Positions 1 through 29,585 of a stretch of DNA of 29,585 bases are shown here, piece by piece. The stretch lies in IMG/VR virus record IMGVR_UViG_3300027973_000164, positions 1 through 29,585 of that record; one strand, written 5' to 3'. How positions within the stretch are numbered: the stretch's first letter is position 1; every line of letters starts with the position of its first letter. The notes beneath the pieces were generated by a model. It ran no database searches. It saw nothing but the letters and a program-made list of their open reading frames with translations, and had not been told where the DNA came from. This DNA comes from a virus. The position numbers and the translations under genes were made by a program.

Positions 1-188
1 CGGATTAGATGCAGATTGGCATCACTACTTAATTAACTTTTTAAATAGCGGAGCTGCACCATGTGCAACACCTATAGCTGTATTCAAAGCAGCAGATGAA
101 TGCAGATTTGATAAGATAAGATTAGGATGGACCAATAGCAGAGGTGGATGGGACTATTTCAATTTTACTAAACGCTCTGAGGAAAATT
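1..188. repeat. Left copy of terminal direct repeat (circular overlap)
   Basis: Bases 1-188 match 29398-29585 at 187 of 188 positions; the difference is A at 127 against C at 29524. Both repeat boundaries coincide with the window ends, and a tail gene reads in frame from one end into the other. This fits a circular or circularly permuted assembly with a unit of about 29,397 bp. The variant changes GGA to GGC and leaves glycine unchanged, which suggests population variation. A fixed physical terminal repeat cannot be excluded. Confidence 0.93.
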
Positions 189-526
189 ACTCAGTGGAAC
201 GAAAGCGCTACAGAAAGGTAGTAGGTAACTACGGCACTGCAGATGCAGGCGAGGCGTTTGGATTTAACACATACGATAGAGGTCTAACTGAGCGCAGCCC
301 ATTCGTTGAAAAGATGATGCGTATTAGAACTGACTTTTTAACTGAGGGGCAATTTGAATACTTAAAGAATCTAATCTACAGCGAATCAGTTTACATCATT
401 AATCCTGATGGTAGTGCTACACCTGTGCTAATAGATAGCAATAACTACACTGCTGTTAAGAGCCGAAGCTCACGTAAAACAGATTTAGAATTGATGTTAA
501 AATTCAGTAACGATTATACAGCATGA
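2..526 (+). CDS. Tail-tip structural protein, C-terminal part (gene continues from right end)
   Basis: The frame is open from base 2 to the TGA at 524-526. It is the same frame (offset 29,397, a multiple of three) as the gene starting at 28643, so the ATG at 194 is internal. Joined across the ends, the protein is about 426 residues. The C-terminal part (NTYDRGLTERSPFVEKM, then a segment ending KSRSSRKTDLELMLKFS) resembles conserved baseplate or tail-tip proteins that precede the large tail protein in Bacteroidetes siphophages. That is recognition by pattern, not a database match. It overlaps the next gene by 4 nt (ATGA), which suggests coupled translation. No enzymatic motif is seen. Confidence 0.75.
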   Translation, partial: GLDADWHHYLINFLNSGAAPCATPIAVFKAADECRFDKIRLGWTNSRGGWDYFNFTKRSEENYSVERKRYRKVVGNYGTADAGEAFGFNTYDRGLTERSPFVEKMMRIRTDFLTEGQFEYLKNLIYSESVYIINPDGSATPVLIDSNNYTAVKSRSSRKTDLELMLKFSNDYTA

Positions 527-3500
527 GGCCAACAGTAATACTAACGGTTAAGGCAAGCAATGGAGCTGCAGTAGTGGTAGACTTGTATGAGAATGAGAGC
601 ATAAGCTACTCATCTAACTTTAACAGCGTATCTGAGTTTACTACCAGGGGAGCATTCTCAAGAGAGTTTAGAATACCTGCAACGAAAGCTAACGTAGATT
701 TCTTTGGGCAGCAGTACAACGTAAATCTGCTTAATGATGACACTACTCAGATTAATGTGCTACGCAAGATAGAGGCAACTCTATCAGTAGATACCTTACC
801 CATTGCAGAGGGGCACATACAATTTAAGCAAGCCATCACTCAGCAGGGCAAGATGCATGAATTTGTTATAGCATTCTTTGGTGAGACTATTGACTTAGCT
901 CGCAGTGTGGGAGATAAGATGCTCAAAGAATTAGACTACACTGATTTAGCTCATGAGAATACTTATGAGAATGTAAACTTAATTAACGAAGGTACTTTAT
1001 TTGATAAGGCTATTTGCTACACGCTAACGGATAAGGGGCAGAATTGGAGTGAGGATAGCACAGTAACAAGCAGACGAATCTTTAGCTCGGTTAATCCTAT
1101 CTATACCGGAGAGCTCACTTTAGCTCTTCAGGCTAAATGGCTACTAAATAAAATTATTACAGAGGCAGGCTTTACCTATAGCGCCACTACAATAGATGAC
1201 GAGTTAGTAAAGATGTATATTCCCTACATTACAGGTCCAAGAACTGAGGGATTAAGTAATGATGAGGCAAGATTTAAGGTGGAATTTGCTGCAGATACTG
1301 CCTTTACAATTAATATTCAAGGTGATCAGAGTGATTATTACAAACAGCTTACAGGATGGACTGAAATAAGTGATCCGTCTGCCAGCTGGGCAGCTAATGC
1401 ATATACTGCACAGGGCAGCTTTCAAGCGAATTTCGAAATAGATTTAAATATTGAAGTAGATACTACAGGCTATTCTGCAGATACTCAGCATGTTTATGAT
1501 ATCATGTGGAAGAGAGTAAGAAGTGGCACTGAGTTATTCTTTCCGTTTCCTTTATCTATGGGAGTAGGTCCTACATCTCTGCAATATACCCAAGGTATAG
1601 GATGGCAGCCTACTACTCCTATCAATCCATTTAACGTAGCAAGCAACTTTCAATTAGACGTGCAGCAAGGTGATGTTTATACTTTATACATCTTTGCTCA
1701 TGCAGGCAGCTCACAAGCTGTAGAGATTAAAGCGGATAGTTACGCTGCATTTAGTTACGTTAGTGGATTAAGCTATGCCTATCCAGTGCAAATAGCTAAC
1801 AATGCACCTGAGATGAAGCAGGTAGATTACCTCAGAGATATTCTTAAGATGTTTAACGCTGTATTGGTACCTAATCCAAACTTACCTAATGCTGTTGAGA
1901 TTATTCCAATGGTAGAGTATTTGGGTAGTGGAGATGATTACGATTGGACAGGTAAGTTAGACCTATCAAAAGATATAGTATTAACTCCTGCAGCAGACAT
2001 CAGAAAGAGACTGTTGAAGTGGAGCTATAAAGAGCAGGGAGATTTCTTTAATGCTAAGTATAAGACAGGAGCACAACGTATCTATGGTGAGCTTAGGCTT
2101 ACTGATCCAGGCAATGATTTTAGCACTAACGATTACACTGTTGAGTTAACCTTTGGCGCATCACCATGCGACTTAATACCTAACACTAATTACGTAATCC
2201 CAAAATACTTTAATGAGAAGGGTGAATTTATGACACCTGGACCGAGAATACTTTATAGAAGAGATGCAGCTGAAGATGCTGTAGTAATGGTGTATGATGA
2301 GGTAGCAGAAGATGCGAGCTTTACAATTATACCACTACTCTGCCATTACAAATCTATCCCAACTGCAATAGGTACAAATGATTTAAATTTTGGTCAAGAG
2401 ATTCCTCCGCATCCAATAGAAGTAATGCCATTACACACGCTATTTGATAGATATTGGAGGCAGTATATTGCAGAGCTATACGATTCAGAGCAGAAGATAA
2501 TGGAAGCTTATTTTAAGCTTAGCGTAACTGATGTATTTGGGTTAAAGTTTAACGATAAGATTTGGATTAAGGATAGCTTTTGGAGAGTCATAGAATTAAC
2601 TGATTACATAGTAGCCGATGAGCAAGTAACTAAGTGCAAGCTTATCCGATTGCTTGACATCGGAGCGTTATGCCAATACACACCGTCTAATGTAAACATA
2701 AGCACAGGAGCAGTAGAGTTTTTAGATTACGATGGGGATACAAGCTACGGCTCACAGGAATGCTGCGAGTTTTATGGCTATACATGGAGTACAGATAAAG
2801 GCAGATGCTACGCTACAACTGTAACCAATGGAACAGGCGGTATAATTAGCAGCCCTAATAACGTAGGCGGTAGTAATATCACCAACACAAGTGGTAATCA
2901 AAAAAGCGCTACCGGTATGGGTAACGTAAACAGAGGTGAGATAGAGAATAATAACGAGCGCATTTTTGTTAGTGGCTTAGGTCATGGCATTAGTCCTAAC
3001 AATAACTACTCTCAAGCTATGGGTTACCGTAACTTCATTAGACCTAACTTAGAAGGTACTGCTGTTATGGGCAGATGGGCAGAAGCAGATGTTAGAGGTG
3101 TACACTTTGGCGGTGGCACTTGGTGGGATGGTACCTCAGACTTTGGAACAACAATACCAGGGCGCTCACAACATGGCTTTATACAGCTCATGGGTTTAGG
3201 CGAGCTTACTGCTAATCCAACTCAAGTAGATTTATTCTTAGACGGCATTGATAACGGCACTATAGCTATGCCTACTGAGAGCGTTTGGATGGTAAAGGTT
3301 TACATCTCTATCATGGAATATGATTACAACGTAACTGATTTTACAGGCAAGGTAGCAAGCTTAGAATTTAGTACTATGATTTGGAAAGATAAAGTAACTC
3401 AATACAGCTCTACTCCTGTTTTAGTTAATCAGTTTAATAGCGGGTGGGGTAGCGGTCTATTTAACTTATACATGCCTGTTGTTAGCAATAAGATAGCACC

Positions 3501-3594
3501 TTATGTAAAAGCTACAGTAGTAGGTAAAACTGCAGTAATCAGCGCAACGATTCAATACACTCAATCTAAATTCCAACGTACACCTATAATATGA
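523..3594 (+). CDS. Large tail-tip / baseplate protein (1023 aa)
   Basis: This is the largest protein in the window. The N-terminal region (residues ~1-120) includes FTTRGAFSREFRIPATKAN, a pattern I associate with large tail proteins of Bacteroidetes siphophages, where the protein probably forms the baseplate hub or tip. A Cys-rich spot near residues 745-765 (QECCEFYGYTW then GRCYA) separates the body from a Gly/Asn-rich linker. The C-terminal ~200 residues contain NYSQAMGYRNF and NLEGTAVMGRWAEA, similar to the head repeats of trimeric adhesins, so this end may face the host. The gene overlaps its neighbours by 4 nt on both sides. The tail role is well supported by context; hub versus fibre function is inference. 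Confidence 0.75.
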   Translation: MRPTVILTVKASNGAAVVVDLYENESISYSSNFNSVSEFTTRGAFSREFRIPATKANVDFFGQQYNVNLLNDDTTQINVLRKIEATLSVDTLPIAEGHIQFKQAITQQGKMHEFVIAFFGETIDLARSVGDKMLKELDYTDLAHENTYENVNLINEGTLFDKAICYTLTDKGQNWSEDSTVTSRRIFSSVNPIYTGELTLALQAKWLLNKIITEAGFTYSATTIDDELVKMYIPYITGPRTEGLSNDEARFKVEFAADTAFTINIQGDQSDYYKQLTGWTEISDPSASWAANAYTAQGSFQANFEIDLNIEVDTTGYSADTQHVYDIMWKRVRSGTELFFPFPLSMGVGPTSLQYTQGIGWQPTTPINPFNVASNFQLDVQQGDVYTLYIFAHAGSSQAVEIKADSYAAFSYVSGLSYAYPVQIANNAPEMKQVDYLRDILKMFNAVLVPNPNLPNAVEIIPMVEYLGSGDDYDWTGKLDLSKDIVLTPAADIRKRLLKWSYKEQGDFFNAKYKTGAQRIYGELRLTDPGNDFSTNDYTVELTFGASPCDLIPNTNYVIPKYFNEKGEFMTPGPRILYRRDAAEDAVVMVYDEVAEDASFTIIPLLCHYKSIPTAIGTNDLNFGQEIPPHPIEVMPLHTLFDRYWRQYIAELYDSEQKIMEAYFKLSVTDVFGLKFNDKIWIKDSFWRVIELTDYIVADEQVTKCKLIRLLDIGALCQYTPSNVNISTGAVEFLDYDGDTSYGSQECCEFYGYTWSTDKGRCYATTVTNGTGGIISSPNNVGGSNITNTSGNQKSATGMGNVNRGEIENNNERIFVSGLGHGISPNNNYSQAMGYRNFIRPNLEGTAVMGRWAEADVRGVHFGGGTWWDGTSDFGTTIPGRSQHGFIQLMGLGELTANPTQVDLFLDGIDNGTIAMPTESVWMVKVYISIMEYDYNVTDFTGKVASLEFSTMIWKDKVTQYSSTPVLVNQFNSGWGSGLFNLYMPVVSNKIAPYVKATVVGKTAVISATIQYTQSKFQRTPII

Positions 3595-3788
3595 AAAATC
3601 CACAAAATGATATAATACTTAGTATGACTTTACTTAGATCAGGCGTGCAGGGCAAGAGCAAAGAGTTTAAGCAGGCTGTAGGTAGCTATCATGCTAAGCG
3701 CAAAGTGTGGCAAATAAGAGCTATTAATTACACTATATTAATAACGGGCATAGGTTTAATAGCACTAACAATTTACAGCGCACTATAA
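3591..3788 (+). CDS. Small putative membrane protein before the tape measure
   Basis: A 65-residue basic protein with one hydrophobic segment near the C-terminus (INYTILITGIGLIALTIYSAL). It overlaps the tail-tip gene upstream by 4 nt (ATGA) and shares its last base with the tape-measure start (TAATG), so it is almost certainly translated within the tail operon. I do not recognise the family. A single C-terminal membrane helix beside the tape measure could fit a role in DNA ejection or tail-tip assembly, but that is only positional reasoning. Confidence 0.6.
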   Translation: MKNPQNDIILSMTLLRSGVQGKSKEFKQAVGSYHAKRKVWQIRAINYTILITGIGLIALTIYSAL

Positions 3789-5803
3789 TGGCTACACAAG
3801 AAATGATATTAAAGCTTTCATTTGATGATGAGGGTACGTTTACAGGATTAGAGGATATTAATCAGGAGCTTGAGAAAGTAAATGATAGTACGAAAGCGGT
3901 AGAGAAATCTACTAAGACTCTAAAAGCTCAATATGCTGAGCTTAAGAAACAGCAAGATCAATTCGATCCAGGTACAAAAAAATTCCAAGAGCTATCCGTT
4001 CAGATGGGTGAGCTTAAGGATAGGATGAATGATGCTGCTGATGCTGTTAAGGGAAATACAGGCCCAGCTATTGAAGGAGCGCGTGCATCATTCGGATTAA
4101 TGGGTGAGCAGATGATGAACTTAGATTTCGAAGGTCTAAGCCAATCACTTAACTTAGTTAGTGGTAACTTAGCTAGGCTTAAGCCTGAAGATATTAGCAA
4201 AGGTTTAAAGTCAATGGCCGAAGCTGGAGTTAATGCGTTTAAAGCGTTAGGTAAGGCTATCATGGCTAATCCATTATTATTAGTGGCGGGAATAATTATA
4301 GCTATTGCTATGAATTTTGATAGGCTTATTAAGTTATTCCCATCTCTTGAAAACGCACTAACAGGAATAGATGAGCAGCAAAGGAATATAGCTAAAAATG
4401 CTCAGGCTACAGCAGATGCATCTAAGAAAACTTATGATAATTCAGCTTTGCAAGAAAACTCTTTAAGGCTGCAGGGTAAAAGTGAAAAAGAGATACTTCA
4501 AATTAAGATGAAGAAACTTGAGACATCTATAAAAGATGCTTGGGTTAATTTAGAAATACAAGAGAAACAAGCTCAGTCACAGATAGACGCGAGTAAGCGA
4601 AATGCTGAATTACTACAACAAATAGTGAGAGGAGCATTAGAGTTAAGTGCAGTAGGATTAAGAATGTTATCCGCTCCAATAGATTTAGTTTTAGCTACTG
4701 CTAATAAGGTATCTGAAACATTGGGATTTGGAAAAATAACAGCTATTAATCTTAATGATGAAATAACTAAACTTACAGAGGCAGGCAGTAAGATGGTTAC
4801 TGAATTACTTATTGATCCTGTAGCTCAAGAGGCAGAGCTTAAAGCTTCTTTTGAGAAGCAGAGGCATGAGGTAGAACAGATGACTAGTGATTACCAAGGC
4901 TTTCAACTGTCTATTCAAAAGATGGATGCTGATGCTCAAAAAGAAAAAGATAAACTTGCTGAAGATGATGCTGCTAAACGAGCTGAAAGAGATAAAAATA
5001 GATTGGCTTACGAAAAGCAAACAAGAGAAGATTTATTAAATGAAGAGGAAAGATTAGCAGAGGAAGCTTATCAATTAACATTAACAGCTCAAGAGAAAGA
5101 AATAGATGCAGTTCGAAATAAATATTTTGAGCTGATTAATCTTGCTGAGGAAGGTAGTGCACAACAGTTATTATTTGTAGATGCTCAAGCTAAAGCCGAA
5201 GCAGAAATTGTAAAGAAATATGCTGATGAAGCTAAAGCTGCTGAGCTCAAAGCAGATAATGAAGCTGCAGAAAGAAGGCTTAAAGAAATAGATGATGAAA
5301 AAAAGAAGGAGGAAGCAAAAGCAGCTATACGCATGGCTAACATTCAGGCAGGCTTTGAAATGGCTTCACTTGGATTAGATGCATTAATGAATTTAAATGA
5401 GGCGGCTGCTAAGGGAGATGAGGCTAGCCAGCGTAAGACTTTTGAGCGTAACAAGTTAATGCAGAAAGCTCAAGCTACTATAGCCATGGCTGCAGGAATA
5501 GTTCAACAGTTAGCTGTACCACAAGATCAGTTAACCGGTATGAATTTCGTTAAGGCAGCAGCGTTAGCAGCAGCAGGAATAGCTAACATAGTTAAGATTA
5601 ATCAAACGCAATTCCAAGGTAATAGCAGCCCAAGCGCTGGTAATCTAAATACACCAACAGGCACCAACGCACCTGCTGTAGATTTCAGCGGAGCTAATAT
5701 GCAAGTTAATGCACCTGGTTCTACTGAGACCTATGTGTTAGCAGGTAACGTAGCAAACGCATTAGAGGCACGCCAAAAGATAATAGACCAATCACATTTA
5801 TAG
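3788..5803 (+). CDS. Tail tape measure protein
   Basis: 671 residues, predominantly helical. The N-terminal coiled-coil (~25-95) is rich in Lys, Glu and Gln. A hydrophobic segment lies around residues 155-175 (IMANPLLLVAGIIIAIAM). A long charged coiled-coil (~385-555) with many KAEAE-type runs follows, then Ala-rich helices and a low-complexity end. This architecture and the position in the tail operon are typical of tape measures, which set tail length and span the tail lumen. Using the general ratio of about 0.15 nm per residue, the tail would be near 100 nm (inference). Unusually, the chaperone-like gene lies several kilobases upstream across the circle instead of immediately before it. 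Confidence 0.85.
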   Translation: MATQEMILKLSFDDEGTFTGLEDINQELEKVNDSTKAVEKSTKTLKAQYAELKKQQDQFDPGTKKFQELSVQMGELKDRMNDAADAVKGNTGPAIEGARASFGLMGEQMMNLDFEGLSQSLNLVSGNLARLKPEDISKGLKSMAEAGVNAFKALGKAIMANPLLLVAGIIIAIAMNFDRLIKLFPSLENALTGIDEQQRNIAKNAQATADASKKTYDNSALQENSLRLQGKSEKEILQIKMKKLETSIKDAWVNLEIQEKQAQSQIDASKRNAELLQQIVRGALELSAVGLRMLSAPIDLVLATANKVSETLGFGKITAINLNDEITKLTEAGSKMVTELLIDPVAQEAELKASFEKQRHEVEQMTSDYQGFQLSIQKMDADAQKEKDKLAEDDAAKRAERDKNRLAYEKQTREDLLNEEERLAEEAYQLTLTAQEKEIDAVRNKYFELINLAEEGSAQQLLFVDAQAKAEAEIVKKYADEAKAAELKADNEAAERRLKEIDDEKKKEEAKAAIRMANIQAGFEMASLGLDALMNLNEAAAKGDEASQRKTFERNKLMQKAQATIAMAAGIVQQLAVPQDQLTGMNFVKAAALAAAGIANIVKINQTQFQGNSSPSAGNLNTPTGTNAPAVDFSGANMQVNAPGSTETYVLAGNVANALEARQKIIDQSHL

Positions 5804-5808
5804 AATTT

Positions 5809-5816
5809 TTCCACTA
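5809..5816 (+). promoter_or_regulatory. TTCCACTA intergenic motif, copy 1
   Basis: The octamer TTCCACTA lies 5 nt after the tape-measure stop and 16 nt before the protease ATG, preceded by a T run. The same octamer occurs at 6434, 17745 and 25246, each time just after a stop codon in a short gap. Its function is unknown. Confidence 0.45.
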
Positions 5817-5832
5817 CTAAAAAACAAAGCAC

Positions 5833-6429
5833 ATGAATGATAAATTGAAGTTAATAGAGTACGGCTTAGGAGAAGAAGAGGATAACATGGGGGTGTATGC
5901 AGTAAGTTTGGTAAGCGAGCCTGCCATAATGGTGGATTTCGTTGCGCTCTCTAAAGCGCATTTGTTATTAGCTCAAGTAGAGGATGGAGAGAAGCGCATG
6001 CTCTACGGTCCTGCGCTCATTCCTAATCAGCCTATAGTTAGATATGATGGTAATGGCGAAAAGTATTACATCACATATTCTACACAGACTATTGAGCAGA
6101 CAGCTCAGGAATTCCTTAAACGTAACATGCACCATAACCATACTATCCAGCACGAGATGCCTGTAAATAATCTTACAGTAGTAGAGTCATGGGTTACTAT
6201 GGGTGCTCATGATAAGAGCATGAACTTAGGCTTTGACTTGCCTGAAGGCACTTGGATGATAGGGGTAAAAGTAGATGATGAAGCTACATGGCAAGCTGTA
6301 AAGAATGGCGAGGTTAAAGGCTTTTCAATAGAAGGATGGTTTGCTCCAATGAGTGAAACTCAAGTACAAGAGAAAGACTTAGAGAAGCTATTAGCTGAAT
6401 TAGCTGAGCAGCTTGAAATGAATTTGTAA
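5833..6429 (+). CDS. XkdF-like prohead protease
   Basis: 198 residues. The middle holds a His-rich segment (NMHHNHTIQHE, residues ~98-108), and a conserved-looking FSIEGWF motif follows at ~164-170. The spacing and the motif match the XkdF-type phage serine protease family, which cuts scaffold or capsid N-termini during head maturation. The Ser in FSIEG and one of the upstream His residues are the likely catalytic pair (inference from the family). It sits directly before the scaffold candidate and the major capsid gene, the standard place for a prohead protease. The leader is A-rich (AAAAAACAAAGCAC) with no Shine-Dalgarno site. Confidence 0.75.
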   Translation: MNDKLKLIEYGLGEEEDNMGVYAVSLVSEPAIMVDFVALSKAHLLLAQVEDGEKRMLYGPALIPNQPIVRYDGNGEKYYITYSTQTIEQTAQEFLKRNMHHNHTIQHEMPVNNLTVVESWVTMGAHDKSMNLGFDLPEGTWMIGVKVDDEATWQAVKNGEVKGFSIEGWFAPMSETQVQEKDLEKLLAELAEQLEMNL

Positions 6430-6433
6430 TTTT

Positions 6434-6441
6434 TTCCACTA
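6434..6441 (+). promoter_or_regulatory. TTCCACTA intergenic motif, copy 2
   Basis: Second copy of the octamer, 5 nt after the protease stop and 13 nt before the next ATG, again preceded by T residues and followed by an A-rich leader. The arrangement is almost identical to copy 1. Confidence 0.45.
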
Positions 6442-6454
6442 ATAAATATAACAC

Positions 6455-7036
6455 ATGAACATGATTCAAGACATTCTAAACAAATTCACTCCGATGCTGA
6501 GCAAGCACGGAATTAAGCTATCAGTAGAAGAGACTACTGCACCGGAAGTTACTCAGGTAGTAATGGCTGCAGAAGGAGCTTTAGCTGATGGCACCATGAT
6601 CTACTCAAGTGCTGATGCATTTGCAGAAGGGGTAGATGTATTCGTAATGGATGCAGATGGCAATCCTACACCTCTTGCTGATGGTGAATACACAATGGAT
6701 AACGGTATGACTATCGTGGTTGCAGCAGGGGTAATTGAGTCAATGGCTGAGGCTATTACTGAAGAGCCAATATCACCTGCAGATGCAGTAGCTCAAGAGG
6801 TAGCTGAAAGCTATTCTAAAGAGCAAGTAGAAGGATTGTTGAATAACATCATCACTGAATTCGAAGCTAAGCTAAGTGCTGCAGAAGCTAAGATCACTGA
6901 GCTTTCTAAAGCACCGGCTGCGACAACTGTAAAGCAGGCACGTCAAGCTGCACCGCAAGCACCTTTAAACATTACAGCAATGAGTAACATCGAAGATAGA
7001 ACTCGTGCTATAGTAGCAAGATACAAAAACAACTAA
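6455..7036 (+). CDS. Probable capsid scaffold / head assembly protein
   Basis: 193 residues, acidic, Ala/Glu-rich. A small beta-like region around residues 45-95 (DGTMIYSSADAFAEGVDVF, then GEYTMDNGMTIVV) is followed by a predicted coiled-coil (~120-152, with EAKLSAAEAKITELSKA) and a flexible Ala/Pro/Gln tail ending in a short helical segment. Scaffold proteins commonly show an acidic coiled-coil body and a basic C-terminal capsid-binding helix. Here the last ~20 residues (EDRTRAIVARYKNN) are basic. Its position between the protease and the major capsid gene supports this. The family is not recognised outright. Confidence 0.6.
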   Translation: MNMIQDILNKFTPMLSKHGIKLSVEETTAPEVTQVVMAAEGALADGTMIYSSADAFAEGVDVFVMDADGNPTPLADGEYTMDNGMTIVVAAGVIESMAEAITEEPISPADAVAQEVAESYSKEQVEGLLNNIITEFEAKLSAAEAKITELSKAPAATTVKQARQAAPQAPLNITAMSNIEDRTRAIVARYKNN

Positions 7037-7060
7037 AAACAAAAACAAAAACAAAACAAA
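7037..7060 (+). promoter_or_regulatory. A-rich (CAAAA-repeat) translation leader of the capsid gene
   Basis: The 24 nt between the scaffold stop and the capsid ATG consist only of A and C, as repeated CAAAA/CAAAAA units. There is no Shine-Dalgarno sequence. Strong Bacteroidetes genes often rely on A-rich unstructured leaders, so this probably gives high translation of the capsid protein. Confidence 0.6.
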
Positions 7061-7984
7061 ATGGCTGATAACTTGACCATCACCTCAACCTACGCTGGCG
7101 AATTAGCGCTACCGTACATCGCAGCTGCTGTCCTTTCAGGGGATACTATTGCAAACAATTACATCAGTGTTAAAGAGAACGTAAAGTACAAAGCTGTACT
7201 TAAGATTCTTGCTTCAACAGGATTAGTTAAAGCTGCTACTTGCGACTTTGACAACTCTACTTCTACCTTAGCTTTAACTGAGAAGGTATTAACGGTTACT
7301 GACCTTATGGTTAATATCCAACTTTGCAAAGCAGAATTTACAAAAGATTGGGAAGCTTCTCAAACAGGACGTGGATTCATCAACGATGTAGTTCCTGCTA
7401 ACTTCTCTGACTTTTTGATTTCTCACTTAGCTGCTAAGGTTGCTCAAGAGATTGAGTGCAATATTTGGAAAGGTAACTGGCCATCTTCAGGATTCACAGG
7501 ATTCAACGGATTACAATACTTAATTGATGCCGGTAAAGGTGGTACACCGGATGTTGACTTTACAACTTCTTTGGATGCTACTAACGTAATTGATAAATTG
7601 CAATTATGTACAGATGCATTGCCTGCTACATTGGTAGGTTCACCTGATTTGAAGATCTACGTTAACCGTAAGACTGCACAGTTATACCGTCAAGCTTTGG
7701 CTACTGCAGGTTACTTGATGACTTACCAAGGTACTGCTACATTCCCATTGACATTTAATGGTTATGATGTGTATGTTTGCCCGGGTATCTCTGACTCAGT
7801 AGTTATCTTAGCTACACGTGAGAACTTAGTGTTCGGAACTGATTTGAATTCAGATTTCAACGAGGTGAAAGTTGTAGATATGAGCTTCACTGATGCATCT
7901 GATAACGTGAGAATGGCTATGCGCTTCCGCGCTGGTGTTCAGTACGCAGTACTTGGTGATATCGTTATCGGATTCGATAACTAA
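7061..7984 (+). CDS. Major capsid protein
   Basis: 307 residues, a usual size for an HK97-fold capsid protein after a separate scaffold. It follows the protease and scaffold genes and has the best leader in the window. Codon use is unlike its neighbours: arginine is mostly CGT or CGC where most other genes use AGA, and Phe, Asn and Asp favour C-ending codons. That is the pattern of a very highly expressed gene. The C-terminal end (VRMAMRFRAGVQYAVLGDIV) fits the last strands of an HK97-like fold. No protein comparison was possible, so the call rests on context, length and codon bias. Confidence 0.8.
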   Translation: MADNLTITSTYAGELALPYIAAAVLSGDTIANNYISVKENVKYKAVLKILASTGLVKAATCDFDNSTSTLALTEKVLTVTDLMVNIQLCKAEFTKDWEASQTGRGFINDVVPANFSDFLISHLAAKVAQEIECNIWKGNWPSSGFTGFNGLQYLIDAGKGGTPDVDFTTSLDATNVIDKLQLCTDALPATLVGSPDLKIYVNRKTAQLYRQALATAGYLMTYQGTATFPLTFNGYDVYVCPGISDSVVILATRENLVFGTDLNSDFNEVKVVDMSFTDASDNVRMAMRFRAGVQYAVLGDIVIGFDN

Positions 7985-8001
7985 ATAATACTCCTTTGTT
8001 A

Positions 8002-8035
8002 AAAGAGTGGGTAAGCTAATAGCTGCCCATTCTTT
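8002..8035 (+). terminator. Hairpin after the capsid gene (weak terminator or mRNA stabiliser)
   Basis: AAAGAGTGGG (8002-8011) pairs with CCCATTCTTT (8026-8035) over ten positions, with one G-U. The loop holds a second small stem, AGCT/AGCT at 8014-8017 and 8021-8024. No U run follows the stem, so it may protect the abundant capsid message or attenuate read-through instead of terminating fully. Confidence 0.6.
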
Positions 8036-8070
8036 GCGAAGAATATTTAACTAAATAAAAAAAAATAATT

Positions 8071-8619
8071 ATGAGCTGTCTAACTACCGCTGGCATATTG
8101 ATTGCATGTAAGGAAGCAATCGGAGGGATAAAAGCCTTATACTTAGGAGATTACGCTACATTCGCTAACACTGCTACTATTGATGGAACAAGTAACTTAG
8201 TTACTGCTCTACCAACAGGAGATGTTTACGAATTTGAGCTACCTAAGCACACAGGATCATTCACAGAAGAAGCTGCTATCAGCATTGAGAATGGCACTGT
8301 ATATTACACTCAAACTGTTGTAGCTATGTTTCATGGCATGACTGCAGCAAGAGCTCTACAATTGCAAAATATATCTAAAGGTCGTAACATATTATTCGTA
8401 CAGGATAATAACAACAACATTTGGATGTGTGGTTACAAAGATGGTGTAGAGGTTACAGCATTTACTACAGCAAGTGGCACAGCCAAGGGAGATATGAGTG
8501 GTTACACTATCACCTTTACAGGCGAAGAGAAAGATAAAGCATATTTGCTTGATGCAGATGGCAATGAAAACGCTTGGAATAACTTTGCATTAGTTACTGT
8601 CGAGCCAGCTACATTGTAA
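8071..8619 (+). CDS. Major tail tube protein
   Basis: 182 residues. The central block YEFELPKHTGSFTEEAAIS followed by ENGTVYYTQTV, and the C-terminal block GDMSGYTITFTGEEKDKAYL, match the pattern I know from tail tube proteins of Bacteroidetes siphophages: an ELPKHTGS-type strand, then a GDMSGY.ITF.G ending. The product would polymerise around the tape measure to form the tail tube. It lies after the capsid gene and before the portal gene, an unusual place for a tube gene. The leader is A-rich (AAATAAAAAAAAATAATT). Confidence is moderate because no alignment could be run. Confidence 0.7.
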   Translation: MSCLTTAGILIACKEAIGGIKALYLGDYATFANTATIDGTSNLVTALPTGDVYEFELPKHTGSFTEEAAISIENGTVYYTQTVVAMFHGMTAARALQLQNISKGRNILFVQDNNNNIWMCGYKDGVEVTAFTTASGTAKGDMSGYTITFTGEEKDKAYLLDADGNENAWNNFALVTVEPATL

Positions 8620-8643
8620 GTAAAATTGTGCTATATTTAAAGC

Positions 8644-9054
8644 ATGATTTACCTACTAAAAAATACAGCAGCACAGCTCCTCTACCTTAGTCTAAAGGAA
8701 GGGGAGCTTTTGCTTGCTAATACCTATACGCATTACTTGTTAGAACTAACTAACGAGCAGACACTTGAGAAGCTTTACGCTATCCCTATTCAGATAGCAC
8801 AGAATGATAGGTATACTACCATTCAAATCGGCACCAATGCCAACACACCAACAGCTGCAAGCCTACTAATTAACTATCCAGCACGATTCAGCTACATAGT
8901 TTATGGGCAGAACAGCTCCACTAACTTAGATCCTACAGATGCTGTTGTAGAAGGGGTAATACAGATTGGTTATTTAATAGTAGAAGATTTAACTACTCCT
9001 CGATTTACAGAGCCTAACCTAACCATAGATTCAGACATTGCATACAATGGATAA
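8644..9054 (+). CDS. Structural protein of unknown role
   Basis: 136 residues, neither membrane nor enzymatic in appearance. It is mostly beta-like, with a segment FSYIVYGQNSSTNLDPTDAVVEG (shown here in part: VYGQNSSTNLDP) typical of small structural proteins encoded near the tail or head genes of Bacteroidetes phages. It lies 24 nt after the tail tube gene and overlaps the portal start (ATGGATAA), so it belongs to the morphogenesis operon. Candidate roles are a head decoration or tail accessory protein; nothing in the sequence decides between them. Confidence 0.55.
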   Translation: MIYLLKNTAAQLLYLSLKEGELLLANTYTHYLLELTNEQTLEKLYAIPIQIAQNDRYTTIQIGTNANTPTAASLLINYPARFSYIVYGQNSSTNLDPTDAVVEGVIQIGYLIVEDLTTPRFTEPNLTIDSDIAYNG

Positions 9055-10816
9055 AATAAAACACGCAGCACCAATGTTAGTTAATCTTGGCGCAGCAATG
9101 CCTCAGGAAGCTAACGAGAAAGAAACACCAAAGGGATGGGTAACATTAGGCGAGGCAAATTCCTTCCCTAATTATTTAATAGATTTATATTACAGCTCTC
9201 CGGTGCATTCTGCATTAACTATGAGCATAGCGTTTATGATAGCAGGCAAAGACATTAAAAGTAATAATCCTGCAGCACAGCGTGAGATAGATAGACTTAA
9301 ACTAAATAGCATTAGACGGCCTGTAGCATTAGATGCTAAGATGCAGGGAGGATACTACTTAGAAATTATTTGGAGCGTAGATAGAAATAGCATAGCTAAA
9401 ATTAATGAGCTGCCTTATGAGAATTGCCGTTTGGCTGTTGCTAATGATGAAGATGTTATACCTGGCATTTATTATTCTAAAGATTGGAATGATATGCGCA
9501 AAAAGAAGAACATCCCTGTATTTATCCCCATGTATAATCCTACTTCAAAAGCAGATGAGCCTTCTCAAGTGCTATTTATTGGAGTAATGACACCCGGCAG
9601 CGCATACTATCCAAAGCCTGATTACTACAGTGCTATCAATTACATAGAAATTACAAGAGAGATAAGCGAATTTTATAGAGCTTTCTTAAGTAATGGTATG
9701 GCACCTTCTTACATGCTGCACTTTAATAACGGTATCCCTGATCCTGAGGAGCAGTTAGCTATCCGTAGAAATTGGGAGACTATGGTAGGTGCAAGAAAAG
9801 CAGGTAAGGTAGTATTTACGTTTAATGAATCTGCAGATAGAGCACCCCGTTTAGACCTTGTGCCTATGACTGATGCTGATAAGCAGTGGCAAGAGTTAAG
9901 CACTCAGTCAAGAGAGAATATCTTAGCAGCTCACCGCGTTACATCTCCTCTCTTATTTGGTATTAGAGACTCAGGAGGATTAGGCAGTAACGCTGATGAG
10001 ATGAAACAAGCTTACCGTATCTTTAATAAGAATATAATTGAGCCATATCAAAAAATCATTACAGATAGCTTTGAAGAGATATTTAAGGGTATGGGGATTG
10101 TGGCTGATATTTATATTGAGTCTAATGATATTTTTGGTGAGGAAATCACTGCTCCAACTGTTGCACAATCTGCAACAACTCAACTTTCTGAGGAAAAAAA
10201 AAAGATTAATTTAGAGCCACAAGAGAAGCCACCAATTTTTACAGATGAAGATGAGACGTGGTGGTGTGAATTCTTAGAAGATAAGGGAGAGATAGTAGAT
10301 GAGGAGGAGTGGGAATTAATCGAAGCTGAGCCTGTTAATCTTGCGTCAGTTAGAAGCTACTCTGATCCTGATAAGCCATCTGAAATGGATAGCGGCTTAT
10401 ACAAAATACGCTACGCATACACAAAAAATACAAGCGCTCAGAGTAGAAAGTTCTGTAGACAAATGGCTAACGCTGCACGTAATGGATATGTATACCGTTA
10501 TGAAGATTTACAAGCTATGGAGCCCGATACTAATGAGCTAAATGAAGGTTTAGCACAAAGAGGTAGCACTACCTATTCGGTTTGGTTATACAAGGGTGGA
10601 GTAAATTGCAAGCATAATTTTGAGCGCAGAGTTTATTTCCGTAAAAGAGAGAAGGGAAGATTCGTTGCTGATAATGGCTTAGAGTCATCAGATCCAATCT
10701 CAGTGGCTAAAGCAATACGCGCAGGCATGCCTTTAAAAGATATAGCTAAAGACTTTGCTACAGCTAATACTCGCCCATTTGATATGCCTGATAATGGCAG
10801 AGTTAATCCAATCTAA
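9047..10816 (+). CDS. Portal protein with C-terminal extension
   Basis: 589 residues from the ATG at 9047. The longer reading at 9038 would begin at TTG and is less likely. The N-terminal ~400 residues have portal-like features: YSSPVHSALTMSIAFMI near the start, a central wing region, and GARKAGKVVFTFNES followed by TQSRENILAAHRVTSPLLFGI, a classic portal clip/stem segment. An acidic linker (~385-430) leads to a C-terminal domain with YRYEDLQAM, KGGVNCKHNFERRVYF and a basic end, which resembles extensions on portal proteins of Bacteroidetes phages. It forms the head vertex through which DNA is packaged. The gene lies downstream of the capsid gene, the reverse of the usual portal-protease-capsid order. 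Confidence 0.82.
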   Translation: MDKIKHAAPMLVNLGAAMPQEANEKETPKGWVTLGEANSFPNYLIDLYYSSPVHSALTMSIAFMIAGKDIKSNNPAAQREIDRLKLNSIRRPVALDAKMQGGYYLEIIWSVDRNSIAKINELPYENCRLAVANDEDVIPGIYYSKDWNDMRKKKNIPVFIPMYNPTSKADEPSQVLFIGVMTPGSAYYPKPDYYSAINYIEITREISEFYRAFLSNGMAPSYMLHFNNGIPDPEEQLAIRRNWETMVGARKAGKVVFTFNESADRAPRLDLVPMTDADKQWQELSTQSRENILAAHRVTSPLLFGIRDSGGLGSNADEMKQAYRIFNKNIIEPYQKIITDSFEEIFKGMGIVADIYIESNDIFGEEITAPTVAQSATTQLSEEKKKINLEPQEKPPIFTDEDETWWCEFLEDKGEIVDEEEWELIEAEPVNLASVRSYSDPDKPSEMDSGLYKIRYAYTKNTSAQSRKFCRQMANAARNGYVYRYEDLQAMEPDTNELNEGLAQRGSTTYSVWLYKGGVNCKHNFERRVYFRKREKGRFVADNGLESSDPISVAKAIRAGMPLKDIAKDFATANTRPFDMPDNGRVNPI

Positions 10817-10831
10817 TTAAACATTAATACC

Positions 10832-11407
10832 ATGGCAATAGCACCCGAAATACTTTTCATTAACGAAGAATTTTTAAAGAAATACACTCAGCTGAATGAA
10901 GCTGTAGATACTAACTTAATTAGACCTGCTATTTACTTAGCACAGGATAAGTATATTACTCTTTGGCTTGGCACTAACCTTACCAACAAGATTAAGAATG
11001 AGATAAGCGCAGGCACTTTAGCTGGCGTTTATGAGACTTTGCTAAATGAGTATATCGTAAAGCCTACTGCATGGTGGACTATGGTAGAACTTTACCCTAT
11101 GCTCATGTATAAGCATGATAACGGTAACTTAGTTACTCGCCAATCTGAGAATACTACAGCTATCTCTTCAAGTGAGTTAGCAAGTCTTAGAGATATGGCG
11201 CGTGAAAATGCTAACTACTATACTCAGCGTTTAGTAGATTATCTTTGCGCTAATAACTCAGACTATCCCGAATACAGCAATAACACAAGCCCTAATATTA
11301 CACCCATTCGAGTAGTAAACAGGCAGAGCCAAGTAGCTTTTAGTAGAAGTGCTAATGATGCTGCTAATCCATGGAATAGATTTAGCATTCGTAACTTTAC
11401 AAACTAA
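10832..11407 (+). CDS. Head-tail connector-like protein (DUF6712-like)
   Basis: 191 residues, helical. The N-terminal block FINEEFLKKYTQLNEAVDTNLI, then IYLAQDKYITLWLGT, and WWTMVELYPMLMYKHDNGNL are typical of the small adaptor proteins that follow the portal in Bacteroidetes phages, usually annotated as DUF6712 or as connectors. The product probably docks under the portal and joins the head to the tail. The gene starts 15 nt after the portal stop with an AT-rich leader. The family assignment is from memory of its motifs. Confidence 0.6.
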   Translation: MAIAPEILFINEEFLKKYTQLNEAVDTNLIRPAIYLAQDKYITLWLGTNLTNKIKNEISAGTLAGVYETLLNEYIVKPTAWWTMVELYPMLMYKHDNGNLVTRQSENTTAISSSELASLRDMARENANYYTQRLVDYLCANNSDYPEYSNNTSPNITPIRVVNRQSQVAFSRSANDAANPWNRFSIRNFTN

Positions 11408-11409
11408 GA

Positions 11410-11529
11410 ATGAAGATAACAAAGGAAGAGCAGACACGTAAAGACTATGAGCGTAAGCTAAAAGTCTATTTAACTAAACGCGATAAAGAATTAAGAAAGA
11501 ATGAAAGCACCAACAATAGAAGAGCTTAA
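11410..11529 (+). CDS. Small highly charged protein (39 aa)
   Basis: The ATG at 11410 is 2 nt after the connector stop. The frame runs 39 codons to TAA at 11527-11529 and overlaps the next gene by 29 nt. The product is almost all Lys, Arg, Glu, Asp and Thr (KITKEEQTRKDYERKLKVY). No homologue is recognised. The tight fit between genes suggests it is translated, but a short charged ORF can occur by chance. Confidence 0.4.
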   Translation: MKITKEEQTRKDYERKLKVYLTKRDKELRKNESTNNRRA

Positions 11530-12046
11530 AGCTCAATTCACAGAGCTTGGCTATAAGTGGCCTACTATTCACGTAGTAGGAATCCGTAGTAAAGCTAACG
11601 AGCCTAACAAATTTGACGATCTAATAGGATTGGTGCAAGGCAACGAGGTGCAATGGTATACTGGGACAACTAACCCAGGTACTTTTTGGCTAAACAATCC
11701 TATCAATTCTTTAGGCACAGCAGTACTTAAGGCAGGGCAATACGTAGATACTTATGTATTAGGTCTGCATAAGGGCAAATACACAGCATTAGTGCAGTCT
11801 AAAAAAGTAACTGTATTCAGAGATGCTGATAAAGATAGCGTAGCTGAGGAACAAGGTAAAGAAGATACAGGCCTATTTGGTATTAACATCCATCGCGCTA
11901 ATGAATTAGCTGAATCTAAGAACATTGATAAGTGGAGTGCAGGATGCCAAGTGCTGAATAGTCCTAAAGATTTCAAAGAGCTTATTCAAGCTTGTATTAA
12001 ATCAGGTAAGAAATCATTTACCTATACACTACTGAAAGAGTCATGA
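11501..12046 (+). CDS. L,D-transpeptidase (YkuD-like) catalytic-motif protein, probable lysis enzyme
   Basis: 181 residues without a signal peptide. GLFGINIHRAN (His131) and KWSAGCQVL (Ser146-Ala-Gly148-Cys149) reproduce the His...Ser-x-Gly-Cys active-site pattern of YkuD-fold L,D-transpeptidases, with Cys149 as nucleophile. The middle residue is Ala where the cellular enzymes often have His. Cellular members cross-link or cut peptidoglycan peptides. In a phage, directly followed by holin-like genes, it most likely acts as the wall-degrading lysin or as a modified descendant of one. Lytic activity is inference. A structural wall-penetrating role is the alternative. It overlaps the next gene by 4 nt. 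Confidence 0.65.
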   Translation: MKAPTIEELKAQFTELGYKWPTIHVVGIRSKANEPNKFDDLIGLVQGNEVQWYTGTTNPGTFWLNNPINSLGTAVLKAGQYVDTYVLGLHKGKYTALVQSKKVTVFRDADKDSVAEEQGKEDTGLFGINIHRANELAESKNIDKWSAGCQVLNSPKDFKELIQACIKSGKKSFTYTLLKES

Positions 12047-12216
12047 GTAATAATCAGCAGCAGATAGCAGAGGGAGTAACCGGTACAGTGAGCAGCATTC
12101 TTTTATCTGTGCCTGCGTGGATGTTAGACGTTGAATTTGCATTAAAGATATTTTGTTTATTGCTATCAGCTGTGGCATCTATCTTTACCATCTACAAGAT
12201 GCGTAAGAAGAGATGA
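12043..12216 (+). CDS. Small holin-like membrane protein (57 aa)
   Basis: 57 residues, joined by ATGA overlaps to the transpeptidase-like gene before it and the holin-like gene after it. The protein has a short polar N-terminus, one or two hydrophobic stretches (about residues 15-26 and 30-50, including FCLLLSAVASIFTIY) and a basic end, KMRKKR. That is the layout of class II holins. It could be a holin, an antiholin or a second membrane component paired with the next gene. The role comes from the cassette context, not from a recognised family. Confidence 0.6.
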   Translation: MSNNQQQIAEGVTGTVSSILLSVPAWMLDVEFALKIFCLLLSAVASIFTIYKMRKKR

Positions 12217-12458
12217 AATGGCTTAAGAGCATATTCAGTAATGAAGGAGATGCAAGCTCTAAACGAGTGGCATCTATATTAGCATTACTTGTATGCATTA
12301 ACTTAAGCTACATCGGTACCTTTACTGATTTCAAATGCCCCGAATACATGTTCGATGGCCTGCTTATTTTAGCAGGAGGAGGCTTGGGATTAACAGTTAT
12401 TGAGTCTATCTTTGACAAAAAGAAATCAAATGACACAACAGGCCAAGACACAAATTAA
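12213..12458 (+). CDS. Holin-like protein
   Basis: 81 residues. After a short N-terminus with EGDASSKRVASI, the first hydrophobic segment covers about residues 18-36, and a second covers about 48-66 (GLLILAGGGLGLTVIESIF). The end is charged. The block SSKRV before the first helix and the Gly-rich second helix fit small holins from Bacteroidetes phages, which open the inner membrane at lysis. It overlaps the preceding gene by 4 nt and the following spanin-like gene by 29 nt. Confidence 0.65.
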   Translation: MKWLKSIFSNEGDASSKRVASILALLVCINLSYIGTFTDFKCPEYMFDGLLILAGGGLGLTVIESIFDKKKSNDTTGQDTN

Positions 12459-12786
12459 AGCTGCAGCAGTTATAGTAGTAGCACTATCCATCTGCATAAC
12501 TATTCAATGCTTATATATCGCTTTAAAGGACAGTAAGAAAGCTATTCAAGGCTATGAGCGCAGAGCAGATAGAGCAACGCATGTAATAGATAGCTTAGAA
12601 GCTACTAACGTGCAGCGTATGCAAGAGATTGCACAACTGAATATGCAGATTGAACATAATACACAAATCTATGAAGCTAACATCAGCGCTATTGATTCTC
12701 TTGACCGCAATGGCCTTAAGCGCGCCATGCGTAACCTACTCTCAAGCCTTGCCGGTGAGAGATACCCTGGTCAGTCTAACGAGTAG
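12430..12786 (+). CDS. Inner-membrane spanin-like protein (Rz-like)
   Basis: 118 residues from the ATG at 12430. An upstream TTG at 12400 in the same frame is a less likely start. The N-terminus carries one membrane helix (~10-32, AAAVIVVALSICITIQCLYIAL), followed by a long charged coiled-coil (~35-95). This is the single-helix, periplasmic coiled-coil layout of an i-spanin. The 3' third (12671-12786) is also read in another frame by the next gene, as in Rz/Rz1 pairs. With the neighbouring gene it would bridge the envelope in the last step of lysis of a Gram-negative host. Spanins diverge strongly, so topology and context carry this call. Confidence 0.6.
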   Translation: MTQQAKTQIKAAAVIVVALSICITIQCLYIALKDSKKAIQGYERRADRATHVIDSLEATNVQRMQEIAQLNMQIEHNTQIYEANISAIDSLDRNGLKRAMRNLLSSLAGERYPGQSNE

Positions 12787-13069
12787 CGAAGTAAGAAGCT
12801 TACTTAAGCTAAAGGCAGAGCGTGATTATCTGCTAGAGCAAAATCTCTTATTATCAAAAAGTGATAAAATTGCAAGTTCTGTCATTAAGGATCAGCAGAA
12901 AACTATAGACGAATACAGCATAGCTAACGAGCAGAAAGCTCAGCAGTTAGTAACGGTCCAGCAAGAGCTAGATAAACAAGCTGCACGTAAAGAATCTTGG
13001 CGCAGTGCAGCGCTTATAGGTATACCTATCTCATTTGTGGGGGGTATTATCTTCAATCTACTTTTCTAA
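12671..13069 (+). CDS. Spanin-partner candidate with signal peptide and C-terminal membrane helix
   Basis: 132 residues from the ATG at 12671; the upstream TTG at 12650 is a weaker start. The first 116 nt overlap the preceding gene out of frame. Residues ~3-18 form a signal peptide (LTSALLILLTAMALSA), with a Cys at 20 whose surroundings (LSAPC) are a poor lipobox. A coiled-coil follows (~45-105), and the last 21 residues are a membrane helix (SAALIGIPISFVGGIIFNLLF). A lipoprotein-like N-terminus plus a C-terminal helix resembles a unimolecular spanin, while the nested start resembles Rz1. The two halves of the evidence point to different spanin types, which makes this pair unusual. Confidence 0.55.
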   Translation: MKLTSALLILLTAMALSAPCVTYSQALPVRDTLVSLTSSEVRSLLKLKAERDYLLEQNLLLSKSDKIASSVIKDQQKTIDEYSIANEQKAQQLVTVQQELDKQAARKESWRSAALIGIPISFVGGIIFNLLF

Positions 13070-13091
13070 GCTAACAAATCTTTGTTAATAA

Positions 13092-13119
13092 CTTTGCTAC
13101 AATTAGCAAGGTTTCTTTT
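13092..13119 (+). terminator. Intrinsic terminator at the end of the structural/lysis operon
   Basis: CTTTGCT (13092-13098) pairs with AGCAAGG (13105-13111), with one G-U, and is followed directly by TTTCTTTT. A second stem, TAACAAA/TTTGTTA (13072-13087), lies just upstream. Together they fit an end signal for the late transcript before a new promoter. Confidence 0.6.
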
Positions 13120-13147
13120 GCATATCTAAAATATTGTAGTACATTTG
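13116..13147 (+). promoter_or_regulatory. Bacteroidetes-type promoter for the early gene run
   Basis: TTTTG at 13116-13120 and TACATTTG at 13140-13147 fit the Bacteroidetes -33 TTG and -7 TAnnTTTG elements, with a 19-nt spacer. Transcription would start around 13152, leaving a short A-rich leader (AAATTAAATCAAATAAGCAA) before the ATG at 13171. This probably drives the operon that ends at 17782-17807. Confidence 0.65.
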
Positions 13148-13170
13148 TCAAAATTAAATCAAATAAGCAA

Positions 13171-13284
13171 ATGAAAAAAGCACTAATCTATTTAGCTATC
13201 CTCTTCGCAGGAATGTTAATCGCAGGCACATTCGATGCCCAAACAGCAGAATTAGAATCACAACCAAATCACTACAGCAAATGA
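13171..13284 (+). CDS. Small secreted or membrane-anchored early protein (37 aa)
   Basis: 37 residues, first gene after the promoter. It starts MKKALIYLAILFAGMLIAGT, a typical signal peptide or membrane anchor, followed by a short polar tail (FDAQTAELESQPNHYSK) with a plausible cleavage site after DAQ. It overlaps the next gene by 4 nt. I do not recognise it. A first-expressed small envelope protein could act in superinfection exclusion or host takeover, but nothing in the sequence proves this. Confidence 0.55.
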   Translation: MKKALIYLAILFAGMLIAGTFDAQTAELESQPNHYSK

Positions 13285-13481
13285 GCGACTATAAATTACC
13301 TATGTTATTTCTCGAGGATTTAAGAACTATTGATTTAGCATTAAATATAGCTATAAAGCACCTCAAAGAAAGAAAAGCTTTTGCTGATGAAATATGGATT
13401 GCAAAGATGAAAAATCTTATAGCTAATTTAGAAACTACTACCTGGAAAGAATTACCAACCCCAAATACGTTTAACAAATGA
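13281..13481 (+). CDS. Hypothetical early protein (66 aa)
   Basis: 66 residues, helical, with a Leu/Ile/Lys-rich centre (LRTIDLALNIAIKHLKERKAF) and no membrane segment. ATGA overlaps join it to the genes on both sides, so it belongs to the early operon. The family is not recognised. A short amphipathic helical protein could be a dimer or a protein-binding factor; no catalytic motif is visible. Confidence 0.55.
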   Translation: MSDYKLPMLFLEDLRTIDLALNIAIKHLKERKAFADEIWIAKMKNLIANLETTTWKELPTPNTFNK

Positions 13482-13660
13482 AAACACTTTTTGAAATTAA
13501 AGAAGTATGCCGATATGATGGCACTCGTTACTTCCTTTACATTGACAACTCATGCCACAAAGTATTCAGCACTTACGATGAAGCTTTTGCCGAGTTTACA
13601 TTAGCTACTAACTTTAGAGAGACTATAACTACTTTAGTCAGTAAGGAGGTAGAGCTATGA
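13478..13660 (+). CDS. Hypothetical early protein (60 aa)
   Basis: 60 residues, alternating strand and helix: ICRYDG-like basic strand (VCRYDGTRYFLYIDNSC), then YDEAFAEFTLAT. It is coupled to both neighbours by 4-nt overlaps. The last codons contain AAGGAGGT at 13643-13650, a perfect anti-Shine-Dalgarno complement 6 nt before the next ATG. No family is recognised. Confidence 0.55.
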   Translation: MKTLFEIKEVCRYDGTRYFLYIDNSCHKVFSTYDEAFAEFTLATNFRETITTLVSKEVEL

Positions 13661-13893
13661 AATACCATGTAACAGTAACACCATTAGACGAGGTACAAAT
13701 CTCAATAGCTGAGCGCTTAGGAACTGCTAACCTATTCATAGCAGATACTTGGGAAGTAGCACAGCAGATGCTACCACTACTTATGAAGATTTACAAATTT
13801 GACTACGTGCCAGTGTGGATTAATGAGTATAACGAAGGCGCATTGTATGAGTGGGAAAATGATGAGGTAGTAATTAGTATAAAAAGAATTTAG
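13657..13893 (+). CDS. Hypothetical early protein (78 aa)
   Basis: 78 residues, acidic, beginning MKYHVTVTPLDEVQIS and ending in EWENDEVVISIKRI. A helix with AQQMLPLLMKIYKF occupies the middle. Its start is preceded by AAGGAGGT (13643-13650), one of the few good Shine-Dalgarno matches in the window. Coupled by a 4-nt overlap to the preceding gene. No family recognised; a small soluble alpha/beta protein is likely. Confidence 0.55.
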   Translation: MKYHVTVTPLDEVQISIAERLGTANLFIADTWEVAQQMLPLLMKIYKFDYVPVWINEYNEGALYEWENDEVVISIKRI

Positions 13894-13921
13894 TATATTA
13901 GCAACTTAATTAATAATCAAT

Positions 13922-14152
13922 ATGAACAAACCAAACAATATTACCGGTAAGGTAATCGTAAGTCGGTGGGATGCCGAAGCTTGCGGATGGAAGCTGTACA
14001 CATCAGCTCACAGCTACTCTCTAACTGATTTCTCAACAGCTAAAAAGCATGGTGAGGTATTCCCTGATGATGGTACTTTTCTGTACCAATTCGAGAGCGA
14101 GGGGGAAAGTAATGTACATGATTACTTTATGTCTGACCGCTATGTTATCTGA
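13922..14152 (+). CDS. Hypothetical early protein (76 aa)
   Basis: 76 residues after a 28-nt AT-rich gap (AATTAATAATCAAT leader, no Shine-Dalgarno). The sequence has SRWDAEACGWKLYTSAHSYS and ends DYFMSDRYVI, with several aromatic residues and no membrane segment. It overlaps the following small gene by 11 nt. Function unknown. Confidence 0.55.
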   Translation: MNKPNNITGKVIVSRWDAEACGWKLYTSAHSYSLTDFSTAKKHGEVFPDDGTFLYQFESEGESNVHDYFMSDRYVI

Positions 14153-14297
14153 ACGAGCCAATAGCAAATTTATTTGCGTGCAGAGCTCACTACCGGGAGA
14201 GGAGTTAGAGTTCAATCAGCAAGCCGAGAAGATAGTCTATGAAAGCTGGCGCTCATACTTTCAAAATAACCCCCATGAACTACAGCAGAGAACCTAA
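14142..14297 (+). CDS. Hypothetical early protein (51 aa)
   Basis: The frame is open further upstream, but that part repeats the previous gene's region out of frame, so I place the start at the ATG at 14142, which gives 51 residues and an 11-nt overlap. The product is acidic and polar (LPGEELEFNQQAEKIVYESW), probably helical. It overlaps the SSB-like gene by 23 nt if that gene starts at 14275. Unknown family; moderate support only. Confidence 0.4.
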   Translation: MLSERANSKFICVQSSLPGEELEFNQQAEKIVYESWRSYFQNNPHELQQRT

Positions 14298-14889
14298 TTG
14301 GCAGAAGCTTAAGCCTGAGATAGACTGGGATGAGCAAGAAGAAAAGTTAGCAGATAAGTTAAATAAATACATAAATAAAAACAACACAGTTATGAATCAG
14401 CAAATCGTTAAACAACAGAAATTCGTTAGAACATGGAATGGCCCATCAGGAGAGATACACTACTTTGATTTAGTATTAGAGAATGGTGAGATCGGGCAAA
14501 TTGGTGTAAAGGATATGAACAGCCCTAAGATTCAGGTAGGAGCTACCTTGCACTATACAGTAGAAGAGCGCACTGGCCCAACAGGTAAAAAGACTACTAA
14601 CTTTAAGATGCAGAATCCAATGCAGTATGCAGGTACAACAGCTGCTCCAAGTGGTGGAGGTAACGCATACGTTCCACGCAAAGAAAGTCCTGATGTGCAG
14701 AACTCTATTAGCAAATCAGTAGCTCTTAATAACGCTGTGCTATTCTGCAAAGAGCAGAAAGGTAGTAAGCCAGGTGATGTGTTAGATACAGCTGAGATAT
14801 TCTTAGCATGGTTAAAAGGTGAGGCAGTAGAAGCAGTACAAATTAAAGCAGTAACAAATGAAAGCGCAGACGATGAAATGCCATTCTAA
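14275..14889 (+). CDS. SSB-like single-stranded DNA-binding protein candidate
   Basis: About 204 residues from the ATG at 14275, or 165 from the ATG at 14392, which has an A-rich leader; the choice is uncertain. The core has beta-strand-rich segments of OB-fold length (FVRTWNGPSGEIHYFDLVLENGEIGQI, shown in part as GEIHYFDLVLENGEIGQI). A Gly/Pro linker follows, and the C-terminus is ESADDEMPF. An acidic tail ending in a DDxxPF form is the hallmark of SSB proteins, which recruit replication partners through it. The body does not match canonical SSB. It overlaps the next gene by 32 nt and sits at the head of the replication genes. Confidence 0.6.
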   Translation: MNYSREPNWQKLKPEIDWDEQEEKLADKLNKYINKNNTVMNQQIVKQQKFVRTWNGPSGEIHYFDLVLENGEIGQIGVKDMNSPKIQVGATLHYTVEERTGPTGKKTTNFKMQNPMQYAGTTAAPSGGGNAYVPRKESPDVQNSISKSVALNNAVLFCKEQKGSKPGDVLDTAEIFLAWLKGEAVEAVQIKAVTNESADDEMPF

Positions 14890-15091
14890 GTTAACTCCTT
14901 TCCATAGCTGGGTGCGCAGTCATTTTTTGACTGTGGCCCACTTTGCGGAGGTGCTTGAGGTAAGTTACCCAACAGCTCAAAAGTTTATTAAGCATCCGTT
15001 TACTATGAAGGTAACTCACATAGGAAAGCTGGCTACAATAACTGAGGAGGAGATACCATACATAATAGAACTAATGAAGGATAGCAAATGA
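14858..15091 (+). CDS. Small HTH DNA-binding protein
   Basis: 77 residues from ATG 14858 or 72 from ATG 14873; both starts lie inside the SSB-like gene. The centre, HFLTVAHFAEVLEVSYPTAQKF, looks like a helix-turn-helix (FAEVLEVS then YPTAQKF as recognition helix), followed by a short helix (EEIPYIIELMKDSK). A 4-nt overlap joins it to the DnaA-domain gene. It could be a Cro-like repressor or replication-region binding protein. Confidence 0.55.
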   Translation: MKAQTMKCHSKLTPFHSWVRSHFLTVAHFAEVLEVSYPTAQKFIKHPFTMKVTHIGKLATITEEEIPYIIELMKDSK

Positions 15092-15576
15092 GCAAAGTAA
15101 TAGATAGAAAGATAGCAGATATATTGCTGCTAATCCCTGCAGATGGGCAGCAGTTCGCACGTCAAAGGTTAGATAACTTAGTGCGAGCTGTGAATGAGAG
15201 TGAGATACCGGAGCTTAAGTGGAAATCAATTAACGGGATAGCAGAATCACTTAACGAAGCTAAGGCTAAGGAAATGCTACAGGTAATATTTGACCATGGC
15301 TACTGCACGTGGGAGCAGCTTAAAGGCAGGAGTAGGCATAGAGAGGTGAATGATATTAGGCAGATATGCATGTGGGTAGTTCGCAACGGTACCAGCATGA
15401 GCTACCAAAATGTAGGGTTAATATTTGTAAGGCATCACGCTACTATCCTGCACGCTATTAACCACGTAGAAGAAATGCTGCAAACTGATCCATTATATCG
15501 GGCATGTGTACAGTCTATTTTAGATAAGCTGCAGGATGCTAATTTGCAGAGAGTGTATAATAAATTAACTCAATAA
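15088..15576 (+). CDS. DnaA domain IV-like origin-binding protein (no AAA+ domain)
   Basis: 162 residues. RSRHREVNDIRQICMWVV (~81-98) and FVRHHATILHAINHV (~113-127) match the basic loop and the signature helix of the bacterial DnaA C-terminal domain, where GRDHTTVLHA-like residues read the DnaA box. There is no Walker motif, so it could bind but not open an origin by itself. The N-terminal 80 residues are helical and unknown. Two TTATNCACA boxes lie 5 kb downstream (20713-20733). Likely roles are to recognise a phage origin, to recruit host replication proteins or to compete with host DnaA. ATGA overlap with the HTH gene. Confidence 0.75.
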   Translation: MSKVIDRKIADILLLIPADGQQFARQRLDNLVRAVNESEIPELKWKSINGIAESLNEAKAKEMLQVIFDHGYCTWEQLKGRSRHREVNDIRQICMWVVRNGTSMSYQNVGLIFVRHHATILHAINHVEEMLQTDPLYRACVQSILDKLQDANLQRVYNKLTQ

Positions 15577-15578
15577 TT

Positions 15579-15782
15579 ATGAACGCAAAAGAACTAATAG
15601 AATTTTTAAGCACTTATGATAGTGATACTGAAGTCAAAATTGTAATACAGCAAGCGCATCAATATAGTATTCATAATTTTGCTGGAGCTGATATGCATAC
15701 AGAAGATAATGATAAAGAAATAGCAATAGCTTTACTTATTGACTTAACCAAAAGCAAGCCTCTTTTTATAGATCAAAATTAA
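15579..15782 (+). CDS. Hypothetical protein (67 aa)
   Basis: 67 acidic residues starting 2 nt after the DnaA-domain gene. MNAKELIEFLSTYDSDTEVKI is a pattern seen in small phage proteins of unknown function (helix followed by a D-x-D-T-E-V strand). No active-site motif. Function unknown. Confidence 0.55.
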   Translation: MNAKELIEFLSTYDSDTEVKIVIQQAHQYSIHNFAGADMHTEDNDKEIAIALLIDLTKSKPLFIDQN

Positions 15783-15805
15783 TAATCAAATAATTACTAA
15801 ACCAA

Positions 15806-16156
15806 ATGAAGCAGCTAACAATGAACTTTGAAAAAAGAAAAAATCAAAAAGTTACACCGGAAAGAATTAAGAAAGTGTGTGAATTAATTAATGCTGGAGC
15901 TACTCCAAGAGAAGCTATAGCAGTAGTTAGAATGGGTGCGGGATATACTAAGCTTCTTATTGAAGTAGGCATCATTAAAAAGATAGGTAAAAATGAATGG
16001 AAAGCAGTGGAGAAATTACACCAATCTACCTTTAATGAGTTTATTAGATTAAAGCAAAGCTATAATCAGATAACTAATCAAAAGCCTGACTGCCTAAAAA
16101 ACACAATAGCATTACCTTGGTGGAAGAGAATCTTACTATATTTGGCTAATCAATAA
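15806..16156 (+). CDS. Hypothetical basic protein, possible HTH (116 aa)
   Basis: 116 residues, strongly basic. The N-terminal segment VTPERIKKVCELINAGATPREAI followed by GAGYTKLLIEVGII resembles a helix-turn-helix. The C-terminus is aromatic and slightly hydrophobic (LPWWKRILLYLANQ) and could be an amphipathic membrane-binding helix. An A-rich leader precedes the ATG at 15806. It probably binds DNA in the replication or regulatory module, but I do not recognise the family. Confidence 0.5.
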   Translation: MKQLTMNFEKRKNQKVTPERIKKVCELINAGATPREAIAVVRMGAGYTKLLIEVGIIKKIGKNEWKAVEKLHQSTFNEFIRLKQSYNQITNQKPDCLKNTIALPWWKRILLYLANQ

Positions 16157-16167
16157 TCTTAAACCAA

Positions 16168-16491
16168 ATGATGACAATACTTTTAAAGCGCATAGAAGCG
16201 CTTGAGGAGAGGGTAAAGGCGCTTGAATCTAAGCGCTCTACCTCTACCAAATTCACTCCCCCATCACTATCAGATGTAGTAACGTACTTAGAAGATTTAG
16301 TATTAGCTAAGAAATTCTACTGCCATTACGAAAGCAATGGATGGAAAGTAGGTAAGAACAGCATGAAGAGCTGGAGAGCTGCTGCTGATCAGTGGAGAGC
16401 ACGTGAGATAAACCAAACTAAAAACACACAAGATGAGCAAAGAATTGGCCGCATCAGTACAGCAGAGCTTCAATCGTTCACTAAGCGCTGA
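16168..16491 (+). CDS. Replication-associated protein with C-terminal NGWxVGK motif
   Basis: 107 residues. The N-terminus is a coiled-coil (IEALEERVKALESKRS). The C-terminal block FYCHYESNGWKVGKNSMKSW, then RAAADQWRARE, is the pattern found at the C-terminus of replication-initiation or replisome-organiser proteins of many Firmicutes and Bacteroidetes phages, where it is thought to contact the helicase loader or primase. Here it is separated from any winged-helix domain, so the gene may be a split or shortened form. It overlaps the following gene by 59 nt. Confidence 0.6.
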   Translation: MMTILLKRIEALEERVKALESKRSTSTKFTPPSLSDVVTYLEDLVLAKKFYCHYESNGWKVGKNSMKSWRAAADQWRAREINQTKNTQDEQRIGRISTAELQSFTKR

Positions 16492-17179
16492 GGAAAGAGC
16501 TATAGCTGAATGCATTAGCTCACCCAAACTACACTCTTTAAATGAGCAGGAGTTCAGAGAGCTTATAGCTCAGGCTGCTGTGATTAACTCTATTAAAGCT
16601 TTACCAAGCGACATAGAAGTAACTCTATTACAGCAACTTACACAAAATACGTATCGGAGTACATCAATTAAAGACTGGCAGAATGCGTTTCTCTATAATG
16701 CAATCGGTAAAGACTTCGAAAGAGTAGAAGCTTTTAACCTATTCAGCATAAGCTTTATGGCAGATGTGCTAAAGAGATACGAAGAGTATAAGGCAAAGGT
16801 ATGGAGAGAGCTCAATAAGGCGCTTATACTACCTGAAGCTGAGATTATAAGAGCTGAGCCTGTTGATCCTCTTACTGCTCTGCATCAGGATGTAGATAGA
16901 TGGAATCAGCGTAAAGAGATATGGGTAGAAATATCTGCACCATACAACTGCCAGCGCCTCTTTAAACAAGGCATCTATAAGAAATCTATGTGGGAGCCTG
17001 AGGTATGGGAACGCTTTGAAGATATCGCTAAGCAAAAAGTAGAGGCTAAATTCAAAGCAAGTAACAAAGTTATCTTAGGAGAATCTGCACAAGCTGAATT
17101 CGATGGCTTGCAAAAGATTGAGCTAAGCAGATTAATTTACATAGACATTATTAAACAAATTAACAAAGAGAAATCATGA
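16433..17179 (+). CDS. Replication-module protein of unknown family (248 aa)
   Basis: 248 residues, helical throughout, starting inside the previous gene (59-nt overlap in another frame). No Walker A or zinc motif is present. Features include LSAEERAIAECISSPKL near the N-terminus, a YEEYKAKVWRELNKAL helix in the middle, and a charged end with IDIIKQINKEKS. Its place after the NGWxVGK protein suggests a helicase-loader or replication-initiation partner, but this is only context. It ends with a 4-nt overlap with the XRE-like gene. Confidence 0.55.
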   Translation: MSKELAASVQQSFNRSLSAEERAIAECISSPKLHSLNEQEFRELIAQAAVINSIKALPSDIEVTLLQQLTQNTYRSTSIKDWQNAFLYNAIGKDFERVEAFNLFSISFMADVLKRYEEYKAKVWRELNKALILPEAEIIRAEPVDPLTALHQDVDRWNQRKEIWVEISAPYNCQRLFKQGIYKKSMWEPEVWERFEDIAKQKVEAKFKASNKVILGESAQAEFDGLQKIELSRLIYIDIIKQINKEKS

Positions 17180-17370
17180 TACCATTTCACAAATCAATTA
17201 AGTGCTATAGATTATTCTACGGATATAAGCAGGAATACATAGCCTTTAAGTTAGGCATTGAGCAGTCTAATTACTGCCTTAGAGAAAACGGCATAAGCAA
17301 CTGGAAAGACCATGAGATAGAGATACTCAAAGAGCTATTTAAGATAGAGATTCGGGAGGGGAAGTTATGA
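17176..17370 (+). CDS. XRE-family HTH regulator-like protein (64 aa)
   Basis: 64 residues. IKCYRLFYGYKQEYIAFKLG followed by IEQSNYCLRENG aligns with the XRE (Cro/CI) helix-turn-helix, with the recognition helix at IEQSNYCLREN. It is small enough to be a Cro-like dimer without a separate effector domain. ATGA overlaps link it to the genes on either side. It may repress the early promoter. No integrase or CI-like partner is seen, so lysogeny is not supported. Confidence 0.65.
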   Translation: MIPFHKSIKCYRLFYGYKQEYIAFKLGIEQSNYCLRENGISNWKDHEIEILKELFKIEIREGKL

Positions 17371-17585
17371 CTGATGTAATAACTCGTGAATGGCTTTTAG
17401 ACCATGGTTTTAAAAGTACAGGTACAAGAATATATTTTATGAAGGATAAGAATTTAGGCTATGACTTAGGTATTGTTAAAAGGGCCATTGTAAAAGTCAA
17501 ATACGGATTTATTCTATTGGAAAATATTAAGTCAACAAATGAACTGAGCGAGTTACACTACATATTAACAGGAGAAAGATTATGA
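17367..17585 (+). CDS. Hypothetical protein, common small Bacteroidetes phage type (72 aa)
   Basis: 72 residues. The layout ITREWLLDHGFKSTGTRIYFM, then YDLGIVKRAIVKVKYGF, then ELHYILTGERL resembles a small protein family frequent in Bacteroidetes phages and mobile elements (W-L-x-x-x-G-F start, L-H-x-L-x-x-L-T-G-E end). Function is unknown. It is coupled by 4-nt overlaps; a GGGAGGGG purine stretch at 17354-17361 precedes the start. Confidence 0.6.
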   Translation: MTDVITREWLLDHGFKSTGTRIYFMKDKNLGYDLGIVKRAIVKVKYGFILLENIKSTNELSELHYILTGERL

Positions 17586-17737
17586 AAAGGTATAAATTTA
17601 TTCACCCTATTACAGCTGATGATCATATTATTGAATGTGAAAAATTACAGTTATCTGATGGTTATTGGGAGTGCTACATAGATGAAAGGATACATCATCA
17701 ATTTCCTATATCTTGGGCAATGATAAAAATAGAATAA
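17582..17737 (+). CDS. Hypothetical protein (51 aa), last early gene
   Basis: 51 residues, starting by ATGA overlap with the previous gene and ending 44 nt before an intrinsic terminator. The sequence is soluble and acidic (ITADDHIIECEKLQLSDGYW). Unknown function; operon position supports it as real. Confidence 0.5.
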   Translation: MKRYKFIHPITADDHIIECEKLQLSDGYWECYIDERIHHQFPISWAMIKIE

Positions 17738-17744
17738 GCATTTC

Positions 17745-17752
17745 TTCCACTA
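17745..17752 (+). promoter_or_regulatory. TTCCACTA intergenic motif, copy 3
   Basis: Third copy of the octamer, 7 nt after a stop codon. Here the gap also contains a terminator, and the next gene begins about 70 nt downstream. Confidence 0.4.
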
Positions 17753-17781
17753 ACAAATAGGTGTTAGTAACTAACTTAAGA

Positions 17782-17807
17782 AGCTCAGCACTACGCTGGG
17801 CTTTTTT
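17782..17807 (+). terminator. Intrinsic terminator of the early operon
   Basis: AGCTCAGC (17782-17789) and GCTGGGCT (17795-17802) form an 8-bp stem with one G-U around the loop ACTAC, followed by a T6 run (17802-17807). This is the clearest factor-independent terminator in the window. Confidence 0.85.
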
Positions 17808-17821
17808 ATTAACCTTTACTT

Positions 17822-18172
17822 ATGAATCTATTTAAAAGAAAGAAGGAGCCAATAGATTTAAATGCCAAGCTGTTACCGGAGCTGTGCAGCTGCACAATTA
17901 TACAGTGGAATTACAGTGAAGATATAGGCCTTGAGTCTACATACGCTGAGGACATTCCTTTTATGTTTGATGCTCGGAAGTGCGTAGGCATTCAAGCAGA
18001 AGTAGAGTTTAGAAAGGATGGTACATACTACGTAGGTGAGCGCACTCTAGCTCTTATGCAAGGCATTGATAATGCAATAGTAATAGACGTACCTTATAAC
18101 CAATTCAAAAAGAATTTTCAGGAGTTAAAATCTAACATAATCACAAATGATTACATCATCTCGCGAGGGTAG
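17822..18172 (+). CDS. Hypothetical protein (116 aa)
   Basis: 116 residues; a basic start (MNLFKRKKEP) and a mixed alpha/beta body with LLPELCSCTIIQWNYSED, FDARKCVGIQAEVEF and IVIDVPYNQFKKNF. No recognised domain and no membrane helix. It is the first gene after the early terminator and overlaps the metallophosphoesterase by 26 nt. A helper for that enzyme or for packaging is possible from position only. No convincing promoter was found in the gap before it. Confidence 0.55.
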   Translation: MNLFKRKKEPIDLNAKLLPELCSCTIIQWNYSEDIGLESTYAEDIPFMFDARKCVGIQAEVEFRKDGTYYVGERTLALMQGIDNAIVIDVPYNQFKKNFQELKSNIITNDYIISRG

Positions 18173-19025
18173 AAATGTCATAATCACTACTTGTAAGAGT
18201 GGAGATAAGTTTTTAATGATGTCCGATTTACACTGGGATAACCCCCATTGCGATAGAAAGCTACTCAAAGCTCACTTAGATAAATGCTTAGCAGAAAACA
18301 TCTACTTTGCTGTTAATGGAGATTTGTTCTGCTGTATGCAGGGAAAGTATGATCCAAGGCGCAGTAAGCAGGACATCTTACCGGAGCACAATGTAGCTAA
18401 TTACTTAGATGCATTAGTCAACACTGCAATAGATTGGTTTAAGCCATACGCTCATTTAATGGTGTTCGTTGGATATGGTAACCATGAGACTGCTATAATA
18501 AAGAACTGTGAAACTGATTTAATAGAGCGCTTTGTTAGTGGCCTTAACCGAGAAGCTGGCACCAATGTATTAGTAGGTGGCTATGGTGGATGGTGGATAC
18601 ATAGAGTAGCTAAAGGAAAGAGCAGCCATTTTGTTTTTAAAACTAAATACTACCATGGCTCAGGAGGAGGAGGAGTGGTTACTAAGGGAGTTATTCAGAA
18701 TAACAGAATGGGTGTAATGATAGATGGAGCGGATTGCATTTGGACAGGGCACGTGCACGAGCTTTACCATCATGCCGACATGGTAGAAGAGTTAAGCTAC
18801 AGCCCTGGCAATAGCTATAGAATCAATATGAGATATGTGCATCACATTCGTACAGCATCTTATAAAGAAGAGTATGATGAAGGTTACATGGGCTTTCACG
18901 TGGAAAGAATGAGACCTCCCAAACCATTAGGAGCTTATCTGCTGCAGTTAGATTTAGAAAGAGTACGTACTCCTATAGATTCTCATGTCATTGTGCCTAC
19001 TTTTGTGCAATGGAGAGACAAATAA
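18147..19025 (+). CDS. Calcineurin-like metallophosphoesterase
   Basis: 292 residues with the ordered metal-binding motifs of the family: D-x-H at 27-29 (SDLHW), GD at 58-59 (NGDLF), GNHE at 111-114, His170 (YYHGSG) and GHVH at 201-204. It should hydrolyse phosphodiesters or phosphomonoesters using two metal ions. It overlaps the terminase large-subunit gene by 16 nt, so the two proteins are probably made together. An Mre11/SbcD-like nuclease acting on DNA ends is an attractive but unproven function; no capping domain is obvious. The end of the protein is rich in Pro and Arg around 252-257. Confidence 0.85.
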   Translation: MITSSREGRNVIITTCKSGDKFLMMSDLHWDNPHCDRKLLKAHLDKCLAENIYFAVNGDLFCCMQGKYDPRRSKQDILPEHNVANYLDALVNTAIDWFKPYAHLMVFVGYGNHETAIIKNCETDLIERFVSGLNREAGTNVLVGGYGGWWIHRVAKGKSSHFVFKTKYYHGSGGGGVVTKGVIQNNRMGVMIDGADCIWTGHVHELYHHADMVEELSYSPGNSYRINMRYVHHIRTASYKEEYDEGYMGFHVERMRPPKPLGAYLLQLDLERVRTPIDSHVIVPTFVQWRDK

Positions 19026-20329
19026 ACTACAATTTTAAACCACTAACGAGGCAATCAGAGGCACTTAAATTCTTATCAGCAGATTCAAATGTAGAGACTA
19101 TCCTGTATGGAGGAGCAGCAGGCGGTGGAAAGACAATGCTTGGCTGCATGTGGCAGATTCTTAGACGATTAAAGTATCCAGGTACACGCTCACTCATAGG
19201 TAGAGCTAAGCTAGACACGCTTAAAAAGACTACCATGAATACATTTTTTCAGGTAGCTAATGATATAGGTCTTAGAGCAGGAGAAGATTTCAGCTATAAT
19301 CAGCAGAGCCATATTATTAAGTTCAGCAATGGCTCAGAAATAATCTTAGCCGATTTACAATTTTACCCCTCAGATCCACATTACCAGGACCTTGGGGGAT
19401 TAGAGCTCACAGATGTATTTTTAGATGAAGCTACTGAGATTAGTGAGAAGGCTTATAGCGTAGTGTGCTCACGTATCCGGTATAAGCTAAATGAGTTTGG
19501 TTTAAAGCCTAAGATTCTTTTAACTTGCAATCCTTCAAAGGGATGGATCTATAACCAATTCTACCTACCCTACAAGAATCAGAATCTGCCTGAGCATCTT
19601 GCATTTGTGCAGGCTTTGCCAGGTGATAATATACACTTACCCGATGCCTACGTAACAAGCCTTAGCCGATTACCCGAAGCAGACCGTAAGCGTTTGCTTG
19701 AGGGAGATTGGGAATTTGATAATAGCAGTGATAGACTCTACCTATACGATGAGCTTATGCGCTGCTTTAGAGAGCCAATGAATGTGGGAGAGGGATATAT
19801 CACTGCAGATATAGCTCGGCTTGGAAAGGATAGAACTGTGCTTTGTGTATGGAAAGGTCTAAGCTGTATTGATATAGTAGTGCTTAGGCAGAAGCGCCAA
19901 GATGAAGTTAAGGCAGAGATACAAAGATTAATGAATCAGTATAGTGTTAGGCTATCTAATGTGCTTGCCGATGCTGATGGTGTAGGCGGTGGCTTGGTAG
20001 ATAGTCTTAGATGCAGGGAATTTATGAATGGTAGTAAAGCTGTGAGAGGAACTCAGTACATGAATCTAAAAGCAGACTGTTACTTTAGGTTGGGGGAGCT
20101 GATAGATAAGAATGAAATTACCTTTCCTATTAAATGGCAAGAGGACATCTGCAAAGAGCTGGAGCTAATTAGAAGAGTAGATCCTGATAAAGAAGGTAAG
20201 CTAAGAGTTACATCTAAGGACACAATTAGCCAGCGCACAGGAGGAATCTCTCCCGATATAGCTGATGCTATAATGATGAGAGCTTACTTTGAGCTGAATA
20301 GGAACTATACTAAGTACGCATTTATTTAA
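19010..20329 (+). CDS. terL: Terminase large subunit
   Basis: 439 residues. The ATPase domain has Walker A GGAAGGGKT (34-42), Walker B VFLDEATE (136-142) and the coupling motif LLTCNPSKG (170-178). The RNase H-like nuclease domain has the acidic residues expected: Asp267 in ITADIARLGKDRT, Asp321 or Asp323 in LADADGVGGG, and Asp416/Asp419 in SPDIADA. It packages the DNA into proheads and cuts it. It shares its first 16 nt with the metallophosphoesterase. The small-subunit candidate lies 3.5 kb downstream instead of adjacent. Confidence 0.95.
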   Translation: MERQINYNFKPLTRQSEALKFLSADSNVETILYGGAAGGGKTMLGCMWQILRRLKYPGTRSLIGRAKLDTLKKTTMNTFFQVANDIGLRAGEDFSYNQQSHIIKFSNGSEIILADLQFYPSDPHYQDLGGLELTDVFLDEATEISEKAYSVVCSRIRYKLNEFGLKPKILLTCNPSKGWIYNQFYLPYKNQNLPEHLAFVQALPGDNIHLPDAYVTSLSRLPEADRKRLLEGDWEFDNSSDRLYLYDELMRCFREPMNVGEGYITADIARLGKDRTVLCVWKGLSCIDIVVLRQKRQDEVKAEIQRLMNQYSVRLSNVLADADGVGGGLVDSLRCREFMNGSKAVRGTQYMNLKADCYFRLGELIDKNEITFPIKWQEDICKELELIRRVDPDKEGKLRVTSKDTISQRTGGISPDIADAIMMRAYFELNRNYTKYAFI

Positions 20330-20350
20330 AGGGCTCGAATTCGATTCCTT

Positions 20351-20407
20351 CATAACTCGCTTAAAGTGTGATTTAGCACACTTTATCATACTTAAAAGTG
20401 TGTTATG
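20351..20407. repeat. Nested palindrome with AAGTGTG repeats
   Basis: AAAGTGTG (20363-20370) and CACACTTT (20377-20384) form a perfect 8-bp stem around ATTTAG. Outside it CATAAC (20351-20356) pairs with GTTATG (20402-20407). A further AAGTGTG lies at 20396-20402 and an inverted CACACTT at 20699-20705. Confidence 0.7.
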
Positions 20408-20457
20408 AGGGATATTGCATACTTTAATATGGATTAGATGCTATTAATAACATCTTT

Positions 20458-20538
20458 GTCGCAAGTATAGTAGAATTTTGCGACAGCTATAGTAGAAAAT
20501 AATCTACAGAATAAGGCTTATTGTGGAAAATAATCTAC
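20458..20538. repeat. Iteron-like direct repeats and small palindromes
   Basis: GTCGCAA (20458-20464) pairs with TTGCGAC (20478-20484). TATAGTAGAA occurs at 20466-20475 and 20488-20497. GTAGA/TCTAC (20492-20507) and the near copy GTGGA/TCTAC (20523-20538) make two similar hairpins; TGTGGAAAA at 20522 is one base from a DnaA box on the minus strand. Confidence 0.65.
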
Positions 20539-20543
20539 AAAAC

Positions 20544-20601
20544 TATACCCGATAACGTATAATATCCGCTAATATCCTCAAATTATACGCAAAAGGGTAT
20601 A
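20544..20601. repeat. 58-bp symmetric two-stem inverted repeat
   Basis: TATACCC (20544-20550) and CGTATAAT (20556-20563) pair with ATTATACG (20582-20589) and GGGTATA (20595-20601). The two stems are separated by 5-nt gaps on each side, so the structure is symmetric. The centre has TAATATCC twice (20560-20567, 20570-20577). Confidence 0.65.
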
Positions 20602-20608
20602 AACTAAA

Positions 20609-20634
20609 ATAGCCCTGCACGTTTGCAAGGCTAT
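20609..20634. other. Strong hairpin
   Basis: ATAGCC plus TGCA pair with TGCA plus GGCTAT around the loop CGTT, with one C-A mismatch in between. On the minus strand it is followed by TTTTAG, so it could terminate opposing transcription, although no minus-strand gene is visible. Confidence 0.55.
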
Positions 20635-20712
20635 CTCAGATAATCAAATAATCAATATAAGCCTAAACCAAAAGGCTGAAATGGATAGTCAAATATATCA
20701 CACTTAATACTA

Positions 20713-20733
20713 TGTGCATAAGTATGTGAATAA
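20713..20733 (-). promoter_or_regulatory. Two DnaA-type boxes (TTATGCACA and TTATTCACA)
   Basis: Read on the minus strand, 20713-20721 is TTATGCACA and 20725-20733 is TTATTCACA. Both match the relaxed bacterial DnaA box TTATNCACA exactly, in the same orientation with 12-bp spacing. The phage encodes a DnaA domain IV-like protein that could bind here. Confidence 0.6.
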
Positions 20734-20737
20734 GATG

Positions 20738-20769
20738 TTGAAACGAGATAAGTTAATAGTCTAATTTTG
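20738..20769 (+). promoter_or_regulatory. Bacteroidetes-type promoter for the VRR-NUC gene
   Basis: TTG at 20738-20740 and TAATTTTG at 20762-20769 fit the -33 and -7 elements with a 21-nt spacer. The ATG is at 20775, so the transcript would be leaderless or nearly so. Confidence 0.5.
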
Positions 20770-20774
20770 AGCAC

Positions 20775-21122
20775 ATGAAGAACGAAGAGGCCCTAATCCA
20801 AGAGGCTGTTATTAACTATGTTAATGCTCAGTATCCAGGCACTCTTTACTGTGCATCTGCAGGAGGGGTAAGAACTTCTATGAAACAGGCCATCATGATG
20901 AAGCGCACTGGCTATGTAAAAGGATTCCCTGATCTCTTTATCTATGAGCCTCGTGATGCTTTCCATGGCTTAGCTATTGAAATGAAACGTGAGAAGGGAG
21001 GTGTAGTAAGCTTGCACCAAAAGGAATGGCATAAGAAGCTAACTGAGAGGGGATATTTCTGCGCTATTTGTAAAGGCTTTGATGAGGCTAAATTAATTAT
21101 AGATGAGTACTTACACATCTGA
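20775..21122 (+). CDS. VRR-NUC domain nuclease
   Basis: 115 residues, a stand-alone VRR-NUC (PD-(D/E)XK) domain. Glu10 in the first helix (LIQEAVINYV), GFPDL at 50-54 with Asp53, the EMK core at 69-71 (AIEMKRE) and Gln82 in SLHQKEW match the active site. Such small nucleases occur in many phages and act on branched or otherwise structured DNA, which suits replication or packaging clean-up. It overlaps the sigma-like gene by 20 nt. The start is 5 nt after the -7-like box. Confidence 0.85.
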   Translation: MKNEEALIQEAVINYVNAQYPGTLYCASAGGVRTSMKQAIMMKRTGYVKGFPDLFIYEPRDAFHGLAIEMKREKGGVVSLHQKEWHKKLTERGYFCAICKGFDEAKLIIDEYLHI

Positions 21123-21603
21123 AATTAATAGATGCTATCCCGAATGGCGCAGAGTAGCAGCAACTGTTACCCGGTTAGATTTAGCTGATGAGCTGCTCCA
21201 TGACACGCTACTTAAGATATTAGAAAGTGATATAGATAAATTGCAGGATATTCATAACCGAGGTAAGCTTAACAATTACGTTAGCAACGCTATTAGATTA
21301 TCTGCAAGGTGCAGTAATAGCTCATTTAACTACACTCGTTTAAAATTTGAGAAGATACGAAGTGATCTAAAGAATGATATCATTGATGATGTAAACAAAA
21401 GTGTAGGAATGAGACTTGAGAATGAGCAGTTAGATATCTTTATTAGCAGGCTGCCATACTTTGAGAGGGAGTTATTCTTTCTCTATGCCTTAGATGATTT
21501 CAGCTACCAAGAGTTAGCTCAAGAAACTGGCATACCTTTGAACTATCTTTACCGGACAATTAAGAAAGCTAAAGTAACACTTAGAAATTCGTTACAAATA
21601 TGA
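21103..21603 (+). CDS. Sigma-70-like protein (phage RNA polymerase sigma factor candidate)
   Basis: 166 residues. The N-terminal half has a region 2-like pattern (LADELLHDTLLKI, then KLNNYVSNAIRLSARC). The C-terminal part, LPYFERELFFLYALDDFSYQ followed by ELAQETGIPLNYLYRTIKKAK, matches sigma region 4 with its helix-turn-helix for the -35 or -33 element. Its size is that of an ECF-type sigma. It may redirect host RNA polymerase to late phage promoters. Region 2 is divergent, so promoter melting is uncertain. It overlaps both neighbours by a few bases. Confidence 0.7.
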   Translation: MSTYTSEINRCYPEWRRVAATVTRLDLADELLHDTLLKILESDIDKLQDIHNRGKLNNYVSNAIRLSARCSNSSFNYTRLKFEKIRSDLKNDIIDDVNKSVGMRLENEQLDIFISRLPYFERELFFLYALDDFSYQELAQETGIPLNYLYRTIKKAKVTLRNSLQI

Positions 21604-22106
21604 CTAAAGAAAACTACGCTGCGAGGATTGAAATCTGCAATAACTGCGAAGTGTTTAACACTCGCTATAAAACGTGTGGGCCTCCTACCAATGCCATTAA
21701 TCCATTCGCTAAACCAACTCAGCTTAATGGGCATCTATTCAAGCCATGCGGCTGCCCTATAGATCACTTAGCAATGTATGCTGTCAAAGATTGCCCTGCA
21801 AAGAAATGGCCTATCTTAGATGATAGATTAGTAATTGAGAATATGCTGGCCTTCATCAAAACTCTGAAGCTCAACAACAGGGTAACGAACCAAGATATGA
21901 AAGTGATAGGTGAGATTAGAAAGAAGTACACTAACTTAGATTATCCAGGTACGAGCTGCGGGCCATGCGCTAAGAAATACGTAGATGATGTAGGTAAGCA
22001 ATTAGAAGAGGAGCTAAATAAATTAGAACAGGCTCAAGCATTGATTACTCTTGAGCAAATACCAATACAAATAAAAAAGCGAAGAGCTAAACGTAAAAAA
22101 CTATGA
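21600..22106 (+). CDS. Cys-rich, probably zinc-binding protein (168 aa)
   Basis: 168 residues. Cysteines occur as C-x-x-C (ICNNCEVF), TCGPP, PCGCPI and DCPAKKW in the first 65 residues, then CGPC near 120. This is a plausible zinc-ribbon arrangement. The C-terminus is a coiled-coil ending in the basic run KKRRAKRKKL, suited to nucleic-acid binding. I have seen the N-terminal pattern in Bacteroidetes phage proteins of unknown function. It follows the sigma-like gene by 4-nt overlap, so a transcription or DNA-processing role is plausible. Confidence 0.6.
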   Translation: MTKENYAARIEICNNCEVFNTRYKTCGPPTNAINPFAKPTQLNGHLFKPCGCPIDHLAMYAVKDCPAKKWPILDDRLVIENMLAFIKTLKLNNRVTNQDMKVIGEIRKKYTNLDYPGTSCGPCAKKYVDDVGKQLEEELNKLEQAQALITLEQIPIQIKKRRAKRKKL

Positions 22107-22294
22107 CTATCTTAATTATCTACTTAGTAGGTTTCCTACTGCACACTGGCATCCTTTGCCTAAACATTTACAGACATCAGAGACACCTATCTAACTTCCA
22201 TTGGTATGCTTACATGGGTGTTATCTTTACAGGATTTGTATGGCTGCCTTTTTGGATATACATCACAGTGCTACGTTTTCAACAGCCAAAATAG
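22103..22294 (+). CDS. Small two-helix membrane protein (63 aa)
   Basis: 63 residues, with hydrophobic helices at about 2-20 (ILIIYLVGFLLHTGILCL) and 37-56 (YMGVIFTGFVWLPFWIYITV) and a basic, His-rich loop between. It overlaps the Cys-rich gene by 4 nt. It is the last gene before the second gene-free region. Family unknown; exclusion or membrane-attachment roles are possible. Confidence 0.6.
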   Translation: MTILIIYLVGFLLHTGILCLNIYRHQRHLSNFHWYAYMGVIFTGFVWLPFWIYITVLRFQQPK

Positions 22295-22390
22295 TTTTGC
22301 ACATGTGTATCTTTCATGACAATTCTATTAATATATTTGTCTCATGCGACATATTACTGTAAGACATACTTTTGATTTAGGTTTTGATAC

Positions 22391-22439
22391 AGCTCTGGGG
22401 GTGCGGTCGCATGCACTCTCGGAGCTTATCTTTTTATAG
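22391..22439 (+). ncRNA. Strong hairpin with T-rich tail; attenuator or 3' end of a small RNA
   Basis: AGCTCTGGGGGTGC (22391-22404) and GCACTCTCGGAGCT (22413-22426) form a 14-bp stem with three G-U pairs possible only in + strand RNA. The tail is TATCTTTTTATAG. The loop (22405-22412) is complementary to CATGCGAC at 22343-22350, which could form a pseudoknot or compete with the stem. Confidence 0.6.
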
Positions 22440-22525
22440 ATGGCAAACATCACTCACCTGAGTAAGTCAAAGCTCAGTAACCAATGACTACACTTGCAAA
22501 ACATCAATGCTTGGATCGCACAAAT

Positions 22526-22559
22526 ACTCTTTTAAGAGTGAGGCAGTTTGTTTTTATAG
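22526..22559 (+). terminator. Second hairpin with TTTTTATAG tail
   Basis: ACTCTT (22526-22531) pairs with AAGAGT (22534-22539), and ACAAA (22520-22524) can pair with TTTGT (22547-22551) outside it. The TTTTTATAG that follows at 22551-22559 is identical to 22431-22439. Likely a terminator or RNA processing signal. Confidence 0.45.
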
Positions 22560-22564
22560 GGAGC

Positions 22565-22620
22565 TTTTTCTTTTCTTTCTTTTTCTTTTTACCTTTTTTC
22601 TTTTTCTTTCTTTTCTTTTG
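22565..22620. repeat. Polypyrimidine mirror repeat (H-DNA type)
   Basis: The + strand is T and C only from 22564 to 22619, except A at 22591. Around the centre (22592.5), bases 22566-22592 and 22593-22619 are mirror images at 26 of 27 positions: the C residues at 70, 75, 79 and 85 match those at 115, 110, 106 and 100 (last digits of 225xx/226xx). Such mirror polypyrimidine tracts can fold into an intramolecular triplex under supercoiling. Confidence 0.75.
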
Positions 22621-22639
22621 TTGATGTTAATTAAGTATA

Positions 22640-22705
22640 GCTATAGTTTAGTTAATTAACTTAGCTAATAGCTTAAGCTAATTACACTAATAGTTAAACT
22701 ATAGC
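22640..22705. repeat. Cluster of AT-rich palindromes
   Basis: GCTATAGTTTA (22640-22650) and TAAACTATAGC (22695-22705) form an 11-bp perfect inverted repeat. Between them lie AGTTAATTAACT (22650-22661) and TAGCTTAAGCTA (22669-22680), both perfect palindromes. The group ends 3 nt before the HAD gene start. Confidence 0.7.
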
Positions 22706-22708
22706 AAT

Positions 22709-23068
22709 ATGCATAATGTACATAAGAGAATATTAAGGAGCTTTTTAGCTTTAGAGAAGATTAGCTTTGATTATGACGGTACTTTGACTAATCCTCAAGG
22801 ACTATCTTTGATTAAAAGAAAGATAACTGAGGGATATGATGTTTATATTATCACTGCCAGGGGTGAAGGAAGAAAAGGACCGGTGCTAGATTTAGCTAAA
22901 GAGCTTGGCTTATCAGTAAGAAAAGTTTACTTTACAGGATCTAATACTAACAAGGTGCTAAAGATTAAACAGCTTGGAATCAATAAGCACTATGATAACA
23001 ATCCTGATGTGATTAAGAAAGTAAATGAGCTAACAACTGCAGAGGGAAAATTAGTGAGCTATGAATGA
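22709..23068 (+). CDS. HAD-superfamily phosphatase
   Basis: 119 residues. DYDGTLT at 21-27 is HAD motif I (nucleophile Asp21, acid Asp23), ITAR at 48-51 gives motif II Thr49, and the end has a Lys-rich helix (NKVLKIKQLGINKHYDNNPD) with a motif III/IV-like Lys and Asp. Small phage HAD enzymes of this size resemble the 3'-phosphatase part of polynucleotide kinase, acting on DNA or RNA ends. No kinase domain is present. The start follows the palindrome cluster and has no Shine-Dalgarno site. It overlaps the next gene by 8 nt. Confidence 0.75.
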   Translation: MHNVHKRILRSFLALEKISFDYDGTLTNPQGLSLIKRKITEGYDVYIITARGEGRKGPVLDLAKELGLSVRKVYFTGSNTNKVLKIKQLGINKHYDNNPDVIKKVNELTTAEGKLVSYE

Positions 23069-23210
23069 TAACAAGTATAACTTTTTGAGGGCGCAAGTAA
23101 AGATGTTTAATCCTACTTGGACTAATGAGCAGATAGATAAAGAATGTGAAAGAATATTAAATGAGGGAGAGGGTGGAGAAGATGAGAGCTGCCTTTATTG
23201 CGGATCATAA
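23061..23210 (+). CDS. Small acidic protein ending in a CxxC motif (49 aa)
   Basis: 49 residues, overlapping the HAD gene by 8 nt (ATGAATGA). The N-terminal part has FNPTWTNEQIDKECERIL; the C-terminus is acidic and ends ESCLYCGS, where the Cys pair could bind metal. A W-T-x-x-Q-I-D helix is common in small phage proteins. Function unknown. Confidence 0.5.
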   Translation: MNDNKYNFLRAQVKMFNPTWTNEQIDKECERILNEGEGGEDESCLYCGS

Positions 23211-23250
23211 CTGTTAAATATCAATAATCAATTATACAAATAACCGAATT

Positions 23251-23487
23251 ATGCAATGTAATATAACATTTGACCTTGACTCACCTGAAGATAGAGCGCA
23301 TCATCTTAGATGTACTAAAGCATTAGATTTAACTCTTTGCTTGAATGAGTTTAACAATCAGCTATTATCTCAGCTTAAATATGATGAGCTATCAGGTAAA
23401 GAAAAGATAATACTGTCTAATGTTAAAGAACTATTGCAAGAGACATTAGAAGAGTATGGTATTAATTTAGAAGAACTTTGCAGATGA
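23251..23487 (+). CDS. Hypothetical protein with FDLDSPEDR motif (78 aa)
   Basis: 78 residues, acidic and helical. The start MQCNITFDLDSPEDRAHHL is a pattern found in small proteins of many phages (F-D-L-D-x-P-E-D-R), whose role is unknown. The end is LQETLEEYGINLEEL. It sits between the HAD gene and the packaging genes, with an AT-rich leader (AATAATCAATTATACAAATAA). Confidence 0.6.
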   Translation: MQCNITFDLDSPEDRAHHLRCTKALDLTLCLNEFNNQLLSQLKYDELSGKEKIILSNVKELLQETLEEYGINLEELCR

Positions 23488-23837
23488 TATTAATACCAGC
23501 ACAGCTTGAATCAGTAGGCACAAGGAAAGATAAGACTCTTAAACTTACCTTTGGAACTAATGAGCTTACACCTTCTCAGGCAGCTGAGCTATTTGGCACA
23601 GCCAATCAGTTCGGTTATCTTGCATTTAAAGATGAGAGCTTTAGACGTGAGGAGCTGGATGCAGTAGAAAGCTTGAAATCAGAGTTAGAAGATACACTTA
23701 AGAAACCATCACAAAGATTAAGGAACACAATGTTTAGAGTTTATGAGGTTGATAGTGAGGGATTTACTACCTTTGCTAAATACTATGACTCGAAGATGGA
23801 GCAGTTAATAACACACTTTAAGAATAAGTTAGCGTAA
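23484..23837 (+). CDS. Hypothetical protein (117 aa)
   Basis: 117 residues from the ATG at 23484 (4-nt overlap with the previous gene); a TTG two codons upstream is less likely. It begins MILIPAQLESVGTRKDKTLK and has a beta-rich first half (LKLTFGTNELTPSQAAELF) and a helical second half ending TFAKYYDSKMEQLITHF. It resembles a recombination or DNA-binding protein type in Bacteroidetes phages but is not identified. The stop shares a base with the next start (TAATG). Confidence 0.5.
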   Translation: MILIPAQLESVGTRKDKTLKLTFGTNELTPSQAAELFGTANQFGYLAFKDESFRREELDAVESLKSELEDTLKKPSQRLRNTMFRVYEVDSEGFTTFAKYYDSKMEQLITHFKNKLA

Positions 23838-24241
23838 TGGAGGAGCAGGGACAAAATGTTACTATTAAAAAAGATGCTATGTTACAGGCCCTAACTAACA
23901 CACTGGGTAACGTAACTGAGGCATCTGAAAAGATAGGCATTACACGTAAGACTCACTATGAATGGCTTAAAGATGATGCTGAGTATTCAGCTGCTGTAGC
24001 ATCACTTAAGAATGTAGCTTTAGACTTTGCAGAGTCGCAGCTTAAGAAGCTGATGGAGGGAGCAGAGAGGCAAGCATTAACTCACGATGGAGAGATAGTA
24101 ACTATTAAAGATGCACCTAACACAAGTGCTATAATCTTTTACTTAAAGACTCAAGGTAAGGGCAGAGGTTACATAGAACGCTCCGAGCTGAGCACTGAGA
24201 TAAAGAGCATTAACATAACCATAGACGGTACAAATATTTAA
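23837..24241 (+). CDS. Terminase small subunit candidate (HTH protein)
   Basis: 134 residues. ALTNTLGNVTEASEKIGITR followed by KTHYEWLKDDAEYSAAV is a helix-turn-helix of the type found in small terminase subunits (phBC6A51-like), and the C-terminal segment with IFYLKTQGKGRGYIERSE matches the typical oligomerisation end, including FYLKTQGK. It should bind the packaging site and load the large subunit. The distance to terL (3.5 kb downstream) is unusual but acceptable in a circular map. Confidence 0.65.
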   Translation: MEEQGQNVTIKKDAMLQALTNTLGNVTEASEKIGITRKTHYEWLKDDAEYSAAVASLKNVALDFAESQLKKLMEGAERQALTHDGEIVTIKDAPNTSAIIFYLKTQGKGRGYIERSELSTEIKSINITIDGTNI

Positions 24242-24244
24242 GCT

Positions 24245-24508
24245 ATGACACCAGAATATAAAGCTCAAGAACTATTTAATAAGTATTGGAAATATCTAAG
24301 GGCTAATTTACTTTATGATGAAGAAGCTAAAGAAGACGCAAAACAATGCGCTCTAATTGCAGTAGATGAGATAGTATACGCTTTACCAATCTTAAGGCCT
24401 ACGCAAGATGCTGTAAATTATTTAGAAAATTATTCTGCTATACAAACTCAATTAGATAATCTAAGTTATTATTGGCATGAAGTTAAAAAAGAAATAGAAA
24501 ACCTATGA
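24245..24508 (+). CDS. Hypothetical protein, common phage type (87 aa)
   Basis: 87 residues, starting 3 nt after the terminase-small-like gene and overlapping the next by 4 nt. AQELFNKYWKYL, AKQCALIAVDEIVYAL and YWHEVKKEIENL form a helical protein of a type common in Bacteroidetes phages. No function is known to me. Confidence 0.6.
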   Translation: MTPEYKAQELFNKYWKYLRANLLYDEEAKEDAKQCALIAVDEIVYALPILRPTQDAVNYLENYSAIQTQLDNLSYYWHEVKKEIENL

Positions 24509-25089
24509 GCGACAAGATAATAAGCACTAAGTACAGTGATCAGACATTAGGCAAGTATGTAGATTTCCTTAATGCCGGAACGGATAGCGTTTCACAGATT
24601 CAGGCAATAACAGGATTAAAGAGAGATGACATCAGGAAGATAGATATGGCTACTGTTGAAAAGATAGTAGCAGCTTACTATAATGGCCTGCGTAATGATG
24701 AGAAAGTATTTAAGCAGTTTATAGATATTGATGGTGTGAAGTTCGGCTTTCATCCTAATCTTAAGAGCATGACATTTGGAGAGTGGTTAGACCTATCTGA
24801 GTTTAGCAAGAACTTCCCCCATCAGCTACCCGAACTAATGTGCATTCTTTACAGGCCTGTAACGGCAGAGATTAATCTGCAGTACAAGATAGAGGAGTAT
24901 GATAGTGATGTGCACCTTAAGTATGTGCCTCAGATGCGGAAGCTTAACTTAGCTAATGTAAATGCTGCGCTGCTTTTTTTTTCGACACTCAGAAACGATT
25001 TAGTGAACAGTACACCCGAATATTTAGAGAAGGAGCTGGAGACGCTGAAGAGGGAGATAAAGCAACTAGCCGAAGAGGTGAAACATTAG
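24505..25089 (+). CDS. Tail assembly chaperone-like protein (unshifted form)
   Basis: 194 residues. It contains ITGLKRDDIRKIDMATVEKI and a strand FHPNLKSMTFGEWLDL, resembling the short chaperone upstream of tail genes in Bacteroidetes phages. At 24974-24982 there is a T9 run with the in-phase slippery heptamer T TTT TTT (24975-24981). A -1 slip gives the extended form described below. The unshifted end is a coiled-coil (EYLEKELETLKREIKQL), so both products look meaningful. ATGA overlap with the previous gene. The chaperone role is inferred from the pattern and the frameshift. Confidence 0.6.
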   Translation: MSDKIISTKYSDQTLGKYVDFLNAGTDSVSQIQAITGLKRDDIRKIDMATVEKIVAAYYNGLRNDEKVFKQFIDIDGVKFGFHPNLKSMTFGEWLDLSEFSKNFPHQLPELMCILYRPVTAEINLQYKIEEYDSDVHLKYVPQMRKLNLANVNAALLFFSTLRNDLVNSTPEYLEKELETLKREIKQLAEEVKH

Positions 25090-25244
25090 CAAGCGTGTAT
25101 CAGTGGTGGCACGTAATAGAAGAGATGGCAGAGAGAGATGTAACTAAGTTTGATGCCATAACTAACACGCGAGCTACTACCATCTTTACCCATTTAACCT
25201 ATGCCATGGATTACGCTAACAGCATGCAACAAAAGCTTACTTAA
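24981..25244 (+). CDS. -1 frameshift extension of the chaperone (246 aa total)
   Basis: After the slip the frame runs from TTC at 24981 to TAA at 25242-25244 without a stop, adding 87 residues. The new part has RFSEQYTRIFRE and SVYQWWHVIEEMAERDVTKF, DAITNTRATTIFTHLTYAMD, a pattern seen in small Bacteroidetes phage tail proteins. The extension has no credible start codon of its own. It reproduces the G / G-T arrangement of tail chaperones. The total is 159 plus 87 residues. Confidence 0.65.
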   Translation, partial: FDTQKRFSEQYTRIFREGAGDAEEGDKATSRRGETLASVYQWWHVIEEMAERDVTKFDAITNTRATTIFTHLTYAMDYANSMQQKLT

Positions 25245-25245
25245 A

Positions 25246-25253
25246 TTCCACTA
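25246..25253 (+). promoter_or_regulatory. TTCCACTA intergenic motif, copy 4
   Basis: Fourth copy, starting 2 nt after the TAA of the frameshift extension and 7 nt before the fibre gene ATG. Its position immediately after this stop also supports the frameshift frame as the true gene end. Confidence 0.45.
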
Positions 25254-25259
25254 TAAGAT

Positions 25260-27632
25260 ATGAGCACAATCAATTACACTTATAACGTTATTGTAGATAG
25301 GTTTAGACAATTCGCAGCAGGGCACTTTCAGCTGCGTAGGTTTACGCATGGAGAGATAAGCCAAGCTGATTTAGAGAAAGAAGCTGAGTGGCCATGGATG
25401 CACGTTAAGCCTCGTGCTATTAACTACGCGCCAGGTACAAGAGCTTTCAGCTTTGAGATATTTATCTCTGATCTGCCAAGAGATAAGGAAGATAAAACAG
25501 GCTATCAGGCAGAGAGCATTACTGACTGCTCACTTATCTTTCAGGATTTAATTAATGAGATTCACTTAGGGCACATGTTTGGTGATGATGTAGTGCTTAC
25601 TCGCCCTGTCAACTCAGAGCCATTTGTAGAACAGTACACTCACACCTTAACTGGAGTTACCGGAACAATAGAGCTAAGCTTAGATTACGATTGGAGCGCA
25701 TGCAGCATTCCTGCGAGCTGGAACTATAATACTCCTACTAACTCGCCTAATGATGGATTTGGCGCATTACAATTTATTGAGAGTTTAGATCAGAACGGGG
25801 TATTTGTTAGCTTGCTGAATGACTTAGAAGCACCGGGTAACTCTTATTACTATGGTACGGATGGAGCAGGAATAAAAGGGTGGTATGCCATAGTAGATAA
25901 CATAGGGCTCACGTGTGAAACCTTACCTGATTGCGGTACTATCATTAGCATAGTAGCTGATATAGCAGCTCTGCAGACTGATGTAGCTTTAAAAGCTAAT
26001 ACTGCTGATTTAGGAGCTACAGCATTTAGCAATAGCTATAATGACTTAGATAACTTACCTACTATACCAGCAGCGCAGGTTAACTCAGATTGGAATGCAG
26101 TTAGCGGAGTAAGTGAGATTTTTAACAAGCCAACTATTCCTGCTGCTCAAGTCAATTCAGATTGGAACGCAACGAGCGGAGTGGCTGAGATTCTTAACAA
26201 GCCAACAATTCCAACAACGCTTCCGCCAAATGGCGCAGCAGGTGGAGACTTGACAGGCACTTATCCTAATCCAACAGTACACAGAGTTCATGGAGTAGAC
26301 TTTCAAAGCGGTACGCCTGCGGTAGATGACACATGGATATACGTTAGCACCCCATTCGGTCCACAGCCTTTCCAATGGCAGCACAGCAAGTTAAAAACTT
26401 CTCAAGTTCAGAATGATAGCACCGTTACAGGAACGAATGCAGACGATGCGCTTGAGCATTTAGATAGCAGCAAAGTTCCAACAACTCGCACAATAAGTAC
26501 GACAGCACCTTTAAGCGGTGGCGGTGATTTGTCAGCCAATAGAACGCTATCTATTACACAGGCTACAACGAGTGTAAGCGGTTATCTTAGCTCAACAGAT
26601 TGGACTACATTTAACGGCAAGTTCACGCTACCTTCTTTAACAAGCGGAAGCGTTCTATTTAGCAATGGAACAACCATAGCGCAGAATAACGCTAACTTCT
26701 TTTGGGACAATACTAATTCAAGGTTGGGTATTGGTACGGCTTCGCCTATTGCACCTCTTGTAGTTCAATCTAATTCTGGAGCGTTGGGAATCAGTATAAG
26801 ACAACGTACAGGAAATGACTTTGCAAATTTGTTATTTACTAATCTTTCAGACACTACTTTAGGCGGTGTTGGATATGTAAGCACAAGCCGAATGAGGTTT
26901 ATGACAGGTGGTTTAGGAGATGCGTTTGAAAGATTATCTGTTTTTCAGTCTACTGGTAACGTAGGAATCGGCACAACAACAGACGCAGGTTTCAAGCTCG
27001 ATGTGAATGGAACGGCTCGCTTTAAAGGAGCAAGTAATGTAGGTACAACAACTGCATTAACTGTTATCAATAGCGACTCAACAACTCTTTTGCAAGTTCA
27101 AGATAATGGCTATATCAGAGTAGGTAGCCAAGCAACAAGTGCCTTTCGTATCTACGCAACTGACGCTTCAGGAGATTCAGAACCTTCGGGGTTGCATTTG
27201 GTGCTTAATTCGCGAGTAGTGGCGCAATCGCAAGCGTTCAATGTGGGTATGGTTATGGTAAACGGAATTAACGGAACAGCTACAACAGGAACGCAGAATG
27301 TATTTCTAATTTCAAAAGGATTTGCACCAACAAGTGGAACGGCTACTTTTGCAGCATCTTCTATTATACCTACAATAAACCAAACAGGAACAGCAACAGG
27401 AATAACAAGAGGTCTACATATTAATCCAACGCTAACGGCGGTTGCTGATTTCAGAGCAATTGAAGTAGCGAGTGGTATTACAATTTTAGGAGCAGCGACA
27501 ACGGCAAAAGCATCTTTAAGAATACCGAGCGGAACAGCACCGACCTCACCTGTGAACGGAGATATTTGGTTTGATGGAACTAACATAAAAATGCAAATAG
27601 GCGGAGTAACAAAAACATTCACTTTAATATAA
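25260..27632 (+). CDS. Tail fibre-like protein with a tail-completion-like N-terminal domain
   Basis: 790 residues. The N-terminal ~175 residues (DRFRQFAAGHFQLRRFTHGE, WPWMHVKPRAI, ISDLPRDKEDKTGYQAE) resemble the small tail completion proteins of Bacteroidetes phages. A coiled segment with two 24-residue repeats (IPAAQVNSDWNA...) follows, then GDLTGTYPNPTV and a Ser/Thr/Gly-rich shaft. The end carries fibre motifs (GNVGIGTTT, KLDVNGTARF, SPVNGDIWFDGTNIKM). Codon use shifts from about 26200 onward, with more ACG, GCG and AAC, which suggests a transferred C-terminal half. The likely role is receptor binding at the tail, possibly with an assembly anchor at its N-terminus. Confidence 0.75.
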   Translation: MSTINYTYNVIVDRFRQFAAGHFQLRRFTHGEISQADLEKEAEWPWMHVKPRAINYAPGTRAFSFEIFISDLPRDKEDKTGYQAESITDCSLIFQDLINEIHLGHMFGDDVVLTRPVNSEPFVEQYTHTLTGVTGTIELSLDYDWSACSIPASWNYNTPTNSPNDGFGALQFIESLDQNGVFVSLLNDLEAPGNSYYYGTDGAGIKGWYAIVDNIGLTCETLPDCGTIISIVADIAALQTDVALKANTADLGATAFSNSYNDLDNLPTIPAAQVNSDWNAVSGVSEIFNKPTIPAAQVNSDWNATSGVAEILNKPTIPTTLPPNGAAGGDLTGTYPNPTVHRVHGVDFQSGTPAVDDTWIYVSTPFGPQPFQWQHSKLKTSQVQNDSTVTGTNADDALEHLDSSKVPTTRTISTTAPLSGGGDLSANRTLSITQATTSVSGYLSSTDWTTFNGKFTLPSLTSGSVLFSNGTTIAQNNANFFWDNTNSRLGIGTASPIAPLVVQSNSGALGISIRQRTGNDFANLLFTNLSDTTLGGVGYVSTSRMRFMTGGLGDAFERLSVFQSTGNVGIGTTTDAGFKLDVNGTARFKGASNVGTTTALTVINSDSTTLLQVQDNGYIRVGSQATSAFRIYATDASGDSEPSGLHLVLNSRVVAQSQAFNVGMVMVNGINGTATTGTQNVFLISKGFAPTSGTATFAASSIIPTINQTGTATGITRGLHINPTLTAVADFRAIEVASGITILGAATTAKASLRIPSGTAPTSPVNGDIWFDGTNIKMQIGGVTKTFTLI
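26064..26207 (+). repeat. Two 72-bp tandem repeats in the fibre gene
   Basis: Codons for IPAAQVNSDWNAVSGVSEIF and NKPT, then the same block with three changes (V to T, S to A, F to L), at 26064-26135 and 26136-26207. DNA identity is lower than protein identity, so selection keeps the protein repeat. It is a structural fibre repeat, not CRISPR. Confidence 0.85.
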
Positions 27633-27640
27633 TTTATACA

Positions 27641-27895
27641 ATGGCTAAAATACAACCCGTTATCTTTCCTTTAAACGCAGGAACAGCAACAGAGATGAGC
27701 GTACTCATTCTCAACTTCGAAACAAGTGCGATAACTTGCACAACTTACTATGAACTAAAAACCGATGAGGGTAAAGTTTTAAGCAACGGAAACTACACGC
27801 TAACTGAATCAGAGTTCGCAGCTTGGGGAACAAACAACGAGTACGTTGCAGAATGCGTAGCGAACGCAATAGGAGTAACAATAATTAAAGAATAA
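27641..27895 (+). CDS. Fibre-associated small protein (84 aa)
   Basis: 84 residues. MAKIQPVIFPLNAGTATEMS, YYELKTDEGKVLSNGNYTLT and YVAECVANAIGVTI match a small protein I associate with the gene directly after fibres in Bacteroidetes phages. It shares the C-ending codon use of the fibre C-terminal part, suggesting that both moved together. It may be a fibre chaperone or tip component. It begins 8 nt after the fibre stop. Confidence 0.6.
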   Translation: MAKIQPVIFPLNAGTATEMSVLILNFETSAITCTTYYELKTDEGKVLSNGNYTLTESEFAAWGTNNEYVAECVANAIGVTIIKE

Positions 27896-27896
27896 T

Positions 27897-28019
27897 ATGC
27901 AACTTACAGAGGAACACTTAAAGCAGTTAGACGCTTTCATTCAAGAGATGCCTGTGAAATTTGGCTTACCATTGATTCAGTTTTTCAACAAGATAAAAGA
28001 GGAAGCAGATAAAGAATGA
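27897..28019 (+). CDS. Small helical protein (40 aa)
   Basis: 40 residues: MQLTEEHLKQLDAFIQEMPV, then KFGLPLIQFFNKIKEEADKE. It starts 1 nt after the previous stop and overlaps the gp10-like gene by 4 nt (ATGA), so it is likely translated. Amphipathic helices; unknown role. Confidence 0.5.
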   Translation: MQLTEEHLKQLDAFIQEMPVKFGLPLIQFFNKIKEEADKE

Positions 28020-28639
28020 GCATACTTGCTGAGCTGTTTGAACAGGGAGCACTATACGATGTGCTCTTAGATTTCGGGGAATCCGTTACTGAGAGCGCAC
28101 GCTCAAACATTCGCATCCAGCAGACAAGGTATGGAAAGAAGCGCAAGGCTAACACTACAGGTACGCTAGCAGCTTCGCTCTATTATGATATTGATGTAAG
28201 AGGTGCGCTGCCATCTATTGGCTTTGATTCATCAGCTGACTACGCTAAGTGGGTAGAGTATGGAAGGCAGGGTAAAGAGAGCAATTACAAAGGAATAGAT
28301 ACAAGATTTGCAGCAGGAGCAGCCAAGCCTCCGGTAGATGCTATACTTACTTGGATGAATCTAAAGAAGATTAAGCTACGCACTACAGGAGAGACTGGCA
28401 AGATGACTAAGTTCGCTAAATCAGCAGTTAACAAAGATGCAGATCAAAGACTAAGAGTAGCTAATGCAATGGCTAAGAGCATAGAGAAGAAAGGTATTGC
28501 ACCGCTCTACTATTTTAGAGATGCCTACTTAGAGTGGCTACCTGATTACGCTCCACAGCTAAATGGTGCTATGAGTGATGCTGTGAATATCTACATCTTA
28601 GGCCAAACAAGAAAACTAACTAACATTAAACCAGGTTAA
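28016..28639 (+). CDS. HK97 gp10-like head-tail joining protein
   Basis: 207 residues. The segment SSADYAKWVEYGRQGKES is the hallmark of gp10-like neck proteins, normally read as YA-x-x-x-E-x-G. The N-terminal helix (LLDFGESVTESARSNIR) and the later RDAYLEWLPDYAPQL fit as well. The product probably joins the head to the tail or completes the tail. It lies directly before the tail-tip genes, far from the portal and connector, another sign of the rearranged order. Confidence 0.7.
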   Translation: MSILAELFEQGALYDVLLDFGESVTESARSNIRIQQTRYGKKRKANTTGTLAASLYYDIDVRGALPSIGFDSSADYAKWVEYGRQGKESNYKGIDTRFAAGAAKPPVDAILTWMNLKKIKLRTTGETGKMTKFAKSAVNKDADQRLRVANAMAKSIEKKGIAPLYYFRDAYLEWLPDYAPQLNGAMSDAVNIYILGQTRKLTNIKPG

Positions 28640-28642
28640 ATC

Positions 28643-29585
28643 ATGGCAATTACAATACAACAGCAGCCCTATATCTTTACAGCTCTAAAGCAGAAGCTTA
28701 TAGTAGTGGCTACATCTACCAACGTAGGGCAGCCTGGCTTTAGATATGTGATAACAGTAAGCAATGGCACTACTACAAATATCTTTTACGTGCAGCCTAA
28801 TCTTAGTGGCGCACTTGTATTTGACCTTAATCCGGTAGTAAGTTCTGCAATGGATTTAGGAGTAAATAGCACTGATGCAGTGCCATCTCTATTCGCATCC
28901 ACAACAGTACAAGATGCTGCTACATCGCGTAATATTTTGGGCATTAGCACAATTATTCAGGAAGGCTATGAGGTGCTTGGCTTATTTGAGGTGCAGCCTA
29001 CTGAATATTACTTAGATGGCAGCGCATTAATCAATGCAGCTTTTCAAATTAGCGATGGCTTTAATCCTAATCCATCTAATTACTTTGCTTTGTCAGGTGA
29101 TGGTAGTCGCATCATGAGTGATTTATACCGAAGCACCTATGCAATGGATGACTTACTAAGCCAATATTCACTAGGTGTTAAGACGATAGGCATAACAAGC
29201 TTTAGTGATGACTATGGAGTGCTTACTCTTCCTGCAGATGATGGCTCAAATTTAACGGGCAATGCAATAGATGATGTGCAGATAATACAATTTAATGAAG
29301 CAGGTGCACCTATTCAGACCGACACATTAGCTTGTATTATTGCAGCAGGCACTATTAACCATCTTCCTCTTCTACCGGGTAACATAGATGATGCATTCGG
29401 ATTAGATGCAGATTGGCATCACTACTTAATTAACTTTTTAAATAGCGGAGCTGCACCATGTGCAACACCTATAGCTGTATTCAAAGCAGCAGATGAATGC
29501 AGATTTGATAAGATAAGATTAGGCTGGACCAATAGCAGAGGTGGATGGGACTATTTCAATTTTACTAAACGCTCTGAGGAAAATT
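28643..29585 (+). CDS. Tail-tip structural protein, N-terminal part (continues at position 2)
   Basis: The ATG at 28643 opens a frame that stays open to the window end and continues in frame at base 2, for about 426 residues in total. The leader is TTAAATC, with no Shine-Dalgarno site. The N-terminus (MAITIQQQPYIFTALKQKLI) and middle (LFEVQPTEYYLDGSALINAA) suggest a beta-rich structural protein. It is followed in the circle by the 1023-residue tail protein, so a distal-tail or baseplate role is likely. No enzyme motif is seen. Confidence 0.75.
   Translation, partial: MAITIQQQPYIFTALKQKLIVVATSTNVGQPGFRYVITVSNGTTTNIFYVQPNLSGALVFDLNPVVSSAMDLGVNSTDAVPSLFASTTVQDAATSRNILGISTIIQEGYEVLGLFEVQPTEYYLDGSALINAAFQISDGFNPNPSNYFALSGDGSRIMSDLYRSTYAMDDLLSQYSLGVKTIGITSFSDDYGVLTLPADDGSNLTGNAIDDVQIIQFNEAGAPIQTDTLACIIAAGTINHLPLLPGNIDDAFGLDADWHHYLINFLNSGAAPCATPIAVFKAADECRFDKIRLGWTNSRGGWDYFNFTKRSEEN
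29398..29585. repeat. Right copy of terminal direct repeat (circular overlap)
   Basis: Second copy of the 188-base terminal overlap, offset 29,397 from the left copy, with C at 29524 where the left copy has A. It lies inside the tail-protein gene that continues at the left end. Confidence 0.93.

Follow-up and report, generated by a model that had tools for sequence, protein, structure and literature searches.

A mirror-symmetric pyrimidine tract at the 3' end of a predicted structured phage RNA is a candidate RNA-DNA triplex module

Introduction

Whether cells use triple helices, rather than merely being able to form them, is a long-standing question. A pyrimidine mirror repeat in the virus record IMGVR_UViG_3300027973_000164 raises it in a specific form: what does such a repeat do between the genes of a tailed phage? 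We refer to the whole stretch of DNA analysed (29.6 kb) as the window. The phage most likely infects Bacteroidota; Flavobacterium phage 11b has a terminase large subunit with 46% identity to the one encoded here. The repeat sits in a 414-nt intergenic gap, flanked by genes that end at 22294 and start at 22709. An ECF-like sigma factor gene and a terminase-small-subunit-like gene are located close to it. Elsewhere in the window, the phage protein encoded at 15088-15573 carries the C-terminal DNA-binding domain of DnaA (PF08299, E 8e-15) and may be a regulator of replication. A search of the window for tRNA and tmRNA genes returned none.

Results

The mirror repeat in the window

The tract consists of two facing arms:

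22566-22592, plus strand: 5' (left) pyrimidine arm, TTTTCTTTTCTTTCTTTTTCTTTTTAC; proposed Watson-Crick strand
22593-22619, plus strand: 3' (right) pyrimidine arm, CTTTTTTCTTTTTCTTTCTTTTCTTTT; proposed Hoogsteen strand

The arms match at 26 of 27 facing positions, and the sole mismatch is A22591 opposite a T. Our recount bore out the description in an earlier note on this DNA, a 54-nt polypyrimidine mirror repeat with a single A exception. The range quoted there, 22565-22620, contains the tract but also takes in a G at 22620. The claim that the mirror exceeds what composition would give was confirmed by shuffling. The mirror score of 23 was reached in 0 of 20,000 mononucleotide shuffles (maximum 21, mean 9.9) and 0 of 20,000 dinucleotide shuffles (maximum 22, mean 10.6). 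Elsewhere in the window, pure pyrimidine or pure purine runs reach 19 nt at most. The tract is a homopyrimidine mirror repeat with a short spacer, as H-DNA formation demands, and perfect mirrors are found among its relatives (for example L010, L207, L304 and L326).

Relatives and their distribution

Relatives reached through the neighboring HAD-like gene carry a nearly identical tract, and a conserved block that does not code for protein precedes it. The exact arms occur in 87 stretches among 2.9 million viral contigs scanned, and the same scan of 84,980 prokaryote genomes returned no matches. Further scans kept the upstream motifs fixed and left the arms free. They added clades on contigs of 30-35 kb, 60-70 kb and 74 kb, together with five cellular matches, three of which are real elements in two marine Bacteroidota single-cell genomes. 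Low-complexity pattern matches in unrelated sequence were removed by hand. The total exceeds 80 distinct elements, nearly all on viral contigs. Nearly all matches to the RNA core found with unconstrained arms have a mirror or near-mirror tract. The pyrimidine strand is the RNA sense in all members found, an orientation from which the search patterns started and which they therefore partly build in. A core model of 110 positions, mostly sequence, recovers divergent members and misses replacement locus type B and L114/L164 (both described below). Two family elements had no convincing nucleotide match in cultured phages: a match in a Cellulophaga phage falls within a metallophosphatase gene, and one in a Prevotella Lak phage is an unrelated T-rich stretch. 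A literature search of partial coverage found no description of such an element.

The cellular copies lie among ordinary genes. A chromosomal role was considered for them and rejected in view of their rarity (1 genome in 396 from the order). In one of these genomes (L357), two copies of the RNA gene, at about 5335-5438 on the minus strand and 10569-10673 on the plus strand, lie about 5 kb apart in opposite orientation within an inverted duplication of about 540 bp.

In six close relatives (L002, L003, L005, L007, L009 and L014), a different conserved sequence of about 330 nt replaces the pyrimidine-tail RNA. The replacement site is upstream of the HAD-like gene and homologous to 22430-22708 of the window. 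In L014 and L002 the replacement gives a full-length match to the Rfam Betaproteobacteria-1 RNA (RF02932) that stays under the gathering threshold (for L014, 35.8 bits and E 3e-5). Most replacement loci retain the leader hairpin of the RNA gene, and the 3' module looks exchangeable.

Two viral contigs of 145 and 72 kb (L114, 1089-1137, and L164, about 7134-7182, both minus strand) carry the identical 21-nt mirror arms around a different loop, GTGTTAC. Their context is unrelated and without the pseudoknot RNA, and a terminator-like hairpin lies on either side of the arms.

The commonest neighbor gene cluster, apparently the sigma factor of window 21103-21603, occurs at 76 loci, at varying distances from the element. 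A fixed neighbor gene was ruled out as a clue to function: the setting differs between clades, with lysis genes in one and terminase in others.

A predicted structured-RNA gene upstream of the arms

The region had been described as free of genes. This holds for protein genes, but the tract forms the 3' part of what is predicted to be a conserved structured-RNA gene, about 22332-22620. The order of its elements is promoter box, leader hairpin, pseudoknot, hairpins, GTTTGTTTTT, purine run and the two pyrimidine arms:

22332-22339, plus strand: predicted Bacteroidota-type -7 promoter box (TAnnTTTG), TATATTTG; recurs at a fixed distance in relatives
22344-22350, plus strand: 5' leader segment ATGCGAC, complementary to the leader-hairpin loop
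22391-22426, plus strand: leader hairpin with a 15-pair stem (terminator-like scan), then a T-rich run; loop partner GTCGCAT at 22406-22412
22458-22514, plus strand: H-type pseudoknot and hairpin P2; covariation over 18 distinct sequences
22458-22462/22473-22477, plus strand: pseudoknot stem P1
22466-22468/22486-22488, plus strand: pseudoknot stem PK
22496-22499/22507-22510, plus strand: hairpin P2
22525-22539, plus strand: hairpin P3 (ACTCTT/AAGAGT) in alignment A1; variable or missing in other clades
22546-22555, plus strand: GTTTGTTTTT motif, close to invariant in alignment A1
22558-22563, plus strand: purine run AGGGAG, usually GGGGG in relatives

The promoter box recurs. It is present in 32 of 32 elements of the TAGCAGTAAATCTAC clade, at -102 to -107 from the G-run, and in 6 of 6 of the 60-70 kb-phage clade; 28 of 106 shuffled upstream regions have one anywhere in 300 nt. 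No obvious -33 element was found in the window's own clade. In one clade the box is directly 5' of the pseudoknot (32 of 32 elements). In other clades, including that of the window, an additional hairpin in the leader follows the box, and the 5' end of the RNA pairs with its loop. The exact complement to this loop is mostly 6-10 nt long in relatives and mostly 4-5 nt in shuffled leaders. The paired sequences vary (ATGCGAC, CAGGGTG, GTTCAG, AATGCAA; 22340-22426 in the window) while the complementarity stays.

The RNA structure covaries. In alignment A2 (18 distinct sequences) P1 and PK are paired in 100% of cases, with double-sided changes at 6 pairs. Pseudoknot covariation is 0.321, compared to 0.090 for shuffled alignments and at most 0.047 for slid controls. 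P1 occurs as CTGAG/CTCAG, CTGCG/CGCAG, CTTCG/CGAAG and CCGCG/CGCGG, and PK as GTC/GAC, GAC/GTC and GGC/GCC. P3 variants among relatives include GCTC/GAGC and GCTTC/GAAGC. A G-run occurs in almost every relative and reads GAGAGAGG in L134. Fold prediction for the RNA leaves the pyrimidine tract unpaired, and conservation ends beyond it.

Rfam 15 has no match in the window, a known RNA family being rejected by the gathering and E-value thresholds, and near the relatives' elements it gives only sub-threshold matches at chance level. No intrinsic terminator, with a G+C-rich hairpin immediately followed by T residues, is present at the tract; the leader hairpin at 22391-22426 is the only terminator-like site of the region. 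The proposed transcript, 22332-22620, contains no pure purine run of at least 15 nt. Just 3' of the tract, at 22626-22709, are AT-rich inverted repeats (TATAGCTATAGTTTA / TAAACTATAGCAATA, 93% complementary) that are variable among relatives.

Co-evolution of the two arms

The arms of different elements differ in sequence and still mirror each other. In 31 distinct arm pairs, a mean of 95% of facing positions agree within an element, compared to 70% when arms are exchanged between families. The alignment score is 0.905 and falls to 0.68 (at most 0.71) once the T-runs are put in shuffled order. From outside to inside, the T-run lengths are the same in both arms of an element: 4,4,3,5,4 in L233, 4,3,5,4 in L241, 4,4,3,4,8 in L304, 4,3,4,5,7 in L326, 4,4,3,3,5 in L302 and 4,4,3,6 in L207. 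L241 and L253 share 95 identical upstream nucleotides, yet one TTTTC unit differs in both arms alike. In L298, on a 74 kb contig, the inner arms are quite different and still mirrored over 34 nt with one exception. The mirror is broken or bulged in L200-type elements and L297, and in the 30-kb phages the arm sequence is almost invariant.

We connected 24 distinct tracts by a minimum spanning tree based on upstream similarity, which is not a rooted phylogeny. Both arms change along 18 edges, although a few of these differ just by the assignment of loop-adjacent bases to arms. The right arm alone changes along 4 edges, the loop alone along 1 and the left arm alone along 0. The four right-only edges are always C/G or A/G swaps.

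The earlier note had named loss of mirror symmetry in relatives that stay pyrimidine-rich as evidence against its reading. The opposite was found: the sequence shifts and the mirror persists. Since mirror symmetry is kept while the sequence changes, the facing of the arms, and hence triplex potential, appears to be under selection. Ordinary templated synthesis can yield inverted copies but no mirror copies, which makes such selection the natural reading.

Triplex reading and strand polarity

Facing T/T and C/C positions are poor duplex partners, but they are correct around a purine strand, as T.A-T and C+.G-C. Third-strand triads include C+.GC, T.AT, G.GC and G.TA, and G.G-C and G.T-A are described as tolerated in parallel triplexes. 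Facing pairs in the 31 arm pairs are T/T (623), C/C (123), left C with right G (15) and left A with right G (3). The left arm has no G in this set; outside it, L311 has one left G, opposite a G. With the left arm as the Watson-Crick strand and the right arm as the Hoogsteen strand, the lopsided exceptions would read as G.G-C and G.T-A triads. All four one-sided changes agree with this polarity. Thus the arms co-evolve with an asymmetry like that of a third strand, and their changes follow the rule expected of a Y.R-Y triplex in which the 5' arm would be the Watson-Crick and the 3' arm the Hoogsteen strand.

Discussion

Sequence comparison makes a triplex of some kind at this locus probable. 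Which kind is less certain. The fixed place behind a promoter box and a structured RNA suggests a triplex between an RNA tail and DNA, not a bare H-DNA site. The triplex potential proposed earlier is strengthened by the mirror kept across relatives. The further suggestions of the earlier note, stalling of replication or transcription or an initiation site, gained no support from the analysis. Specifically, a small structured phage RNA would be transcribed from 22332 to 22620, with the mirror repeat as its 3' tail. Together with the purine strand of the DNA that encodes it (the template strand), the tail would build a Y.R-Y triple helix. The 5' arm, either as DNA or as R-loop RNA seeded by the purine run, would be the Watson-Crick pyrimidine strand, and the 3' arm RNA would fold back as the parallel Hoogsteen strand. 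As a result, the structured RNA may be held on the phage DNA, its 3' end may be formed, or both. As to its role, our leading guess is that it would mark phage DNA for replication or transcription, or regulate its use in them, much as a persistent RNA-DNA hybrid does. We infer transcription, triplex formation, the involvement of RNA rather than DNA alone and the downstream role.

We give the triplex between the 3' tail and its own DNA nearly even odds. A purine run as the R-loop seed is plausible. Hybrids of pyrimidine RNA with purine DNA (rY:dR) are the weakest kind, and therefore the R-loop would depend on the third strand. C+.GC triads require low pH or compensating conditions. RNA third strands are reportedly preferred over DNA ones (PMC4783943). 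Counting against this explanation, L200-type elements and L297 have an imperfect mirror, and the near-invariant arms in the 30-kb phages exceed what triplex rules alone demand.

The strongest competitor, itself rather unlikely, is H-DNA formed by DNA only. Here the pyrimidine strand would fold back when the DNA is negatively supercoiled, for instance in the wake of transcription of the RNA, and its 3' half would become the third strand (H-y3). The purine single strand would serve as a replication, recombination or packaging site, and the RNA would merely lie upstream. Mirror covariation and its asymmetry suit DNA equally well, and L114 and L164 have identical arms without the RNA. Nevertheless, the tract has a constant place and sense behind the structured RNA and, where upstream sequence is available, usually a promoter box. 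Neighboring genes differ by clade, so the elements have no packaging or origin context in common. With a predicted promoter-driven structured RNA and the pyrimidine strand in the RNA sense, an RNA-DNA triplex is at least as likely as DNA-only H-DNA. A diffusible RNA could instead act in trans, gripping a purine-rich single strand (RNA or DNA, of the host or the phage) between a Watson-Crick-paired arm and a Hoogsteen-paired arm. Such a two-armed clamp needs exactly mirrored arms, the RNA is structured and possibly diffusible, and the arms are nearly fixed in 30-kb phages. We nonetheless consider it improbable: purine targets in the window are no commoner than for shuffled arms, and the arms differ between elements with near-identical RNA, which a cis target fits better.

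Two further explanations dispense with a triplex. A tail that binds a protein with U/C preference, or acts in transcription termination, would account for a U-rich, predicted single-stranded segment that closes the conserved region. It leaves the coordinated two-arm changes and the lack of left-only changes unexplained, templated copying yields inverted but no mirror copies, and we judge it about as improbable as the clamp. Hydrophobic-peptide coding has in its favor that polypyrimidine codons specify Phe, Leu, Ser and Pro and that reading frames are often open through the tract; but tract length modulo 3 varies among elements, and therefore the tract is not coding. Chance low complexity is disfavored by 0 of 40,000 shuffles, and an assembly artefact by the recurrence of the arms in many assemblies (87 viral stretches). 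Together, chance, artefact and coding are very improbable.

Returning to the RNA-tail triplex, the locus may represent an undescribed family of phage small RNAs in which the 3' tail is a genetically maintained triplex module. By a sequence-specific RNA-DNA triple helix with its own gene, the tail would tether the structured RNA to the viral genome. We rate this description just short of an even chance. Evolution has apparently run the compensatory-mutation test many times: the arms change jointly, and where a change is one-sided, as in a few cases, it is confined to a single arm and of a kind that a third strand could accommodate. If the proposal is true, covariation by itself would have revealed a natural triplex of bacteria or phages, and a compact system with dozens of variants for studying triplex function in them.

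The element resembles known systems in part. Like H-DNA-forming Y.R-Y mirror repeats, it is a polypyrimidine mirror repeat with a short loop, its arms being 19-34 nt. It differs in being attached to a predicted structured RNA gene of phages and in the coordinated evolution of its arms across many families. Bacterial intrastrand triplex motifs are likewise natural triplex-prone sequences conserved in prokaryotes, but their triplexes involve a single DNA strand folded on itself, and the characterized example is G/C-rich (Sinn et al. 2015, PMC4666352). The phage element is a two-arm pyrimidine mirror and requires a complementary purine strand. The large ornate RNAs GOLLD and ROOL are also structured non-coding RNAs of phages and metagenomes; the phage element is much smaller, with a triplex-prone tail and no Rfam match. 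In the MALAT1 and PAN ENE elements, two U-rich segments surround a purine strand in the 3' region of the RNA. The phage RNA shares the two facing U-rich segments but has no purine strand complementary to its arms, and the tract is unpaired in the predicted fold, so the purine strand must come from DNA or another RNA. ColE1 RNA II is a structured RNA followed by a G-run, and it forms a persistent RNA-DNA hybrid that RNase H processes and a DNA polymerase then extends. The phage element differs in its mirror-symmetric pyrimidine tail and its Bacteroidota phage carriers, and shares the G-run, the structured RNA and, as proposed here, a stay on its own DNA.
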